Positions 1 to 64,000 of a DNA stretch of 64,000 nt are shown here, piece after piece. The notes below the pieces were generated by a model that saw only the letters and a program-made list of their open reading frames with translations, was not told the origin of the DNA and made no database searches. The DNA is from Gemmatimonadales bacterium (GTDB lineage Bacteria; Gemmatimonadota; Gemmatimonadetes; Gemmatimonadales; GWC2-71-9). Made by a program: the position numbers and the translations under genes. How positions within the stretch are numbered: position 1 is the stretch's first letter; each line of letters begins with the position of its first letter. Where the stretch lies: NCBI GenBank assembly GCA_036279355.1, contig DASUJH010000047.1, forward strand, positions 1 to 64,000, in the 5' to 3' direction.

Positions 1-108
1 GGCTTGCAGGCGATGCACGGCCAGCTGATCAGCGTCCCCCGATCCGCACCGCTCCGCCCCAACCACGACTACCTGGCCGAGCGGTTCGAGCAGTTCCGCG
101 CGGCTTAG
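1..108 (+). CDS. 3' end of an unidentified gene (partial)
   Basis: The window opens inside a reading frame that ends with TAG at 106-108, leaving 35 codons. The tail is basic and aromatic (it contains RPNHDYLAERFEQF) and has no motif I recognise. It is convergent with the AHSA1 gene, separated by only 7 bp. The high-GC codon use matches the surroundings. The function cannot be assigned from this fragment. Confidence 0.55.
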   Translation, partial: GLQAMHGQLISVPRSAPLRPNHDYLAERFEQFRAA

Positions 109-115
109 AGCCGGC

Positions 116-574
116 TTACCTCCCCCCGTCGGCCAGGGCGCCCGCCAGCTTCTCCGCGATCGAGCTCCACCCGTGCTCGTGGTTGTTCCGCTCCGTGTCC
201 GTCGGGAAGTCCTCGTGCGTGAGCACCAGCTCGGTGCCACCGGTGCCCCACGGCAGGAAGTCGATGGTCACGAGGCTCGCGCGGTCGCTCTGCTCCCATT
301 CCCAGGTGAACGCCAGCCTCCGCGGCGGGTTCACGATCGTGTACTCGCCGCTCACGCGGTGCTCGGTGCCGTCGGGTTGGCGCATGTGAATCCGGTAGCG
401 CCCGCCCACACGCACATCGAGCTCCGCCAGGCTCACGACGAGATCCCTGGGCGCGTGCCAGCGCTTCAGGTCGTTCGGCGTGGTCCACGCGCGGAAGAGC
501 CGCTCCGGCGGTTGCGCGTAGGTGTGCCGGACTTCGAGCTTGTGCGACGATTGCCGCTCGGCCGTGGCTGCCAT
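116..574 (-). CDS. AHSA1/SRPBCC-domain protein
   Basis: A 152-residue protein of the AHSA1 (Aha1 C-terminal-like, START/Bet v1 fold) family. The body carries the usual pattern: an N-terminal R-x-[FY] strand followed by P-x-x-[LV]-[FW]-x-A-W-T (here PPERLFRAWT), a GGRYRIHM strand and a C-terminal helix beginning HGWSSIAEKL. The ATG at 574 is preceded by AAGGAAGG, a strong ribosome site that lies inside the 3' end of the upstream ArsR-type gene, so the two genes overlap by about 109 bp in different frames. ArsR-AHSA1 pairs are common in bacteria; the SRPBCC cavity usually binds a hydrophobic ligand, but the ligand here is unknown. Family assignment is firm; the role is inferred only from pairing. 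Confidence 0.85.
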   Translation of the reverse strand: MAATAERQSSHKLEVRHTYAQPPERLFRAWTTPNDLKRWHAPRDLVVSLAELDVRVGGRYRIHMRQPDGTEHRVSGEYTIVNPPRRLAFTWEWEQSDRASLVTIDFLPWGTGGTELVLTHEDFPTDTERNNHEHGWSSIAEKLAGALADGGR

Positions 575-918
575 GGGCCTTCCTTTTCCGTTGAGGTTTC
601 GTCGTCCAGATAGCGAGCGAGTTGATCGAGCTGTCCCTCCCAGAACCGCCGGTACTGCTCCACCCAGTCGGCCGCGCCGTGGAGCGGGGCGGCAACGAGG
701 CGGCACCGCCGCCGCCGGCCCTCGCGCCGGACGCTCGCCAGCCCCGCGCGCTCCAGCACCCGGATGTGCTTGGAAACGGCCGGCAGCGACATGGCGAACG
801 GGCGCGCGAGATCGCCGATGGCCGCCTCGCCCCGGCTGAGCCGCGCCACGATGGCGCGCCGCGTCGGGTCGGCCAGGGCGGCGAAGGTGCGATCGAGCGC
901 CGTTTGATGGTAAACCAT
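466..918 (-). CDS. ArsR-family winged-helix repressor
   Basis: A 150-residue DNA-binding regulator. Residues about 8-85 form the ArsR winged helix: LADPTRRAIVARLSRGE, then the recognition segment SLPAVSKHIRVLERAGL and a basic wing. No metal-binding Cys pair is present, so this belongs to the non-metal group paired with AHSA1 proteins. The ATG at 918 is chosen because the conserved N-terminus begins there, and because a promoter places the likely transcription start at or one base before it (see promoter entry). A perfect 16-bp palindrome covers the start codon and probably is its own operator. The last 36 codons overlap the AHSA1 gene and their composition (Arg/Ser-rich) looks constrained by the other frame. 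Confidence 0.87.
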   Translation of the reverse strand: MVYHQTALDRTFAALADPTRRAIVARLSRGEAAIGDLARPFAMSLPAVSKHIRVLERAGLASVRREGRRRRCRLVAAPLHGAADWVEQYRRFWEGQLDQLARYLDDETSTEKEGPWQPRPSGNRRTSSKSGTPTRNRRSGSSARGPRRTT

Positions 919-926
919 GTGGTTTA
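911..926. promoter_or_regulatory. Palindromic operator candidate over the ArsR start codon
   Basis: TAAACCA-TG-TGGTTTA is an exact inverted repeat with 7-base arms. It contains the ArsR-type gene's ATG (918-916 on the minus strand) and touches the last base of its -10 box. A dimeric winged-helix protein bound here would block both polymerase and, on the mRNA, nothing else is needed. Autorepression is inferred from position and symmetry, in line with how ArsR-type genes are usually controlled. Confidence 0.65.
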
Positions 927-953
927 GTATAGTGCGGGCGCACGGACCGTCAA
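926..953 (-). promoter_or_regulatory. Sigma-70-type promoter for the ArsR-AHSA1 operon
   Basis: On the minus strand TTGACG (953-948), a 16-base spacer and TATACT (931-926) are followed only 7 bases later by the ATG. The expected start of transcription therefore falls at position 919 or 918, which would give a leaderless mRNA beginning at the start codon. Both hexamers are close to consensus in a 70% GC background. Confidence 0.7.
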
Positions 954-1006
954 GGGCCGCACCCTTCCGCTCATGTTCCGGAGGGCGCATAATCGGCGGA
1001 GCTGCC

Positions 1007-1855
1007 ATGACCGCCACCGATCTTGCAGGCCGCACTTTCCTCGTCACCGGCGCCAACTCCGGCCTCGGCCGCGCCACCGTCAAGGCGCTCGCCGCGCGCG
1101 GCGGAGCCGTCGTGCTCGCCGGGCGCTCCGAGGAGCGCACCCGCCCGGTGCTCCACGCGATCCGCGCGCGGAACCCCGGCGCCGATGCGCGCTTTCTCCA
1201 GGTCGACGTCTCCGACCTCTCCTCCGTGCGCCGCGCCGCCGAGTCGTTTCTCGCGAGCGGCGCGCGGCTCGACGTACTGATGAACAACGCCGGCGTGGCC
1301 GGCACCCGCGCGCTTTCGGCCGACGGCTTCGATCTCACCTACGCCACCAATCACATCGGCCCGTTCCTCTTCACCAACCTGCTCCTGCCGAGGCTGCGCG
1401 AGGCGCCGCAGGGGCGGATCGTGAACGTCTCGAGCGCGGCCCATCTGGGCGTAAAGGGACTCGACTGGACGATGCTGGAGCGCCGCAAGGAGCCCGTGCG
1501 GAGCGGCTTCCCGGCCTACGGCGCCACCAAGCTCATGAACGTGTTACATGCGAAGGAGCTGGCGCGCCGGCTGCACGGCACGCGGGTGACCACCTACGCG
1601 CTTCACCCGGGCGCCGTCGCGTCGAACATCTGGCGCGCGCTCCCGTTGCCGGCGCGGTGGCTGCTCAAGCTCTTCCTCACCTCGAACGAGAAGGGTGCGC
1701 GCACCCAGCTCTACTGCGCGACCGCGCCGGAGCTCGCCAGCGCGTCCGGGCGCTATTACGACAAACGCGGCGAGGCCCGGTCGAATCCGCTGGCCGAGGA
1801 CGCGCCACTGGCCCGCGAGCTGTGGGACCGGACCGAGGCCGCGGTGCCTCACTAA
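1007..1855 (+). CDS. Short-chain dehydrogenase/reductase
   Basis: A 282-residue NAD(P)-dependent oxidoreductase with a complete Rossmann fold. The cofactor loop TGANSGLG is at residues 14-21, NNAG follows strand 4, the catalytic Ser is in VNVSS (about 142-143) and the YGATK motif supplies Tyr171 and Lys175. The sequence style (retinol dehydrogenase/WWOX-like, with a TSNEKGA segment after the active site) is typical of bacterial SDRs annotated without a known substrate. The start at 1007 has GGAG eight bases upstream and places the cofactor loop at the usual distance. The DoxX gene follows after 26 bp with its own strong ribosome site, and both end at one terminator, so they probably form an operon. 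Substrate unknown. Confidence 0.88.
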   Translation: MTATDLAGRTFLVTGANSGLGRATVKALAARGGAVVLAGRSEERTRPVLHAIRARNPGADARFLQVDVSDLSSVRRAAESFLASGARLDVLMNNAGVAGTRALSADGFDLTYATNHIGPFLFTNLLLPRLREAPQGRIVNVSSAAHLGVKGLDWTMLERRKEPVRSGFPAYGATKLMNVLHAKELARRLHGTRVTTYALHPGAVASNIWRALPLPARWLLKLFLTSNEKGARTQLYCATAPELASASGRYYDKRGEARSNPLAEDAPLARELWDRTEAAVPH

Positions 1856-1881
1856 CCACCTCTCCGCCCGGAGGAATACTC

Positions 1882-2418
1882 ATGCCTGCATACATCCCGA
1901 GCTTCGGCATGCTCCACCTTGGCCTGCTGATCGCCCGGCTCGTGCTGGGCTTGGGGCTCGCCGCCCACGGCGCGCAGAAGCTGTTCGGCTGGTTCGGGGG
2001 CGCCGGGCTCGCCGGCACCGCCAACTTTCTCGAGTCGGCCGGGTTCTATCCGGGCCGCCAGATGGCCAGGATGGCAGGCCTCGGCGAATTCGTCGGCGGC
2101 TTGCTCACGGCCCTCGGACTGTTCGGGCCGATCGGGCCGGCAATCATGCTGGCCGTCATGCTGGTCGCGATGAGCCAGAATCTGGGCCATGGCTTCTTCG
2201 CGACCGATGGCGGCATCGAAGTCGCCCTGCTCTACTGCGCGGGCGGTCTCGTACTCGCGACCACAGGCCCGGGCGCGTATTCGCTCGATGGGCTCCTGGG
2301 CTTGAGCTTCTTCGAGACGGCGGAGCTCACGGCGGTGGTACTGATCGTGGCGCTCATCGGAGCCGGGGTAGTGCTCGGGCGGCGGAGCCGCGGCCCGGCG
2401 GCGTCGGCGAGGCGATAG
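1882..2418 (+). CDS. DoxX-family membrane protein
   Basis: A 178-residue integral membrane protein of the DoxX family. The signature is clear: RLVLGLGLAAHGAQKLFGWF at the N-terminus, then helices around LLTALGLFGPIGPAIMLAVM, a short NLGHGFF segment, and a last helix before a basic C-terminus. Four to five hydrophobic segments are visible, as usual. The start has a near-perfect GGAGGA site 7 bases upstream. DoxX proteins are linked to thiol/redox homeostasis or quinone-side functions in some bacteria, but no single activity is established. Next to an SDR it may take part in a redox detoxification unit; that is inference. Confidence 0.88.
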   Translation: MPAYIPSFGMLHLGLLIARLVLGLGLAAHGAQKLFGWFGGAGLAGTANFLESAGFYPGRQMARMAGLGEFVGGLLTALGLFGPIGPAIMLAVMLVAMSQNLGHGFFATDGGIEVALLYCAGGLVLATTGPGAYSLDGLLGLSFFETAELTAVVLIVALIGAGVVLGRRSRGPAASARR

Positions 2419-2463
2419 ACGGCGCGCCGGCGGCGCACGTCGCGCTCGGCAAGCGACGAGGAA

Positions 2464-2492
2464 AAGCCCGCGGGCTCGTGGCCCGCGGGCTT
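2464..2492 (+). terminator. Strong stem-loop terminator after SDR-DoxX
   Basis: Twelve-base perfect arms (2464-2475 and 2481-2492, AAGCCCGCGGGC against its complement) enclose a five-base loop TCGTG. The stem is A-rich on its 5' side and followed by TTCTC on the + strand, so it may act in both directions between the convergent DoxX gene and the Ser-rich lipoprotein gene. Confidence 0.8.
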
Positions 2493-2537
2493 CTCACATC
2501 CGGCGTCGCGCATACCGAAGCGCGCTACCGGAACGAC

Positions 2538-3140
2538 TCAGAACGAGCTGGAGTCGCTGGACGACCCGGTCGAATCGCTATACGACGGCGAGCTCTGGTT
2601 CGTGCTGCTTGAATCGCTCGGCGACTGCATCGACGATGTGTCGGTCGCGCTCTGCCCACTCATCCGCGAGGTATCCTGCGCCGCGGCCCCCGGCTGCTGG
2701 CCGTAAGATGAGCTGTCCCCCACGTGCTCGGCCGCGGGAACGTGGCCGATGGTGTCGCCCTTCGAGGTGACCGGCTGCCCCTGGTCGGGCCGGGTCCTCG
2801 TGGCGCCCGGGCCCAGGGTCGACGTGCCGCTGTCGGTGTTGGTCACGCCGGACTTGGTCTGGTTCGTCACCGCGGTGTCCGACACGCCCGCGTTGGTTCT
2901 CGCGTTGGCCGAGGTAGTGTCCTGGCTTCGCGTCATGCCGGTATCGCTCATCGAAGCCATGCCGGTGTCGTTCGTCACCGCTCTGGCCGTATCGGACACC
3001 ATGCCGGTGTCGGTTACGGTCGTCGTGGTGCTATCGGTGGCCGCCGTGCTGGTTTCGGCCCCCGCTCTGTTGCCCGCGCATGCCAGGCCGCCGATCCACA
3101 GTGCGGTGGCGGCCAGAACAGCGGTTGATTGCGCTCGCAT
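2538..3140 (-). CDS. Ser/Thr/Asp-rich low-complexity lipoprotein
   Basis: A 200-residue exported protein of unknown function. The N-terminus MRAQSTAVLAATALWIGG followed by LACAGN is a signal peptide with a probable lipid-modified Cys (the -3 residue is Gly, so the lipobox is weak). The rest has almost no hydrophobic core: DTGM, SDT and TNDT-like units recur between residues 40 and 100, and the last 60 residues are mainly Ser, Thr, Asp and Gln. At DNA level the segment 2930-3020 repeats variants of ATGCCGGTGTCG. The start has a perfect AGGAGG five bases upstream. Its length and composition suggest a disordered surface or periplasmic protein; I cannot name a family. Confidence 0.7.
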   Translation of the reverse strand: MRAQSTAVLAATALWIGGLACAGNRAGAETSTAATDSTTTTVTDTGMVSDTARAVTNDTGMASMSDTGMTRSQDTTSANARTNAGVSDTAVTNQTKSGVTNTDSGTSTLGPGATRTRPDQGQPVTSKGDTIGHVPAAEHVGDSSSYGQQPGAAAQDTSRMSGQSATDTSSMQSPSDSSSTNQSSPSYSDSTGSSSDSSSF

Positions 3141-3302
3141 TCGTCCTCCTCAGATCACCTGTGTCGGGTGACGCCGCTGCGTCGAGCATCGTGCGCGGGC
3201 TCGCGCACCGGGCGCCCCGGGGTCGTGCAGCCGTAACTGTACCGGTGGGGGACTTGAAGGGCGGTGAGCGGCCTCACCCGCGGAGAGGCCAATCGCCGGG
3301 GC

Positions 3303-3689
3303 TCAGCCGGGCGGCGCCACGCGGCGGGTCTCGTCCGGTGCGCGCGATGAAAGCAGGCGCTCGGTGAAGTCCATCCGCTCGGCCAGCTCCGCTACTTCGG
3401 TGCGGAGCGCGTGCAGCTCGGCCAGCGCGTCGGCGGAAAGCTCGGCGCGGCGCTCGGGCGCCTGCGTCTCCCACTCGGTGATCCGCCGGCCCTCGGCGTC
3501 GCGCAGCTCGCCGGCGCTCACGATCACCACGTCGTAGAGCCACCAGATGCCGAGCCCGCCAAGGGTGCACGCCATGAGCGCGCCGCTCTCGGCGCGGCCG
3601 GCGTAGAACCGGTGCGCGCCGAAGGGGCCGAGGAGCACCGCCAGCGCGAGGGCGACGCCGCGGGATTTCTCCGAGGGTTCGTTCGCCAT
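3303..3689 (-). CDS. TM2-domain membrane protein
   Basis: A 128-residue protein with the TM2 architecture at residues about 8-60: a first helix ending in the diagnostic LLGPFGAHRFYAGR, a short turn, then a second helix around CTLGGLGIWWLYDVV with the following Asp. The C-terminal half is charged and helical (AELHALRTEVAELAERM), probably a short cytoplasmic coiled coil. TM2 proteins are small two-helix membrane proteins of unknown activity in bacteria. The gene begins 14 bp after the broken Uma2 frame on the same strand. Confidence 0.85.
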   Translation of the reverse strand: MANEPSEKSRGVALALAVLLGPFGAHRFYAGRAESGALMACTLGGLGIWWLYDVVIVSAGELRDAEGRRITEWETQAPERRAELSADALAELHALRTEVAELAERMDFTERLLSSRAPDETRRVAPPG

Positions 3690-3703
3690 GGGCAGGGGCT
3701 GGG

Positions 3704-4188
3704 TCAACGGTCGAGCACCTCGGTGAAGAGCTCGGGGAGGTCGAGCTCGAGCTGGGGCAGGTGGGGGACGGGATGCCATGCGAGGCGCTCGCCCAGAACC
3801 TCGGGGCGCTCGTCGTCGGGGCGCCAGCGCTCGATCAGGCGGGCATCGAGGTCGACGATCCAGTATTCGAGAATGCCATGCCGCTGGTAGGCGCGGCGCT
3901 TGAGCCGCCGGTCGGCCCGGGCGGTGCCGGGCGCCAACACCTCGATAGCGAGAAGCAGCGTGCGAATGTCCGCCCAATCTCGTGGTCGGCGGCCCTCGAC
4001 GAGCGGCGTCACGAAAACGTCTGGCTGCACCAGGGTATGCGGGTCGAACTGATGTCGGCGGGGGCGAAGAGTAGGACGCCGAATCCTTGTGCATCGACAT
4101 ACGAACCGATCCGCCGCGAAAGCGCCGACACAGCGTAGTCGTGCGTCCACTCGGCTGTCCAGTCGGTGACGGGCTCGGGCATGCCCAT
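3704..4188 (-). pseudogene. Uma2-family nuclease-fold gene, frameshifted and internally deleted
   Basis: From the ATG at 4188 one frame reads MGMPEPVTDWTAEW... and continues to an ADISS segment, then stops at TGA near 4008. A second frame picks up exactly there with QFDPHTLVQPDVFVTPL and runs to 3704 with the Uma2 core (LLLAIEVLAPGT, RRLKRRAYQRHGILEYWIVD). One missing base near 4050 explains the switch: adding it gives ADI-x-F-D-P-H as in the intact paralogue at 31171-31761 (QDVEFDNHN). Compared with that paralogue, about 27 residues including the YEIVDGELLVTPAPSW strand are also missing between two Trp codons near the N-terminus. Two independent lesions make a true pseudogene more likely than a base-calling error. 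Uma2 (DUF820) proteins have a PD-(D/E)XK-like nuclease fold. Confidence 0.8.
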
Positions 4189-4344
4189 AATCTGAGTCCC
4201 TCACGTCGCGGTTGGCAATGCGGTTGGCAGTAACCCATCCGACACGCTACGCGGCCCTGCCACCGGTACCGGACCGTTCCGATGCGACGCGGCGCCGATT
4301 CCCGGCCGCTTGAGCCGCCTGCCTCACCGGTCTACCGTTCCGCC

Positions 4345-5799
4345 ATGCCCGGACGCGAGCGACTTGACGCGGTGGTGGTGGGCGCCGGGCCCAACGGCCT
4401 GAGCGCCGCCATCGCGCTCGCCCGCGCGGGCCGCTCCGTGCAGCTCGTCGAGGCGGCACCTACCGTGGGCGGCGGCTGCCGCTCAGCCGAGCTTACGCTG
4501 CCGGGGTTCGTCCATGACGTGTGCAGCGCGGTGTATCCCATCGGGCGCGCGTCGCCGTTCTTCCTCTCGCTGCCGCTCGCGCGCCACGGGCTCCGGTGGA
4601 TCGAACCGGACGTCCCGCTCGCCCATCCGCTCGACGACGGCGCGGCCCTCCTCACGCACGACCTGTACGAGACCGCCCGCCGCCTGGGCCCCGACGCCAA
4701 TGCCTATCTCGACCTGGTGGGCCCGACGGTGCGGAACTGGCACCTCATCATCAACGAGCTGACCGGCCCGCTTCGCATTCCTTGTGTGGGCCCGCGCAAG
4801 CTGCTGGCCGCGGCGCAGTTCGGGCTTCGCGCCATGCTGCCGGTGACGACGATCGCGCGCCGGTTCGGGACGCCTGCGGCGCGCGCGCTCCTGGCCGGCT
4901 GCGGCGCGCACTCGATGCTCGATCTTTCGGCCGCCGGCACCGGCACCTTCGGGCTCATCTTCCTTGCGAGCGCGCATACGGTGGGCTGGCCCATCGTGGC
5001 CGGCGGCGCGGGGCGGCTCACCGGCGCGCTCGCCTCCTGCCTCGTGGAGCTGGGTGGCAAGATCGCGTTCAACTGCCCCGTCACCACGCTCGACGCGCTG
5101 CCGGCGCACCGCGCGGCGCTGCTCGACGTGACGCCGCGCCAGGTGCTCGAGATGGCGAGTGAGCGGCTCGCGCGGCGGGCGGGTGGGCGGGCGTACATGG
5201 GCCAGCTCCGCCGCTATCGCTACGGGCCCGGCGCGTTCAAGATCGACGTCGCCCTCGACGGGCCGATTCCCTGGCGGGATGCGCAGGTGCTCCGCGCCGG
5301 CACGGTGCACGTGGGCGGGACGCTCGAGGAGATCGAGGCGGGCGAGGCGGAGGTGGCGGCGGGACGGGTGCCGCAACGGCCGTTCGTGCTGGTGGCGCAG
5401 CAGTCGCTCTTCGATCCGTCGCGCGCGCCGGCGGGGCGGCACACGGCGTGGGCCTACTGCCACGTGCCGAACGGCTCGACGGTGGACATGACCGACCGCA
5501 TGATCGCGCAGATCGAGCGCTTCGCGCCGGGCTTCCGCGACCGCATCCTCGAGATCCATCGCACCGGCCCCGCCGATCTTCATGCCTACGACGCCAACTA
5601 CATCGGCGGCGACATCGGGGGCGGAAGCGCGGAGTTGAGCCAGCTCTTCTTCCGTCCCGTGGTGCGGCTCGATCCGTATCGCACGCCGGATCCCGCGATC
5701 CTGCTCTGCTCCGCGTCGACGCCGCCCGGCGCCGGCGTGCACGGGCTCTGCGGCTGGTACGCCGCGCGCTCGGCGCTCCGCGGGGTGCTCGGCGGGTGA
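4345..5799 (+). CDS. FAD-dependent oxidoreductase, phytoene desaturase/PYROXD2-like
   Basis: A 484-residue flavoprotein. The dinucleotide-binding motif VVVGAGPNGLSAAIAL is at residues 9-24 and is followed by the acidic residue of LVEA. The middle (RRFGTPAARALLAGCGAHS, then VAGGAGRLTGAL) and the C-terminal end (ANYIGGDIGGGS..., TPPGAGVHGLCG) are typical of the phytoene-desaturase-related group that includes PYROXD2, rather than of true carotenoid enzymes, so the substrate stays open. An in-frame ATG exists at 4282, but the FAD motif sits at the usual distance from the ATG at 4345. The next gene starts with GTG overlapping this stop (GTGA), so the two are translationally coupled. Confidence 0.87.
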   Translation: MPGRERLDAVVVGAGPNGLSAAIALARAGRSVQLVEAAPTVGGGCRSAELTLPGFVHDVCSAVYPIGRASPFFLSLPLARHGLRWIEPDVPLAHPLDDGAALLTHDLYETARRLGPDANAYLDLVGPTVRNWHLIINELTGPLRIPCVGPRKLLAAAQFGLRAMLPVTTIARRFGTPAARALLAGCGAHSMLDLSAAGTGTFGLIFLASAHTVGWPIVAGGAGRLTGALASCLVELGGKIAFNCPVTTLDALPAHRAALLDVTPRQVLEMASERLARRAGGRAYMGQLRRYRYGPGAFKIDVALDGPIPWRDAQVLRAGTVHVGGTLEEIEAGEAEVAAGRVPQRPFVLVAQQSLFDPSRAPAGRHTAWAYCHVPNGSTVDMTDRMIAQIERFAPGFRDRILEIHRTGPADLHAYDANYIGGDIGGGSAELSQLFFRPVVRLDPYRTPDPAILLCSASTPPGAGVHGLCGWYAARSALRGVLGG

Positions 5800-7185
5800 G
5801 CGCCGCCGCACCCACGTACGTTCTCTCGCGCTGGCTCTTCCTTCGGCTGCTGGGCCTCGTCTACCTGGTAGCGTTCGCCTCGCTCGCGGTGCAGATCGTG
5901 GGACTGGTCGGCGCGCACGGATTGCTGCCCGCGGCGCAATTCCTCCAGTGGGCGCGATCGATCTACGGGCCCGACGTCCACCAGATGCTGCCCACCATCT
6001 TCTGGTTCGGCGCAAGCGATGCCGCGCTCCGCGGGGTGGCCTGGGCGGGAGCGGGGCTCTCGCTCCTCGTGATCCTCGACGTGGCGCCGCTCGTCACCCT
6101 CGCGGTGCTCTGGGTGCTCTATCTATCACTCACCATCGCGGGCCAGGATTTCCTTGGCTTCCAGTGGGACGCGCTGCTGCTGGAGGCCGGTCTCCTCGCC
6201 GTGCTCTGGGCGCCGGGCAATTGGCTGCCGCTCGCGACGCGGCGCATGCCGTCGCCGCTCGTGCGCTGGGTGCTCGTGTTGCTCGTCGTGAAGCTCCTGT
6301 TTCTGTCGGGAATCACCAAGCTCCTGAGCGGCGACCCGACGTGGCGGCACGCGACCGCGCTCGAGTACCACTTCTTCACCCAGCCGCTCCCGACCTGGCT
6401 CGGGTGGTACGCGGCCAAGCTGCCGGACGGCGTGCTGCGGGCAATGACGGCGGGCTCGGTCGCGGTGGAGGTGATTGCGCCCTGGCTGCTCCTGGCGCCA
6501 GCGCGGCTCCGGCGGGTGCGGCTCGCCGGCGCCTCGGCGCTCGTGCTCCTGCAGCTCGGCATCGCCGCCACCGGCAACTACGGGTTCTTCAACCTGCTCG
6601 CGGTCGTCCTCCTCGTGCCCGCGCTGGACGACGCGACCCTCTCGCGATGGCTGCCGGTGCGGATCGCGGCGCCGGAGCGCGAGTCGGAGGCGCGGCGATT
6701 CGTGATCGCGTTCGTGGCGCCGGCGCTGCTCGGTTTGAGCTTCCTGAGCTTTGCGCGGGAGATCGCTTACACGGTGCCGCGCGGGCGCGCCGTCGGCTAC
6801 TTCCCGCGCTGGGCCGGTCAGGCGCTCGGCGTCGTCGCGCCGTTCCGCGCCGTGAACGGCTACGGACTTTTCCGCGTGATGACGACGGAGCGCCCCGAGC
6901 TCGTCATCGAAGGCAGCAACGACGACGAGCATTGGTCGGAGTATGTGTTCCGCTACAAGCCGGGCCCGCTCGACCGCCGGCCGAGTTTCGTGGCGCCGCA
7001 CCAGCCGAGGCTCGACTGGCAGATGTGGTTCGCGGCGCTCGATCCGAGGGGGAGCGCGGGCTGGCTCAGCACGCTGCTGGATCGCCTGCGCGCCGGCACG
7101 CCGGAGGTGCTGGCGCTGCTCGGCCGCAATCCATTTCCGGACGCGCCGCCGCGCTACGTGCGGGTGGTGGGCTACGAGTACCGGT

Positions 7186-9898
<2,713 letters not shown>

Positions 9899-9915
<17 letters not shown>

Positions 9916-10441
9916 GCCGCCCCTCGGCGAGCACCTGGTCGTAATACGCCTCGAGGCCCGGGTTCACCCCGCGGCAGCCCGCGATCACCTGCTCGGTCCA
10001 GTCGAGATACTCGAGCCGCCGCTCGGTGCTCCAGTCGGGCGGCGGCGACAACGTCACGTCGAGCACGTTGCAGATCTTGTCGCCCAGCTTGATCACCTTC
10101 GCTTTGGCCGACGCGCCGGCCGCGTGCGCCACCTGGAGCCGCTTGCGCTCCGCCTTGAGCAACTGCTTATCGTCGGTCACCTCGGCCACGAGTCCGCGTA
10201 CCTCCGGGCCGAAGCGGCGCTCCAGCTCGGCAAACGTGGTGGCGGTGTCCTCCACCGTGTCGTGCAGGACCGCCGCGATGAGCGTCGCGAGATCGGTGAC
10301 GTCACCGCGGGTGGCGATCACGTTCGCCACCGCGACCGGGTGGTTGATGTAGGGCGATGCGGCGCTGTCCTTCCGGCGCTGGGCGCGGTGCTTGCTGGCC
10401 GCGAACTCGAGGGCGTCGAGCAGCCGGGCGAGATCCGGAAT
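9899..10441 (-). CDS. MESH1-type HD hydrolase, (p)ppGpp/NADPH phosphatase-like, apparent ATT start
   Basis: A 180-residue stand-alone HD domain. Ligand positions match the metazoan enzyme MESH1 (179 aa; His35, His61, Asp62, Asp122) with an offset of one: His34 in INHP, His60-Asp61 in VLHDTVEDT, Asp121 in IKLGDK. The ED pair (64-65) needed for (p)ppGpp hydrolysis is present. The conserved KHRAQRRKDSAASPYINHP segment lies upstream of the first GTG (10330), so that GTG cannot be the true start. In frame upstream there is no ATG, GTG or TTG; the best candidate is ATT at 10441, four bases after a perfect AAGGAGG. A CTG farther in is the alternative. The enzyme would remove the 3' pyrophosphate of alarmone or the 2'-phosphate of NADPH. 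The aminopeptidase gene follows with an overlap. Confidence 0.85.
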
Positions 10442-10445
10442 GGGG

Positions 10446-10452
10446 CCTCCTT
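10446..10452 (-). promoter_or_regulatory. Ribosome binding site deciding the ATT start
   Basis: AAGGAGG on the minus strand, a full anti-16S match, is followed by CCCC and then ATT-CCG-GAT in the frame of the HD hydrolase. No other start-like codon lies at a suitable distance in that frame. An ATG at 10477 belongs to a different frame without recognisable product. Confidence 0.7.
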
Positions 10453-11033
10453 GGGGATGGGCGCAAGATAAACTGTCATAGCGCCGGAGTATTGTCTGGA
10501 TGCCGGCTCACCATGGGCTGGCGGGCGCGCCCCCGACGCCAGGAGACTGCATGACCGATCCCGCTTGGCCTCGTCTGCTGCTGCCGGTGCTGGTCTTTGT
10601 CGTTCGGGCGTTGCGCCGATCCGCCGAACCGAGTGAGCGCGGTCCCGGAGGGCCCGGCGGGAGCGGCCCACGGATCGGCTGCTGCGCACCGGGCATCGTC
10701 GCAGTGTTGAGCGGGCCCGTCGCGGCGTTCAATCGCACATGCAGTGCGGGCGCCGGGACGTGGCGCGCGTTCTATCTCGGGCCGCGCGGCTCGCACTGGA
10801 CCGGCACGCTCCCCGCAGATCCTATGAGCGCCCCGGCCCGCTGCCGCTTTGGTCTCGGCGCGCCGGTCTCCATCCTCACCGGCACCGGTAACTCGACCCG
10901 CACCGGTAACTCGCGCGCCGCGAACCGGTAGCCGAGCCGATGGGACCGGGAAATGACGGGCGGCGGCCGCGGCAAGGGGGTGCACACGCGCGGCGCACTG
11001 GATAACTTGCGGCCTCCGCATCGCGAGCACAGC
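10453..11033. other. Intergenic region without a recognisable gene
   Basis: About 580 bp between the divergent HD-hydrolase and WYL genes. Open frames exist on the + strand, but their products are Gly/Pro/Arg-rich with no family features, and no ribosome site fits them. The region must hold the promoters of both directions and contains the direct repeats listed separately. A GGATAACTT stretch near 11000 resembles a -10 box but I see no matching -35. Confidence 0.5.
10882..10934 (+). repeat. Direct repeats of GCACCGGTAACTCG
   Basis: Two exact 14-base copies lie at 10882-10895 and 10900-10913, 18 bp apart start to start; a degenerate third copy (AACCGGTAGCCG) is at 10923-10934. The core ACCGGT is itself a palindrome. 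They sit 100-150 bp upstream of the WYL regulator pair and could be operator sites. No other copy was noticed in the window. Confidence 0.5.
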
Positions 11034-12176
11034 ATGGGTCGAGGGTCTCGCACGCCGGGGCCGCGCCGCGCCCGCGCGGCCACCGGCTCCAAACTCCAGC
11101 GCTGGATCGACCTCCTTGCGGCGCTCCTTCGCCGGCACGGCGCGGCGCCGCTCGAGGAGCTGGTGCGCGACGTGCCGGCGTATCAGCACGCGCCGTCGCG
11201 CGGGGCGCTCCGCCGCACGTTCGAGCGCGACAAGGACGAGCTGCGCGCCTTCGGCATTCCGATCGCCACCATCTCCGACGCCGGCGGCGAGGTCGTGGGA
11301 TATCGACTCAAGGCCGATCAGTTCTACCTCCCCTACCTCACGCTCATGGGTGAAAGGCGCGCGACGCCTCCGCGCCGAGTGGACCGCTACGGCTACCGCG
11401 CGCTCGCCGAGCTGACGTTCGACGCCGACGAGTTGGAGGCGGTGGCCGAGGCGGCGCGTGGAGTCGCGGCGCTGGGCGACCCCATGCTCGTCGAGCTCGC
11501 GGCCTCCGCGATGCGGAAGCTCGCGTTCGATCTGCCGGTGGATGCTGCGGCGCCGGCGGCCGAGTCGTCCACGAGCGTCCGCGAAAGCGCGGCGGTGCGC
11601 GTGGGGCTCGCCGCGGCCGGCGCGACGCTCGAAGCGCTCGACGACGCGCTCCGCCGGCGGAAGCGCACGACCATCGAGTACTACGCGATCGGCCCCGACG
11701 CCGTGCGCGAGCGCGAGGTCGAGCCATTCGGCCTCTTCTTCCTGGGCCACCACTGGTATCTCGCCGCGCGCGACTCGAGTTCGGATCTGGTGAAGAATTT
11801 CCGCGTGAGCCGGATCCACCGGGTGACGGTGAACTCGGCGCAGCCCGGCACGCCCGACTACGACGTCCCCGCCGGCTTCAGCCTCCGGGAGCACGCGCGT
11901 TCGCGGCAGGCCTGGGAGCTGGGCGACGCCGCCGCGCTCGATGCCGTGGTGGAGTTTCGCGGCGCGAGCGGCCCGGCGTACGCGGCGCGGCGGCTGGGCG
12001 AGCCGGTGGCCGACTCGCCCAGCCGGCGCAGGTTTTCCGTGCGGCGGCTCGACAGCTTCGCCCGCTGGCTGCTCTCGTTCGCCGGCGAGGTCGCGCCCGT
12101 TTCTCCGCCGGAGCTCGTCGAGGCGTATCATGCGCTCGCCGATGCCGCGCTCGCGGCGCACGGAGGCGCACGATGA
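11034..12176 (+). CDS. WYL-domain transcriptional regulator, PafB-like
   Basis: A 380-residue regulator: an N-terminal helical DNA-binding part (KLQRWIDLLAALLRRHG with TFERDKDELRAFGIPI, the usual winged helix preceding WYL), then the WYL domain at about 205-270 with the diagnostic HHWYLAARD and the RxxRI segment FRVSRIHRVTV, and a WCX-like C-terminal extension. WYL domains sense single-stranded nucleic acid. The next gene, another WYL regulator, begins with ATG overlapping this stop (ATGA), the arrangement of PafB-PafC, the heterodimer that activates the RecA-independent mycobacterial DNA-damage response. The ATG at 11034 is preferred over 10953 because the latter adds an unconserved basic stretch. 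Confidence 0.87.
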   Translation: MGRGSRTPGPRRARAATGSKLQRWIDLLAALLRRHGAAPLEELVRDVPAYQHAPSRGALRRTFERDKDELRAFGIPIATISDAGGEVVGYRLKADQFYLPYLTLMGERRATPPRRVDRYGYRALAELTFDADELEAVAEAARGVAALGDPMLVELAASAMRKLAFDLPVDAAAPAAESSTSVRESAAVRVGLAAAGATLEALDDALRRRKRTTIEYYAIGPDAVREREVEPFGLFFLGHHWYLAARDSSSDLVKNFRVSRIHRVTVNSAQPGTPDYDVPAGFSLREHARSRQAWELGDAAALDAVVEFRGASGPAYAARRLGEPVADSPSRRRFSVRRLDSFARWLLSFAGEVAPVSPPELVEAYHALADAALAAHGGAR

Positions 12177-13117
12177 GCGGCAACGCCGCCGCGCAGCTCC
12201 GGCGCGTGCTCCAGCTCGTGCCCGAGCTGGCCGACGGGCGCGAGCACAAGGTGGACGTCGTCGCCAAACGGCTCGGCGTGGATCGGGAGACGCTGCTGCG
12301 CGATCTCGACGCGCTGGTCGAGCGATACGACGACCCCGGCGGTTTCGTCGAGGGCGTGCAGATCTTCCTGGAGCGGGATGCGGTATCGGTCCGATCCGAC
12401 CATTTCCTGCGCCCCATGCGGCTCACGATGGCCGAGCTCGCCGCGCTCGAGCTGGGCCTCGCGATGTTGCGCGCCGAGCGCCCGCCCGACGAGCACGCGG
12501 CGATCCACCGGGCGCGGGCTCGACTCCGCACCGTTCTCGCGAAGCTCCCGAGCGACGGATCCCACGTGGCGGAGCGGGTTGCCTCGACCGGCGCCGAAGC
12601 CGACGCCGCGACGCTCGGCGCGGTGCGCCGTGCGATTCGTGCGGGGCGGAAACTCGCCGTCCGGTATCGTGCGAGCGGCGCCGGCGAGAGCACTCGGCGC
12701 GTCGTCCGTCCCTACGCGCCGGTGCTCGCCAGCGGCGCCTGGTATCTCGTCGCGCACTGCGAGCGAAGCGAAGGCATCCGGGTGTTCCGGCTGGATCGGA
12801 TCGAGGAGGTCGAGCAACTGGCCGAGCGCTGTCGCGTGCCGAAGGATTTTTCAGTGGCGGACGTCCTGCGCGACGGCCGGGTGTTCCACGGCGAGCCGGC
12901 GGAGTCGGCCCGGGTGCGCTACGGGCCGGCGGTGGCGCGCTGGGTCGCCGAGCGGGAGCGGAAGCCGCTCGACGCGGATGGGTCGCTCACGCTGGAGCAC
13001 CCGCTGGCCGACGAGCACTGGCTGGTGCGGCACGTGCTGCAGTACGGCGCCGACGCCGAGGTGCTGGCGCCGGAGCATGCGCGGGAGGCGGTGCGAAGGC
13101 GGCTGAGGGAAATCTGA
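12173..13117 (+). CDS. WYL-domain transcriptional regulator, PafC-like
   Basis: A 314-residue partner of the preceding gene. Residues 1-60 form a winged-helix domain with a less conserved recognition helix (VDVVAKRLGVDRETLLRDLD). The WYL core follows at about 140-210 with LASGAWYLVAHC and the arginine-rich IRVFRLDRIEEV, then the WCX dimerisation tail (LRHVLQYGADAEVLAPEHAR-like pattern). The ATGA overlap ensures equal synthesis of both subunits, as expected of an obligate pair. PafBC function outside actinobacteria is inferred from organisation and domain order; the target genes are not visible in the window. Confidence 0.87.
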   Translation: MSGNAAAQLRRVLQLVPELADGREHKVDVVAKRLGVDRETLLRDLDALVERYDDPGGFVEGVQIFLERDAVSVRSDHFLRPMRLTMAELAALELGLAMLRAERPPDEHAAIHRARARLRTVLAKLPSDGSHVAERVASTGAEADAATLGAVRRAIRAGRKLAVRYRASGAGESTRRVVRPYAPVLASGAWYLVAHCERSEGIRVFRLDRIEEVEQLAERCRVPKDFSVADVLRDGRVFHGEPAESARVRYGPAVARWVAERERKPLDADGSLTLEHPLADEHWLVRHVLQYGADAEVLAPEHAREAVRRRLREI

Positions 13118-13276
13118 TCGGATGCGGCGGCTAGTGGCGGCGTCGGAGAATCATCACTCCGTCGGCGGCGGCATGGCACGCCTTGGGGAGTACGCTCGGG
13201 ATGCCGGCGCGCCGAGATGGATCGGTGCTGAAAACCCGGGTGAGCCCGAGGCGCCGGATCGTGCGCGCCCCCGTCT

Positions 13277-13987
13277 TCACGGCCCAGTAAACCGCGCCAC
13301 CGCCCCCGCCGAGTTCATCACGCACGTCCCCTGCTGGCCTGACGAGAGGCTCCACTCGATCGTGACCGTGCCGCGCGTGTCCGGCGAGCCCGCGCTCAAG
13401 CCTACCTCGGCGGGTCCCACCCGAAGTCTGCTCACCACCGCAGCCCGGCAGGCGTCGAGCTGCCGCGAAACCAGATCGGCCGAGGCGGTGCTCGTGTCGG
13501 CACCGCCGGCGCCAGCGGCGGCTCCCGGGGCTGCAGGCGCGGGTGCGGCCGTATCGCCGGCCAGCGCCGGCGCGCTGTCGCGCGCTGCTGGAGCCGGCCC
13601 GGCATAGGTGCGCTCGGTCGCGAGCTGCAGCACCGTGCCGAGGGAGTCCACCCGGCAGTAACCGCTGGCGCGGCTCGGCACCTCCCAATTGACGAGATCG
13701 GTGCCATTGCTCGCGTCGTAGCCGCGGCTCGTGCTCCGCACTGCGGAATCGGCCACGCTCCACCGACGCGCCACCTGGCGGCGGCAGACGTCGAGCGACT
13801 GTTGCTTGGCGTAGGAAGGCGCGGGCGCGGGGAGCGGCGCCGCCTGCGGCGTGGGGGCGCCGCCGCCGCCGTCAGAGTCGCCGGTGTCGGTGGCGGCCAC
13901 CGCGCGGTAGTTGCCGCACGCGCCGCCGGCGGCGAGCACGGCGGTAACGAGGACGGCGGTGATGAGCGCAACGGGCGGACGATGCAT
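13277..13987 (-). CDS. Lipoprotein with two tandem copies of a two-Cys domain
   Basis: A 236-residue exported protein. The signal peptide is followed by GGACGN, a probable lipid-attachment Cys at 24, then a Gly/Pro/Ala linker. Residues 65-124 and 177-234 are two diverged copies of one domain: LDVCRRQVARRWSV against LDACRAAVVSRLRV at the start, WEVPS...GYCRVDSLGTV against WSLSS...GTCVMNSAGAV at the end. Each copy has one Cys near its start and one about 43 residues later, which would form a disulfide in the periplasm. The copies are separated by an Ala/Pro-rich linker. I do not recognise the family. The gene is convergent with the WYL pair and has a long upstream gap of about 200 bp. Confidence 0.75.
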   Translation of the reverse strand: MHRPPVALITAVLVTAVLAAGGACGNYRAVAATDTGDSDGGGGAPTPQAAPLPAPAPSYAKQQSLDVCRRQVARRWSVADSAVRSTSRGYDASNGTDLVNWEVPSRASGYCRVDSLGTVLQLATERTYAGPAPAARDSAPALAGDTAAPAPAAPGAAAGAGGADTSTASADLVSRQLDACRAAVVSRLRVGPAEVGLSAGSPDTRGTVTIEWSLSSGQQGTCVMNSAGAVARFTGP

Positions 13988-14184
13988 CTGTACTGAACCT
14001 CGCGACAGGTTGAGCCGGCGCCGCGGTTCGGCGGCACGGCGGCCTCGGCACATGAACCACGTCAATCCGCCGGCAGGGTCAGTCCTCGGAACCGCGGCAC
14101 CGGCGGCCGCCAGGGTGCATGATACCCGCTTCCGGCCCCAGCGCGCTCGGGGGCCTCGCGCAATCGCAGGGGCGATCGCTCGCC

Positions 14185-14850
14185 TTACGTTCCCGCGCCG
14201 CTCCCCGCCAGCAGCAGCACGATGCCGAGCGCCGCCATCCATGCAGCATTCAAATGAAAGATGGGCCGGTAGCGCTCGAGCTCGTCCGGCAGGAGCATCG
14301 TCACACCCATGGCCGCGAGGCCGAGCACCGCCGCTGCAACCGCGATCCAGAGCGGAAGCGTGCCGTCCACGATGAGTCCGGCCGCGAGCACCACCTGTCC
14401 CAGTCCGAAGAACACCCGCCCGAATCGCACGAGGCAGGTGGCGTAGTGCGTGGCCACCTGGAGCGGGGGAAGAAACGCTGACGCGGCGTTGCCCGTCTGT
14501 TTGCCGACGTCCATCGCGCCCCAGGCGCCCATGTGATAGTAGAACGCGGCGCCGAGCGCGCTCACCAGCGCGCCCGCGGCGAGCACCGCGAGCCCCGGCC
14601 ACGCCAGCGCGCGTGCGGCGCCATCGATGCGCACGGCGAGCGCCGCGGCCGCCATGAGCGTGATGACGTAGCCAAAGATGTGAAACCGGTAGAGCCAGAT
14701 CCACGCGCTATATCGGGTGCGGATCCGGGTGAAGTCGTCCGCCGCGAAGAACGCGCCGGGCTTGGCCGGCAACAGAAACCAGCCGAGCCACGTGAGCGCC
14801 GCCGCGGCGACGAAAAACCACCCGCTGACCTGCGATGCGAGACCGTTCAT
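14185..14850 (-). CDS. Six-helix membrane protein of unknown function
   Basis: A 221-residue integral membrane protein. Hydrophobic segments cover most of it; charged or polar loops include FTRIRTRYSAWIWLYRFH after the first helix and GKQTGNAASAF between helices three and four, with HYATCLVRFGR near the fifth. There is no transporter signature I recognise. The ATG overlaps the stop of the metallo-hydrolase gene (ATGA), and that gene in turn overlaps another membrane protein gene, so all three are coupled. A function in the same pathway as the hydrolase is likely but unspecified. Confidence 0.75.
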   Translation of the reverse strand: MNGLASQVSGWFFVAAAALTWLGWFLLPAKPGAFFAADDFTRIRTRYSAWIWLYRFHIFGYVITLMAAAALAVRIDGAARALAWPGLAVLAAGALVSALGAAFYYHMGAWGAMDVGKQTGNAASAFLPPLQVATHYATCLVRFGRVFFGLGQVVLAAGLIVDGTLPLWIAVAAAVLGLAAMGVTMLLPDELERYRPIFHLNAAWMAALGIVLLLAGSGAGT

Positions 14851-15809
14851 GATGCACCCCCTTGGTTGCGTTTCTGCAGCCAGCGCGCGTAGCCGTCCAC
14901 GCCCATCTGATAGGGCGACGCCAACTCGTACGCGCGGGTGAGCGGCTCGACGCCCGCCGCCGTGATCTCCGCGTCGCCCTTCCGGGCGAGTGCCGCCGCC
15001 ACCTTGGTCGTGTCCGGCTCCCGCTCGAGCTGTGCCTCGGTCCACCCGGCCCAGTCAAAGAGCTGGGCGATGAGCCGGTCGAAGTGCGCCTCGGGTTCTG
15101 CGTATCCGCCGAAGTGAGTAAGGTAGAGCCGCCGCGGCCGAAGCGCGCGGAGCCGCGCGACGCTCGCGAGCCACGCATCGAGATCGATGTCGGGCGGCGG
15201 CGTCGGCGGGCGGATGAGGCTGCTGCCCCCCAGCCGCACGCCCGCCATGTCGCCGGTGAAGACGAGGGCCCCCTCGGGCTCGTGATACGCGTGGTGATGC
15301 CGCGCGTGGCCCGGTGTCGCGAGCGCGGTGAGCGTGCGGCGGCCGGTGCGCACCGTGTCGCCGTCCTGAAGCACGACGAGCCGATCGGCAGGGACAGGCA
15401 CCATCTCGCCCCAGAGCGCGTCCATCCGATCGCCGTAGATCCGGCTGGCGCTCGCCATGAGCTTCGATGGGTCAATCATGTGCTTCGCGCCAGCCGGATG
15501 CACGAAGAGCCGTGCACGCGGCAGGCGCCGGAGCAACGAGCCCGATGCGCCCGCATGGTCGAGGTGGATGTGGGTGACGACGAGTTGCGTGATCCGCTCC
15601 GGCTCGACGCCGGCCGCGCGCACGCCGGCGAGAAGGGTCTCGACCGTCGATGTGGGCCCGGTCTCGATCAGCGTCGCATCCGGCCGGTCGGCGAAGAGAT
15701 AGGCGGCGATGACGCCCGGCTCGCCCTGGAAATTCAGGTCGAGCTGAAAAACGCCGGGCGCGATCTCGACCGGCGCGATGTCCACCGCCTGCTTGCTTAC
15801 CTCGGCCAC
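14847..15809 (-). CDS. MBL-fold metallo-hydrolase
   Basis: A 320-residue metallo-beta-lactamase-fold enzyme. The binuclear metal site is intact: THIHLDHAG gives His80, His82, Asp84 and His85; ATPGHARHHH supplies the next His; FTGDMAG the bridging Asp; and LTHFGG the last His. The length and the C-terminal helical DRLIAQLFDWAGW part resemble the subgroup of thioesterase/lactonase-like hydrolases. GTG at 15809 is preferred; a second GTG lies six bases upstream. It overlaps the end of the upstream membrane protein by 13 bp and the downstream membrane protein by four. The substrate is not deducible. Confidence 0.86.
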   Translation of the reverse strand: MAEVSKQAVDIAPVEIAPGVFQLDLNFQGEPGVIAAYLFADRPDATLIETGPTSTVETLLAGVRAAGVEPERITQLVVTHIHLDHAGASGSLLRRLPRARLFVHPAGAKHMIDPSKLMASASRIYGDRMDALWGEMVPVPADRLVVLQDGDTVRTGRRTLTALATPGHARHHHAYHEPEGALVFTGDMAGVRLGGSSLIRPPTPPPDIDLDAWLASVARLRALRPRRLYLTHFGGYAEPEAHFDRLIAQLFDWAGWTEAQLEREPDTTKVAAALARKGDAEITAAGVEPLTRAYELASPYQMGVDGYARWLQKRNQGGAS

Positions 15810-16357
15810 AACCACCCGAACGTCCCCGCGGTCACGAGCCCGTAGAGCAGGCCGTCGATCACATGCTTGATCGTGACCGACCATGGCTGGCCCATCCAGA
15901 TCGAGTCCGGGATCGTGGCGCCGGCGTAGCCCAGCCATGCCACCGTGCCGACCACGCGGAACACGTGCAGGTAGTCGGTGCCGGCCGGCAGCGTACGCGA
16001 CGCGACATACGCTACGATGTACGAGATCACCAGCGAGAAGACGAACCACTGCGCGAGGCTCGGGCCCATCGACATCGGCCCCGTCCGCCGGATGTTGAGC
16101 ACCGCCACCGGCCCGTCGACAAACTTCTGCTTCACCTCGGGCTTCTCCAGCAGCTTCAAGTCGGCCACGTAGGGAATGATGTACTGCGCCGGCCTGGGCT
16201 TGCCGCTCTGGATGGCGGCGCGGACGGCGTCCTCGTTGGGGAGCTGCGTGTAGTCGGACGCGTGATACTTGAGGACCATGTGAACGACCGAGCTCACCAC
16301 GAACACGAGGACCGCGGACAGCACGATCGGAAGCCACAGCGCGCCGAGGGTCACCAT
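15797..16357 (-). CDS. Small membrane protein, first gene of an MBL operon
   Basis: A 186-residue protein with an N-terminal helix (LWLPIVLSAVLVFVVSSVVH), a cytoplasmic or periplasmic middle part carrying YTQLPNEDAVRAAIQ and QYIIPYVADLK, and three more helices. The pattern with KFVDGPVAVLNIRR is recurrent in bacterial hypothetical membrane proteins, but I cannot give a family name. The start has GGGAGG seven bases upstream. It leads the three-gene operon with the MBL hydrolase. Confidence 0.77.
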   Translation of the reverse strand: MVTLGALWLPIVLSAVLVFVVSSVVHMVLKYHASDYTQLPNEDAVRAAIQSGKPRPAQYIIPYVADLKLLEKPEVKQKFVDGPVAVLNIRRTGPMSMGPSLAQWFVFSLVISYIVAYVASRTLPAGTDYLHVFRVVGTVAWLGYAGATIPDSIWMGQPWSVTIKHVIDGLLYGLVTAGTFGWLWPR

Positions 16358-16479
16358 GACGGCCTCCCGAGACGACAGGTTCGAGGGGGTGAGGGGAGCG
16401 GGGATATGATAACGCGCGGAACGGCGGCTGGCGAACGCGGTAGAGCAGGGCAACGCGGTGCCGGCGCGGCTGCCCGGAG

Positions 16480-17139
16480 TCAGCGCCCGAGCTCGGACTC
16501 CCCGCCGAAGTAGCGCGCGTGCAGGAGCGACAGCACCTCGGGCGAGAGTCCCGGGGGCGCCAGCGCCACCGCGACCTCGCGGCCCATGTGCCGCACCACG
16601 CGCCCGCGCACCGCGATGACGGTGTCGGCGTCGAGCCGGAGGTCGCCGCTCAGCATGCTGCCCACCGCCGGCACCCGCTCTCCGGGGCCGATCACGTAGC
16701 GGAGCCCCGTAGCGCTCACGTCGCGCAGCCGAGTGATGCGCGCGCCGCGGCCGCCGGGCGGCGTCGGGATCGGGAGCCGCGGCGCGCCCCGCCGCTCCGA
16801 GCGGCCGCGCGAGAGCAGCGCCCGCTCGGCCACGATGAGCGCCTCGCCTGGCCACGCCTGGTCCACCGGAACGATCGCGAGGCCCGCCCGGCTGATGCGC
16901 GAGATGCGCCCGCGGATCTGGAGCGCGCTGCCTTCCCGAAGTTTGAGCTCGCCCTCCACGATCTCGTCGAGCCGCCAGACGCGCGCGGCCGGAGCCGGCT
17001 CGACGCGGAGGCCGCCGGGCCCCAGATCCCGCACGGCGCAGGGGAAGCCGTCGATGGAAAGAAATCCGGGCGCCGTCCGGCGATACTCGGCTCGGGGCGC
17101 CGTGCGCCGGTCCAGCTCGCCTTCGCGTCGATACGCCAT
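16480..17139 (-). CDS. Tandem PilZ-domain protein
   Basis: A 219-residue cytoplasmic protein with two PilZ-like halves. The first (about 10-105) has R16-x3-R20 and a DLGPGG motif in which the usual Ser is Gly. The second (about 115-210) has R117-x3-R121 (RGAPR) and DVSATG (140-145), a full D-x-S-x-x-G motif. The second half should therefore be able to bind cyclic di-GMP; the first is probably degenerate. The YcgR type has a similar non-binding/binding pair. The gene starts only 4 bp after the kinase-TPR stop and must be cotranscribed with it, linking second-messenger reading to a Ser/Thr kinase. Confidence 0.83.
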   Translation of the reverse strand: MAYRREGELDRRTAPRAEYRRTAPGFLSIDGFPCAVRDLGPGGLRVEPAPAARVWRLDEIVEGELKLREGSALQIRGRISRISRAGLAIVPVDQAWPGEALIVAERALLSRGRSERRGAPRLPIPTPPGGRGARITRLRDVSATGLRYVIGPGERVPAVGSMLSGDLRLDADTVIAVRGRVVRHMGREVAVALAPPGLSPEVLSLLHARYFGGESELGR

Positions 17140-17143
17140 CTGC

Positions 17144-19849
17144 CTACCGTCCCGCCGCAAGCGCCTCGAACCTCGGGTTGCCCCGGAGCGGGTCGAACGC
17201 GGGATCGATGCGGAGCCAGCCGGGCGACAGGAAGTAGGGGGCCTTGACCAGACCGGCGAGGTGGTCGATCGCCTTTTCCCGCTCACCCACGAGAATGTAG
17301 ATGCGGACGAGCTGGTGCTCGTAGTACGCGCCGCTCCACGCATCCTTCGAGAGTGGCGTGATGGCAACGCCCCGCTCCCCCTCGCGGATCGCGTCCGCCT
17401 TTCGGCCCATGTACGCGAGCGCCACGCCCAGGAGCACGTGCTGCTGCGCGTCGTTGGGAGCCACCGAAACGTGCTCCTCCATCGCGGCGCGCGCGGAGTC
17501 GGCGTAGGCGCGGGTGCGGGTCTCGTCGCCGCGGACGTGATACACGCCGGCGAGCGCGAGCCCCCAGTTGCCCCGATCGTTGTCGAACACGCTCGGCGGC
17601 AGCCGCGTGATCAGCGCCTGTTGCGCATCGTCGAGCGGCCAGAAGAGATCCCAGAACGTCGCGAAGTAGGCGGCGAGCGTCGTGGGCTCGACTTGCGCGG
17701 CGTGGATGACGGCGCGCGCGCCGGCCAAGTCGCCCTGCATCAGGTGGGCGATCGCCTTCACGTGGATGATCGCGACGCTCGTCGGAGCAATGGCGACGGC
17801 GCGGTCGACCGCGGCGAGTCCCTCCGGGTAGCGCTTAAGCCAGAGATAGGTGATGGCGAGCCGTCGCGCGGTGCGGAACGAGCGCGGGTCGAGCGCCGCG
17901 GCGCGCTGCAAGTGCTCCAGCGCCGCGTCGAATCGCCCGAGGCTCTGCTCGGCCAGTGCCGTGGCGGCGAGGAGATCGGCGTTGGAAGGCGCGCGCTCCA
18001 GCCCGGCCTGGTACGCCGCGCGCGCGGCGGTGAGGTCGCGCTGCACGGCCGCGGCGTAATCGCCCAGTGCGCTCTGGGTCTCGGCGCGCCCGGGTGCCAG
18101 GGCGCGGGCCCGCTCGGCGGCGGCGCGCGCCTGCTCGGCGTCGGCGGGGGTGGGCGCGGTGAGCGCGAAGATGTTGGAATACGCGCGCGAGAGCTGGGCC
18201 CAGGCCACCCCGAACGTCGAGTCGAGCGCCACCGCCTGTCCGTAGTAGATGGCCGCCCGCCGCAGGGCGGCCGGATCGATGGCGCCCATGCCGAGCGAGG
18301 CTTCCTCGCCCTTAAGGAAGGCATCGTAGGCCGCGACGTTCGCCGTGGGCCGCTCGGCCAGTGCCTGCTCCTGGCTCGCGCCGAGCGCCACGTCGAGCGC
18401 CTGCGCCACGCGCCCCGCGATGTCGCCCTGCACCTTGAAGACGTCGGTGAGCGCCGCGTCGAACGGCTGCTGCCAGCGCGTCGCGGGCGACGCCGGGTTG
18501 GTGAGGTCCACCAGCTCGGGGCTTACCTCCACGCGGCTGGTACCGCCGGTCTTCTGCCAGCGGATCTTGCCGACAAGCACGTAGTCGACGCCCAGCTCGC
18601 GTGCGATCGTCCCGAGCGGCTTGGTGGAGTGCCGGTACTGGCTCGCGCTGGCGCTCGCGGTGACGCGGAGTCCGCTGATGCCGGCGAGCTTGCCGCGCAC
18701 CGCGTCGGTGACGCCGTCGGCGAAGTAGGCATCGCTCGACTCGCCCAGGTTCTCGAAGGGGAGCACCGCGAGCCGCCGGACACCGCCCGGCTCGGCATCG
18801 CCGCCGGCGTGGCTGCGCCGCCAGGCGAAGAGCACGCCGAGCCCGATCACGAACCCGAGGCCGAGCGTGACGAGCGCGATGGGGACGCGGCGGCGCGCGG
18901 AGGGTGCAGGCGTCTTGTCCTGCGCTGCGGGTGGGGCGATGCCCGCGCCGGGCGTAGCCATCCGCGCGGTCGGCAGCTCGGCCGATTGGTTGAGCGCGTG
19001 CGCAAACTCGCCGGCCGTCGCGAATCGATCGGCCGGCACCCGCGCAAGGCCCATCGCGACGGCCGCGTCGAGCCCGGGTGACACCGTCTCGCGCACGCTC
19101 CGCAGCGGTCGCGGCGTCTCGGTGAACCGGCGCGCGATGGCTGCCTGCGGCGTGGGCCCGGCGAACGGCGGCTCGCCAGCCAGCATCTCGTAGAGCACGG
19201 TGGCGAGCGAATACACGTCGGTGCGGGCGTCGACGTCGCGGCCGCCGCTCGCTTGCTCGGGGCTCATGTAGACTGGTGTGCCGATGCTCATGCCGGTGCC
19301 GGTGAGCCCACCCGCCCCGGCGCCGTCGCCCTCGGCACCCCCGAGCGCCCGGGCGATGCCGAAGTCGGCCACGAGCGTCGAGCCGTCGCGGGTGAGCAGG
19401 ATGTTCTCCGGTTTCACATCCCGGTGCACGACGCCGTGCTGGTGCGCGTAGTCGAGCGCGCGCGCGGCCTCGGTCGCGATGCGGAGCGCGTCGGCGACGG
19501 GGAGCTGGCGCTCGCGGTTGAGCCGGTCGCGCAGGCTTTCGCCCTCGACATATGGCATGGTGAACCAGAGCCGGCTCGCGCCGCCCTCGGCCGTCCGCGC
19601 TTCGCCCGAATCGAGCACCGTGAGCACGTGCGGGTGCTGCAAGCGCGCCGCGAGGCGAATCTCGCGCTGGAACCGCTCGGCGCCAAGCGAGGCCGCGAGG
19701 TCGGGGTGCAGGACCTTGAGCGCGACGGGGCGGTCGTGCTTGAGATCGTGCGCGAGATAGACGGTGGCCATGCCGCCACGGCCCAGCTCGCGCTCGAGCC
19801 GGTAGCGGTCGCGCAGTGCCTCGGAGAGGTCGGAAAGCGGCAGGGTCAA
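17144..19849 (-). CDS. Membrane Ser/Thr protein kinase with TPR sensor half
   Basis: A 901-residue Hanks-type kinase. Kinase residues: glycine loop GRGGMATVY (23-31), Lys45, HRD at 142-144, DFG at 162-164 and an SIGTPVYMSPEQ activation end. A Pro/Ala linker and one membrane helix (about 305-325) follow. The outer part begins with a FlgO/TolB-like module (AVLPFENLGESSDAYFADG), then at least six TPR-like helix pairs. This architecture is strongly expanded in Gemmatimonadota and Acidobacteriota. The start is TTG at 19849, the only one before the kinase core; no good ribosome site is seen. A tandem PilZ gene follows directly. Confidence 0.92.
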   Translation of the reverse strand: MTLPLSDLSEALRDRYRLERELGRGGMATVYLAHDLKHDRPVALKVLHPDLAASLGAERFQREIRLAARLQHPHVLTVLDSGEARTAEGGASRLWFTMPYVEGESLRDRLNRERQLPVADALRIATEAARALDYAHQHGVVHRDVKPENILLTRDGSTLVADFGIARALGGAEGDGAGAGGLTGTGMSIGTPVYMSPEQASGGRDVDARTDVYSLATVLYEMLAGEPPFAGPTPQAAIARRFTETPRPLRSVRETVSPGLDAAVAMGLARVPADRFATAGEFAHALNQSAELPTARMATPGAGIAPPAAQDKTPAPSARRRVPIALVTLGLGFVIGLGVLFAWRRSHAGGDAEPGGVRRLAVLPFENLGESSDAYFADGVTDAVRGKLAGISGLRVTASASASQYRHSTKPLGTIARELGVDYVLVGKIRWQKTGGTSRVEVSPELVDLTNPASPATRWQQPFDAALTDVFKVQGDIAGRVAQALDVALGASQEQALAERPTANVAAYDAFLKGEEASLGMGAIDPAALRRAAIYYGQAVALDSTFGVAWAQLSRAYSNIFALTAPTPADAEQARAAAERARALAPGRAETQSALGDYAAAVQRDLTAARAAYQAGLERAPSNADLLAATALAEQSLGRFDAALEHLQRAAALDPRSFRTARRLAITYLWLKRYPEGLAAVDRAVAIAPTSVAIIHVKAIAHLMQGDLAGARAVIHAAQVEPTTLAAYFATFWDLFWPLDDAQQALITRLPPSVFDNDRGNWGLALAGVYHVRGDETRTRAYADSARAAMEEHVSVAPNDAQQHVLLGVALAYMGRKADAIREGERGVAITPLSKDAWSGAYYEHQLVRIYILVGEREKAIDHLAGLVKAPYFLSPGWLRIDPAFDPLRGNPRFEALAAGR

Positions 19850-19957
19850 CGTTGCGCCGGAAGAGGACGCGTCAAATCTGCCCGGAGTGGACGGCCGGCG
19901 CCAGCGGCGTAAGATTCTCCTGCCTCCGCTTCATTTGCCCAATGAAAGGTCGCCGCC

Positions 19958-21331
19958 ATGTTCCGCCTCGCTCCGCGGGCCGCGCGCGTGCTCGCCCTGG
20001 CGCTGGCTCCGCTCACGTTACTCGGCGCCTGCGGGCCCTCGGCCGACGCGAGTGCCCAGGTAGCGGGTCGAGCCACGAACCGCCCGGCGGCGCCCGCCCG
20101 CGACTCCGCTGCCCCGGATTCCACGCCTCCCATCGTGCTCGCGCCCGACGCCGTGTGGGACGGGGTGGCCGATGCGCCCGCGCGCGGCTGGCTCGTCGTG
20201 GTGCGGGGGAACAAGATTGATGCAGTCGGTCCCGCCGACCGGGTCACCGTGCCACCGGGCGCCGAGCGCGTGGCCCTCGCCGGCCTGACCCTCCTTCCCG
20301 GCCTCATCGAGGGCCATTCGCACCTTTTCCTCCACCCCTACAACGAAGCGCCGTGGGACGATCAGGTCCTGAAGGAGCCCCTTGGCTTCCGCATGGCGGA
20401 GGCGGTGGCCCATGCGCGGGCTACGCTCAACGCCGGCATCACCACCATGCGCGATCTCGGCACCGAGGGCGCGTTCGATTACGACGTCCAGCTCAAGCGT
20501 GCCATCGAGCAGGGCATCGTGCCGGGGCCGCGCATCCTCGCCGTGACCCGTGCCATCGTCGCCACCGGCAGCTACGCGCCGCGCCGCCGCGAGTACGCCT
20601 TCGAGCCGCCGCAGGGCGCGGAGGAGGCGAGCGGCGTCGAGGAGGTCACGCGGGTGGTTCGAAGCCAGATCGCCCACGGCGCCGACTGGATCAAGGTGTA
20701 CGCGGACTTCTTGTGGGGACCGAACCACGGTCCGCGACCCACGTTCAGCGAGGACGAGCTGCGCGCGGCGGTGGCTACGGCGCACGATGCAGGTATGTCG
20801 GTCGCGGCGCACTCGCAGTCGGCGGAGGGCATGCGCCGCGCGGTGCTGGCGGGGGTCACGACCGTGGAGCACGGCGACAACGGCACACCCGAGGTGTTCC
20901 GGCTCATGCGCGCGCGCGGCGTGGCGCTCTGCCCCACGATCGCCGCGGTCGAGGCGTACGCTGAGTATTTCGATCACTGGGTAAAGGGCCGCGACGCGCC
21001 GACCCCGAGGATCGTGAACAAGCGCAAGAGCTTTCGCGCGGCACTGGATGCCGGCGTCACCATCTGCTTCGGCGGCGACGTGGGCGTCTTTCCCCACGGC
21101 GAGAACGTGCGCGAGCTCGAGGGGATGGTCGAGTACGGCATGACCCCGCTCGCCGCGGCGCGAGCGGCCACGAGCGGCAACGCACGGATCTTTCACCTCG
21201 ACGCGAAAGTCGGCCGCGTGGCGCCCGGACTCCTCGCCGACCTCATCGCGGTGGAGGGCGACCCCACCCGCGACATCACCGCGCTCCGGCGGGTGCGGTT
21301 CGTCATGAAGGACGGGCAACGGGTGCGCTGA
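19958..21331 (+). CDS. Lipoprotein amidohydrolase, imidazolonepropionase/prolidase-like
   Basis: A 457-residue metal-dependent hydrolase. The signal peptide ends in LLGACG, a canonical lipobox. Metal ligands of the TIM barrel follow in order: GHSHLF (H-x-H), the carboxylatable Lys in DWIKVYADF, His in AAHSQSAEG, His in TVEHGDN, and Asp in CFGGDVGVF. The C-terminal strands ([18 protein letters not shown]) return to the composite beta-sandwich. Related enzymes hydrolyse dipeptides or imidazolone; the lipoprotein form in this group is usually taken as an Xaa-Pro dipeptidase-type enzyme. Substrate unproven. AAAGG precedes the ATG by 8 bases. Divergent from the kinase gene. Confidence 0.88.
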
Positions 21332-21379
21332 GCGGGACCGGACGTTATGTTGGGCCACCATTCTTCACGGGGTCGAGTC

Positions 21380-22216
21380 ATGCCTGTCTGCCGCCGATCG
21401 GGCGCAGCCCTGGCCGCGGCTATCGCCGCCGCCCTGGCCGTCGCCGGGTGCGCCGCCCGCGAGTCGGGTGCCGGCGCCCACACGCTCAACGTCACCGCAC
21501 ACGACTTCGCATTCGACGCGCCGGCCGAGACGCCCGCCGGGCTCACCACCATCCGGCTGGTGAACAAGGGGCCGTCGCTGCACCACATCCAGCTTATCAA
21601 ACTGGCGGACGGGAAGACGCCCGAGGACTTCTTCGCGGCCCTCAAGGCGGGCGGGCCGCCACCGGCTTGGGCGACGGACGCGGGTGGCCCGAACCCGCCC
21701 GAGCCCGGCAGCACCGCCGAGGCCACGACGGTGCTCGAGCCCGGGACCTATCTCATCACCTGTTTCGTTCCCGGTGCCGATGGCGTGCCGCACATCATGA
21801 AGGGGATGGCCAGGCCGCTCAAGGTGACCGGCGCGATCCCGGCCAACCAGACCGAGCCGGCGGCGGACGAGACGATATCGCTGGTGGACTACAGCTTTCA
21901 GCTCGCGAAGCCGTTGACCGCTGGCCGCCACGTGATTCGGGTCGAGAACCACGGCACGCAGTCGCACGAGTTGGTGCTCGTACGCCTGGCGGAGGGCAAG
22001 TCGCCGAAGGACTTCGCGGATTGGGCGTTCCATCAGGAGGGTCCCGCGCCCGGCGCCCTGTACGGAGGGGTGAGCGCCATCATGCCGGGCACGCACCAGT
22101 TCGCGTCGGTCGATCTGCCGGCCGGCAACTATGCGCTCATCTGCTTCGTGCCCGACGCGAAGGACGGCAAGCCGCACCTCGCGCACGGCATGGCGATGCA
22201 GATCACGGTGAGCTGA
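21380..22216 (+). CDS. Lipoprotein with two cupredoxin-like domains
   Basis: A 278-residue exported protein with a good lipobox (AVAGCA) and two plastocyanin-like repeats of about 115 residues. Each copy has the N-terminal strand pair (FAFDAPAETPAGLTTIRLVN and FQLAKPLTAGRHVIRVENH), a first His in SLHHIQLIK or QSHELVLVR, and a final C-x-n-H-x-x-x-M loop (TCFVPGADGVPHIMKGM; ICFVPDAKDGKPHLAHGM). The His-Cys-His-Met set suggests copper can bind, though the Cys-His spacing is longer than in classic cupredoxins. Probably a periplasmic electron carrier or copper store. The gene lies 48 bp behind the amidohydrolase gene. Confidence 0.83.
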   Translation: MPVCRRSGAALAAAIAAALAVAGCAARESGAGAHTLNVTAHDFAFDAPAETPAGLTTIRLVNKGPSLHHIQLIKLADGKTPEDFFAALKAGGPPPAWATDAGGPNPPEPGSTAEATTVLEPGTYLITCFVPGADGVPHIMKGMARPLKVTGAIPANQTEPAADETISLVDYSFQLAKPLTAGRHVIRVENHGTQSHELVLVRLAEGKSPKDFADWAFHQEGPAPGALYGGVSAIMPGTHQFASVDLPAGNYALICFVPDAKDGKPHLAHGMAMQITVS

Positions 22217-22219
22217 ACC

Positions 22220-23371
22220 TTACCCGCCCGTACCGCCGGCGGCGGCCGTGACGGCGTTCGCGACGACCGTCATGATTGCCGCCGCCTGCGGGTACGCCCC
22301 GTCGCCCAGGCCCTGCCAGGTCGCGGTCGTCACCACGACCAGGTCGAGCGCGGGCACGATGTAGATGAACTGGCCGCCGTAGCCCCACGCGAGAATCACC
22401 CTTCTGCCACCGAGTTGGCCCAGCCACCAGAGCTGGCCGTAGTCGAGCCGGCCGAGCGGACCCAACGTCGTGCCGGTCGCGACGTGGGATCTGATGCATT
22501 CCTGGATCCAGTGCGTCGATACGAGCGTCCGCGTGCCGGATACGCCGTTCTGCAGCACGAGCTGGCCGATCTTCGCCATGTCGCGTGGCCGGATCAGGAG
22601 GCCGGCGCCGCCGTTGGGGATGCCGCGGTCGTCGTACTCCCAATCGCGCCGGGTGACGCCGAGCGGCAGCAGCAATTCGCGGTCGGCAAAGGCGTCGGCG
22701 CCGGTGCCGTCCGGCTTGCCGCTCGCGACGCCAATGACCGCGGCAAGCAGGTGCACCGCGGCCGAGTTGTAGTTGAACCTGGAGCCGGGCGGGGTGACGA
22801 TCGGGCGCGCGAGCAGGTAGTCGAGCTGGTCCGGCGCCAGCGCCCACGCGTTGTATCCCGCCGCGCTCGACTCGTCCCATTGGAACCCGCCCGTCATGGT
22901 GAGCAGGTTCTCGACGGTGAGGGCACCGTGCGCGGCGTCGAGCGCGGGGAGCGGCGGATGGAAGAAGTCGGCCAGCGTCGCCGCGGTGTCGCGGATGATG
23001 CCGCGCTCGAGCGCCAGGCCCACCAGCAGCGCGGTGACGCTCTTGGTCACGGAGCGGACGGAGTACAGCGAATCGGTGCCGCCCGAGACGAAGTACCGCT
23101 CCGCCACCAGGCGGCCGTGCCGTATCACGAGCAGGCTTCTGAGGCCGGGGAGGGCCGCGGCCTGGGTGAGCGACGCGGCCAGTCGAGCGGGATCGACGCC
23201 TTCGGCCTCTGGCGCGGCGGCCGTCCATTCGCCCGAGAGATCGACCGTGGCGTTTGGCGGCGGTGCCGTGGGTGGGCGGGGCGCCGTGGAGTCGGACCCG
23301 CCGCAACCGACCTCCAGGCCGGCCGCGAACGCGAGGCAGAGCATTACCCGTGGCTGAATGCGCACCGGCAC
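22220..23371 (-). CDS. Serine hydrolase of the beta-lactamase/penicillin-binding fold
   Basis: A 383-residue exported enzyme, class C/esterase EstB type. The nucleophile motif is S107-V-T-K110; the Tyr motif is YNS in RFNYNSAAVH; a late GYGGQF replaces the usual KTG/HTG element. A likely lipid-attached Cys is at 23 followed by GGSDST, though Glu at -3 makes the lipobox poor. Such proteins include esterases, peptidases and D-amino-acid hydrolases; antibiotic hydrolysis cannot be inferred. The GTG at 23371 fits the signal peptide; an ATG nine codons later is possible. Convergent with the cupredoxin gene, 3 bp apart. Confidence 0.86.
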   Translation of the reverse strand: MPVRIQPRVMLCLAFAAGLEVGCGGSDSTAPRPPTAPPPNATVDLSGEWTAAAPEAEGVDPARLAASLTQAAALPGLRSLLVIRHGRLVAERYFVSGGTDSLYSVRSVTKSVTALLVGLALERGIIRDTAATLADFFHPPLPALDAAHGALTVENLLTMTGGFQWDESSAAGYNAWALAPDQLDYLLARPIVTPPGSRFNYNSAAVHLLAAVIGVASGKPDGTGADAFADRELLLPLGVTRRDWEYDDRGIPNGGAGLLIRPRDMAKIGQLVLQNGVSGTRTLVSTHWIQECIRSHVATGTTLGPLGRLDYGQLWWLGQLGGRRVILAWGYGGQFIYIVPALDLVVVTTATWQGLGDGAYPQAAAIMTVVANAVTAAAGGTGG

Positions 23372-23385
23372 CGCCGAATGCAGGA

Positions 23386-24486
23386 TCAGCGAAATATGGC
23401 CCGCGCCACTTCACGCGCCACCCAATCGTGTCCCGCCGCACTCAGGTGCCCGTGGCCCAGCTTCCCGGGCGGGATGTAGAGCGGCGCCACCGAGTCGAAC
23501 GCCATGGCCCGGAGGCGCGGCACGAGGTCGAGGAACTGGTAACCGTCGCTTGCGGCTGCCGCATCGAGGCGCGCACGCCAGCGGTCCGAGTCTGTGTCGC
23601 TCCGATCGCCGGCGAGCGGCAGATACACCACCAGCAGCGTGCAGTGCTCGTCGCGGTCCGTCGCCGCGAGCTCGGCCAGTATCCGGCGAGCGACCAGCCA
23701 GTTGAGACTGTCCGAGTCGACCGCGGGCGTATCGTGCCGGCTGAAGCGCGGTGCCAGCCGGGCGTACAGCTCCGCGGCCCGGAGCTGCGCCATGACCGGC
23801 CGCTTGGCGTTGAGCCACGTAGCGAGCCTGGGGAATCGATAGCTCCAGCGCGGCACCGGCACGTTGGTCACCCGCAGCGAATCGCCGTCGAGCACCAGTA
23901 GCGGCTTGCCGAATCCGAGAAAGGTGCGCCGCTTCGTCCGGTAGAAGTCGTCGGTGATGATCGCGAGGACATGCGCCGCCTGCCCGAGTCGCCGCCCGTC
24001 CCGCCGGTACCAGAGGAACGCCTGATCGATGCCGTAGCCGCCCTGGCCCATGTTCACCGTCTCGAGCCGCGGATCGTGAGCCTCGAGCCGCGAGCACCAT
24101 GTGTGGGCGTTATCGACGCCGTAGCCCAGCGTGAACGAATCGCCCGAGCAGATCACCCGGGTCCGGCCGGGTGGCGGCTCGGGCGCGACGTCGCGGTCGT
24201 TGCGGAAGCGCTCGGCGTTGGTGCGCAGGTACACGCCGGGCCCGTACAGATTGGGGTCGTAGAAATTGGGCCGATTGACCCAGCCGAGCAGCGAGTCGTA
24301 GTCGGTATGGCGCCGCTCGGTGAGCACGTCGTCGTGAAGAGTGAGATCCCGCGCGAGGAGCAGCAAGCTGCTGCCGCCCTCGATCACGATGAACGTCCCG
24401 ATCGGTACGCCCACCAGCAGAACGAGGCTGAAGAGCAGCCGCTTGCTCCGCGAGAGTCGGGCGGGGCCCGGCTGGTCGGCTTTCAT
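23386..24486 (-). CDS. Membrane-anchored SGNH/GDSL-like hydrolase
   Basis: A 366-residue protein with one N-terminal membrane helix (LLFSLVLLVGVPIGTFIVI) and an extracytoplasmic SGNH-type domain. Block I is ICSGDSFTLGYGV with the nucleophile Ser; a GQGGYGIDQ turn gives the oxyanion glycine; the C-terminal block is LSAAGHDW, where Asp is replaced in the usual D-x-x-H by A-x-x-H (GHDW), so the dyad may be His-only. Similar proteins act as O-acyl esterases on surface glycans. It ends 14 bp before the serine hydrolase gene start on the same strand, so the two are likely an operon. Confidence 0.8.
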   Translation of the reverse strand: MKADQPGPARLSRSKRLLFSLVLLVGVPIGTFIVIEGGSSLLLLARDLTLHDDVLTERRHTDYDSLLGWVNRPNFYDPNLYGPGVYLRTNAERFRNDRDVAPEPPPGRTRVICSGDSFTLGYGVDNAHTWCSRLEAHDPRLETVNMGQGGYGIDQAFLWYRRDGRRLGQAAHVLAIITDDFYRTKRRTFLGFGKPLLVLDGDSLRVTNVPVPRWSYRFPRLATWLNAKRPVMAQLRAAELYARLAPRFSRHDTPAVDSDSLNWLVARRILAELAATDRDEHCTLLVVYLPLAGDRSDTDSDRWRARLDAAAASDGYQFLDLVPRLRAMAFDSVAPLYIPPGKLGHGHLSAAGHDWVAREVARAIFR

Positions 24487-24637
24487 CGGGTACCGCCCGG
24501 TTGAGGTGCGGCGCGTGACGCAGGGGCGTGTGCTCCGGTAGGGTAAGGTCTCGCACGGCGGATGCGCAACGGAATGGGCCGACCCCGGTGTGACCAGCCT
24601 TACACCGCCCGCAACCTGGCCGGCGTACCATGAGCCC

Positions 24638-25570
24638 ATGGCGGGCGGTCCCGGGATCTTCTCGATGCTCAAGCAGGGCGTCAGCGACTTTCTAGCGGAC
24701 GACTGCACCAGCATGGCCGCCGCGATCTCCTATTACGCAATCTTCTCCCTGCCGCCGCTCCTGCTGCTCATCATCCTCATCCTGGGCAGCGTCGTGAGCC
24801 CGCAGGACGTGCAGGGCGCGGTGCAGACGCAGATCAACCGGATGGTCGGCCCCTCGAGCGCGACGGTCGTGCGCGGGATCCTGGCGCACGCGGAGAGCCC
24901 CGGCGGCGGGCTGGTCTCGACTCTGCTCGGCGTGGCCGCGCTCATCTTCGGGGCGCTGGGCGTGTTTGGCGAGCTGCAGGTGGCGCTCAACCGGGCCTGG
25001 GAGGTCAAGCCGGACCCGAACCAGGGCGGTATCAAGCCCTTCCTCATGAAGCGGCTGCTCTCGGCCGGAATGATCCTCGCCATCGCATTCCTGCTGCTCG
25101 TCTCGCTCGCCATCAGCGCCGCGCTCTCGGCCTTCGGCCAGGCGCTCGGCGGTCTCCTGGGCGGCACCGTGTCGACGGCGGTGCTCCACGTGCTCAACAT
25201 CGCGATCTCGTTCGGGGTCATCACGCTGCTCTTCGCGGCGATCTTCAAGGTGGTGCCCGACGCCAAGATCAATTGGGGCAGCGTGTGGGTGGGCGCGCTG
25301 ATTACGGCCGCGCTCTTCGTGGTAGGGAAATACCTGTTGGGACTGTATCTCGGGAGGACCAACCCGGGTGAGGTCTTCGGCGCCGCGGGGTCGCTCGCGC
25401 TCCTGCTGCTCTGGATCTACTACTCCTCGAACATCCTCCTCTTCGGCGCGGAGCTGACCCAGGTATGGGCCCGCCGGCACGGCGGGATCCGCCCTGAGAA
25501 AGGCGCGGTGCTGGTGGAGCGCACCCCGCACACGCCGGAGCCCGCCGGCGCGCACTCCGGCGGGGGCTGA
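24638..25570 (+). CDS. YihY/BrkB-family inner membrane protein
   Basis: A 310-residue integral membrane protein. The family pattern is clear: an N-terminal amphipathic part with ADDCTSMAAAISYYAIFSLPP, then a central RAWEVKP, a LLWIYYSSNILLFGAELTQVWARR C-terminal helix in which YYS-x-x-I-L-x-G-A-E is diagnostic. Six membrane helices are expected. Despite the old name, YihY proteins are not ribonuclease BN; their transport or envelope role is unresolved. ATG at 24638 is preferred over a GTG at 24590 by comparison with the family. It is divergent from the SGNH hydrolase gene. Confidence 0.9.
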   Translation: MAGGPGIFSMLKQGVSDFLADDCTSMAAAISYYAIFSLPPLLLLIILILGSVVSPQDVQGAVQTQINRMVGPSSATVVRGILAHAESPGGGLVSTLLGVAALIFGALGVFGELQVALNRAWEVKPDPNQGGIKPFLMKRLLSAGMILAIAFLLLVSLAISAALSAFGQALGGLLGGTVSTAVLHVLNIAISFGVITLLFAAIFKVVPDAKINWGSVWVGALITAALFVVGKYLLGLYLGRTNPGEVFGAAGSLALLLLWIYYSSNILLFGAELTQVWARRHGGIRPEKGAVLVERTPHTPEPAGAHSGGG

Positions 25571-25598
25571 CCCCGGCCGGCCCGAAGCCGGCGCGGGG
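25571..25598 (+). terminator. GC-rich stem-loop between convergent genes
   Basis: CCCCGGCCGGC pairs with GCCGGCGCGGGG across the loop CCGAA with one bulged base. It directly follows the YihY stop and precedes the DUF3618 stop (25613) on the other strand. There is no T tract, so activity as a terminator is only possible. Confidence 0.45.
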
Positions 25599-25612
25599 AC
25601 GTTCCGGATCGC

Positions 25613-26578
25613 TCAGACCTGCGGGCTCTGCGTCTCCGAGGGAGCCGCCGACGGATTCCGGGCCGCCTGCTTGGCCTGCTGCGCGACGTCGCCCGCCGAC
25701 TCCTTGACCTGCTGCTTCACGTGGTCCGCGGCGTCGCGCACCGCGTCCTTGATCTCGGGTACTTCGGAGCGCACCGTGTCGGCCACGTCACCGGCCGCTT
25801 CGCTCGCCGCGTCCTTCACCCGATCGACCGTGGCCTCGGCCCGTCCGGCCAGCCGATCGCGCGCCGGCCCCATCCACTCGTCCTCCTTCGACGTGCTCGG
25901 CAGGACGAACCCGATGGTGAGGCCGAGCACGAGCGCGCCCGCCGCAACGGCGAGCGGATTCTGCTCGACGATCTCCGCGAACCGATTCCGGGCTCGCCGG
26001 GTCTGCCAGCGGGCGCGCTCGCCGATCTCGGCGGCCTTGTCCTTCGCATCGCTGGTCCACTCGCTCGCCTTCTCTTTCGCCCGTCCCGCCGCATCCTCGG
26101 CGCGGTTGGCGAAATCGCTCGCGGTGTCGGACACCCTCTCGGAGACGTTTCTGCCGGTCTCGCGGATGCTCTCGCCCGCCTCCCACGCCTTCTCCTTGAG
26201 CGGCGCGGCGATGCTGCCGCTCGAGCGCCGCCGCTCAGGGCCGGTGTACGAGCCCTCGTACGAGTAGCGCGCCATCCGGTCGCCCGAGACCGGCCCGCCG
26301 CGGGTGCGCTGGGTGAAGAACCAGGTGGCGCCGAGGCCCATCGCTGCCACCGCGAGCGAGTTGTCGCGGACGAAGTCGGCGAGCTGGTAGCCGGTCTCGC
26401 GCGCGCGCGCGCTCACGTTCGCCGCCGCTTCGTGGGCGATGTTGCTCGGCCGGAGCCGCTCACCGAGCTCATCGAGATCCCGGCTCATCCGGGCCCGGGT
26501 GCTCTCGATGTCGCGCTCGAGCTGCCTCGTGTCCTCCGAATCGGTACCCCGATCGGTCCGGCGTTGATAGTCCGTCAT
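25613..26578 (-). CDS. DUF3618-domain membrane stress protein
   Basis: A 321-residue protein. Residues 18-55 match the DUF3618 pattern (LERDIESTRARMSRDLDEL followed by GERLRPS). A first hydrophobic stretch (DNSLAVAAMGLGATWFF) and a second near 210-230 (NPLAVAAGALVLGLTIGFVLP) are each followed by charged segments. The rest is amphipathic helix of the LEA/apolipophorin type (KEKASEWTSDAKDKAAEIG; DAASEAAGDVADTV). Proteins of this kind occur with holin-X and YtxH-like genes in soil bacteria. It is the last gene of a three-gene operon; its ATG overlaps the preceding stop (ATGA). Confidence 0.84.
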   Translation of the reverse strand: MTDYQRRTDRGTDSEDTRQLERDIESTRARMSRDLDELGERLRPSNIAHEAAANVSARARETGYQLADFVRDNSLAVAAMGLGATWFFTQRTRGGPVSGDRMARYSYEGSYTGPERRRSSGSIAAPLKEKAWEAGESIRETGRNVSERVSDTASDFANRAEDAAGRAKEKASEWTSDAKDKAAEIGERARWQTRRARNRFAEIVEQNPLAVAAGALVLGLTIGFVLPSTSKEDEWMGPARDRLAGRAEATVDRVKDAASEAAGDVADTVRSEVPEIKDAVRDAADHVKQQVKESAGDVAQQAKQAARNPSAAPSETQSPQV

Positions 26579-27009
26579 GACCGTTGCTCCTTTGCCCACT
26601 CGAAGTCGCCTTTGAGGGTCTGGATGGTTCGCTGCGGCTTTGGGTCGACCCGCTTCAGGTCCTTGAAGGCGCCGCGCAGCATGATGTAGCCGACGATGCC
26701 GAGCACGACGCCCACGATGAGCGCCGAGAGCCACGCCACGATGCCGACCACCTGGGTGAGGAAGAGGATCACCGCCGCCACGATCGCGAGCGCGCCGAGG
26801 AGCGCGCCGACGCCGCCGGTGGCGAGCGACATCACGTCCCTGGACGCGTGCGAGATCTTGTCGCTGAGCTCGGTCCGCGCGAGCTGGATCTCCTGCCGCA
26901 CGAGCAGCGTCATGTCCTCCGACAGCTCGCCGAACAACTCGCCCAGGCTCCGCTCCTGCCCGATGGTGGGCGCCTGGCCGAGCGGACGTTCCCGCCTAAA
27001 CTCCGGCAT
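26575..27009 (-). CDS. Holin-X (DUF1469)-like phage holin family membrane protein
   Basis: A 144-residue protein with the family layout: an N-terminal cytoplasmic helix (SLGELFGELSEDMTLLVRQE, then LARTELSDKISHAS) followed by two adjacent membrane helices and a short basic tail. These proteins are called phage holin superfamily III or Actinobacteria Holin-X, but they are chromosomal and no lytic role is shown. The gene overlaps the end of the first operon gene by 14 bp and the DUF3618 gene by four bases. No phage genes are nearby. Confidence 0.84.
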   Translation of the reverse strand: MPEFRRERPLGQAPTIGQERSLGELFGELSEDMTLLVRQEIQLARTELSDKISHASRDVMSLATGGVGALLGALAIVAAVILFLTQVVGIVAWLSALIVGVVLGIVGYIMLRGAFKDLKRVDPKPQRTIQTLKGDFEWAKEQRS

Positions 27010-27595
27010 TGTACCCTCCGCTGCCTCGATCCTCGAGGTCGGTGCATTCGGGCTCGGTATAGCCCGGCGGGGTATAGCCCCGCGGGTCGTAGCCAGTGGC
27101 GTAGTTCGGCTGGGTGAAATCGGTTCGGGGGGAAGCGGTCTGGCCCGAGCCGGTCCGGGCATAGCGATACCCGCCGTAGTCCTCGTAATCGCGGCTCTCC
27201 GGCTCGGAGCTCTTGAGGAACCGTGCGCCCAGGAGGCCGACGGCGAAGGCACCGCCGATGACCCAGGCCGGCTCGCGGCGCGCGAACCGGACTAGGTCGT
27301 CCTTGGCATCTCGGACGTCGAGTTGCCGGACGTAATCCGCCGCACGTTGGGCCTGATCGGCCACCCTGTCCGCGATGCCCGCCGCGTTGCTATCGTTCTC
27401 GGCGCGGAGATTGTCGCCCGTCCGGCGGAATGCGTCGGCCACCCCGCCGATCCGATCCGCCATGTGCTGCTTGCGCTCGCCCAAGCGCGAGCTGGCACGG
27501 TCCTTTGCCTCCCGCAACGAGGTCTTGCCCTTGTCGAGCGCCTCGTCTTTCATGTCACGGACCTGCTGGCCCAGGCCCGACTCTGACGCCGCCAT
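26996..27595 (-). CDS. Helical hydrophilic protein with one membrane segment, operon leader
   Basis: A 199-residue protein. The first 100 residues are amphipathic helix rich in Lys, Asp, Ala and Gln (KTSLREAKDRASSRLGERK; RVADQAQRAADYVRQLD), then a membrane segment PAWVIGGAFAVGLLGARFL, then a Tyr/Gly/Pro-rich disordered tail. The plan resembles YtxH/CsbD-associated stress proteins; no strict family match. AAGGAG stands 8 bases before the ATG. It leads the holin-X and DUF3618 genes, all three overlapping, which fits one envelope-stress operon. Confidence 0.8.
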   Translation of the reverse strand: MAASESGLGQQVRDMKDEALDKGKTSLREAKDRASSRLGERKQHMADRIGGVADAFRRTGDNLRAENDSNAAGIADRVADQAQRAADYVRQLDVRDAKDDLVRFARREPAWVIGGAFAVGLLGARFLKSSEPESRDYEDYGGYRYARTGSGQTASPRTDFTQPNYATGYDPRGYTPPGYTEPECTDLEDRGSGGYNAGV

Positions 27596-27822
27596 ATCGT
27601 GTCTCCTTCGTTCGTGCCATCGGTCCTGAACGGATCGGCCGCTAGGAACGCATTGCACCTCCGGGAACGGGCAGTAATCGCCTTCGGGACGGGCGGTTGC
27701 CGTGCCGCAGATCACCGTCCCGCGACGCTGCAACCATTCTTCCCATGCGCCCGTCGTATCATCGCATGCCTCAACCAGCTTGGCCGTGGATCACGCCGCG
27801 CCTTCGCACGGCGGGGCGCCCC

Positions 27823-30162
27823 ATGCGGGTACCCCTCGCGCGGACAGCCGCCATGCGCGCAGCCTCCGCATGCCGGGCCGCGGCCTGTGGCGCCGCCGCA
27901 TGCGCCGCCATGGCGGTCCTTGCGCCGCACCCCGCAGCCGCGCAGGCGGCCCCTTCGGCCCAACCGGACGCCCCACCCCCGACCCCATCGCGGCTGCCGG
28001 CCGCCGCGAGCTACCACATCACGGCCGCCACGGGACCGATCGCCGTAGATGGCCGGATGGACGAGGCCGCCTGGCGCGATGCGACGCTCATCCCGATCCA
28101 GTACGAGTGGTTCCCGGGCGACAACGTCGCACCGCCGGTCGCAACCAACTGCCGAGTCACTTACGACCCGAGCAACCTGTACGTCGGCTGCCGCGCCTTC
28201 GATCCCAACCCCTCGGCAATCCGGGCCCACTACGCCGACCGCGACGACCTCGACCGCACCGTCGGCGACGACCACATCGTGCTGCTGCTCGATACCTCCA
28301 ACGACGAGCGCCGGGCGTTCCAGTTCCGGGTGAACGCGGTCGGCGTGCAGATGGACGCGCTGCTCTCCACGGCCGAAGGCTTCGAGGATTTTTCGTGGGA
28401 CGCGATCTGGCAATCGGCGGGGCACATCGACGCGGACGGCTACACGGTGGAGCTCCGGATTCCGTTCCGCTCGCTCCGCTTTCCGGAGTCGTCGGGCGAG
28501 GAAACCTGGGGACTCATCCTCGAGCGCTCCTGGCCCCGGAGCGCCCGGCACCGGATGCGCTCGGCACCCAACGACCGGAACAACGCCTGCCTCCTCTGCC
28601 AGGCGAACAAGGTCACCGGATTCGCGGGCATCACGCCGGGCAACAACGTCGAGCTGTATCCTACGCTCACTTCCCACCGCACCGACCAGCGCGACGCCTT
28701 TCCCGACGGGCCGCTCCAGTCGGGCAGCGTGAAAGTGGATCCGGGGCTCGATCTCCGCTGGGGCGTCACCTCCAACCTCTCGCTCAATGCCACAGCCAAC
28801 CCCGACTTTTCCCAGGTCGAGGCCGACGTGGCGCAGCTCGCGGTCAATACGCGCTTTGCACTCTTCTTTCCCGAGCGGCGCCCGTTCTTTCTGGAGGGCG
28901 CCGATTTCTTTCAGACGCCGATCCAGGCCGTGTTCACCCGCACCGTGGCCGACCCGACCGGGGGACTCAAGTTCAGCGGCAAGTGGGGCTCGGCCGGCGT
29001 CGGCGCCTTTGCGGCCCACGACCGGCTCACCAACATCGTTTTCCCGTCGAATCAGGGCACGACCGACACGTCGCTCACCACCAACACGGTGACGAGCGCG
29101 CTGCGCTTCCGGCAGGATGTGGGACAGGCGTCATACGTGGGCGCGCTCTACACCGGGCGGGAGAGCTTCGACGGCTATAGCAACCGGGTTGCCGGCGCCG
29201 ATGCGTTCATCCAGCTCTCACCGGCGAATTCGGTGCGCCTCCAGGCCCTCGGCTCGGAGACCGAATATCCCGACGCGGTGGCTCGCGCGTTCTCGCAGCC
29301 GCTCGGGAGGTTTACCGGGGTCGGGCTCCGGGCGTCCTACCTCCACGCCGACCGCGACTGGACGGCCACGCTGGACCTCGACGAGCTGAGCCCCGACTTC
29401 CGCGCCGATGCCGGCTTCGTGCCCCGGGTGGATTTTCGCGACGCCGTCGCGAGCCTCACCCGCACTGTCTTCGGCGCGCCCGGCCAGCCGTTCACCCAGT
29501 TGCAGTTCGGCGCCACCGGCAGCATCACCACCGACCACACCTGGGACGTGACCGACCACTCCACCGGCCTCAACGCGTTCTACCTGGGGCCGGCGCAGAC
29601 GTCGGTCCAGCTCGAGGGATATCGCGACTTCCAACAGCTTGCCACGCTGGGTCACGACTTCACCTGGGGCCGCGTCACGCTGCAGAGCCAGCCATGGGGC
29701 TCGGCCAAGCTCGGTCTCGCGGTGCGCGCCGGCGGCGATGTCGACGTGGCCAACAACCGCACCGGCAACACCTTCGAGCTCACCCCCAACGCGCAGATCT
29801 ACCTCGGCCGCTCGCTCAGCCTCAACGTGCAGCACGACTACCAGCGCTTGAGCGTGGCCGGCGAGCGGGTGTTCACCGCCAACCTGCTGCAAGGGAGGGT
29901 GGTGTACTACGTGGGCACCCGCATTTTCTTCCGCGCCATCGCGCAGTGGGAGCACGTGGACCGCAACACGGCGGCCTACCTCTTCACGGTGGCGCCGATC
30001 GACAAGTCGCTCTTCACCCAACTCCTCTTTTCGTATAAGCTCAACCCGCAGACCGTGGCGTTCGTCGGCTATTCCGACGGGCGGTTCGGCACCGACACCG
30101 GCCGCCTGCTCCAGCAGAGCCGCACCTTCTTCGTCAAGCTGGGCTACGCCCTCCGACCCTGA
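27823..30162 (+). CDS. DUF5916 protein with CBM9-like N-terminus, outer-membrane barrel
   Basis: About 779 residues. A signal peptide ends at PHPAAAQ. Residues about 65-250 form the carbohydrate-binding family 9-like domain (TGPIAVDGRMDEAAW at its start, CRVTYDPSNLYVGCRAFD, later DGYTVELRIPFRSLRFP). The C-terminal 500 residues are the DUF5916 region with NPDFSQVEADVAQLAVNTRF and FFPERRPFFLEGADFF, followed by alternating strands ending with a terminal aromatic-type barrel strand (TFFVKLGYALRP). It is predicted to be an outer-membrane beta-barrel; function unknown, a sugar ligand is possible. Several ATGs are in frame; 27823 or 27853 suits the signal peptide best. Confidence 0.87.
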   Translation: MRVPLARTAAMRAASACRAAACGAAACAAMAVLAPHPAAAQAAPSAQPDAPPPTPSRLPAAASYHITAATGPIAVDGRMDEAAWRDATLIPIQYEWFPGDNVAPPVATNCRVTYDPSNLYVGCRAFDPNPSAIRAHYADRDDLDRTVGDDHIVLLLDTSNDERRAFQFRVNAVGVQMDALLSTAEGFEDFSWDAIWQSAGHIDADGYTVELRIPFRSLRFPESSGEETWGLILERSWPRSARHRMRSAPNDRNNACLLCQANKVTGFAGITPGNNVELYPTLTSHRTDQRDAFPDGPLQSGSVKVDPGLDLRWGVTSNLSLNATANPDFSQVEADVAQLAVNTRFALFFPERRPFFLEGADFFQTPIQAVFTRTVADPTGGLKFSGKWGSAGVGAFAAHDRLTNIVFPSNQGTTDTSLTTNTVTSALRFRQDVGQASYVGALYTGRESFDGYSNRVAGADAFIQLSPANSVRLQALGSETEYPDAVARAFSQPLGRFTGVGLRASYLHADRDWTATLDLDELSPDFRADAGFVPRVDFRDAVASLTRTVFGAPGQPFTQLQFGATGSITTDHTWDVTDHSTGLNAFYLGPAQTSVQLEGYRDFQQLATLGHDFTWGRVTLQSQPWGSAKLGLAVRAGGDVDVANNRTGNTFELTPNAQIYLGRSLSLNVQHDYQRLSVAGERVFTANLLQGRVVYYVGTRIFFRAIAQWEHVDRNTAAYLFTVAPIDKSLFTQLLFSYKLNPQTVAFVGYSDGRFGTDTGRLLQQSRTFFVKLGYALRP

Positions 30163-30175
30163 ACGGGTGATTTCG

Positions 30176-31186
30176 ATGAAATTGAAGCGACGCATGGCGC
30201 CGCTCATGCTCGGCGCCCTGGCTGCGGGCGGCGCGCCGCTCCATGCGCAGGCGCCGCCCGAGGCGCCGCCGAACGCCGCACGGATCGCGATGGTGATTCA
30301 CGGCGGCGCCGGCACCATCCGGCGGCAGGACATGACGCCCGCGCGAGATTCGGCCTACCGCGCGGCCCTGCGCGAGGCACTCGGCCGCGGTTACGCCGTG
30401 ATCAAGCGCGGCGGCACCAGCCTCGACGCGGTGCAGGCTGCGATCAACTTCATGGAGGATTCGCCGCTCTTCAACGCGGGCCGAGGCGCCGTGCTTACGA
30501 GCACGGGCACGGTGGAGATGGACGCTGCGATCATGGACGGCGGCAGCGGCAAGGCGGGTGCGGTGGCGGGGGTGGGGCACATCAAGAATCCCATCACGCT
30601 CGCGCGGCTCGTGATGGAGCGGACGCCGCACGTGATGCTCGCCGGGGCTGGGGCGGAGGCGTTCGCCCGCTCGCAGGGGGTGGCCATGATGCCGCAGAGC
30701 TATTTCATCATCGACCGCCGGCGAAACGAATTGGAGCGCGACAAGCAGGCAAGGACGGCGCACCAGCACCACGGCACCGTGGGTGCCGTCGCCCTCGACT
30801 CGCACGGCCACCTTGCGGCCGGCACCAGCACCGGCGGAACCAGCGACAAGCTCCCCGGCCGCATCGGCGATTCGCCGATAATCGGTGCCGGCACCTACGC
30901 GGACGACGCGAGCTGCGCCGTGTCGGCCACGGGGGCCGGGGAATACTTCATCCGGAATGTGGTGGCGCACGACATCTGCGCCCGCGTGCTCTACAAGGGC
31001 GTACCGCTGGCGCAGGCCGCCGACGAGGTGATCATGCACAAGCTGGTGGCGCTGGGCGGCGGCGGCGGCGTGATCGCGCTCGACCGCCAGGGCCACATGG
31101 CGGCGCCGTTCAACACCGAGGGGATGTACCGGGCCTGGGTGGACACGGCCGGCAACGTGACGGTGAAGATTTACCGCGACGAGTGA
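30176..31186 (+). CDS. Exported isoaspartyl peptidase/L-asparaginase (Ntn hydrolase)
   Basis: A 336-residue plant-type asparaginase. The signal peptide ends near HAQAPP, placing it in the periplasm. VIHGGAGTIRR, SLDAVQAAINFMEDSPLFNAG and the self-cleavage site HHG|TVGAV are all present, with Thr201 as nucleophile of the small subunit, and GTSTGGTSDKLPGRIGDSPI provides substrate-binding Arg and Asp. The proenzyme splits itself and hydrolyses beta-aspartyl dipeptides and asparagine. The gene follows the DUF5916 gene by 13 bp. A GTG at 30167 is an alternative start. The 3' end overlaps the convergent Uma2 gene by 16 bp. Confidence 0.93.
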   Translation: MKLKRRMAPLMLGALAAGGAPLHAQAPPEAPPNAARIAMVIHGGAGTIRRQDMTPARDSAYRAALREALGRGYAVIKRGGTSLDAVQAAINFMEDSPLFNAGRGAVLTSTGTVEMDAAIMDGGSGKAGAVAGVGHIKNPITLARLVMERTPHVMLAGAGAEAFARSQGVAMMPQSYFIIDRRRNELERDKQARTAHQHHGTVGAVALDSHGHLAAGTSTGGTSDKLPGRIGDSPIIGAGTYADDASCAVSATGAGEYFIRNVVAHDICARVLYKGVPLAQAADEVIMHKLVALGGGGGVIALDRQGHMAAPFNTEGMYRAWVDTAGNVTVKIYRDE

Positions 31187-31761
31187 GGCGGCCCCGGCTC
31201 GGCGCCCAGGACTTCGGCGAAGTACGCGGGCAGGTCCAGCTCGAAGGCAAGCGCGGCCGGGTCGGGCTGCCAGACGAGATGATCGGCGAGGATTTCTGGG
31301 CGCTCGTCGTCGGGACGCCAGCGCTCGACCAGCCGCGCCTCGATGTCGACGACCCAGTATTCGGGGACGCCGCGGCGCTGGTAGAGTCTGCGTTTGGTAA
31401 TCCGATCGGAGCGCGCCGAGCTGGGTGACGGGATTTCGATGGCGACCAGCAGGCGCCCCACCTCTTCCCAGGAAAGCGGCTTGGCCCCGCCCACCAGCGG
31501 CACGACGAAGAGATCCGGCTCGACCACGTTGTGGTTGTCGAACTCGACGTCCTGGGGGCTGATCTTCGCGTAGCCGACGCCGCTCGACCGGCAGTAGTTG
31601 TATAACGGCACGTACAGCTCGGACACCGCGTTTCCATGCCGCCACGATGGGGCCGGGGTCACGAGCAGCTCCCCGTCCACGATCTCGTACTGCTTGCCGT
31701 CGTCCGGCAGACTGCGGAGCATGTCCGCGGTCCACTTGATCGTCTGGGGCGCCATGCCCAT
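31171..31761 (-). CDS. Uma2-family endonuclease-fold protein (intact)
   Basis: A 196-residue Uma2 (DUF820) protein. Conserved elements: YEIVDGELLVTPAPSWRH, VEPDLFVVPL, then VAIEIPSPSS followed by KRRLYQRRGVPEYWVVDIEA, giving the Glu, Asp-Glu and Lys positions of a PD-(D/E)XK nuclease core, and RWRPDDERPEIL. These proteins are common in Cyanobacteria and Gemmatimonadota without a proven role; links to mobile elements are proposed. It is the complete counterpart of the broken copy at 3704-4188. ATG 31761 is chosen to match the broken copy, which begins with the same MGM. Upstream lies a long gap with an inverted repeat. Confidence 0.84.
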   Translation of the reverse strand: MGMAPQTIKWTADMLRSLPDDGKQYEIVDGELLVTPAPSWRHGNAVSELYVPLYNYCRSSGVGYAKISPQDVEFDNHNVVEPDLFVVPLVGGAKPLSWEEVGRLLVAIEIPSPSSARSDRITKRRLYQRRGVPEYWVVDIEARLVERWRPDDERPEILADHLVWQPDPAALAFELDLPAYFAEVLGAEPGPPHSSR

Positions 31762-32142
31762 AAGGTGTGATCCTCGGCGAAGCGAGCGCAAGGTGACATG
31801 CGCCAACGTACCGGCTCGCGGACAGCATGCCGCGCCGTTTCTCCGCGCACCGGTGCCGATGCACGCGGCGGGACCGCGCCGCTAGCGCGACCTGCCCGCA
31901 TTGTGGCAGGTCGCGCCACTGCCCGCGCGCCAGGACCTGCCGCCGCCCTCGCCCCGGCATCCGTTACTTGACAACTCCCGCCGGGCATGCACGTTGCAGA
32001 CGGAGCCCCCGTCCACCCCGTAGCACAACACTCGACCACGCGCGTGATCCGCCGGGAGCCGAACGCCTGTCGGCCCGATCACCCGCCGCTCGACGCCGCG
32101 GCAGCGAGCCCGTGGCGCCCGCATCCCATCGGAGTCACAGCT
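31762..32142. other. Intergenic region upstream of the coiled-coil gene
   Basis: About 380 bp between the divergent Uma2 and coiled-coil genes. It contains a 12-bp perfect inverted repeat (separate entry) and TTGACA at 31968-31973, for which no convincing -10 is found 16-18 bases on. A long open frame runs into the coiled-coil gene from 31987, but its product before 32143 lacks the coiled-coil character and has no ribosome site. Confidence 0.5.
31885..31916. repeat. Perfect 12-bp inverted repeat
   Basis: GCGCGACCTGCC (31885-31896) and its exact complement GGCAGGTCGCGC (31905-31916) flank the eight-base loop CGCATTGT. No T tract follows. It lies 124 bp upstream of the Uma2 start and 227 bp upstream of the coiled-coil gene start, so it could be an operator or an RNA hairpin. 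Confidence 0.65.
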
Positions 32143-34770
32143 ATGGCCACGTTCCTGAAGGGTCTGCGCCGCCCGGGCGGCGAGTCGGTGAGCACCGTTG
32201 CGGCGCATCCGTCCCATAATGGAAACGGGAACGGGGCGATGATGCCCGGCCAGGCAGCGCTCGAAAAGCTCGTGGCGCGGGCCGAGGCGGCCGCCGAGCA
32301 GCTCCGCTCGCTCGACACGGTGACCGAGACGGCTGCCGCGCTCGAGGCGATGCAGGAGCGATTCGCCTCGGTCGAGCAGCAGCTCGCGGCGCTCGAGGGG
32401 CTGGCTCAGCGGCTGGCGGGAGCCGAGGCGCAGGCGGAGCGGGTGACCAAGGCATCCGAGGAGATGGCGGCAATCGAAGGGCGGCTCGGCGAAGTGGGCG
32501 AGAAGGTGGACAGCGCAATGGCGCTCCGCGCCGACCTCGATCAGTTCCTGGGTGACCGGAGCCCGATGGCAGCGCTCCGCGGCGAGACCGACGCGCTCCG
32601 CACCCAGCTCGCCGAGCTGGCCGAGAACATCGGCCGCATGCGCGACCAGTCCGACGACGCGCTGAGCGCCCATCGCCACGCCACCTCCCGGCTCGAGAGC
32701 TTCGACGAGGAGCACCAGGCGGCCGCGAGCCGGCTGGAAGAGGTCGTCCGCCAGGTCCAATCCGTCGAGCGCTCGGTCGAGCCGATCAGCCGCGCCATCG
32801 ATTCCATCCCCAACGTCCAGCACCAGCTCGCCGTGGTGAAGGCGCTCGCGGATCAGGTGGCCCAGAAGGCCGCCGCCCTCGAGCAGCAGCGCGAGGCGGT
32901 CGAGCGCGCCGCGAGCCAGATCTCCCAGCTCACCCGGCTCGACCGCGAGCTGGACACCTGGCTTCGCCGGCAGGAAGAGCAGATCCGCCGCTTCGGCGCG
33001 ATCGAGGCCAAGATCGCCGAGGTGCAGGCGCTCCACGCCAAGGTGGTGTCGCGCCACGACGAGCTTCAGGCCTCCCAGCAGCACATGGACGAGGGCCACC
33101 GCTCGGCACGTCAGGCCCTCACCGATCTGCGCGAGCAGATGCGGAAGAGCAGCGAGAGCTTCGAGCTGGAGACCCGCGGCCTGCACGCGGTGAGCGAGCG
33201 GGTGGGCGACCTGCGCACCGCGGTGAAGGAGTGCGAGGCGCGGTTTGCCGTGCTCGACGCGGCGAGCCAGGGCACGGCGGCGGTGCAGGCGCAGGTCCGC
33301 ACCCTGAGCGAGCAGGCGGCGGCGCTCGCCGCCGAGCTGGCTCGGCTCACCGAAGAGGCGCGCCGCGCCAGCACCACGCGCGAGGATGCGGAGCGGCTGG
33401 AGCAGCTCGCGACGGAAGTGGCCGAGCGGATGCAGCGCATCGACGCCGTGGCGCCGCAGGTGGATACGGTGACCCAGCAGCTCGCGGCCCTGCAGGGGAG
33501 CCACGAGATGGTGACCGACGGACTGGAACAGGTGAAGCTCGCCTACGCCGAGATGACCCGCCTGCGCGAGAGCCACGGCGAGGTCGAGGCGTGGCTCGCC
33601 AACGCCGAGACGTGGACCCGCAAGGTGCAGACGCAGGTGCGCGAGCTCTCCGGCATGGAGCCGGCGGTCGAGCGGATCCGCGGCGAAGTGGAGCGCGTCA
33701 CGGCCGCCATGGCCGACATCGCCGCGCGGAGCGAGGCGGTGGACGAGATGCACCGGCGCCTGACCGACCTCGGCACCTCGAGCGCCGAGCTCAAGGAGCG
33801 CACCGAGGGGCTGCGCGCGCGGATGGACGGGGCCGAGGGCCGGTTCGTCCAGCTCGCGCGGCAGGCCGAAGAGGCCGAGCTGGTCTCGGACGTGATCAGC
33901 GGCGTCGTGGCCTCGGTGGGCGAGGCGGAGCAGCGGATCGGCGCCGTGGACGGCTCGGTGCGCGCGCTCGAGGCCCGCACCCAGCAGCTCGACGAGCTGG
34001 AGGAGCGGATCCGGCTGCTCGCGCTCGAGGTGGAGCAGCGGCAGGGCGCGCTCGACAAGGCCACCGAGCACCTGAGCCGCGCCTCGGCGCTGCGCAAGGA
34101 GGCGGCCGCCGCGTCGCAGAAGCTGGAGGAGCTGTCGCGCACCATCGGCGGCCAGCTCGAGACGGCCGAGGAACGGGCGCAAGGGCTCGACCGCACCGCC
34201 GAGGATCTCGAGGCCCGCGCCACCGCGCTCAAGCCGATCGAGCGGCAGGTGACCCACTTCGAGGAGCTGCTTGCCCGCTGGCAGTCGGCCCAGACCGAGG
34301 CGGGCCGCGCGCTGGAGCAGACGCTGGCTCGACAGGGCGCGGTGGACGCGCTGGAGAACCAGGTGAAGCACGTCTTCGAGCTGGCCGAGCGCGCGGTGGA
34401 CGGTGTGCAGACCATCGGTGCGGCACGCCACGAGATCGAGGAGGCGCGGGCGCTGCTGGACGACACCCAGTCGCAGTTCCAGGCGGCCGAGGCGGCGCTC
34501 CAGGGCTTCGAGGCGCGCCAGCGCCAGTTGGAGCGCGCCGAGCACCGGCTGGCGCAGGCCGAAGCGCTCGCACTCGACGTGCGCTCCACGGTCGAGTCGC
34601 TGCAGGCGCAGCGCACCGTGGTGGATCATGTGATCGAGCGGGCCGGCGCCCTCGCGTTCCAGATGAAGCAGGCCGAGGCGCTGGTCGATGCCCTGAAGCG
34701 CGAGCGGACGCTCGCCTGCGACCTCAAGGCATCGGTGGCGTCGGTGCGGGAGCCGGACGAGGAGGAGTAG
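32143..34770 (+). CDS. 875-residue coiled-coil protein, function unknown
   Basis: From residue about 30 to the end the protein is almost continuous alpha-helical coiled coil: heptads rich in Leu/Ala at a/d and Glu/Gln/Arg elsewhere (LEALEGLAQRLAGAEAQA; LGEVGEKVDSAMALRADLD). It has no signal peptide, no membrane helix and no ATPase Walker motif, so it is not an SMC protein, though the helical rods look alike. Repeated elements such as VESLQAQRTVVDHV occur near the C-terminus. The ATG at 32143 has GGAG seven bases upstream. The gene is monocistronic by context; the last 47 bp overlap the convergent MFS gene. A cytoskeletal or scaffolding role is only a guess. Confidence 0.83.
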   Translation: MATFLKGLRRPGGESVSTVAAHPSHNGNGNGAMMPGQAALEKLVARAEAAAEQLRSLDTVTETAAALEAMQERFASVEQQLAALEGLAQRLAGAEAQAERVTKASEEMAAIEGRLGEVGEKVDSAMALRADLDQFLGDRSPMAALRGETDALRTQLAELAENIGRMRDQSDDALSAHRHATSRLESFDEEHQAAASRLEEVVRQVQSVERSVEPISRAIDSIPNVQHQLAVVKALADQVAQKAAALEQQREAVERAASQISQLTRLDRELDTWLRRQEEQIRRFGAIEAKIAEVQALHAKVVSRHDELQASQQHMDEGHRSARQALTDLREQMRKSSESFELETRGLHAVSERVGDLRTAVKECEARFAVLDAASQGTAAVQAQVRTLSEQAAALAAELARLTEEARRASTTREDAERLEQLATEVAERMQRIDAVAPQVDTVTQQLAALQGSHEMVTDGLEQVKLAYAEMTRLRESHGEVEAWLANAETWTRKVQTQVRELSGMEPAVERIRGEVERVTAAMADIAARSEAVDEMHRRLTDLGTSSAELKERTEGLRARMDGAEGRFVQLARQAEEAELVSDVISGVVASVGEAEQRIGAVDGSVRALEARTQQLDELEERIRLLALEVEQRQGALDKATEHLSRASALRKEAAAASQKLEELSRTIGGQLETAEERAQGLDRTAEDLEARATALKPIERQVTHFEELLARWQSAQTEAGRALEQTLARQGAVDALENQVKHVFELAERAVDGVQTIGAARHEIEEARALLDDTQSQFQAAEAALQGFEARQRQLERAEHRLAQAEALALDVRSTVESLQAQRTVVDHVIERAGALAFQMKQAEALVDALKRERTLACDLKASVASVREPDEEE

Positions 34771-36022
34771 GTCCGAGCGGCAGGATTCCCCGTGCCTCAT
34801 AGATGGGCCGCGCTTCCTCCCGGAGGCGCGGCAAGCGGGCGGCGAACCAGATTCCGCCGCCCGCGCACGCGATTCCACCCAGCAGAATCGTCTCCGTCGC
34901 CCCGATGTGCTCCGCGATGATCCCCGCGAGCAGGCTGCCGATCGGCGCCGTGCCGAGAAACGCCATCGTGTAGAACGACATCACCCGCCCGCGCAGGTGC
35001 TCGTCCACCAGCGTCTGCAGGATCGTGTTCGTGGAGGCGAGCTGAATCATGAAGCCTGCGCCCACGATCGGCAGGATCGCGAGCGAGAGCACCACGTTTC
35101 GCGAGAACGAGAAGGCGACGAGCGCCAGGCCGAAGACGAGCGCCGCGCCCGCGATCACCCGGCCAAGTCCGAGCACCGACTGCCGCGCGGCCAGATAGAG
35201 GGCGCCGGCGAGCGCGCCGAGTCCTGCCGCGGTCATGAGGAAGCCGTAGGTGTTGGCGCCGCCGTGCAGCACCTTCGTCGCCACGGCGGGCATGAGCACC
35301 GAGTACGGCATGCCCGCCATTCCCACGAGCGCGACCAGCAGCAGCGCCGAGCGGATCGGCATGAACCCCGCCACGTACCGGAAGCCGGCCACCAGCTCCT
35401 CCCGCACCCGCGTCGCGGCCCGGCGCCGCACCGCGGGCGGCAGCCGCATCGCAACCAGCGAGGCGAGCACCGCCACGTACGAGACGGCGTCCAGCAGGAA
35501 ACACCACCCCTCGCCCACCGCGGCGATGAGCAGGCCCGCGACCGACGGGCCGATGATCCTGGCTCCGTTCACCATCGAGGAGTTGAGCGCGATCGCGTTC
35601 GGCAGGTCGGCGTGGTCCTCGACCATGGTGATGACGAACGCCTGCCGCGCCGGCACGTCGAAGGCGTTGATGCAGCCCTGGAACAGCTGCAGCACGAGCA
35701 CCTCGGCCACCGTGATGACGCCGGCGAGGGTGAGCACCGCGAGCGCGAGCGACTGGACCAGCGAGAGCACCTGCGTCACCAGCAGCACTTGGTGCCGGTT
35801 CCACCGGTCCACGTACACGCCGGCGATGGGCGAGAGGAAGAGGGTGGGGATCTGGCCGCAGAACCCGACCAACCCGAGCAGGAACGGCGAGCCGGTGAGG
35901 CGGTACACCAGCCACGCCGTGGCGATCCGCGTGATCCAGGTGCCGACGAGCGAGACGCTCTGGCCGCCGAAGAAGAGCCGGTAGTTGCGGTGCCGGAGCG
36001 CACGCCCGATCTGCGGGGGCAC
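34724..36022 (-). CDS. MFS exporter, EntS/MFS_3 type
   Basis: A 432-residue major facilitator with twelve expected helices. RALRHRNYRLFFGGQSVSLVG begins the protein, and the loop between helices 2 and 3 is DRWNRHQVLLV, the family's D-R-x-x-R pattern. The long central loop and the RGRVMSFYTMAF segment near helix 10 fit the enterobactin-exporter-like MFS_3 subgroup. The GTG at 36022 sits one base beyond the stop of the HAD-HerA gene, so the two are translated in tandem. Substrate unknown. The 3' end overlaps the convergent coiled-coil gene. Confidence 0.86.
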   Translation of the reverse strand: MPPQIGRALRHRNYRLFFGGQSVSLVGTWITRIATAWLVYRLTGSPFLLGLVGFCGQIPTLFLSPIAGVYVDRWNRHQVLLVTQVLSLVQSLALAVLTLAGVITVAEVLVLQLFQGCINAFDVPARQAFVITMVEDHADLPNAIALNSSMVNGARIIGPSVAGLLIAAVGEGWCFLLDAVSYVAVLASLVAMRLPPAVRRRAATRVREELVAGFRYVAGFMPIRSALLLVALVGMAGMPYSVLMPAVATKVLHGGANTYGFLMTAAGLGALAGALYLAARQSVLGLGRVIAGAALVFGLALVAFSFSRNVVLSLAILPIVGAGFMIQLASTNTILQTLVDEHLRGRVMSFYTMAFLGTAPIGSLLAGIIAEHIGATETILLGGIACAGGGIWFAARLPRLREEARPIYEARGILPLGPTPPRPAPAPTPPMP

Positions 36023-36023
36023 G

Positions 36024-37823
36024 CTACGCGGCCGTGTAGCGGCGCTCGATCGCCTCGCGGAGCCGCGCGCGGCTCTGGGCCGCCGAGAGCCCCGCGTCCG
36101 CGGCGATCCGCTCCGCCTCGGCCGCGAGCGGCGGGTCCTTGATCGATTCGCGCAGCCAGCGGGCGTAGTCGCCGCGGCGGAGATGATAGAGCCACGTGGC
36201 GTCGTCGACGCCGTCGCCCACCTGCACGAAAAGTGAAAGATTCTGCGCCCGCAGGTTGAGCCGGGAGTCCGGGCCGCGGAAATAGAAGCTCTTGTCTTCG
36301 CCCAGCTCCCCCTCCGCGTACTTCCGGATGTGACGGCGGCGCTCGGCGGTGGGCGGCTCGCTCGCGAGCACGAACGGCGCGCCGCGGCTGCGCCACCAGA
36401 CGAGCGCTTCGCCCGGTGCGAGCTCGCCCCGCGCGGCCGCCGCATCGGCGGGCGCCGCATCGGCGGGCGCCGCTTCTGCGGGCGCCGCTTCTGCGGGCGC
36501 CGCTTCGCCCAGCGCCTCGCTGAAGGCTCGGAGCGTCTCGCCCGGGTTCGCGCCCACGGCGAGCACCACGTCCACCGTCGCCAGCACCTCGCGCGCGAGC
36601 CCCTCGGGGTGCACCGTGATGAGCAGCAGACCGGAGGGTTGCTCCGGGAGCGTCAGCCCTGCGGCCGCCCAATCCATGGGCAGGAGGTGATGGGCTTCGT
36701 CGAGCGCGATCCAGTGCGGCCGGCCGGTGCGCGCGCGCAGATCGTCGAGCGCGGTGAAGAGCCGCTCGAAAAATTCCGGGCGGTCGCCGAGCCCCACGCC
36801 GAGAAGATTGACGACGCAGTTGCGGCCGGGGCGACTGATGACGTCGGTCACCTCGTGCACGAGCGGTGCCCGCTCGGTGCCGCCGAGCTGGATGGCGGGC
36901 TCGAAGCTGTCGTAGTCGCCCTCGGGATCGATGACGCACACCTGGTAGCCGGCGCCGGTGAGCCGCTCCAGAAAGCCGGTGGCGAGCGTCGACTTTCCGC
37001 TGCCGGACGTGCCGGCGAGCAGCACGTTGATGCCGTAGGCGGGGAGTCGCACCTCGGTCTCGCCCGCTCCGTTGCCGCCGCTCCCGCCGTGCTCGCCGCC
37101 GCGCTCGCGCCGGCCGAGCAGCACCTCGTGCCGTGAGAGGCGGGGCGCCAGCTCGGCCAGGTCCGAGGTCACCAGCGCGTCGATCAGCTCGACGACGCCG
37201 GCGCCGCGCTCGCCGCGCGTCACCAGATCCGCCTGCGCCTTCACGGTGGGCACCGCGTTGGCCACGGCCACCGCACACTCGCTCATTCGCAGGAACGCGT
37301 GGTCGTTCTCCGCATCGCCCACGCCGGCCACGTTGTGGGGCGAGAGGCGCAGCTCGTCGAGCGCGGTCGCGAGGCCGGTCGCCTTGTTCACGCCCGAGGG
37401 CAACACCATCACGGCGCCCTTGTTGAAGATCACCTGCAGCTCGAGCCCCAGCTCGCGGATCACCTCGATCACCGTCCGCTCGTGCGGCTCGCGGGTGGCG
37501 ACGATGGCGCGCCCCACGCCGAGCGGGGCCACGCCGCGCGCGCGGAGCGCCTCCACGAACGCCGCGTTGGGCGCGCCGGCGAGCACGCGCGCCTCGCGCG
37601 TCGAGGGCGCATAGATTACGGCGCCATTCTCCGCGACGATCCGGTCGCAGAGATCGGCGTGCGGAAAGGCACGGAGCACGTCCTCGAGCTCACGTCCGGT
37701 GACCAGCACGATGCGCCGTCCCGAACGGCGCAGCCGAGTGAGCGCGGCGACCGTTGCGTCGTCCACGGCACCGCCGTGGGCGAGGGTGCCGTCGTAATCG
37801 CACGCCAGGGCATGATAGCGCAT
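36024..37823 (-). CDS. HAD-IIB (Cof-type) phosphatase fused to HerA/DUF87-like ATPase
   Basis: A 599-residue fusion. Residues 1-215 are a HAD phosphatase: DYDGT (9-13), VTGRE (41-45), Lys in VNKATG (about 147) and GVGDAEND (167-174), all four catalytic motifs intact. Residues about 265-430 are a P-loop ATPase: Walker A GTSGSGKST (271-279), DPEGDY (299-304), Walker B IALDEAHH (372-379). An Ala/Pro/Glu linker of tandem EAAPA units (440-462) leads to a C-terminal domain with WLYHLRRGDYARWL (544-557), a pattern recalling DUF5752-type tails. The ATPase part is close to HerA/VirB4-type helicases, but no nuclease partner is near. The downstream MFS gene is coupled. What the phosphatase and motor do together is not known to me. 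Confidence 0.86.
   Translation of the reverse strand: MRYHALACDYDGTLAHGGAVDDATVAALTRLRRSGRRIVLVTGRELEDVLRAFPHADLCDRIVAENGAVIYAPSTREARVLAGAPNAAFVEALRARGVAPLGVGRAIVATREPHERTVIEVIRELGLELQVIFNKGAVMVLPSGVNKATGLATALDELRLSPHNVAGVGDAENDHAFLRMSECAVAVANAVPTVKAQADLVTRGERGAGVVELIDALVTSDLAELAPRLSRHEVLLGRRERGGEHGGSGGNGAGETEVRLPAYGINVLLAGTSGSGKSTLATGFLERLTGAGYQVCVIDPEGDYDSFEPAIQLGGTERAPLVHEVTDVISRPGRNCVVNLLGVGLGDRPEFFERLFTALDDLRARTGRPHWIALDEAHHLLPMDWAAAGLTLPEQPSGLLLITVHPEGLAREVLATVDVVLAVGANPGETLRAFSEALGEAAPAEAAPAEAAPADAAPADAAAARGELAPGEALVWWRSRGAPFVLASEPPTAERRRHIRKYAEGELGEDKSFYFRGPDSRLNLRAQNLSLFVQVGDGVDDATWLYHLRRGDYARWLRESIKDPPLAAEAERIAADAGLSAAQSRARLREAIERRYTAA
36441..36507 (-). repeat. 15-bp tandem repeat in the HAD-HerA linker
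   Basis: Four units of CGC(A/T)TC(G/T)GCGGGCGC (36441-36500) plus a partial fifth encode the Ala/Pro/Glu/Asp linker. The first two and the second two units are identical to each other, which indicates recent duplication; the length of the linker probably varies between strains. Confidence 0.75.
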
Positions 37824-37939
37824 GTTGCGGCTGAGATTCGCCCGCGCGCCCGCGCGCGGCGGTGTCTCCAATCACAGAAGGGCACGTGCACCGGACCTAC
37901 TCTCCGCATCCGGACACTCGAGGAGCGAGGATTCATACG

Positions 37940-38800
37940 ATGAAAGCGACAGGCATACCCGCGGCGGCCGCCGGCACCCTGACATTGGGCGGCGACCTCA
38001 CCGTCAACCGCATGGGTTTCGGTGCCATGCGTCTCACCGGCCCCGGCATCTGGGGTCCCCCGCGCGATCGCGCCGAAGCCATCCGCGTGCTGCGCCGCGC
38101 CGTCGAGCTGGGGGTCGACTTCATCGACACCGCCAACTCCTACGGGCCGCACGTGTCGGAGGAGCTCATTGCCGAGGCGCTGCACCCCTATCCCGACGGC
38201 CTCGTCATCGCGACCAAGGGCGGCCTCACGCGCCCCGGCCCGGATCAGTGGCGCGAGAACGCGCGCCCCGCCGATCTGCGGCGCGAGCTGGACGGCAGCC
38301 TCAAGCGGCTCAAGCTCGAGCGCATCGACCTCTACCAGCTGCACCGCATCGATCCGAAGGTGCCCGAGGACGAGCAGTTCGGCACGCTACGCGAGTTCCA
38401 GCGCGAGGGCAAGGTGCGGCACGTCGGGCTTTCGGAGACGGCGGTGGATGCGATCGAGCGCGCACGGCGCGTGCTTCCCATCGTCTCGGTGCAGAACGAG
38501 TACAACGTCAGCGACCGGAAGTGGGATGCCGTGGTGGATTACTGTGAGGCGGAAGGGCTCGCGTTCATCCCCTGGTTTCCCCTCTCGGCCGGCGCGCTCG
38601 AGCCCACCGGCCCGATCGCGCAGGTGGCCCGGCGGCACGGCGCCACGGCGTACCAGATCGCGCTCGCGTGGCTGCTCGCGCGCTCCCCCGCCATGCTGCC
38701 GATCCCCGGCACCTCGTCGACCGCGCATCTCGAGGAGAACGTCGACGCCGCGTCCATTCAACTGTCGGGCGAGGATCTCAGGCAGCTGGACCGGGCGTAG
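37940..38800 (+). CDS. Aldo-keto reductase
   Basis: A 286-residue NADPH-dependent (alpha/beta)8 oxidoreductase. The catalytic tetrad is complete: Asp63 and Tyr68 in DTANSYGP, Lys93 in ATKGG and His135 in [25 protein letters not shown] carries the cofactor 2'-phosphate loop. The sequence fits the AKR subgroup of YajO/pyridoxal reductase-like enzymes; substrate unknown. The ATG at 37940 has GAGGAGCGAGG upstream. It is divergent from the HAD-HerA gene and 29 bp before the flavin oxidoreductase gene, which suggests a two-gene reductive unit. Confidence 0.91.
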
Positions 38801-38829
38801 CACTGGGCGGGGCGCCTAAGTTTCGGTCC

Positions 38830-39900
38830 ATGACTCAGGCGCCCCTGTTCACGCCGCTTCGCGTCCGCGGCATCGAGCTGCCGAATCGGATCGCGGTGAG
38901 CCCGATGTGCCAGTACTCGAGCCCGGACGGCTTCGCCACGGACTGGCACCTGGTCCACCTCGGGAGCCGCGCCGTGGGCGGGGCGGGCCTCGTCATGACC
39001 GAGGCGACCGCGGTGACCGCCGAAGGCCGCATCTCCCCGCACGACCTCGGCATCTGGAGCGACGCGCATGTGGACCCGCTTGCCCGCGTCGTGCGGTTCG
39101 TCCGTGCGCACGGCGCAGCCGCGGGCATGCAACTGGCCCACGCCGGGCGCAAGGCGAGCACCGCACGGCCGTGGGAGGGCGGCGCGCAGATCCCGCCCGC
39201 CGATGGCGGTTGGCAGCCGTGCGCGCCGAGCCCGATCCCGTTCCGCGCCGCGGATTCCGTGCCCCATGAGCTGAGTCGCGCCGAGATCGAGGGAATCGTC
39301 GCGGCGTTTGCCGCCGCGGCGCGCCGTGCGCGGACCGCCGGCTTCCAGGTGCTCGAGCTGCACGCGGCGCATGGATATCTGCTGCACGAGTTCCTCTCCC
39401 CGTTGAGCAACCGGCGCACCGACGAGTACGGCGGCAGCTTCGACAACCGGATTCGCATCGTGCTCGACACCGTGTGCGCGCTGCGCGAGACGTGGCCGGC
39501 CGAGCTGCCGCTCTTCGTGCGGATCTCGGCGACCGACTGGGTCGAGCGCGGGTGGGACATCGCGCAGTCGGTCGAGCTGGCGCGCCGCATGAGGCCACTC
39601 GGCGTCGACCTCATCGACTGCTCGTCCGGCGGCACCGTGCCCGGGGCGAAGATTCCGCTGGGCCCGGGTTATCAGATCGAGTTCGCGGAGCGGATCAGGC
39701 GCGAGGTGGGCATCTGCACCGGCGCCGTGGGGCTCATTACCGATGCCGCGCAGGCGAACGGTGTCATCGCGCGCGGCGCGGCAGACCTCGTGCTGCTTGC
39801 GCGGCAGCTCCTGCGCGATCCGTACTGGCCGCTCCGCGCGGCCCGCGCGCTCGGCGTGGCGATCGAGTGGCCGGCGCAATACCGGCGCGCGGTGGATTGA
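38830..39900 (+). CDS. Old yellow enzyme-family NADH:flavin oxidoreductase, YqjM-like
   Basis: A 356-residue FMN barrel. SPMCQYSS places the regulatory Cys (27) and Tyr (29) of the thermophilic-like/YqjM class; [19 protein letters not shown], the catalytic pair [14 protein letters not shown] and [12 protein letters not shown] are all present. Such ene-reductases reduce activated C=C bonds of quinones, maleimides or nitro-compounds. [11 protein letters not shown] and [13 protein letters not shown] close the flavin-phosphate site. It follows the aldo-keto reductase gene directly and has high-GC codon use like its neighbours. Confidence 0.93.
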
Positions 39901-39938
39901 ACCGGGGACGCCCGCGGGGGACTGCATGCACGACCCAC

Positions 39939-40772
39939 TCAGCGGGTCGCCCGCGCGAGACGCGATACCACTCGGGCAATCTTCCCCATCAGGCCCTTGA
40001 CGTCGCCATGGCGGAGGTCATTGGCCGCCCGTCCGACGCGCGTCGCGCCGAATGGTTGCCGATAGTGCATACGCCCGCCGATCCATTTCCGTCTGCCAGC
40101 CCGTGCCACCAGCGGCTGTTCAGTCCACTCGAGCCACTCGGCGCCATTTTCCAGCTTCCTGAAAACGGCGGTCCGGTACTCAAACTCCGTGATGAGTTGC
40201 CACTGTGGCTGCGCGCACAGAAAGTCCCGCAGAATCTGGCAGGACCATACCCAGGTGTCATCAACAACGAGGTGCCCGCCCCTCTTCAGGAATCCGGCCG
40301 TGAAGAACCAGTCGATGCAAGGAGAGGGGAAGCCGTGGCAACCGTCGATCAATACCAGATCGAGCGGCGGCGGCTGCAGGCTCGGTAGCACCGATTGGGA
40401 GCCGCCGGCGATGAAGCGTACCCGGTCGGTCGCGATATGGCGTTCATCGCAATACCGCTTCAGGTACTCCAATTCATCTGGGAGCGGCGCGATGACGATA
40501 TGCCGGGCGCCGGTGAGAGCGAACGCTACGGTCGAGAGGCCGCACCCGGTCTCGAGCGTGGCGCAAGAATCATCGACGATCTCATGGATGAAGGCGACAG
40601 CCGCGGGGACGAGGCCCATGGAGACCCGGCGCCCGGATTGGATGTGGGGCTTCGGAGGGTCGCGCAGGACATCCGCGAGCTCCATGGCTTCCATCCTCTC
40701 GTTCGGTCGTGCACCCGCGGCCGTCGAACTGCGGGACGCAAACTCGTGGGCTGACCGCTTCCGGTCGCGCAT
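39939..40772 (-). CDS. SAM-dependent methyltransferase-like protein, lower GC
   Basis: A class I methyltransferase fold: LETGCGLSTVAFALTG is the glycine-rich SAM loop, LDLVLIDGCHGFPSPCIDWFF the motif IV/post region, and GGHLVVDDTWVW the next strand. The C-terminal part (FEYRTAVFRKLENGAEW) resembles methyltransferases of small surface or antibiotic molecules. Start is uncertain: ATG 40772 gives 277 residues, ATG 40694 gives a shorter protein beginning MEAMELADV. Sixty-base stretches between 40141 and 40320 count to about 55-58% GC, against 75% in the last 60 bases of the upstream flavin gene. The gene may have been acquired recently. Confidence 0.78.
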   Translation of the reverse strand: MRDRKRSAHEFASRSSTAAGARPNERMEAMELADVLRDPPKPHIQSGRRVSMGLVPAAVAFIHEIVDDSCATLETGCGLSTVAFALTGARHIVIAPLPDELEYLKRYCDERHIATDRVRFIAGGSQSVLPSLQPPPLDLVLIDGCHGFPSPCIDWFFTAGFLKRGGHLVVDDTWVWSCQILRDFLCAQPQWQLITEFEYRTAVFRKLENGAEWLEWTEQPLVARAGRRKWIGGRMHYRQPFGATRVGRAANDLRHGDVKGLMGKIARVVSRLARATR

Positions 40773-40867
40773 GCACGCAACCACCTGAAGCTAACGTCGG
40801 CGTCCCTCTTCGCCAGAGCTCTCCGCGGGCGCCCGGGCGAGCCGCCGCCGGCGAGGTGGCGCCCGCC

Positions 40868-43800
40868 TCACACCTCCAGCCGATCCCCCGGTCGCGCCAC
40901 CAGCGCGTAGAGCACCGGCATCAGCAGCACGCTGATGAGGAGCCGCGAGAACATTCCGCCCACGATCACCATGGCGAACGGGCGCTGCGAATCGGTGCCG
41001 ACGCCCGTCGCGAGCGCCGCCGGCAGGAGGCCGAGCGCCGCGACCAGCGCCGTCATCATGATCGGTCGGAGCCGGAGCAATGCCGCCTCGCGCGTCGCGT
41101 CGGCAATGGCGGCCCCGCCCCGCCTCAGCTCGTTGGCGTAGGAGATGTACACCACCGCGGTCTGGACCGACACGCCGAAGAGCGCGAGGAACCCGATCCC
41201 GGACGAGACCGAGAACGGCGTGCCCGTGAACGCGAGCGCCAGAATCCCGCCCACCGGCGCCGTGAGCAGCACACCGAGCACCGTGATGACCGGGAACTTG
41301 AAGTTGCTGTAGAGCGCGAACAGGATGAGGAAGATGAGAAACAGCGTGAGCGGCAGCACCAGCCGGAGCTGCGCGCGCGACGCCGTGTACTCCTGGTACT
41401 CGCCGCCCCACACCACGCGGTAGCCCGACGGAATCCGCACCGCGGCAGCCACCCGCTCGCGCGCCTCGTTCACCGCGCCGGCGAGGTCCCGCCCCTCGAC
41501 CGAATACTGGATTCCGATGAACCGCGAGTTGTCCTGCCGGTAGATGAACGACGCGCCGCTCGCCACCCGGATGACGGCCAACTCCTTGAGCGGCACCTGC
41601 TGGCCGTTCGGCGTCGCCACGAGGATGTTGCCGATGGCCTCCGGCGATTCGCGGAACTGCGGCTCGAGCCGCACGACGAGATCGAACAGCCGCTCGCCCT
41701 GCACCACCTGGGTGGCCGCCACGCCGCCCACCGCGGCCTCGATCAGCTTGTTGACGTCGTCCACGTTGAGCCCATAGCGCGCGATCCGCGCCCGGTCCGG
41801 CGTCACCGTGAGGCTGGGCTGCCCCAGCTCCTGCACCAGCGTGACGTGGGTGATGCCGCGCACCTGCTCCAGCGCGTGCTTCACCTCCTTGCCCTTGTGC
41901 TCGAGCGTCACGAGGTCGGGGCCGAAGAGCTTCACGTCGAGCGCGCTCTTGAGCCCGGTCTCCGCCTCGTCCACCGCGTCTTCCGCCGGCTGCGTGTAAT
42001 TGAAGATGATGCCGGGAAACGTCGTGAGCTTGGCGTTGATCGCATCGATCAGCTCCTGCTTCGAGCGGTAGGCGCCGTGCCATTGGCCGTACGGCTTGAG
42101 TCCGACGTAGAACTCGGCGTTGAAGAAGCCGGTCGGGTCGGTGCCGTCGTCGTCGCGCCCGTGCTCGTTGGCCACCACGGTCACTTCGGGGAACGAGCGC
42201 AGCACGGCGCGGATCTGCGGCACGATCCGGGACGATTCGTCGAAGGAGATGGTGTACGGCATCGTGGCCCGCACCCAGATGGCTCCCTCGTCGAGATGCG
42301 GCATGAACTCGGCGCCAAGCCCGAGCGCCACCACGAGCGACGCGGCGAAAATCACGGTCGAAACGACGACGGTAGCCCACGGCCGCGCGAGGCAGCGGTC
42401 GAGCGCGCGCTCATAGAGGCGCCGAATCGCCTCGAACATGGGGTTCCGCCGCTCCCGCACTCCGCGGCCCAGCACCCACGCCGAAAGCACCGGGAGCAGC
42501 GTGAGGGTCAGGATGAGCGAGCCGATGAGCGCGAAGATCGTGGTGTCCGCCATCGGCGAGAAGAGCTTGCCGGACGGGCCCGACAGCACGTAGATCGGCA
42601 GGAAGCCCGCCACGATCACCGCCACCGCGTAAAAGATCGGCCGGTCCACCTCGGCCGCCGCCGCCGCGATCACCTCGGTGATGTCGTACGCCGTGCCGGC
42701 CCTGAGCGCGAGCTGGCGGTGGATGTTCTCCACCATCACCACCGCGCCGTCCACCAGGATGCCGAAGTCGATGGCGCCGATCGAGAGCAGGTTGGCCGGG
42801 ATGTGCTTGAGGTCGAGGCAGATGAAGGCGAAGAGCAGCGAGAGCGGTATGGTGACCGCGACGATGAGCCCCGCGCGCACGTCGTACAGGAAGAGGATCA
42901 GCACCGCGACGACCAGCACGATGCCGCGCAGCAAGTTGTCCTCGACCGTGCGCGTGGTGAGCGCCACCAGGTCGCTCCGGTCGTAGAATGGCCGGATCTT
43001 CACGTCCTTGGGCAGGATGCTGTCGTTGAGCTCGCGGGTCTTGGCCTCGACGCCCTTGAGCACCGTCTGGGCCTGCTCGCCCCGGCGCAGCCGGATGATG
43101 CCTTCCACCGCGTCGTCCCGCTCGTTGAAGCCGAACTGGCCGAGCCGCGGCGCGTGGCCGATCACGACCTCGCCCACGTTCTTCACCAGCACCGGGACGC
43201 CGTTCCGGTTGGCGAGGACGACGTCGCCGATGTCGTCGGTGGTGGCGACGCGGCCGAGGCCGCGCACATAGTAGAACTGCCCGCCCTCCGAGTAGAAGCC
43301 ACCGCCCGCGTTGGCGTTGTTGGCAGCCAGCGCGTCGACCACGTTCGACACCGAGAGGCCGGCGCCCGCGAGGCGCGCGGGATCGAGCAGCACCTGGTAC
43401 TGCATCGTCTCGCCGCCGAGCGGTGAGTCGTCCGCCACGCCGGGCACCGAGCGGTACTGCCGGACGATCACCCAGTCGTCGATGATCTTGAGCTCCATGG
43501 CGCTGCGGTCGGGGCTGTCCAGCACGTAGCGGTACACCAGCCCTGAGGGCGAGGAAAGCGGCGAAATCGATGGTGTCACGCCCGCCGGCAGCTCGGCGTC
43601 AGGCAGCCGCTCGAACGCCTGCTGCCGCACGAAGTAGTTGTCCGCGCCGTCCTCGAAGGTGAGCCGCACGTCGGAGAGCCCGTAGAGCGAAATCGAGCGG
43701 ACGACCTTGAGCTGGGGCAATCCGTTGAGCTCGATCTCGAGCGGCACGGTGATGAGCCGCTCCACCTCCTCGGCCGCGTGGCCGGGCCACTGGGTGATGA

Positions 43801-43969
43801 CCTCCACCATCGGCGGCGAGAGATCGGGGTACGCATCCACCGGAAGGCGGGAAAACGACCACGCGCCGACCGCCGCGATGAGCACGGTGAAGAGCCCCAC
43901 CACGAACCGCTGGCGCAGCGAGGCCGCGACCAGCCGGTGGATGATCGAGGGTGTGGCGTCGCCGTTCAT
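40868..43969 (-). CDS. Heavy-metal RND efflux pump, CusA/CzcA-like
   Basis: A 1033-residue inner-membrane proton antiporter with the full RND plan: helix 1, large periplasmic loop, helices 2-6, second loop and helices 7-12. HME-RND markers are LPVDAYPDLSPPMVEVI near the N-terminus, IGAIDFGILVDGAVVMVENI around helix 4 (the D-F-G-x-x-V-D-G motif) and GVSVQTAVVYISYANE in helix 10. It exports a metal cation (Cu/Ag or Co/Zn/Cd; the sequence does not settle which) through the TolC partner. The ATG overlaps the adaptor's stop (ATGA). This is the last gene of the four-gene efflux operon. Confidence 0.93.
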   Translation of the reverse strand: MNGDATPSIIHRLVAASLRQRFVVGLFTVLIAAVGAWSFSRLPVDAYPDLSPPMVEVITQWPGHAAEEVERLITVPLEIELNGLPQLKVVRSISLYGLSDVRLTFEDGADNYFVRQQAFERLPDAELPAGVTPSISPLSSPSGLVYRYVLDSPDRSAMELKIIDDWVIVRQYRSVPGVADDSPLGGETMQYQVLLDPARLAGAGLSVSNVVDALAANNANAGGGFYSEGGQFYYVRGLGRVATTDDIGDVVLANRNGVPVLVKNVGEVVIGHAPRLGQFGFNERDDAVEGIIRLRRGEQAQTVLKGVEAKTRELNDSILPKDVKIRPFYDRSDLVALTTRTVEDNLLRGIVLVVAVLILFLYDVRAGLIVAVTIPLSLLFAFICLDLKHIPANLLSIGAIDFGILVDGAVVMVENIHRQLALRAGTAYDITEVIAAAAAEVDRPIFYAVAVIVAGFLPIYVLSGPSGKLFSPMADTTIFALIGSLILTLTLLPVLSAWVLGRGVRERRNPMFEAIRRLYERALDRCLARPWATVVVSTVIFAASLVVALGLGAEFMPHLDEGAIWVRATMPYTISFDESSRIVPQIRAVLRSFPEVTVVANEHGRDDDGTDPTGFFNAEFYVGLKPYGQWHGAYRSKQELIDAINAKLTTFPGIIFNYTQPAEDAVDEAETGLKSALDVKLFGPDLVTLEHKGKEVKHALEQVRGITHVTLVQELGQPSLTVTPDRARIARYGLNVDDVNKLIEAAVGGVAATQVVQGERLFDLVVRLEPQFRESPEAIGNILVATPNGQQVPLKELAVIRVASGASFIYRQDNSRFIGIQYSVEGRDLAGAVNEARERVAAAVRIPSGYRVVWGGEYQEYTASRAQLRLVLPLTLFLIFLILFALYSNFKFPVITVLGVLLTAPVGGILALAFTGTPFSVSSGIGFLALFGVSVQTAVVYISYANELRRGGAAIADATREAALLRLRPIMMTALVAALGLLPAALATGVGTDSQRPFAMVIVGGMFSRLLISVLLMPVLYALVARPGDRLEV

Positions 43970-45219
43970 TGATTTTCCGCGAACTGCATGAAGAGCCCGC
44001 CCTGGGTCACGATCCGGTCGCCCGCGGCGAGACCGCCGGTGATCTCGAACTGTGCGCCAAGGCGGTCGCCCACGTGCGCGCCGAGCTGCACCGGCCGCCG
44101 CGCGTAGCCGCCGCCAGGCAGCGCGAGGTACACGAACGGCAGGTTGTCCGCGTCGCGCAGCACGGCGGAGGCCGGCACGACGAGGCCCGTCCGGGGCCGG
44201 TGCGAGCGGATCGACACCCGCACGAACATGTCGCGCTTGAGGGTGCGGTCCGGATTGGGCGTGAGCACGCGGACCGCCGTCGCGCGGGTATTGGGATCGA
44301 CCAGCGCGCCGACGTAGGTGACGACCCCCGGGTACGCCCGCGTCGTGTCGCCGGTGAGCCGCACCTCGGCCGAGTCGCCGGTGGCGACGTAGGGCAGGTC
44401 GCCCTCGAACACGTTGGCCATCGCCCACACGCTCGAGAGATCGGCGACGGTAAAGCAGGGCGTCGTGTTGGCCTGGAGGAGCTGGCCCGGCGTGATGAGC
44501 CGCTCGACCACCGTGCCCGAGATCGGCGCGCGCACCACGCCTTGCGCGCCCCGCGGCGCGCGGTGCTGGCGGATCGCGTCGAGGCCGGCCGAGTCCACGC
44601 CGAGCGAGCGGAGCTGCTCGAGCGCCGCAGCCCGGTCGGCGGCGGCCGTGGCCGCGTCGGTCTGGGCCTGTTCCAGGTCTCGGCGCGCGAGCGCGTCGTG
44701 CTGGAAGAGCTGCGCGTCGAGATCGGCGATGCGCTGGAGATTGGCGGCCGTGGCCTCCGCCTTCATGTAGCCGGCGACCGCGGCCGCGTAGTCGGGCGAT
44801 GCGACGAGCGCCAGCGCATCTCCGCGCCGCACCCGCGCGCCCGGCTCTACCAGCAGGCGCGACACCGGACCGGAAATCGGCGCCAGGACCTGGGTGCTGA
44901 TGTCCCCGTTGAACGCGACCGTGCCGGTTACTTCAACCGTCGGGTGGAAGGTGGATGACTTCACCTCCGTCACCTGAAGCCGCGCCCGCTGCTCCGCGGT
45001 GAGGCTGTCGGTGGCCGCCGTGGAGTGCGCGGCCCCCCCGCCGGTATCGGACCGCGCCGTAGCCCCGCCCGCAGCGGCATGGCCCGCCTCCGCGGCGTCC
45101 GCTCCGGCGCCGTCGTGCGGGCCGCATCCGGCCACCGCGAGCGCGGCCGCCGCACCGAGAGCCCGCCACACCGGCGCGCGCCATCTCCACCCGCGCCGCA
45201 TCTTCACCCTAGTGATCAT
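43966..45219 (-). CDS. Efflux RND periplasmic adaptor, CusB/CzcB-like lipoprotein
   Basis: A 417-residue membrane-fusion protein. A lipobox (AVAGCG) follows the N-terminal helix; a Gly/Ala/His/Asp-rich linker (GPHDGAGADAAEAGHAAAG) may bind metal. VTGTVAFNGDISTQVLAPISGPVSRL begins the barrel-sandwich part, a long helical hairpin (MKAEATAANLQRIADLDAQ) and LVVPASAVLRDADN closes the beta-barrel. The ATG at 45219 has GGAG 6 bases before it and overlaps the TolC gene's stop; ATGs at 45225 and 45201 are alternatives. It connects the pump to the outer-membrane channel. Confidence 0.9.
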   Translation of the reverse strand: MITRVKMRRGWRWRAPVWRALGAAAALAVAGCGPHDGAGADAAEAGHAAAGGATARSDTGGGAAHSTAATDSLTAEQRARLQVTEVKSSTFHPTVEVTGTVAFNGDISTQVLAPISGPVSRLLVEPGARVRRGDALALVASPDYAAAVAGYMKAEATAANLQRIADLDAQLFQHDALARRDLEQAQTDAATAAADRAAALEQLRSLGVDSAGLDAIRQHRAPRGAQGVVRAPISGTVVERLITPGQLLQANTTPCFTVADLSSVWAMANVFEGDLPYVATGDSAEVRLTGDTTRAYPGVVTYVGALVDPNTRATAVRVLTPNPDRTLKRDMFVRVSIRSHRPRTGLVVPASAVLRDADNLPFVYLALPGGGYARRPVQLGAHVGDRLGAQFEITGGLAAGDRIVTQGGLFMQFAENQ

Positions 45220-46516
45220 TGGCATCTCCGTCCGGCGTGCCGCCGGAAATCGTTTCGAGCGGCGCGCCGGCCGCGCGCTCGAGCTCCGCGCGCGCATCGT
45301 TGGCGGCCCCCAGGGCATCGGCGTACTGACCCTCGGCGTCGAGCAGCGTGCGGCGCGCGTCGAGCACCTCGAGCGCCGACGAGCCGCCGAGCCCGTAGCT
45401 CGTGAGGGCGATGTCGAGCGCACGGCGCGCCTCCGGCAGCAGCTCGTCGCCCAGATAGCGCGCCTGCCGATAGGCGGCGTCCGCGTTGGCCCAGGCGACG
45501 CGCACGTCCTGCTCCACCTGCGCCGACTGGTCCCGGTACGCGGCCGCCAGCTCGCTCTCGCGGTGGCGCGACTCGGCCACCTCGCCGCGCTGGTGGTTCC
45601 AGAAGAAGAGCGGCACCGTGAAGCCGAGCGTCGTGGTGTAGGAGTTGGGTACGCCGTCCACGAAGTTCTTTTCGACCTCGAAGGAGAGGTCGGGCATCCA
45701 GTACTGCCTGGCGAGCGAGGTGGCGGCATGCGCGCCGGCCTGCTGGCTCAGCAGGCCGTGCAGCTCGGGCCGGGACGCATGCGCCGTCCGCACCAGCGCG
45801 TCGAGCGCGGGCAGGCCGGGCGGCACCGAGAGCGAATCGGAGAGCGCCACCGGCGCGCCCACCGCGCGGCCGAGCAAACGGTTGAGGTTGGACCGGGCGG
45901 TGCTGATGTCGCGCCCGTTCGCGATGAGCGCGTTCTCCGCGGCGGCGACATCCACCTTGGCCTTGAGGACGTCGAGCCGAGCCGCGGTGCCCGCGTCGAA
46001 CCTCGCTTCGGTCTTCTTGAGAAAATCCTCGGCGAGTGCCTTCCCCTCGGTGAGATCGCTCCGGTGCCGCTCAGCCACCAGCAGCGCGTCGTACGCCTGC
46101 GCCGTGGCCGACGCCGTCTGCTGCTGGAGCTGCGCGTAGCCGAACTGGACGGCCTCGAGATCCCCGCGGCTCACGGCGCCGCGCAGGTGGAATTTCTGGG
46201 GGAACGGCACGGTGAGACCGACCGCAAAATCGCCCCCCGTGTTGCCCCCGGGACGAAATACGTTCGGCTGGCCGAGGAGATCGGCGGAGACCGTCGGGTC
46301 GGGAAAGGCGCTGGCCTCGACCACGCGCGCCTCTGCCTCCGCGATCTGCTCGCGGGCCACATGCAGCCCCGGATTGCGGGCCAGCGCCGTATCGACGGCG
46401 GCCCGCCGGCTCAGAGCAAGTGTGTCGGCCCGGCTCTGCGCCCACGCCGGGCGGGCGGCAATTGCCGCGCACGCCCCGGCGATGCCCAGGACGAGCATCC
46501 TCCGTACAAGATCCAC
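45209..46516 (-). CDS. TolC-family outer-membrane efflux channel
   Basis: A 435-residue TolC-type protein with a signal peptide (ending PAWAQ). The two tandem outer-membrane efflux repeats are visible: ARNPGLHVAREQIAEAEARV with VSADLLGQPNVFRPGG in the first, RPELHGLLSQQAGAHAATS with LARQYWMPDLSFEVEKNF in the second, the latter followed by the usual FWNHQRGEVAESRHRESEL helix. It forms the channel of the CusCBA-like system. GTG at 46516 follows GGAGG by five bases. The adaptor gene starts inside its last codons. Confidence 0.9.
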   Translation of the reverse strand: MDLVRRMLVLGIAGACAAIAARPAWAQSRADTLALSRRAAVDTALARNPGLHVAREQIAEAEARVVEASAFPDPTVSADLLGQPNVFRPGGNTGGDFAVGLTVPFPQKFHLRGAVSRGDLEAVQFGYAQLQQQTASATAQAYDALLVAERHRSDLTEGKALAEDFLKKTEARFDAGTAARLDVLKAKVDVAAAENALIANGRDISTARSNLNRLLGRAVGAPVALSDSLSVPPGLPALDALVRTAHASRPELHGLLSQQAGAHAATSLARQYWMPDLSFEVEKNFVDGVPNSYTTTLGFTVPLFFWNHQRGEVAESRHRESELAAAYRDQSAQVEQDVRVAWANADAAYRQARYLGDELLPEARRALDIALTSYGLGGSSALEVLDARRTLLDAEGQYADALGAANDARAELERAAGAPLETISGGTPDGDANDH

Positions 46517-46594
46517 CGCAGCCTCCGAATTGTCCGGCGCGAGCCGGAATTCGTGCCGACGATCCGGGTCAGTCGAGCGGCCCGGAACGAAGCA

Positions 46595-46945
46595 TCAGGC
46601 GAGCGGCGGCGGTGGTGCGCGAGGTTGGGGGAGGGTGCGGCGGTCGAAACTCGGAAGCGCGGCGATCGGCGCGGGCGGCTGCCGCGTCTCGACCACCGGC
46701 GCGAGCCGCGCGGCGACCTTGAACGGCGTCGCGAGCCGGGGGCCGGGCAGCGTGCTGCCCAGCATGCAGCGGTCACCGTGGCCGCAGACGGTGCCGGCCG
46801 CCTCGTAGTGCGGACCGGTGGCGCCGCGCGCCACGCCCGAGCGATGGAAGGCCAGCGCGTCGAACGCGGACAGGCCGAAACTCCCGGCCGAGAAGATGAC
46901 GGTCAGGAGCAGCGCCGAGAGGCGGCTGGACCTCGAGCGGGACAT
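46595..46945 (-). CDS. Small secreted His/Cys protein at head of the metal-efflux operon
   Basis: A 116-residue exported protein. The signal peptide is LSALLLTVIFSAGSFGLSA; the mature part has GTVCGHGDRCMLGSTLPGP with two Cys and a His within twelve residues, other His residues (FHRSG, PHYEAAG) and a Pro-rich tail. Position directly before TolC-adaptor-pump genes resembles the small DUF2946/CzcI-like proteins of metal-efflux operons, which are thought to sense or deliver the metal. The similarity is by position and residues, not a firm family match. TATACT 15 bases upstream may be a -10 box, but I find no -35. Confidence 0.68.
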   Translation of the reverse strand: MSRSRSSRLSALLLTVIFSAGSFGLSAFDALAFHRSGVARGATGPHYEAAGTVCGHGDRCMLGSTLPGPRLATPFKVAARLAPVVETRQPPAPIAALPSFDRRTLPQPRAPPPPLA

Positions 46946-46960
46946 GGTGCCGAAGATATC

Positions 46961-47896
46961 TCAGTATAGGGGATGCACAACCGGGCCGGTGCAAGGTCCG
47001 GGCCCGGCACCCCCCGCCGGGACCACGATCCGCAGGGCGTCCCGCGCCAGTCGGAAGTCGAGCGGCGGTTGCATCCGCGTGATCTCGCCATCCTGCGCGA
47101 CGTTGAGCCGGTCGCGGTGCACCTCGACCCGGCAGTGGTCGACCAGGACACTGTCGATGAGGAAGCCGGCCGATTCGGCCACGGGCTCGTCCGCCCGTGG
47201 GTGGACGGACGCGCCGCGCGCGTACGTCCGGGCGAACCGCCATGCCTGCCGGCGTCCGCGGAGCGCCGCCACGTGGAGCGCGCGGGCGCCGCCCGGTCGC
47301 GGTGCACCCAGGCTCGTGGGTGCGAGGCTCCGCTCGCCAACGCCCACGAAGAGGAGCGGCGTCTGGTACACGATCGCCTCGCCGCGGAGGTCCACCCGCA
47401 CATGCAGCGAGTGCAGCTCGGTCAGGGTGCGGCAGGCAGCGAGCACGCTCGCCACGCGGTAGCCGACGTACGACTGGAGGCGGTCCCGCGTGCGCACGAA
47501 TCGCACGTACGCGCCGACCGAGCTGGTGTTGATGAAGAGCCGGTCGTTCACGTACGCCACGTCGACGGGGCGCACCGCGCCGTGCTGCGCCGCCTCGACC
47601 GCCCGGATCGCGTCGGTCGGAATGCCGTGGTGCCGGGCGAAATGGTTGAGCGTGCCGCCCGGGACCACGGCCAGCTCGACCGGCGTGCCGGCCAGCACCG
47701 ACGCGGCCGCGGCGATCGTTCCGTCGCCTCCGGCCACGAGCACCCGTCGCGCGCCTTGGCGAACTTCTTCACCGAGGAGCGCAGCGAGCGTGTCCGGCGC
47801 GGCCTCGCGCACCGCGAAGCCGCCGGCATGGCGGAGCGCGTCCGCCGCCGCGCCGGCGCTGCCGCCGTGCGGGTTTATGAACGCGGGAACGGCCAC
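46961..47896 (-). CDS. Diacylglycerol kinase-like (YegS/LCB5) lipid kinase
   Basis: A 311-residue protein of the DAGK catalytic family. FINPHGGSAG near the N-terminus and VAGGDGTIAAAASVL give the nucleotide loop GGDGT; VVPGGTLNHFARHHGIP is the third conserved block. It phosphorylates a lipid alcohol such as diacylglycerol or a related long-chain base. The GTG at 47896 overlaps the PAP2 gene's end by 22 bp, so kinase and phosphatase of the same lipid class are coupled. Stop is only 15 bp before the start of the metal-efflux operon on the same strand. Confidence 0.88.
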   Translation of the reverse strand: MAVPAFINPHGGSAGAAADALRHAGGFAVREAAPDTLAALLGEEVRQGARRVLVAGGDGTIAAAASVLAGTPVELAVVPGGTLNHFARHHGIPTDAIRAVEAAQHGAVRPVDVAYVNDRLFINTSSVGAYVRFVRTRDRLQSYVGYRVASVLAACRTLTELHSLHVRVDLRGEAIVYQTPLLFVGVGERSLAPTSLGAPRPGGARALHVAALRGRRQAWRFARTYARGASVHPRADEPVAESAGFLIDSVLVDHCRVEVHRDRLNVAQDGEITRMQPPLDFRLARDALRIVVPAGGAGPGPCTGPVVHPLY

Positions 47897-48582
47897 CGGA
47901 TCCGGGCGGCGTCGAATGCAGTGAAGCAGAGCAGGAGCCAGGCGCCGGCCGCGAGCACCCCAGCGACCACGTCACTCAGGTAGTGCACGCCGAGATACAG
48001 CCGGCTCACGGCGACGGCCGCGACGATCCCGGCAACACCGAGCCAGATGAGCACGCGGTGACGATGGGCGGAAGGCGTGAGCCGGGTCAGCGTGTGCGCC
48101 AGCAGCGCGTAGCAGAGCAGCGCCCCCATGACGTGCCCGCTCGGAAATCCGAATGACGCGCCGTGCAGAAAGCGTCCCGCGCCCGGTGGCCGCGGGCGGT
48201 GGATCTCGACCTTCAACGCGGTCTCGAGCAGCTTGCCGCCGCCGAACCCCGCCGTCCACTCGAGCGCGAGCAGCGCTCGACGGCGCCATGCAAGTATCAG
48301 AACCGATGCACCCGCCACTACCCACGGCAGCGGCGAACCCAGCAGGCTCACCACCGTGAACCAGCGCTCGCCGGCAAGCGTCGCGTGCGCACCGATCCGG
48401 AGAAAGACGAGCTTATCCCAGGAGGGCACCGTTCCCACCGGCAGCACCGCGCTCGCGAGCGCCGCGAAGAGCAGGGCCAATACCACCGCGCCCGCGGCGG
48501 CGAGCGCGAGCCGCACGGCGCCCGGCGCGCTGTCTTGACGCCCTCCCGCGCCGCCGTATAGTGGATGCTCCTCAGACGCCAT
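47875..48582 (-). CDS. PAP2-family membrane phosphatase
   Basis: A 235-residue integral membrane phosphatase. The three acid-phosphatase motifs are complete: K-x6-R-P (KVEIHRPRP), PSGH (SFGFPSGHVMG) and S-R-x5-H-x3-D (SRLYLGVHYLSD). It may act on phosphatidic acid, undecaprenyl pyrophosphate or similar. The start is uncertain: ATG 48582 (or 48585) has no ribosome site and lies across the promoter of the divergent gene; a GTG at 48516 just before the first membrane helix is a shorter option. The lipid kinase gene follows with an overlap. Confidence 0.88.
   Translation of the reverse strand: MASEEHPLYGGAGGRQDSAPGAVRLALAAAGAVVLALLFAALASAVLPVGTVPSWDKLVFLRIGAHATLAGERWFTVVSLLGSPLPWVVAGASVLILAWRRRALLALEWTAGFGGGKLLETALKVEIHRPRPPGAGRFLHGASFGFPSGHVMGALLCYALLAHTLTRLTPSAHRHRVLIWLGVAGIVAAVAVSRLYLGVHYLSDVVAGVLAAGAWLLLCFTAFDAARIRWPFPRS
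48535..48562 (+). promoter_or_regulatory. Promoter of the ABM-like gene, inside the PAP2 5' end
   Basis: TTGACG (48535-48540), 16-base spacer, TATAGT (48557-48562). Transcription would start near 48569, giving a leader of about 30 bases before GGAGG and ATG 48598. The promoter lies in the coding part of the divergent PAP2 gene if that gene starts at 48582. Confidence 0.65.
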
Positions 48583-48597
48583 CATCCGGAGGTGCCC

Positions 48598-48927
48598 ATG
48601 TACGCCACGATCCGCCACTACACCCCGACTCCAGGAACAGCCACCGCTGAGAAAATGGACGCACTGGGCCGCCAACTGCACGACGGCTTCGTGCCGATGC
48701 TGCAGTCGGTCCCCGGCTTTCACGCATACTACGCGCTCAACGTCGACGACCGGGAGCTGATCACCATCAGCGTCTTCGAGAGTCGATCGGGCGCCGAGGA
48801 GTCGAACCGCCGCGCGGCGGAGTACCTCGTGTCGAACCCGGCCCCGATCGACGCCGGGCGGCCGGAAGTCATGCAGGGCGAGGTGCTCACCTCGGCCGAG
48901 GCAGCCCGGGAAGTCGGCGCGCGCTGA
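48598..48927 (+). CDS. ABM (antibiotic biosynthesis monooxygenase)-like small protein
   Basis: A 109-residue protein with the dimeric alpha-beta barrel pattern: YATIRHYTPTPGT as first strand, helix with LHDGFVPMLQSVPGFHAYYAL, strand ELITISVFES and a helix EESNRRAAEYLVSN. The fold matches the ABM/DUF-type stress-responsive group; the active residues vary and no cofactor is needed in some members. The start has GGAGG at a good spacing. It is transcribed alone, divergent from PAP2 with only 15 bp between the start codons. Confidence 0.82.
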   Translation: MYATIRHYTPTPGTATAEKMDALGRQLHDGFVPMLQSVPGFHAYYALNVDDRELITISVFESRSGAEESNRRAAEYLVSNPAPIDAGRPEVMQGEVLTSAEAAREVGAR

Positions 48928-48955
48928 CGCGCGGTCTGCCCCAAGCGAGCTTCGC

Positions 48956-49513
48956 TCAGGGCACCACGATCGACAGCGGGACGATCGTGGTGCCCCAGTG
49001 CAGCCACAACTCCGCCGTTCGCCCCTCCACCACCGGAAAGTAGAACGCGAGCGTTTCCATGTGCGCGCCGCGGCGCGGCGCCACGGCGACGCGGAGCGCA
49101 TCGTGCCCCGCCGGATATGGGATATGGAACACGTGCGCTGCGCGGCTCAGAATTACGGACCACTGCTCGGGTCCCGGTATCGCCCAGACGCTGTAGGTGC
49201 CGGGCGCCACCGGCGCACCGTTCACCTTGACCGGCGTGCTGAACGCGATCGTGGTCGCGGAGTCGGCGCCGGGACACCACACCTTACCCCACGGCACGAC
49301 CCCGCCGAACAGCGTGCGCCCGCGCGCCACGGGGCGGTTGTAGCGGATCTCGATGCGGGTATCCCCAATCGTCTGCTCGACCGCGCCGCCCTGGCTCGGC
49401 TTCACCGCACGAGCCGATTGCGCGGCGGCGGATGGGGGCGCTGCGCCGCCGAGCAGCGCGAGCATTGTGAAGAGTAGGAGAAACGGCAGGCGGCCGAGGC
49501 GGCGCCGCGTCAT
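48956..49513 (-). CDS. DUF2911 exported protein
   Basis: A 185-residue secreted protein. The signal peptide ends at SAAAQ; PSQGGAVEQTIGDTRIEIRYNRP and RTLFGGVVPWGKVWCPGADSATTIAFS are the family pattern, followed by GTYSVWAIPGPEQWSVILS and a second beta region (FYFPVVEGRTAELWLHWG). DUF2911 is frequent in Bacteroidota and Gemmatimonadota, with no known activity. The ATG overlaps the stop of the HxlR-type gene (ATGA), so the pair forms an operon. Its 3' end contains a 14-bp inverted repeat. Confidence 0.88.
   Translation of the reverse strand: MTRRRLGRLPFLLLFTMLALLGGAAPPSAAAQSARAVKPSQGGAVEQTIGDTRIEIRYNRPVARGRTLFGGVVPWGKVWCPGADSATTIAFSTPVKVNGAPVAPGTYSVWAIPGPEQWSVILSRAAHVFHIPYPAGHDALRVAVAPRRGAHMETLAFYFPVVEGRTAELWLHWGTTIVPLSIVVP
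48959..48995. repeat. 14-bp perfect inverted repeat at the DUF2911 3' end
   Basis: GGGCACCACGATCG (48959-48972) and its exact complement CGATCGTGGTGCCC (48982-48995) flank a nine-base loop. It encodes the last residues of the DUF2911 protein on one strand and follows the ABM-like stop by 31 bases on the other, so it can work as a terminator or transcript end for both convergent genes. Confidence 0.7.
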
Positions 49514-49833
49514 CGCGTTGCCGGTTGGGCCAGGTGCCGCCGGCCCCAGCGATCCACCGCGTCGATGACGTCCTGGAGCGCCACCCCGGCGCGGGTGAGC
49601 TGATAGCTCGTCCGGGGCGGCATGGTGGATTGCACGGTGCGCTTCACCACGCCGACGGCCTCCAGTCGGTCGAGCCGCTGGGCCAGCGTCGTCGGATTGG
49701 CGCCCACCGCTCGGCCCAGCTCGTTGAAACCCTGCGGGCCTGTGAGAAGGGCGCGAATGATGTGCAGCGTCCACTTTTCCTGGAGCAGCTCGATCGACGC
49801 GTAGACCGGGCAAAAGGTCTCTTGGTCGGGCAT
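49510..49833 (-). CDS. HxlR-family winged-helix regulator
   Basis: A 107-residue MarR/HxlR-type regulator. CPVYASIELLQEKWTLHIIRALL is the family's N-terminal signature with the conserved Cys (8), followed by the recognition helix (NPTTLAQRLDRLEAVGVV) and a beta wing with TSYQLTRAG. HxlR proteins often sense aldehydes, quinones or disulfide stress through the Cys. The ATG at 49833 fits the family; a GTG seven codons upstream is less likely. It is divergent from YceI and in operon with DUF2911, so it may control both directions. Confidence 0.88.
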   Translation of the reverse strand: MPDQETFCPVYASIELLQEKWTLHIIRALLTGPQGFNELGRAVGANPTTLAQRLDRLEAVGVVKRTVQSTMPPRTSYQLTRAGVALQDVIDAVDRWGRRHLAQPATR

Positions 49834-49871
49834 GCCCCATGGTAACGCCGGCACTCGAAATGATCAAGCGC

Positions 49872-49900
49872 TTGACATTATGTAGCACTACGCCTAGTAT
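49872..49900 (+). promoter_or_regulatory. Consensus promoter of the YceI gene
   Basis: TTGACA (49872-49877), a 17-base spacer and TAGTAT (49895-49900). The spacer end and -10 contain ACTA-CGCC-TAGT, a short inverted repeat that may be the HxlR site. The expected start near 49907 leaves a leader of about 54 bases. Confidence 0.75.
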
Positions 49901-49960
49901 AGCGGCCATCGGTGCGCCGCCACGGGGGCGGCGACAGCAACCTCTTTCGATGGAGTCGTC

Positions 49961-50539
49961 ATGCCGTCCTCTGCTTCACCCGCCTCCACCGCCGCGCCCG
50001 CCGGCGTCACCCTCTGGGATATTGATCCCGCACACAGCAGCGCCCACTTTGCCGTTCGCCACATGATGGTGGCCAACGTGCGCGGCGAATTCGCCCGCAT
50101 CACCGGCACCGTCCGGCTCGACAGCGCCGACGTCACCCGCTCATCGGTCGAGGCCAGCATCGATACCGCCTCGATCAACACCGGCGAGCCCGATCGAGAC
50201 GCACATCTCAAGAGCGCCGACTTCCTCGATGTCCAGAAGTATCCCACCATCGAGTTCCGCTCCACCCGCGTGGCGCGGGCGGGCATCGGTGAGCTCGAGA
50301 TCACCGGCGATCTCACGCTGCACGGGGTCACCCGACCCGTCCTGCTGAGGGTCGAGACCGACGACTCCGAGCTCAAGGATCCATACGGAAACGTGAAGCG
50401 CGGCGCCACCGCCACGACCCGGATCAGCCGAAAGGACTTCGGTCTGGAGTGGAACGTGGCACTCGAGGCCGGCGGCTTCCTGGTGGGCGACGAGGTGAAG
50501 ATCACCCTCGACGTGGAGCTGTCCGCCAGGACTGAGTGA
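49961..50539 (+). CDS. YceI-family lipid-binding protein
   Basis: A 192-residue lipocalin-like protein: WDIDPAHSSAHFAVRHMM, ITGTVRLDSADVTRSSVEAS, DRDAHLKSADFLDVQKYPTIEFRS and the C-terminal WNVALEAGGFLVGDEVKITLDVEL mark the YceI fold, which binds an amphipathic molecule such as a polyprenoid. No signal peptide is seen, so it is probably cytoplasmic here. GGAG stands 7 bases before the ATG. A consensus promoter directly upstream and a divergent HxlR gene suggest stress control. Confidence 0.92.
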   Translation: MPSSASPASTAAPAGVTLWDIDPAHSSAHFAVRHMMVANVRGEFARITGTVRLDSADVTRSSVEASIDTASINTGEPDRDAHLKSADFLDVQKYPTIEFRSTRVARAGIGELEITGDLTLHGVTRPVLLRVETDDSELKDPYGNVKRGATATTRISRKDFGLEWNVALEAGGFLVGDEVKITLDVELSARTE

Positions 50540-50628
50540 GGCGGCGCACGGCGCCGGCCGATGTGGCCATAGATTGGTAGGGTGCAACTGTTGCGGCGCA
50601 AAACTCTGGCAGGCCGAGGCGGCACCCG

Positions 50629-52338
50629 ATGGCGACATCCTCCGGCGCGCACCCCCGCGTGCAGGTTCCGGCCGAGCGGCCTGGTGCCGCCACGCGCGCG
50701 GGCGGACGGGCCCGCGCCGCACTTGCGCGCGGGGCACCGCGCTTCGGGTGGCGCGCCGGCCTCGCGGTCACGGCCTGCGCCGCCTTCTTTCTCGCCCTGA
50801 GCTTCACGTCCCATCGCTACTGGGACGAGTACTTCTATCTTTACTCCGCGCTCGCCCACGCCCCGCGTGATCTGATCGCGCTCGAGGTCGAGAGCGGGCT
50901 TTTCCCGATCGGGTTCTTCTCCGGCAAGATCGGACACGTGGTGCTGCTCCGGCTCCTGCTCGACACGTTCGGGACCGGGCAGCGCGCGCTCTTCGCGGTT
51001 CAGCTTTGCTACGCGCTGATGTCGCTCGGCTTCGTGGCCGCTGGGTACGCGGTCTATCGACAATTGCTGGACGCACGCCGCGCCCGCCGTGCCGCGCTCG
51101 TGCTGCTCTTCCTGCCGGTGACGCTCTATCTCGGATGGAAGACCTTGTCCGAGGTGCCGAGCCTGCTCCTCGTGACGCTCGCGAGCTGGGCGTTCCTGCG
51201 GTCGTATCGCATTGGCGGGGCCGGGGGCGCCGCGGTCGGCACCTCGAGCCGCGCCGCCCATCTCGCGGCTGCAAGCATTGCCCTGGCGTTGGGCGCGCTC
51301 TGCCGGCTGACCGCGGTGGTGGCCTTCGGTGGGCTCCTTGCGGCGCTCCTTGTGGCGGGCGACCCGCGCTTCCGCCGGGCCGCCGTGGCGCGGCGCGGGG
51401 CGCTGGTGGGCGCGGGCGCGTTCGTGCTCACGACGCTCGGGCTCTGGGTCGTCGGCGGTTCGGACCTCTCATCGGTGGTGCTGGCGTGGAGGGTGATGAC
51501 CCGGCCCCATCCGCTCGAGCGGATGTACGCGCTGGTGTTTTTTCTCCAGGCGTTCATCGTCGTGCTCGCGTTCGTGCCGCTGCCGCCCTGGCGCCGGGGC
51601 CTCCGGCTTCCGTCGGCGTGGCTCGCGGTCTCCGCGCTGCCGTTTCTCGCGGGACATGAGCCGCGCTACTACGCGCCCGCGCTGCTGCCGCTGGCCCTCC
51701 TCGCGTCGGTGGGCCTACGGCGACTGGGCTCGCTGGTCTTCGGATCGCGGCGGTCGTGGGGTTGGGCGGTGGTGCTCGGCGCCGTCGTCGTGGCGGACCG
51801 GTTGGCGTTCGCGCCGCTCATGCCGTACGAGCTCAATCAGCGCGAGCTCACGGGGGCGGTCGAGCCGCTCGTGGCCGCCGGACCCGCCGCCACGCCCGCC
51901 GCCACGCCCGCCGGCACGGTGCTCGTCCCCTGGACGTCCGACTACGGCTTCCTTCGCATCGCGTTTCCGCGGCTCAACGTGGTGCTCTGCCTCAGCGAAA
52001 CGAACGACTCGGACTACCACTGGCGTGGCCGCCCCGGCCCGATGCGCCCGCGCGACGGGGCGTGGGCCGGCCCGGGGCGCTACGCCGGTTCCCGCGCCGA
52101 GCTCGCACGGCTCCCCGGCCCGTGGTATTACGTGGGGTGGACCTACAACCGGCCGGTGCTCCGGGCCCGCGCGCTCCTCCGGCGCGTGGGCAGCCACTAT
52201 CTCGACGACTTCTCCCGGCGCGACCTGCATAGCCATCTGGCCGGCAGCTGGATTTGGTACGACCCGGCGCTCACGCTCACGCCTGTGGCGCGAGTCGGGC
52301 AGTACTCGGTCTACCGGGTGACGGCCCGCGCCCCTTGA
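50629..52338 (+). CDS. GT-C-type polytopic membrane glycosyltransferase-like protein
   Basis: A 569-residue membrane protein. After a disordered basic N-terminus comes the first helix, then HRYWDEYFYLYSALAH, where the Asp-Glu pair is the usual GT-C catalytic motif of the first extracytoplasmic loop. About ten more hydrophobic helices follow, then a soluble C-terminal domain with PWTSDYGFLRIAFPR. A 12-base repeat (51888-51911) encodes a short Ala/Thr/Pro stretch. Such proteins transfer sugars from polyprenyl phosphate carriers; the acceptor is unknown. Confidence 0.8.
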   Translation: MATSSGAHPRVQVPAERPGAATRAGGRARAALARGAPRFGWRAGLAVTACAAFFLALSFTSHRYWDEYFYLYSALAHAPRDLIALEVESGLFPIGFFSGKIGHVVLLRLLLDTFGTGQRALFAVQLCYALMSLGFVAAGYAVYRQLLDARRARRAALVLLFLPVTLYLGWKTLSEVPSLLLVTLASWAFLRSYRIGGAGGAAVGTSSRAAHLAAASIALALGALCRLTAVVAFGGLLAALLVAGDPRFRRAAVARRGALVGAGAFVLTTLGLWVVGGSDLSSVVLAWRVMTRPHPLERMYALVFFLQAFIVVLAFVPLPPWRRGLRLPSAWLAVSALPFLAGHEPRYYAPALLPLALLASVGLRRLGSLVFGSRRSWGWAVVLGAVVVADRLAFAPLMPYELNQRELTGAVEPLVAAGPAATPAATPAGTVLVPWTSDYGFLRIAFPRLNVVLCLSETNDSDYHWRGRPGPMRPRDGAWAGPGRYAGSRAELARLPGPWYYVGWTYNRPVLRARALLRRVGSHYLDDFSRRDLHSHLAGSWIWYDPALTLTPVARVGQYSVYRVTARAP

Positions 52339-52361
52339 CGGTCCCGCCGGCCGGCTAAATA
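52335..52361 (+). promoter_or_regulatory. Promoter candidate for the peroxiredoxin gene
   Basis: TTGACG (52335-52340), a 15-base spacer and TAAATA (52356-52361). The -35 overlaps the stop codon of the upstream gene. The spacer is short, so the call is moderate. It implies a leader of about 140 bases. Confidence 0.5.
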
Positions 52362-52442
52362 TTCATGCAGCGCGGCGATTTCCCCGACTTGATGGGCCGC
52401 GCGGCCGGACATTCCGGCGGATCCATCTAAGTCGCGGCACGT

Positions 52443-52467
52443 GGCCCGCGACCCGACATCGCGGGCC
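52443..52467 (+). ncRNA. Leader hairpin before the peroxiredoxin gene
   Basis: GGCCCGCGA (52443-52451) and TCGCGGGCC (52459-52467) form a perfect nine-base stem with a seven-base loop inside the long untranslated leader. No T tract follows, so it is not a simple terminator; it could stabilise the mRNA or bind a protein. I do not recognise a known riboswitch. Confidence 0.4.
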
Positions 52468-52508
52468 GCGTCGCATTGCGCACCGCGCACCGAATCCGGG
52501 AGGACAGC

Positions 52509-53144
52509 ATGGCCGTTCGTCTGGGCGACGAGGCGCCCGATTTCACCGCCGACACGACCGAGGGACCGATCCGCTTTCACGACTGGAAGGCGGGCAAATG
52601 GGCAGTGCTCTTTTCTCACCCCAGGGACTTCACGCCGGTCTGCAGCACCGAGCTGGGCGCCGTGGCCGCGCTCAAGCCCGAATTCGACCGGCGCGACACC
52701 CGCGTGATCGGGTTGAGCGTCGATCCGCTCGATTCGCACGCCCGCTGGAGCGACGACATCCGGGAGCTCACCGGCCACAAGCTCAACTTCCCGGTGGTGG
52801 CCGATCCCGACCGGGCGATCTCGAACCTGTACGACATGATCCATCCGAACGCGAGCGAGACCCACACCGTGCGCTCGGTGTTCGTGATCGGTCCCGACAA
52901 CAAGGTGAAGCTCACGCTCACCTATCCGGCCAGCACCGGACGCAGCTTCGAGGAACTGCTCCGCGTGCTCGACTCGCTGCAGCTCACCGCCACCCACTCC
53001 GTGGCGACCCCCGCCGACTGGAAGGACGGCGACGACGTGATCATCCTCGGCACCGTGTCGGACGAGGAGGCCACGCGGCGCTTTCCGCGCGGCTTCCAGA
53101 AGAAGAAGGCGTACTTCCGGCTCACGCCGCAGCCCAATCGCTGA
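52509..53144 (+). CDS. 1-Cys peroxiredoxin (Prx6 type)
   Basis: A 211-residue thioredoxin-fold peroxidase. The peroxidatic Cys45 stands in SHPRDFTPVCSTELG, the Prx6 pattern; HARWSDDIRELTGHKLNFPVVAD and the C-terminal arm KKKAYFRLTPQPNR extend the fold to the 1-Cys length. No resolving Cys is seen. The enzyme reduces hydrogen peroxide, alkyl hydroperoxides or phospholipid hydroperoxides. GGGAGG stands five bases before the ATG. Confidence 0.94.
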   Translation: MAVRLGDEAPDFTADTTEGPIRFHDWKAGKWAVLFSHPRDFTPVCSTELGAVAALKPEFDRRDTRVIGLSVDPLDSHARWSDDIRELTGHKLNFPVVADPDRAISNLYDMIHPNASETHTVRSVFVIGPDNKVKLTLTYPASTGRSFEELLRVLDSLQLTATHSVATPADWKDGDDVIILGTVSDEEATRRFPRGFQKKKAYFRLTPQPNR

Positions 53145-53150
53145 CCGGCC

Positions 53151-54284
53151 CTACTGGAGCGACATCTCCGACAGCGTGGCCTTCACCGTGCTCGTGCCGC
53201 CCGGCCGGAGCACGGTGAGCGTCACGGTGTCGCCGGGCTTGCGAGCGCGAAGCGCCTTCCGGAGCTCGCCGCCGCCCTTGAGCGGCTTGCCGTCGAGTTC
53301 CGTGATGATGTCACCCTGGCGCAGGCCGGCGCGCGCGGCCGGCGTCCCGCGGCCCACCGCCGCCACGATGATGCCCTGATCCACCGGCAGCCCGAACTGC
53401 TGTGCCAGGATCTCGTCGATGTCGCGATAGTCGATCCCGAGAAACGCACGCGTAATCCGGCCGGTGGTGACCACCTGGTGCGCGATGTCGTTCGCGAGAT
53501 TGATCGGAACGGCAAAACCGAGGTTGCTGGCACCGGGTGCCGCGATGACGGCCGTCGTGATCCCGATGACCTGACCGTTCGAGTTGAGCAGCGGGCCGCC
53601 CGAGTTGCCGGGACTGATCGCGGCGTCGGTCTGGATCAAGCCCTCGAGCCCGAACCCGCGCGGACTCCGGTTGACAGCGGAGACGACGCCGACCGTCACC
53701 GTGCGCTCGAGGCCGAGCGGATTGCCGATGGCGATGGCGGTCTGGCCCGGTACCAGGTCGTCCGAATCGGCCAGCGGTGCCGCCGGAAGGTTGTGCCCGT
53801 CCACCCGCACCACCGCCACGTCGACGCTCGGGTCCCGCCCCAGGACCTCCCCGTTGAGCTCGCGTCCATCGGCCAGACCGACCTGCACCTGCCGAGCGCT
53901 GCCTACCACGTGTGCGTTGGTGATGATGACGCCGTCGCTCTGGATGATGATCCCGGAGCCCAGCGCGTCCTGGCGCCGTACGCTCACCACCGAGGGAGAG
54001 ATCTGCCGCGCCACCCGCACCGTGATCTGCTCCGCCGGATCGGCGGCGGCCGCGCCCGCGGTCCTGGCCGCCACCGGTGTTGCCGCAGCGGGGGCGGACG
54101 CGGTGTGCGATTCGCCGCTCGGCGCGGTCGAACTGCCGCCCGCCGCCGGAGGCACGGTGGCGGCCGTCTCCACCCGGGATCCGCTGTCGCGCGCGGCGGT
54201 CCTGCTGTCGTGGCCGCACGCTGCGACCCAACCCAGCGCCGTGCCGAGTGCCACGGCCGACCTGAGCGCATGAAGTGACCTCAT
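53151..54284 (-). CDS. HtrA/Deg-family serine protease lipoprotein
   Basis: A 377-residue protease. The lipobox VAACG (Cys23) anchors it to a membrane; a long Ala/Thr/Pro linker follows. The trypsin-like domain has His125 (TNAHVVG), Asp155 (PSVDVAVVRV) and Ser228 (GNSGG); the PDZ domain (about 285-375) begins with AFLGIDYRDIDE and has GIIVAAVGRGTPAARAGLRQ. It degrades or chaperones misfolded envelope proteins. GGGGAGG is 8 bases before the ATG at 54284. Convergent with the peroxiredoxin gene, 6 bp apart. Confidence 0.93.
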   Translation of the reverse strand: MRSLHALRSAVALGTALGWVAACGHDSRTAARDSGSRVETAATVPPAAGGSSTAPSGESHTASAPAAATPVAARTAGAAAADPAEQITVRVARQISPSVVSVRRQDALGSGIIIQSDGVIITNAHVVGSARQVQVGLADGRELNGEVLGRDPSVDVAVVRVDGHNLPAAPLADSDDLVPGQTAIAIGNPLGLERTVTVGVVSAVNRSPRGFGLEGLIQTDAAISPGNSGGPLLNSNGQVIGITTAVIAAPGASNLGFAVPINLANDIAHQVVTTGRITRAFLGIDYRDIDEILAQQFGLPVDQGIIVAAVGRGTPAARAGLRQGDIITELDGKPLKGGGELRKALRARKPGDTVTLTVLRPGGTSTVKATLSEMSLQ

Positions 54285-54411
54285 CTCGGCGTCCTCCCCG
54301 GTGGGATGAAGCGCGAAGGGTAGTGTGCGCCGCTCGGCGCGGACCGTGGCCGGGCTCACGCTCGCGCCGTTACCTTTCCAGCCGGACGTGAGCCGTGGAG
54401 ATGCGTGCACG

Positions 54412-55257
54412 ATGACCGAGCCCCGTGTGGACGGCGAGATGCCGTTCCTCGACCATCTGGAGGAGCTGCGCTGGAGGATCATCTGGTCGCTGGCGGCCGT
54501 CGTGGTCGCGGTCGGCGCGGCGTTCGGCGCGCTGCTCAACTTCGACGTGATCGGGTGGCTGGAGCAGCCGATCGCGCCGTATCTCTCCGGGCACAAGCTG
54601 GTCTACACCCATCCGGGCGATCCGTTCCAGATCATCCTCGAGGCCGCCGTCATCCTGGGTCTCGTCGCCGCGCTGCCCGTCCTCCTCTACCAGATCTGGG
54701 CCTTCGTCTCCCCCGCGCTCTACCGGCACGAGCGGCGGGTGGCGGTGGGCGTTGCGGCCGGCGCCATTCTGCTCTTCGTGGCGGGCGTATGCCTCGCGTA
54801 TTTCGTGGTGCTGCCGCTCGCGATTCCCTGGCTGCTGAGCTTCGGCATGACGTCGCTCCAGCCGATGATCACGGCGAGCGAGTACTTCGGCTTCGTCTTC
54901 AGCCTCGTGCTCGCATTCGGCGTGGCGTTCGAGCTCCCCGTCGCCATTCTCGGGCTCGCGGCGCTCGGCATCGTGACGCCGCAGTTCCTGGTCAGGTATC
55001 GGCGCCATGCCATCGTCGCGGCGGTGATCGTCGGCGCCTTCCTCACACCCGGCGACCTCATCTGGACCACGATCGCGATGACGGTGCCGCTCTACCTTCT
55101 CTACGAGCTGAGCATCGTGCTCTCGTACGGTGTGTACCGGGCTCGGCAACGGCGCGCCGCGCGCGAGGCGGTGGAGGAGGCCGGGCACCGCGCTGAGCCG
55201 CCCGACATGCCGCCGCCCGCGGCGGCGCCCACCGGCGGCCCCAGCCTCATCGCGTGA
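54412..55257 (+). CDS. tatC: Sec-independent protein translocase TatC
   Basis: A 281-residue membrane protein. The N-terminal signature MPFLDHLEELRWRI carries the Glu that reads the twin-arginine signal; YQIWAFVSPALYRHERR, PMITASEYFGFV and TPGDLIWTTIAMTVPLYLLYEL are the other conserved blocks, giving six helices. A Pro/Ala/Glu-rich tail follows. It is the receptor of the folded-protein export system. No tatA or tatB gene is in the window. Divergent from the HtrA gene. Confidence 0.95.
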   Translation: MTEPRVDGEMPFLDHLEELRWRIIWSLAAVVVAVGAAFGALLNFDVIGWLEQPIAPYLSGHKLVYTHPGDPFQIILEAAVILGLVAALPVLLYQIWAFVSPALYRHERRVAVGVAAGAILLFVAGVCLAYFVVLPLAIPWLLSFGMTSLQPMITASEYFGFVFSLVLAFGVAFELPVAILGLAALGIVTPQFLVRYRRHAIVAAVIVGAFLTPGDLIWTTIAMTVPLYLLYELSIVLSYGVYRARQRRAAREAVEEAGHRAEPPDMPPPAAAPTGGPSLIA

Positions 55258-55342
55258 GCCGCGGCACGGTGGCGCGGCGGAGAAGGGCGTAGCCTGCACC
55301 CGGATGGTGAGACGACGGGAGACCGGGGCGGGGAGGTGCGCG

Positions 55343-55867
55343 ATGGAGCGGTGGCAGCGGCGGATGCGGCGGATGAACGAGCCGGTGGGCGCGAGTCTCG
55401 TGCGCGGAGTCGTGGCGGGTGTCGCCGCGGGCTGGGTGATGGGCCGGGTCACGACATGGCTGTACGAGCGGGAGTCGGCGTCGGTGCGCGACGCCGAGGA
55501 CGACGCGCGCGGCGGCTCGACGGCCTACCAAACCGCGGCGCGCAAGGGCGCGGAGGCGTTCGGCGCGCATTTCTCGACCAGCGAGGCGAAGAAGGTCGGG
55601 ACCGGCATCCACTGGGCGCTCGCGGCCGGCGCGGGCATGGCATACGCGGCGCTCCGCCGCCGGATGGCCCATCCCGGTCTGCTCTCGGCCCTCGAATTCG
55701 GGCTCGCCTTCTGGCTGGTGATGGACGAAGTCATGGTGCCGGCGCTCGGGCTCACGCCCGGTCCCACGGCGTTTCCCTGGCAGACGCACGCGCGCGGTCT
55801 CGCCGGCCATCTCGCTTTCGCCGAGGCGGCGGAGGCGGCGCTCTCGGTGATGCCGCGCGGCGCCTGA
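55343..55867 (+). CDS. DUF1440-like membrane protein
   Basis: A 174-residue protein: a basic N-terminus, then a helix (VRGVVAGVAAGWVMGRVTTWLYE), a hydrophilic segment (FGAHFSTSEAKKVGTGIHWA), and two to three more helices. The pattern resembles YagU/DUF1440 proteins, inner-membrane proteins of unknown function. A much longer frame exists upstream, but GGGAGG lies directly before the ATG at 55343. Follows tatC on the same strand after 85 bp. Confidence 0.76.
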   Translation: MERWQRRMRRMNEPVGASLVRGVVAGVAAGWVMGRVTTWLYERESASVRDAEDDARGGSTAYQTAARKGAEAFGAHFSTSEAKKVGTGIHWALAAGAGMAYAALRRRMAHPGLLSALEFGLAFWLVMDEVMVPALGLTPGPTAFPWQTHARGLAGHLAFAEAAEAALSVMPRGA

Positions 55868-55880
55868 GCTCGACGCGCGG

Positions 55881-57182
55881 TCAGTACTGCTCGATCAGAA
55901 GCCGCGAAACCCGCTCGAGCACCCGCACGCCGATCCCGCGCGCCCGCATCTCCTCGAGAGTCACTTCGTGCGAGCGGCCGAAATCCTCGACCAGCCCGCG
56001 CTCGACTTCGGCGGCGAACGCCGCGTCGCACACGCCGATCACGTTCTCTTCGTTGAGCTTGACGGAGCGCCGATCCATGTTGGCGGAGCCCGTCACCGCC
56101 CACCGCTCGTCCACGACGACGGTCTTGGCATGCATCATGGTGGGTTGGTACTCGAAGATCCGCACCCCCGCAGCAAGCATTTCCTCGTAGTGCGTGTGGC
56201 CGGCGAGCCGCACCGGCTTCGCGTCGGTCCGGGCACCGGGCAGGAGCAGCCGGACGTCGAGGCCCGCGCGTGCCTGCTTCATCAGGACGTCGCGCAGCGC
56301 ATCTCCCGGCACGAAGTAGGAATTCGACAGCCAGATCCGCCGCCGTGCCGAGGCGAACGAAAGCCAGAGCAGGATGCGCATCGGCTGCGCGGCATCGGAG
56401 GGCGAGCTTACGAGCGCGATGCCGGACGGCCCCGACCCGACCGGCGCGGGCGCCGCCACCTCGGCGGCGGCGCGGGGGAAGAACTTCTCGCCCGTGAGAA
56501 TTTCGCCGGTGCGATAGAACCAGTTCTCGCCGAACGCGGTCTGGATGCCGTCGACCAGCGGGCCGGTGATGCGCGTGAGCGAATCGCGCCACTCGCCGGG
56601 ACCGCGCGCGTCGCCCGCCCACTTGTACGCAATGGCGGCACCGCCCGTGAAGCCGACCCGGCCGTCGACCACCATGGCGCGCCGGTGGTCGCGCTTGAAC
56701 GCGCGGACGAGGGTGAACGGGGTGAGCGGCCGGAAGAACTCGAGCTTGACACCCGCGCGCCGCAGCCGGTCGCGATCGCGCTTCCGGAAGCGGATGCAGC
56801 CGAACCCGTCGAGCAGGACCCGCACCTCGATGCCGGCGCGGGCGCGCTCCTCGAACGCGGCGACGAACCGTTCGCCCACCTCGTCCGACTCGAAGATGTA
56901 CACCTGGAAGTTGACCGTCTCTCGCGCCCCGTGAATCGCATCCAGCAGGGCGGGGAAGAAGCGGTCGCCGTTCTGCAGCAGGTGCACGGTGCCGCCGCGG
57001 AGCACCGGCACGTTGAGGTAGCGAGAGAGCGCGGCGAGAAACTCCTCCGACCCGGCCTCGGACGTGGCATTGACGCTCATCGCCGGCATGTGGTCGGGCA
57101 GGAGGAGGGTGCTCAGCACCACCACGACGGCGATGGTGCCGATCGCGATGAGCGCCCAGCCCCCCCACGAGAACGCGATCAC
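55881..57182 (-). CDS. Cardiolipin synthase-like phospholipase D protein
   Basis: A 433-residue membrane-anchored PLD-family enzyme: one N-terminal helix, then two HKD domains. The second is standard, H351-A-K353-x4-D358 followed by GSANMDRRS. The first is H166-R-R-x4-D173, where the Lys is Arg, a variant I consider tolerated in this family but not proven here. The fold joins two phosphatidylglycerols to cardiolipin or transfers phosphatidyl groups. The GTG start overlaps the nuclease gene's stop (GTGA), last gene of a three-gene operon. Confidence 0.9.
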   Translation of the reverse strand: MIAFSWGGWALIAIGTIAVVVVLSTLLLPDHMPAMSVNATSEAGSEEFLAALSRYLNVPVLRGGTVHLLQNGDRFFPALLDAIHGARETVNFQVYIFESDEVGERFVAAFEERARAGIEVRVLLDGFGCIRFRKRDRDRLRRAGVKLEFFRPLTPFTLVRAFKRDHRRAMVVDGRVGFTGGAAIAYKWAGDARGPGEWRDSLTRITGPLVDGIQTAFGENWFYRTGEILTGEKFFPRAAAEVAAPAPVGSGPSGIALVSSPSDAAQPMRILLWLSFASARRRIWLSNSYFVPGDALRDVLMKQARAGLDVRLLLPGARTDAKPVRLAGHTHYEEMLAAGVRIFEYQPTMMHAKTVVVDERWAVTGSANMDRRSVKLNEENVIGVCDAAFAAEVERGLVEDFGRSHEVTLEEMRARGIGVRVLERVSRLLIEQY

Positions 57183-58168
57183 GCGGGCTCGGGCGCTCGA
57201 GGGGCGACCTCGATCCGCGCGGCGAGCGGATGGTGGTCCGATCCGAACACGTAGCGGCCCCGGTCGAGCGGCGTTTCGTCGAGCCGGTGCACCTCCACTC
57301 GCGCGAGCGAGCTCCCCACGTCGCGCACGAGCAGCCAGTCGAGATTGAGGCGCGGCACCCGATGAAAGGTGTGCCGCCAGCGGGGCGGCCGCTCCGGCAG
57401 GCCGTTGCGGAAGCCCGCTTCCGCCAGCGCGCGCCAGGTGTGCTCGCGGCGGCCACGCGCGAGGTTGAGGTCGGCGCCGAGCGCCACGGGAACGTCGGCC
57501 GGAAGGCGGGCGGTGAGTCGCTGCACCAGCATTTCCGCCTGGCGGCCGCGGCCGCCCACGCCCAGGATGTCGCGCGGGCGCCCGCCCCGGTTATCGAGGT
57601 GCGCGCTGGCGACGCGCACCCGCCTGCCGCCCGCGAGGCGCACGGTGGCGGCGAGCGCCACGCGCCGCTGATACGAGAACGGCAATTCCCAGGCGACCGC
57701 GTCCTCGAGCGGCAGCGACGAGAGGATGGCGCAGCCGCGGTCGCTGCGCGCGGCGCCGTTCCGCATCGACGGCGCGTAGCGGAGCGTGTAGCCCAGACTC
57801 CGCGCGAGATCCGCGACGTCGCACTCGGGCAGCTCGCGGCGAGGCCGGTGGCGCACGCCGGTGGATTGCGGGCTCGCCTCTGGAACGGCGTCGCCCGCGC
57901 GGACCGCTTCCTGGAGCAGCACGACGACGGGCGCGCCGTCCGCGGGCGCGCCGGGGGCCGCGCAGGCGGCACGCGCGCGTGGAATCACCTCGTGCAGTCG
58001 CCCGCGGCCGATCCAGAGATTCCAGGTGACGATGAGAAGGGTGCCGTGCGTCGACGGACCACGCGGGTGATGGGCCGCCGGCGCATCCACCTCGAGCGGA
58101 GCGCCGACCGCATCGCGCCACTGAGCGACGCGCGGATCGCCGTCGAGCCTGGTAAGCGGAAAGGTCAC
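57179..58168 (-). CDS. Endonuclease/exonuclease/phosphatase-family protein
   Basis: A 329-residue EEP-superfamily enzyme. TLLIVTWNLWIG opens the catalytic core, VVLLQE supplies the metal Glu, SAHLDNRGG, ALGADLNLARG and GSDHHPLAARI the other catalytic Asp/Asn/His blocks. EEP enzymes hydrolyse phosphodiesters in nucleic acids or phospholipids (sphingomyelinase). Between AlaX and PLD genes, a role in lipid turnover is conceivable. The GTG at 58168 overlaps the AlaX stop (GTGA); the ending overlaps the PLD start in the same way. Confidence 0.87.
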   Translation of the reverse strand: MTFPLTRLDGDPRVAQWRDAVGAPLEVDAPAAHHPRGPSTHGTLLIVTWNLWIGRGRLHEVIPRARAACAAPGAPADGAPVVVLLQEAVRAGDAVPEASPQSTGVRHRPRRELPECDVADLARSLGYTLRYAPSMRNGAARSDRGCAILSSLPLEDAVAWELPFSYQRRVALAATVRLAGGRRVRVASAHLDNRGGRPRDILGVGGRGRQAEMLVQRLTARLPADVPVALGADLNLARGRREHTWRALAEAGFRNGLPERPPRWRHTFHRVPRLNLDWLLVRDVGSSLARVEVHRLDETPLDRGRYVFGSDHHPLAARIEVAPRAPEPA

Positions 58169-59331
58169 GCCAACAGCTCGACGGCCCGCGCGAGCGCCGC
58201 CGCATCCGGCACGGTGCCCTGCGCCAATCGCGCGTTGCCTCCGCCGCGCCCCCCTACCTGGCCGAGCACCGCCTGGAGGCGGGCGCCCGCGTCGATGCCG
58301 CTGTCGGCCGAGGTGGCGACGAGAAGCGCTGGCGGCGCGGCCAGCGCGCCCACCAACACGCTGCGGGGCTCCGCCGCATACGCCTGCGCCAGCCCGCGCA
58401 GCCGCTCGATGCCGCCTTCGACGTCCCGGACGAGCGCCCGGCGAAGGCCGGCGGCATCGGCCGGCGTGGCGGCGTGAAGCGCCCGCGCGCGATGCGCGTC
58501 CAGCTCCTGCTCGAGCGCGCGCCGCGCCGCCTCCGCCCCTTTGAGCTCGGCCCGTTGCGCCTCGACGAGCGCCGGCAGATCGGCCGGGGCGGCCGAGTAC
58601 GCGGCGGCGAGCGATTGCACGAGCGCGCGATTGCGCCAGGCGTCGCGCAGCGCTCGCCCTCCGCAGACGAACTCGACGCGCGCCTGCTTGCGCACCCGCT
58701 CGGTCCCGCGGATCAGGATGGCGCCGATGGCGCCCGTCGCACGGACGTGCGTGCCGCCGCAGGCACTCCGGTCGAGTTCGCCGATGCTCACGATGCGGAG
58801 CGTCCCGCTCCGGTCCGACGCCTTGCGCAGCCCGCCGGCCGACTCGGCGTCCTCGAAGCTCACGGTAACCGGGCGATCCTCCCACACGATCTCGTTGGCG
58901 CGCGTCTCCGCGGCGCGCATCTGCTCGGGCGACACGGCGCCGGCATCAAGGTCGAGCGTCGAGGTCTCCGCGCCGAAATGCACGCTCTCCGTCGCCCAGC
59001 CGAACAGCTCGGCCAGCACGGCGGAGAGCAGGTGCTGACCGGTGTGCTGCTGCATGTGATCGAAGCGCCGCGCCCACTCCACTACGCCCTCGACCCGCGC
59101 GGCCGCGGGGTCGAGCGGTGCGTCGAGCAGGTGGGCGATGCGCTCGCCTTCATCGATCACGTTTACGATCGACGACTCGCCGAGTCGCCCTGCGTCGAAC
59201 GGTTGGCCGCCGGAGGTGGGATAGAACGCGGTGCGGTCGAGGTAGATGCGGCGTCCGCCGTCGCCGCGCTCGAGCACGGCGGCGTCGAAGCGCGCGAGAT
59301 ATGCGTCGGTGTAGTAGAGCCGTTCAGTCAT
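58165..59331 (-). CDS. Alanyl-tRNA editing protein, AlaX-L type with DHHA1 domain
   Basis: A 388-residue free-standing editing factor. H96-T-G-Q-H100 and C191-G-G-T-H195 are the Zn ligands, and TAFYPTSGGQPFDAG the substrate-binding loop. A helical linker (EAQRAELKGAEAARRALEQE) and a DHHA1 domain ending in GGRGGGNARLAQG follow, the arrangement of the long AlaX form. It removes Ser or Gly wrongly attached to tRNA-Ala. First gene of the AlaX-EEP-PLD operon, coupled by GTGA. Confidence 0.93.
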   Translation of the reverse strand: MTERLYYTDAYLARFDAAVLERGDGGRRIYLDRTAFYPTSGGQPFDAGRLGESSIVNVIDEGERIAHLLDAPLDPAAARVEGVVEWARRFDHMQQHTGQHLLSAVLAELFGWATESVHFGAETSTLDLDAGAVSPEQMRAAETRANEIVWEDRPVTVSFEDAESAGGLRKASDRSGTLRIVSIGELDRSACGGTHVRATGAIGAILIRGTERVRKQARVEFVCGGRALRDAWRNRALVQSLAAAYSAAPADLPALVEAQRAELKGAEAARRALEQELDAHRARALHAATPADAAGLRRALVRDVEGGIERLRGLAQAYAAEPRSVLVGALAAPPALLVATSADSGIDAGARLQAVLGQVGGRGGGNARLAQGTVPDAAALARAVELLA

Positions 59332-59457
59332 GCAGAGCACAATAGATGCGGCGCGCCGGATTCGCACGGTGGGGCCGGGTGCCGGCCGGTGCGCACCACG
59401 CGCGATCCCCTGGCCGGCCCACGCCCCGAGGGTTACGTTCCCCGAGTCCCCTTTGAC

Positions 59458-60276
59458 ATGCGAGCCCCGATGGTCGAGCCGCCGGCAGCGGAAGACTCGA
59501 GCGTCCCCTCGCGCGCCGCGCGCAGCGGCACGCGTGGCGGCGCGCGCGATCCGCGAGGGCCGAGCCGCGGCTTCGTGATCGCGCTCGCTGTGCTCTGCGC
59601 CGCCGGCGCGGTGCTCGTGCTGCCGATCGACTGGCCGACCGCGCCCGACGGCCTCAGGCCCGCATCGGTCGCGGATCGCGCGCCCCCGCCCCCGCCCGCG
59701 GGTGATACGTCGGCGGCGGATCTCGACAGCGCCGCGCTCGACAGCGCCGCGCTCGACAGCGCCTCGCTCGAGCGCGCCGCCATCGCCCGCTTTGCCGCGG
59801 TACCGCTCGCCCGCGTCTTCCGCCGCCACACGCCCGAAGTGGGCACCGCCAGACGCATCGCGCGCTCGGTCGTCGCGGAAGCGCGCCGCATGCGCGTGGC
59901 ACCCAGCCTCATCGCCGCGCTCGTGCTCATCGAAAATCCCGACCTCGACCCTGACACCGTGAGCAGCCGCGGCGCCACCGGGCTCATGCAGGTGATGCCG
60001 TTCCACGCCGGCGAGTACGGCTGTCCGTCGGACGATCTCACCGACATCGAGGCGAACATCTGCCATGGCGCGCGGGTGTTCGCGCAATATCTCCGGCGCA
60101 GCGGCACCGTGCGCGGCGCGCTGCTGCGCTACAACGGCTGCCCGCCCTCGGCCAAGCAGTCCCCATGCGCGCGGTACCCCGGGATCGTGCTCCGAACGGC
60201 AGGACGCGTGCGCCACGAGTTGCTGATCTACGCCGACGCCGAAAGTTTGCACGCCGCGCGCGCCGCATCTCGGTAG
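59458..60276 (+). CDS. Membrane-anchored SLT lytic transglycosylase
   Basis: A 272-residue protein: an N-terminal helix (FVIALAVLCAAGAVLVLPI), a Pro/Ala linker with 15-bp repeats, then a goose-type lysozyme SLT domain. The catalytic Glu is in ALVLIENPDLDPD, followed by the family's VSSRGATGLMQVMP and C-terminal ALLRYNGCP. It cleaves the glycan of peptidoglycan to 1,6-anhydro ends. ATG 59458 or 59470 both fit. It is divergent from the AlaX operon. Confidence 0.9.
   Translation: MRAPMVEPPAAEDSSVPSRAARSGTRGGARDPRGPSRGFVIALAVLCAAGAVLVLPIDWPTAPDGLRPASVADRAPPPPPAGDTSAADLDSAALDSAALDSASLERAAIARFAAVPLARVFRRHTPEVGTARRIARSVVAEARRMRVAPSLIAALVLIENPDLDPDTVSSRGATGLMQVMPFHAGEYGCPSDDLTDIEANICHGARVFAQYLRRSGTVRGALLRYNGCPPSAKQSPCARYPGIVLRTAGRVRHELLIYADAESLHAARAASR
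59722..59781 (+). repeat. 15-bp tandem repeat in the transglycosylase linker
   Basis: CTCGACAGCGCCGCG twice exactly, once with one change and once degenerate, encoding (L-D-S-A-A/S)n. As in the HAD-HerA gene, a five-codon repeat makes up a linker in a multi-domain protein. Confidence 0.75.
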
Positions 60277-60425
60277 CACCCGCGCGCCGCCGCGCCGCTC
60301 CACCTGCATCTCCTCCCGTGCTGCCACTCGTTGCAGCGTGATTGTGCCCGCATCTTGCCGCGCTTTTCGACCCGTCCGGCCACGACGGGCCGGCCCTCCG
60401 ATTCACATCGCGTGGCGAGGACATT

Positions 60426-62864
60426 GTGCAAGGGCTCCCGGCAATTTGCGCCCGCCCCCGCGTGCGGGTTCTGGCATTCGTGACGCGCGCCGCGATCGGC
60501 GCGGGCATCCTCACGCTCCCCGCCTGTTCCGCCGGCGACAGCACCGGCCCCGGCGGTACGGACGCCCCGCCCGTCACGATCAACGCGCGCTGGTCCGATC
60601 CCGCCGCCTGGGGCGGGAAGCTTCCCGCCGCCGGCGCCGCCGTGACGATTCCCGCCGACAAGGCGATGCTGCTCGACGTCTCGCCGCCCGCGCTCGCGAG
60701 CCTCACCATCGCCGGCGCGCTCGTCTTCGACGAAAAGGACCTCGCTCTCACCGCCGGCTCGATCGTGGTGCAGGGCCGCCTGCAGATCGGAGCCGGCAAC
60801 GCGCCCTACACCCACCGCGCGCTCATTACCCTCACCGGCAGCGAGACCGACCCGAGCGTCCTCGGCATGGGCGCCAAAGTGCTCGGTGTCATGCCGGGCG
60901 GCATGCTCGAGCTGCACGGCGATCCGCGCGCCGGTTGGGCGCGGCTCAACGCCAGCGCCACGGCCGGCGCCTCGCAGCTCGTGCTCGACCACGCGATGGC
61001 GTGGCACGCGGGCGATCGCCTCGTGGTCGCTTCGACCGACTTCGATCCGCGCCGAGACGAGGAGGTCGAGGTCGCCTCGGTGAGCAGCGCCACGGTTTCG
61101 CTCGCGCAACCGCTGCTCTTCAGTCACTACGGCCAGGTGCAGACGATCGCGGGACGCACCGTGGACGAGCGGGCCGAGGTGGGACTCCTCACCCGCAACG
61201 TCACGATCCGGGGCGACAGCGCCGGCAGCGTGGGCGGCTTCGGCGGGCACATTCTGGTGCAGGCGGGCGGCACCGCCCATGTGGAGGGCGTCGAGCTCTA
61301 CACCATGGGCCAGAAGCACATGCTCGCGCGTTACCCGATGCACTGGCACATGGCGGGTGACGTAACCGGCCAGTACTTCGCCAACAGCAGCGTCTGGCAC
61401 AGCTTCAACCGCTGCGTCACGGTGCATGGCAGCAGTAACGCGCGGGTCGAGGGCAACGTCTGCTACGATGCCGTCGGCCACGGCTACTTCCTCGAGGACG
61501 GCGCCGAGACCGGCAACCAGATCCTCGACAACCTGGGCCTCGGCACCAAGAAGCCGGCCAGCGGCGAGGAGATCCTCGCATCGGACCTCACCCCGGCCAC
61601 CTTCTGGATCACGAATCCCGACAATACCATCCGCGGCAACGTGGCCGCGGGGTCCGCGGGCTCGGGCTTCTGGTTTGCGCTCCCGGCGCATCCGACCGGC
61701 CTCTCGACCGGCTCGCCGCTCCTTCCGCGCACGACGCGGCTCGGTGTCTTCGCCGACAACGAGGCCCACTCGAACTCGCGCAACGGGCTCCGGGTGGACG
61801 ACGGCCCGCGCCCCGACGGGACCACCGAGACGACCGCGTACGAACCGCGCGAGGATCCGGCCGGCGATTCGCCCTCGGTCATGGCCGACTTCGCCAACTT
61901 CGTCGCCTGGAAGCACCCCTCGCGCGCCGTCTGGCTCCGGGGCGACAGCCTGCTCCTGAGCAACGCGGTGCTCGCCGACAACGCGACCGGCGCCACCTTC
62001 GCGGCCGAGCACACGCGTGTGACCGGCACGCTCTTCGTGGGGCACTCCGCCAACACGGGCGAAGCGCTGGCGCCCGGCACGCCGCTCCGCGGCTACGAGT
62101 TCTACGACGGCACCGTCGGCGCCGACGCGGTCACGTTCGTCAACTACGACATGGCCGGCGGAATCCCGTCCAGTGCGCTGGGGTTCGAGCGCGACAATGA
62201 GTTTCCACTGCACGCGGACAACTGGACGGGGCAGGTGACGTTTGTAAACGCAAATCCGGTCTACGTGGAGAACCCAAATGCGGATGCCGACGGCGACAAG
62301 GCCGCGGTGTTCGTGGACCGGGCCGGCGCCGTCTCCGGCACCGCCGGCGCCTGGGTGGTGGCCAATCTTCCGTTCCTCACCACCTCGGCATGCGCGCTCC
62401 GCTCCGCCTGGAACGCGTCCGTCTGCCCGGGCCGCTACGTCCAGTTGAGCTTCACGAACGAGGACGGCGGCGCGACGGCCCCGCTCACGCTCACCCGCGA
62501 TGATGGTGCGGCGGTGTCCCTTGTGGGCGTGCCCGATGACCGGCACTACGCATCGATGTCGGTGTTGGCGGGCAGGAAGTACGATGCGACCTGGGGTGTG
62601 ACGGCGCCGGCCCGGCTCCGCGTGTACCTCAACGAGAGCGCCGCGGGCGATACGGTTCGGGTGTCGTTCCCCTATCCAGCCGCGACGTTGACGGCGGTCC
62701 GCGACTACGACACCTCGAGGCCGCTCACCGCCGCCGCGAGCCAGGCCGAGCTCGATGCGAGCGCGGGCGAGAAATATTTCTACGACGGCGCCGCTGGCCG
62801 GCTCCGCCTCAAGCTCGTGACCCAGTCGACGCGCGACTGGGCCACGGTCGAGGTCACGCCGTAG
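60426..62864 (+). CDS. CEMIP-like G8-domain lipoprotein with beta-helix
   Basis: About 812 residues. The signal peptide ends in TLPACS, a fair lipobox. A G8 domain follows (NARWSDPAAWGGKLP, with strands up to LQIGAGNAPY), then a right-handed beta-helix. Two stretches match the animal CEMIP/TMEM2/PKHD1L1 group: MGQKHMLARYPMHWHMAGD, then FNRCVTVHGSSNARVEGN with VGHGYFLEDGAETGN. Animal CEMIP proteins degrade hyaluronan; whether the bacterial protein cuts a polysaccharide is inferred only. The C-terminal 200 residues are strands of unknown role. The GTG at 60426 has GAGG 5 bases upstream; TTG 60342 and GTG 60462 are alternatives. Confidence 0.84.
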   Translation: MQGLPAICARPRVRVLAFVTRAAIGAGILTLPACSAGDSTGPGGTDAPPVTINARWSDPAAWGGKLPAAGAAVTIPADKAMLLDVSPPALASLTIAGALVFDEKDLALTAGSIVVQGRLQIGAGNAPYTHRALITLTGSETDPSVLGMGAKVLGVMPGGMLELHGDPRAGWARLNASATAGASQLVLDHAMAWHAGDRLVVASTDFDPRRDEEVEVASVSSATVSLAQPLLFSHYGQVQTIAGRTVDERAEVGLLTRNVTIRGDSAGSVGGFGGHILVQAGGTAHVEGVELYTMGQKHMLARYPMHWHMAGDVTGQYFANSSVWHSFNRCVTVHGSSNARVEGNVCYDAVGHGYFLEDGAETGNQILDNLGLGTKKPASGEEILASDLTPATFWITNPDNTIRGNVAAGSAGSGFWFALPAHPTGLSTGSPLLPRTTRLGVFADNEAHSNSRNGLRVDDGPRPDGTTETTAYEPREDPAGDSPSVMADFANFVAWKHPSRAVWLRGDSLLLSNAVLADNATGATFAAEHTRVTGTLFVGHSANTGEALAPGTPLRGYEFYDGTVGADAVTFVNYDMAGGIPSSALGFERDNEFPLHADNWTGQVTFVNANPVYVENPNADADGDKAAVFVDRAGAVSGTAGAWVVANLPFLTTSACALRSAWNASVCPGRYVQLSFTNEDGGATAPLTLTRDDGAAVSLVGVPDDRHYASMSVLAGRKYDATWGVTAPARLRVYLNESAAGDTVRVSFPYPAATLTAVRDYDTSRPLTAAASQAELDASAGEKYFYDGAAGRLRLKLVTQSTRDWATVEVTP

Positions 62865-62873
62865 CGGACCCGG

Positions 62874-63557
62874 TTACGCGATCCGCAACCGATTCTGCAC
62901 GTCGCTCACCCCGGGCACCGCGGCCGCCAGATCTTCGGCGTGCCGCTTCTCGCCGCGATTCGCCACGGTGCCCTCGAGCATGACCTCGTTGTCGTCGTTC
63001 ACCGTGACGAGGATCTCGGTGGCGTCCACCTCGGGATCGCGGGTGAGCGCCTCATTCACCTCTTCCTCGACGCGCTCGCGCGGCCGCCGCCAACTCCTGG
63101 GCCCGCGGCCGGCGTGCGGCCCCGCACCCTCGAGGTCCGCCCGCTCGAACTCGACGCCGCCGAAGTTGTCGGCGCCGCCCAGCGGCACGCGGGCGCCCAG
63201 CTCGCCGTCGCCCTGGCGGGACCACTCCGCGGGGCCGTAGTAGCGGTCGCCGGTGGGGGCATCGCGCCACCGGTTTCCCCGGCCCGCCTCCCAGTCGTAC
63301 GCCATCATTTCCTCCTCGGTCGCCACGTCGGCATCGCGCGGCGGAGCGACGCGGCGGTATGGGTACCCGGCCGCCTTGATGTGATCCTGCAGGTAGTGGG
63401 CGGGGGAAGGCGCCGTGAGGAGATCGTGGTAGACCGACATCGGCACACCGGCGTACTGGTAGACGGCGCCGCTCCGGAACTCGAGCTCGAGCACGTGTGC
63501 GCGGCCGTCGTACCCTACCGACGCCACGGCGGCGGAACCCAGCCGTAATCGCCGCAC
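62874..63557 (-). CDS. KTSC- and BON-domain protein
   Basis: A 227-residue protein joining two small domains. Residues 1-68 follow the KTSC pattern (ASVGYDGRAHVLELEFRSGAVYQY, then GVPMSVYHDLLTA), named after lysyl-tRNA synthetase C-terminal-like. A charged linker with WEAGRGNRWRDAPTGDRYYG follows, then the BON domain at about 160-227 (VEEEVNEALTRDPEVDATEI to VPGVSDVQNRLRI). BON domains attach to membranes or phospholipid, usually in osmotic-stress proteins. GTG start, no strong ribosome site. An Hsp20 gene lies just upstream on the same strand. Confidence 0.84.
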   Translation of the reverse strand: MRRLRLGSAAVASVGYDGRAHVLELEFRSGAVYQYAGVPMSVYHDLLTAPSPAHYLQDHIKAAGYPYRRVAPPRDADVATEEEMMAYDWEAGRGNRWRDAPTGDRYYGPAEWSRQGDGELGARVPLGGADNFGGVEFERADLEGAGPHAGRGPRSWRRPRERVEEEVNEALTRDPEVDATEILVTVNDDNEVMLEGTVANRGEKRHAEDLAAAVPGVSDVQNRLRIA

Positions 63558-63596
63558 CGGCCGCGCTCCGCCGCGCCCTCTACCGCGCCCCGCCGC

Positions 63597-64000
63597 TCAC
63601 CGGTGCGACGACTGCTGTCCCGATGTGCGCTGCGCGGATTGCTGCCCTGCCGTCCGCTGCGACGACTGCCCCTGCTGCGTCCCGCCCTTCACCTCGATCT
63701 GCCGTGGCCGCGCCTTCTCCGCCTTCGGCACGGTGATCGTGAGCACGCCGCTGTCGCAGGTGGCGTCGATCTTGTCGGCATCGACCGTGGCGGGCAGCAC
63801 GAACGAGCGCTCGAACGAGCCGTAGCTCCGCTCGTAGCGATGCACCCGGTCCGCCGTATCCTCGGAAACCTGCCGCTTCTCACCGCGAATGGTGAGGACG
63901 TTGTTCTCGATCGAGAGATGCAGGTCCTCCGGCTTCACGCCCGGAATTTCGGCCACGATCTTGACCGAATCCTTGTCCTCGAAGACGTCGACTGCCGGAA
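63597..64000 (-). CDS. Hsp20-family small heat shock protein (5' end outside window)
   Basis: The C-terminal part of an alpha-crystallin domain: the frame continues to the window edge with PAVDVFEDKDSVKIVAEIPG, so the start is missing. LHLSIENNVLTIRGEKRQ, HRYERSYGSFERSFVLP and SGVLTITVPK are diagnostic, the last two marking the beta-sandwich end. The tail has Gln/Ser/Arg-rich repeats (QQGQSSQRTAGQQS) instead of the usual I-x-I motif, an unusual end for a chaperone needing oligomers. It is an ATP-independent holdase. A KTSC-BON gene follows 39 bp downstream. Confidence 0.92.
   Translation of the reverse strand, partial: PAVDVFEDKDSVKIVAEIPGVKPEDLHLSIENNVLTIRGEKRQVSEDTADRVHRYERSYGSFERSFVLPATVDADKIDATCDSGVLTITVPKAEKARPRQIEVKGGTQQGQSSQRTAGQQSAQRTSGQQSSHR

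Follow-up and report, generated by a model that had tools for sequence, protein, structure and literature searches.

A MESH1-type hydrolase encoded in the window (the whole stretch of 64,000 nucleotides that was analysed) probably initiates translation at an AUU codon recruited by a strong Shine-Dalgarno (SD) sequence, and its synthesis would then be low and dependent on the fidelity of initiation factor 3 (IF3), as for infC. We put the probability of this reading at roughly 0.6. The features of the locus, all of which lie on the minus strand, are collected in Table 1.

Table 1. Features of the hydrolase locus in the window.
Feature	Position	Strand	Basis
Shine-Dalgarno sequence AAGGAGG	10446..10452	-	Sequence; chance counts; anti-SD duplex energy -10.9 kcal/mol
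Proposed AUU (ATT) start codon, 4-base spacer	10439..10441	-	Column common to the ATG, GTG, TTG and ATT of relatives
Probable MESH1-type small alarmone hydrolase, 180 aa (HD_4)	9899..10441	-	Domain, structure-chain matches, alignment
First canonical start (GTG), codon 38, 3' of His18 and the INHP motif	10328..10330	-	ORF reading
M1 aminopeptidase ORF, neighbour	7186..9915	-	Listed GTG start; 17-base overlap with the hydrolase 3' end

The AAGGAGG and the ATT are separated by CCCC (10445-10442), a short spacer, and the frame that opens at the ATT closes with TAA at 9901-9899. The preliminary description, whose span of 9899-10452 takes in the SD, had proposed an ATT start four bases behind a perfect AAGGAGG in a 180-residue frame without an early ATG, GTG or TTG, and the sequence reads exactly so. 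The nearest in-frame stop is 22 codons 5' of the ATT; the codons between this stop and codon 38 include no ATG, GTG or TTG, and initiation at the codon-38 GTG would cost the hydrolase His34. The pattern AAGGAGGN{3,9}ATT occurs once in the window with 0.08 expected (it is present in 8 of 100 shuffles), and because of this count a chance origin of the perfect SD directly 5' of the start column of the relatives is unlikely. AAGGAGG alone occurs seven times, with 3.5 expected.

The hydrolase and aminopeptidase genes overlap at 9899-9915, which makes translational coupling possible. No match to the M1 aminopeptidase or to the WYL neighbour was detected in the hydrolase loci of other genomes, where the flanks mostly extended for 1.5-2 kb. 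A conserved operon with either gene was rejected, the matches being confined to the window's own loci. A scan of 9700-11000 returned no promoter and no terminator.

The 180-residue protein contains an HD_4 domain (E 1.8e-16). Its best three solved relatives were 3nr1 ('HD domain-containing protein 3', E 8e-50), 3nqw ('CG11900', 3.7e-49) and 5vxa ('MESH1', 7.9e-49), the first two of which we take to be human and fly MESH1. MESH1 chains scored 169-172 bits versus 68 bits for the best long RSH chain. With one HD hydrolase domain in about 180 residues, the protein is closest to MESH1, and the MESH1-like identity given to it earlier is borne out. Residues His34, His60, Asp61 and Asp121, presumably the metal ligands, were invariant in 8 of 8 rows of an alignment of the window protein with seven relatives. 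The one-residue offset from human MESH1 that had been reported for these ligands did not hold for chain 3nr1, to which the window protein aligns with zero offset; we assume that it reflects the numbering of full-length human MESH1. The protein probably destroys the starvation signal ppGpp, as judged from its sequence, and its substrate could be (p)ppGpp, NADPH or both. Two further proteins of this type are encoded in the same genome: L002, which is long (a 742-residue open frame) and has a related HD region, and L003, which is small. Both have canonical starts.

Relatives of the gene were gathered by profile search from genome sets that overlap and that include the window's own genome. The gene was present in 21 of 395 genomes of the phylum, 21 of 394 of the class, 15 of 288 of the order and 7 of 102 of the family. 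To these were added 80 named loci, 30 of which (L033-L062) were close enough for the start tally; the remaining 50 (L063-L112) and the long RSH loci scored below 100 bits and were left out of it. The 28 same-phylum loci comprised three with ATT, 20 with canonical starts, four in long upstream frames (L117, L118, L120 and L180) and one that was unassigned (L127), for which the sole candidate was a TTG that lies 16 codons upstream and has a weak SD. Canonical starts were found for 28 of the 30 loci from other phyla, the other two being one with an N-terminal stop (L052) and one partial (L061). The computed tally of starts and SDs passed over L061 and L127 as partial. As a paralogue control, all 23 RSH or other SAH loci from these genomes had a canonical start. 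Exactly in the column of the window's ATT stand an ATG in L004, a GTG in L005 and a TTG in L009. This column is free of gaps with these three loci and with L011, which itself carries ATT, and one- or two-residue gaps are needed for L006 and L010. The suggestion that the ATT is the start is supported by its position in the column of the relatives' starts and from the ATT and strong SD of L011 and L119, described below.

Several of the surveyed loci have features of their own. The four long-frame loci all come from genomes of family f7. In L117, L118 and L120 the MESH1-like domain and an N-terminal region of about 300 residues form one open frame (VLAIDWSGAKSG...), and L180 is perhaps alike; the N-terminal region is common to three of the four, and that of L118 had no Pfam match at E 0.001. 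In L052, the Aporhodopirellula hydrolase relative, a TAG interrupts the N-terminal part at residue 9 of the aligned frame, immediately 3' of several ATG codons. L008, a same-family relative, has a single internal TAG in a frame that is otherwise open.

The two other ATT starts belong to two species of genus g40 from the same order (L011 and L119), whose proteins are about 49% identical to the window protein. Only 2 of 19 g40 genomes carry the gene. Each has an ATT in the column of the window's ATT, five bases 3' of GGAGG. The two proteins share 149 of 185 residues, and 112 of the 555 coding bases differ, with 20, 22 and 70 differences at codon positions 1, 2 and 3. These values correspond to a dN of 0.112, a dS of 0.888 and a dN/dS of about 0.13. 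The leader above the SD aligns poorly between the species; GGAGG and ATT are kept. Sequence comparison thus places the coding part under purifying selection with the ATT conserved. An in-frame ATG 11 codons upstream in L119 makes the case less clean. The SD of this ATG is nearly absent (-1.7), and a 2-base gap between it and the ATT means that the L011 triplet opposite it, a GTG, is out of frame. L011, like the window, has no canonical start available. Conservation of the ATT between species is seen in this pair; for the window's genus the searches yielded one genome. In both proteins the INHP motif reads IGHC.

A tree of 53 rows placed the window protein with L004, L005, L007 and L033 (89/86), and L011 plus L119 (100/97) with L129 (90/95). 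L052 and L060 fell out of this tree, L008 was cut at its stop, and the backbone was open, with a bootstrap that had not settled. Shared ancestry of the ATT starts is disfavored, as the window and L011/L119 fall in separate groups. The ATT start probably arose twice; by this tree two origins are likely, not forced.

The predicted pairing energies of the three ATT starts with the anti-SD were -10.9 (window), -10.6 and -10.3 kcal/mol. The strongest value among the 20 same-phylum relatives with canonical starts, each taken as the best over its canonical codons, was -8.1 and occurred in two TTG starts. The three ATT genes therefore have the three strongest pairings among the 23 assigned same-phylum starts, a ranking with a chance probability of 1 in 1771 if all 23 are independent and 1 in 231 if the sister species are counted once; the ATT starts compared represent no more than two independent origins. 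An association of ATT with strong SDs is not a general rule, because ATG and GTG relatives in other phyla (L033, L041, L047, L059 and L062) have SDs of -10.0 to -11.0. Of 309 genes sampled from the window's genome, 20 have an SD of -10.3 or lower at a canonical start, and the hydrolase SD of -10.9 ranks in about the top 5% of these 309 canonical starts. A further count covered 464 kb of this genome (400 kb plus the window) with 370 likely coding ORFs and considered in-frame codons close to the boundary estimated for the coding part. AAGGAGG lay 4-9 bases before such a codon in 10 cases, made up of two ATG, one ATT (the hydrolase gene) and seven other codons once each. The canonical anti-SD was recovered from two of five genomes, including G041; for the window's genome the pattern did not locate the 3' end of the 16S. 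Masking of the SD by RNA structure was also considered and rejected, since the leaders of the window, L011 and L119 were no better folded than shuffles (z of 0.49, -0.36 and 0.24, respectively). The GGAG of the window is able to pair with an upstream CTCC.

Among the alternatives, the one that survives best accepts that AUU is used and takes it for a slightly deleterious drift variant, offset by the SD and devoid of regulatory meaning. Weak GUG and UUG starts generally go with strong SDs according to PMC5622118, which would suit such compensation, and the gene has a patchy distribution (present in 7 of 102 family genomes), so that selection on the level of the hydrolase may be weak. We nevertheless consider drift improbable: the ATT has been retained in two diverged species under purifying selection, and PMC5622118 reports switches to AUU as very rare among close relatives, at 1 in 61,358 AUG and 1 in 5,080 GUG starts.

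It is distinctly unlikely that the gene is an ordinary one in which a single assembly or sequencing error made an ATG into ATT (a GTG or TTG would require more than one change). The preliminary description had held that an ATG at this site in orthologues would mean a base error, and the alignment does contain one in L004, with the GTG of L005 and the TTG of L009 coming close. Because these near relatives L004 and L005 have ATG and GTG, the ATT in the window's own lineage rests on one assembly, that of the one available genome of its genus; the family search yielded no second. The ATG of L004 does not prove an error, however, since L011 and L119 carry ATT with a strong SD at the same place, and ATT in the same column of two species of another genus cannot stem from the window's assembly. 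An error would also leave unpredicted that the window's SD matches those of L011 and L119 in strength and exceeds those of all 20 same-phylum canonical relatives.

Initiation at the CTG of codon 7 (10423) would give a slightly shorter, active enzyme with all metal ligands retained, and six relatives (L006, L008, L041, L056, L060 and L123) begin one to three residues after the ATT column. This start is very unlikely, given that the SD ends 22 bases before it, that the local SD energy is just -3.3, and that the nearest CTG in L011 is at codon 6 rather than 7, with CTC in L119. It is hardly credible that the gene begins at the ATG at 10479 (MTVYLAPIPKEAP in another frame) and that an indel error conceals this; that ATG does exist but has no SD-like stretch before it, would put the perfect SD inside the gene and would add an extension that the aligned relatives do not have.

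Initiation at AUU behind a strong SD was also viewed against other near-cognate starts in these genomes. The infC gene was readable in 13 of 20 loci by our reading pattern, with a likely start, assigned by eye, of CTG, ATT or ATC; the other seven did not fit the pattern, and two further infC fragments were left out. In 6 of the 13 there is no canonical codon before the RVN motif in the stretch shown. The two genomes that carry the other ATT hydrolases (G041 and G260) have an infC that apparently starts with ATT, and that of the window's genome apparently starts with CTG, with a GTG further upstream in frame. Of the infC loci (L133 and L138-L156), most readable ones from the window's family appear to begin with CTG, and those from a second family of this order with ATT or ATC. 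These bacteria thus seem to use near-cognate starts where they are expected. An HMGL-like gene in the window's genome (L175:6498-7781, minus strand) has a domain that begins before any ATG, GTG or TTG, and its apparent CTG start seems to overlap the preceding stop codon. The hydrolase start is rare in this genome, yet because infC and the HMGL-like gene also have apparent near-cognate starts it is not alone. The 30 of 370 ORFs that have no canonical start do not amount to a rate, as the codon model seems to take antisense shadow ORFs too.

The combination of a non-canonical start and a strong SD is of an already known kind. Weak starts with strong SDs have been described generally for GUG and UUG (PMC5622118) and for non-canonical starts in Staphylococcus aureus (PMC13009471). 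The AUU start of infC is rejected by IF3, which results in feedback (PMC5472188). The hydrolase resembles infC in its proposed AUU start and differs in being another gene, and because its product is not IF3 no feedback loop is implied. PMC5472188 states that few genes other than infC are known whose expression is set by a non-canonical start. One of them is Streptomyces sigR, which has a GTC start repressed by IF3 and so extends IF3 control beyond infC. Like the hydrolase as proposed here, sigR belongs to a stress response, and its expression is limited by a non-canonical start that follows an extensive SD; it differs in its codon and in encoding a sigma factor, and its control was shown by experiment (PMC5472188), whereas that of the hydrolase is proposed from sequence. 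In S. aureus, cvfC1 (AUU) and ccpN (AUA) likewise pair conserved non-canonical starts with extended SD motifs, and in poor medium reporters with non-canonical starts reached about 10% of the expression obtained with AUG (PMC13009471). These are other genes from another phylum, and their pairing is conserved among staphylococci, for ccpN also in B. subtilis (PMC13009471), compared with two species of one genus and one separate lineage for the hydrolase. An AUU start need not mean regulation, because cvfC1 showed no medium-dependent change (PMC13009471).

With MESH1 and Mesh1-L the hydrolase shares the fold family, the invariant metal ligands and the small single HD domain (PMC3153485; XccSAH, PMC9765508), and the one Gemmatimonadetes taxon that PMC3153485 lists has both Rel and Mesh1-L. 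The difference lies in the start: in our search of the open-access literature, no match listed joined an AUU or other non-canonical start to an alarmone hydrolase of this family.

In the mechanism that we favor, the unusually strong SD would recruit the ribosome to the AUU codon and make up part of the loss from this weak start, and the two together would hold synthesis of the hydrolase low. Synthesis would then depend on how strictly the ribosome, and chiefly IF3, rejects starts other than AUG. We infer both the use of AUU in cells and the repression by IF3; the link to IF3 is drawn by analogy, and the hydrolase is perhaps IF3-sensitive. Overall, the earlier interpretation is partly supported, and the dependence on translation state that it suggested is plausible by way of IF3, for which there are precedents.

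A tentative and more far-reaching view, which we hold to be possible though doubtful, is that alarmone breakdown is tied to initiation fidelity, the AUU placing a hydrolase of ppGpp (or NADPH) under IF3 alongside infC in an arrangement that would have arisen at least twice. A fall of IF3 relative to ribosomes would then raise the hydrolase and clear the stringent signal. Gene finders limited to ATG, GTG and TTG would start the hydrolase at the codon-38 GTG and lose a metal ligand. Control of an alarmone hydrolase by IF3, if it exists, would couple initiation fidelity directly to the stringent response.

Follow-up and report, generated by a model that had tools for sequence, protein, structure and literature searches.

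An intact fusion of a HAD-IIB phosphatase, a HerA-like ATPase and a probable DUF5752/OrfY-type unit belongs to a widespread bacterial family

What a phosphatase and a HerA-like ATPase do together in one polypeptide is the question raised by a gene in the window, a stretch of 64,000 nucleotides from a Gemmatimonadales bacterium (contig DASUJH010000047.1). The initial annotation read the gene as an intact 599-residue fusion of the two enzymes with all HAD and Walker motifs in place, and offered a mobile or defence factor, or a regulator of metabolite export, as its possible role.

Translation of the gene gave an uninterrupted open reading frame of 599 codons that begins MRYHALACDYDGTLA. Pfam and NCBIfam profiles confirmed the fusion: the N-terminal half matched PF08282 and HAD-SF-IIB, and the P-loop half matched DUF87/HerA. 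The AlphaFold2 model of the full-length protein had a mean pLDDT of 92.2 and a pTM of 0.87, and the C-terminal half modelled separately had values of 90.0 and 0.83. A frame error or a chimeric origin of the reading frame was ruled out, as 78 of the 80 relatives retained for comparison align with it end to end. The protein is an intact three-part fusion of a phosphatase, a HerA-like ATPase and a probable DUF5752/OrfY-type unit (Table 1), and it is a variant assembled from parts that are themselves of known kinds.

Table 1. Positions of the fusion gene, its parts and its downstream neighbour in the window
Feature	Position	Strand	Basis
Whole fusion gene: HAD-IIB phosphatase, HerA-like ATPase and DUF5752-type unit (599 aa + stop)	36024..37823	(-)	Translation, domain profiles, AlphaFold2
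HAD-IIB phosphatase domain, residues 1-222 (D9, D11, T42, K147, D170, D174)	37158..37823	(-)	PF08282, TIGR01484, Foldseek
Compact HerA/FtsK-superfamily ATPase domain, about residues 233-490	36354..37127	(-)	PF01935 above cut-off, DUF87 in relatives, Foldseek
Walker A GTSGSGKS, residues 271-278	36990..37013	(-)	G271, G276, K277 invariant in 79 sequences
Walker B WIALDE, residues 371-376, then HerA-like AHH	36696..36713	(-)	E376 in 79/79, D375 in 78/79
15-bp x 5.0-copy tandem repeat, Ala-Pro-rich enlarged loop within the ATPase domain	36433..36507	(-)	Repeat finding, loop-length comparison, low pLDDT
Putative DUF5752/OrfY-type unit, residues 497-599 (FxF, A-x-N-L-x-x-F, H547, D552, W556)	36027..36335	(-)	PF19027 in L056, 4cso profile match, hhalign
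MFS_3 transporter (432 aa) starting after a one-base gap; not counted as part of the system	34724..36022	(-)	PF05977, GTG start at 36022

The N-terminal domain matched PF08282 with an E-value of 2.4e-26 and scored 82.3 bits against the HAD-SF-IIB model, above the cut-off of 41.8. The HAD motifs were all present: the DxD nucleophile, the Thr/Ser of motif II, the Lys of motif III and the GDxxND of motif IV. Its best structural match in Foldseek was 1wr8 (PH1421; E 7.6e-18). The description of the domain as a Cof-type phosphatase holds at the level of HAD-IIB, but Cof is a loose label, since the score of 85.8 bits is below the curated cut-off of 137. The scores against the phosphoglycolate phosphatase models TIGR01487 (93.2 versus 122.75) and PRK01158 (94.1 versus 198) were also below cut-off. 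C2-capped HAD-IIB enzymes act mostly on small molecules, which their caps favour.

Among 84,980 species genomes scanned, 367 relatives were confirmed, spread over many phyla; 80 were retained for comparison, and 79 sequences entered the residue alignment. The retained relatives, with 47-61% identity in the best segment, include members of the Cyanobacteriota, Planctomycetota, Nitrospirota, Acidobacteriota, Chloroflexota, Actinomycetota, Pseudomonadota, Myxococcota, Bacteroidota, Ignavibacteriota and Melainabacteria. All span essentially the whole protein except two (L043 and L047), which stop at residues 555 and 569 at a contig end. The fusion is a widespread bacterial family and no local oddity. 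Residues D9, D11, K147, D170, D174, G276, K277, D299, E376, R497, F513, F515 and H547 were invariant in the 79 aligned sequences, and T42 was kept in 77, with Ser in the other two. Since the HAD and Walker residues are essentially invariant, the two catalytic centres appear to have been selected together in one chain. In RefSeq, the plasmid copies carry only a HAD label ("HAD-IIB family hydrolase", "HAD hydrolase family protein" or "HAD family hydrolase"). The papers searched contain no description of the HAD–HerA–DUF5752 architecture or its function, in line with the initial annotation, which knew of none for the pairing.

The family is patchily distributed. A match was found in 11 of 395 genomes of the window's phylum, six of them fused and five HAD-only, and in 17 of 99 genomes of the Nostocaceae, where ten copies were full-length and the others HAD-only, truncated or broken. 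This patchy presence, together with the HAD-only and broken copies, indicates that the fusion gene is accessory. Seven of eight reference genomes checked carried a single copy, and the eighth added a weak HAD-only match. The broken or truncated copies in the Nostocaceae (G451, G463, G472 and G496) suggest decay of an accessory gene in some cyanobacteria. Among four HAD-only relatives (L103-L106), the copies of L103, L104 and L106 lie after a dapF-like (diaminopimelate epimerase) gene. No certain stand-alone ATPase half was found in 298 genomes; one candidate (G238) was a sequence cut by a contig end, and another (G264) was a different HerA-like protein.

In the tree, the other fused copies of the same class formed a distant clade with full support, and the window copy fell among other phyla with weak local support, a placement that suggests horizontal transfer. 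The GC3 of the fusion gene is ordinary (0.90, against a window mean of 0.89), so any transfer would not be recent, or the donor genome would be similar. For the proposal that the two halves form a genuine functional pair beside a transporter, the comparison of genomes cuts both ways: the active residues are kept and many phyla have the fusion, but both the same phylum and the Nostocaceae also contain HAD-only relatives, and the transporter gene is not a conserved neighbour.

The C-terminal domain, recognized from the start by its H-L-x-x-G-D-Y-x-x-W motif, proved real, and residues 497-599 were identified from profile comparisons as a probable single DUF5752/OrfY-type unit. Against PF19027 (cut-off 23), the window protein scored 12.5 bits, two relatives (L008 and L080) scored 13.6-14.3 and the Planobispora relative L056 scored 23.2 (E 5e-5), just over the cut-off. 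The domain profile matched OrfY (PDB 4cso) with an E-value of 1.2e-11, in two stretches of the 4cso chain. A search for DUF5752 in the window's phylum revealed two further architectures, a stand-alone protein and a REC-DUF5752-PPDK_N protein. In hhalign, the unit of the fusion matched the unit of the REC-PPDK_N proteins with 97.4% probability, and its profile matched a single stand-alone DUF5752 sequence (from genome G018) weakly, at 24.5%; the link to stand-alone DUF5752 proteins is thus carried by the OrfY and Pfam matches. In G018, a genome of the same family as the window's, the stand-alone DUF5752 gene lies directly upstream of a TreT trehalose synthase gene. At L124:7901-9791, a tandem DUF5752 protein directly precedes TreT, and the surrounding genes include GlgC, sugar ABC permeases and a likely GH57 enzyme. 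Five loci (L123, L128, L129, L130 and L135) encode, in their central parts, proteins of about 1000 residues in which one DUF5752 unit accompanies a receiver-like domain and a PPDK_N ATP-binding domain, an architecture read from a Pfam scan of one protein and assigned to the remaining ones by their common unit sequence.

We tentatively propose that the fusion is an ATP-controlled phosphatase of a small phosphometabolite, in which the HerA-like domain assembles to exert the control and the DUF5752 unit does the tuning, a reading that we regard as quite possible. The N-terminal C2-capped domain would be a Mg-dependent phosphatase, most likely acting on a sugar phosphate or a phosphoglycolate-like compound. 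The HerA/FtsK-type domain would most likely assemble as a ring or another oligomer, and ATP binding or hydrolysis would serve as a switch on the phosphatase instead of moving DNA. Because DUF5752 occurs beside TreT and inside the REC-PPDK_N proteins, the C-terminal unit would most likely bind or sense a metabolite or dock a partner. The likeness to PH1421, the invariant HAD and Walker residues, the HerA-like fold, the OrfY/DUF5752 matches and the carbohydrate genes near some loci favour this reading. Against it count the scores below the phosphoglycolate phosphatase and Cof cut-offs, the minority of loci with carbohydrate neighbours and the modest structural similarity of the ATPase half. The HAD-only relatives also count against it, as they imply that the phosphatase can function without the ATPase half.

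The persistence of HAD-only relatives as separate genes would likewise fit an ATPase half that is only an assembly scaffold, with a constitutive phosphatase and irrelevant ATP turnover. We consider this unlikely, because the Walker A lysine and the Walker B glutamate are kept in 79 of 79 sequences, which would be unexpected in an inert scaffold.

It is also rather doubtful that the P-loop domain is a kinase. A kinase and a phosphatase in one chain are a known regulatory design, and the fusion would then set the phosphorylation of one metabolite or protein by a logic like that of PFKFB or HPr kinase/phosphatase; the P-loop gave weak matches to APS kinase and AAA kinase-like models. The P-loop NTPase region, from about residue 265, scored 26.7 bits for DUF87/HerA (PF01935; cut-off 23.2). 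Against the kinase reading, DUF87 was matched by 48 of 49 relatives tested (best E-value 3.6e-12), against 18 for APS kinase (1.4e-4), and the 50 fold matches listed include HerA, B204, EssC and TcpA but no kinases.

HerA is a DNA motor, and the ATPase could accordingly be a true DNA translocase, with the HAD domain serving repair or anti-phage defence by processing DNA or nucleotide phosphates. The closest structural matches of the C-terminal half in Foldseek were indeed HerA-based defence complexes (SIR2/HerA 8wiv, E 1.6e-8, and also 8woc), followed by Sulfolobus HerA (4d2i) and the viral packaging ATPase B204 (4kft), each with E 2.4e-7; the query-normalised TM-scores were modest (0.28-0.47), partly because the ATPase half is much shorter than HerA. 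PADLOC added weak matches of the fusion protein to mads_8 and HerA, at the P-loop level only. The AlphaFold2 models, however, contain no N-terminal HAS barrel: the stretch between the HAD domain and Walker A is only about 40 residues long and holds two short strands. The middle domain is thus HerA-like in its predicted fold, of a shortened HerA/FtsK type, and lacks the testable features that define a HerA DNA translocase. No NurA or other nuclease or effector partner is conserved beside the gene in about 80 loci, no phage homologue was found in a phage search, and no defence gene recurs among the neighbours, where PADLOC mostly reported helicase models (DpdF, BrxH) and none of them in more than 2 of 132. 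With the preference of HAD-IIB caps for small substrates also against it, a DNA translocase is improbable, and the mobile or defence factor suggested at first finds no backing in the phage search or the neighbouring genes.

The tandem repeat reported in the gene is real, but the loop that it encodes lies inside the ATPase domain and does not link the enzyme halves. This Ala-Pro-rich loop has 30 residues in the window protein, compared with 12-13 in most relatives, and was modelled with low pLDDT. It is probably a neutral expansion.

A broader and speculative idea, to which we give little probability, is that DUF5752 is a recurring phosphometabolite module, possibly a phosphoryl carrier by way of its conserved His, that links trehalose synthesis by TreT, the PEP-synthase-like kinase of the REC-DUF5752-PPDK_N proteins and the HAD-HerA fusion. 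In that case the HAD-HerA protein would form a phosphatase complex, driven by ATP, that acts on the module's state or senses it.

The neighbouring genes were taken from a purpose-written gene caller, and 132 immediate neighbours of the relatives were scanned. No gene family occurred in more than 4 of them, the commonest being MgtC, response regulator, TPR and S9 peptidase, and clustering of all open reading frames around the relatives, which gave mostly shadow frames, revealed no conserved operon partner. Some loci have carbohydrate genes nearby (OtsA, debranching enzyme, GT4, GlgX, glycogen phosphorylase and a polyphosphate-glucokinase-like gene), and some have stress genes. Only a minority of loci have such carbohydrate genes, each family occurring at 1-4 of 98 loci in raw counts without a background rate, and the trehalose, glycogen and stress neighbours are suggestive but few. 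At the plasmid loci (L085-L092), several copies lie amid stress genes, examples being Dps, BON, hemerythrin, PRC-barrel, USP, CBS and manganese catalase.

In the window itself, the downstream gene is an MFS transporter as initially described (PF05977, E 1.4e-67), and a single base (36023) separates its start codon from the stop codon of the fusion. That the fusion regulates or feeds this exporter on the same strand is highly improbable and largely refuted by comparison: MFS is absent from the listed neighbour families, with one remote, partial match in 98 loci, so that the spacing stands while the pairing and the exporter-regulator role do not. Elsewhere in the window, the 3' end of the gene for an 875-residue coiled-coil repetitive protein (32143-34770) shares 47 bases with the MFS gene, which is convergent to it, and genes like those of a CzcA/HME-type RND efflux pump and its HlyD-family partner lie at 40868-45171.

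The fusion represents a three-domain family with two strictly conserved active sites that many species keep intact, cyanobacteria, planctomycetes, actinobacteria and proteobacteria among them, and annotation goes no further than "HAD-IIB family hydrolase". Control of the phosphatase by the ATPase, if it occurs, would put the HerA/FtsK fold to use beyond the translocation of DNA and protein. The C-terminal unit connects three otherwise unrelated enzyme architectures and offers a handle on DUF5752.

Among known systems, the archaeal phosphoglycolate phosphatase group of PH1421 (1wr8, TIGR01487) is nearest to the phosphatase by sequence and structure, aligning with residues 1-214 with all catalytic residues kept; the window protein differs in scoring below the equivalog cut-offs and in carrying an ATPase and a DUF5752-type unit on the same chain. 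With the hexameric DNA translocase HerA (DUF87) and the SIR2/HerA defence complexes, the fusion shares the RecA-like core, Walker A, Asp-Pro-x-Gly-Asp, a DEAH-like Walker B and the fold, and we take its post-strand DPEGDY and Walker B DEAHH to resemble the HerA motifs. Unlike in those systems, the ATPase here lacks the HAS barrel, is about half as long and is fused to a phosphatase, with neither a nuclease partner nor a conserved defence context. With DUF5752/OrfY proteins (PF19027, 4cso), the last of which we take to come from Thermoproteus tenax and to be encoded within a treT operon, the fusion's unit has in common A-x-N-L-x-x-F, a conserved His and D-[FY]-x-x-W, whereas the stand-alone proteins have two units instead of one and the window sequence is below the Pfam cut-off. 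The REC-DUF5752-PPDK_N proteins share the C-terminal type of unit with the fusion, and there its companions are a receiver-like domain and a PEP-synthase-like ATP-binding domain instead of HAD and HerA.
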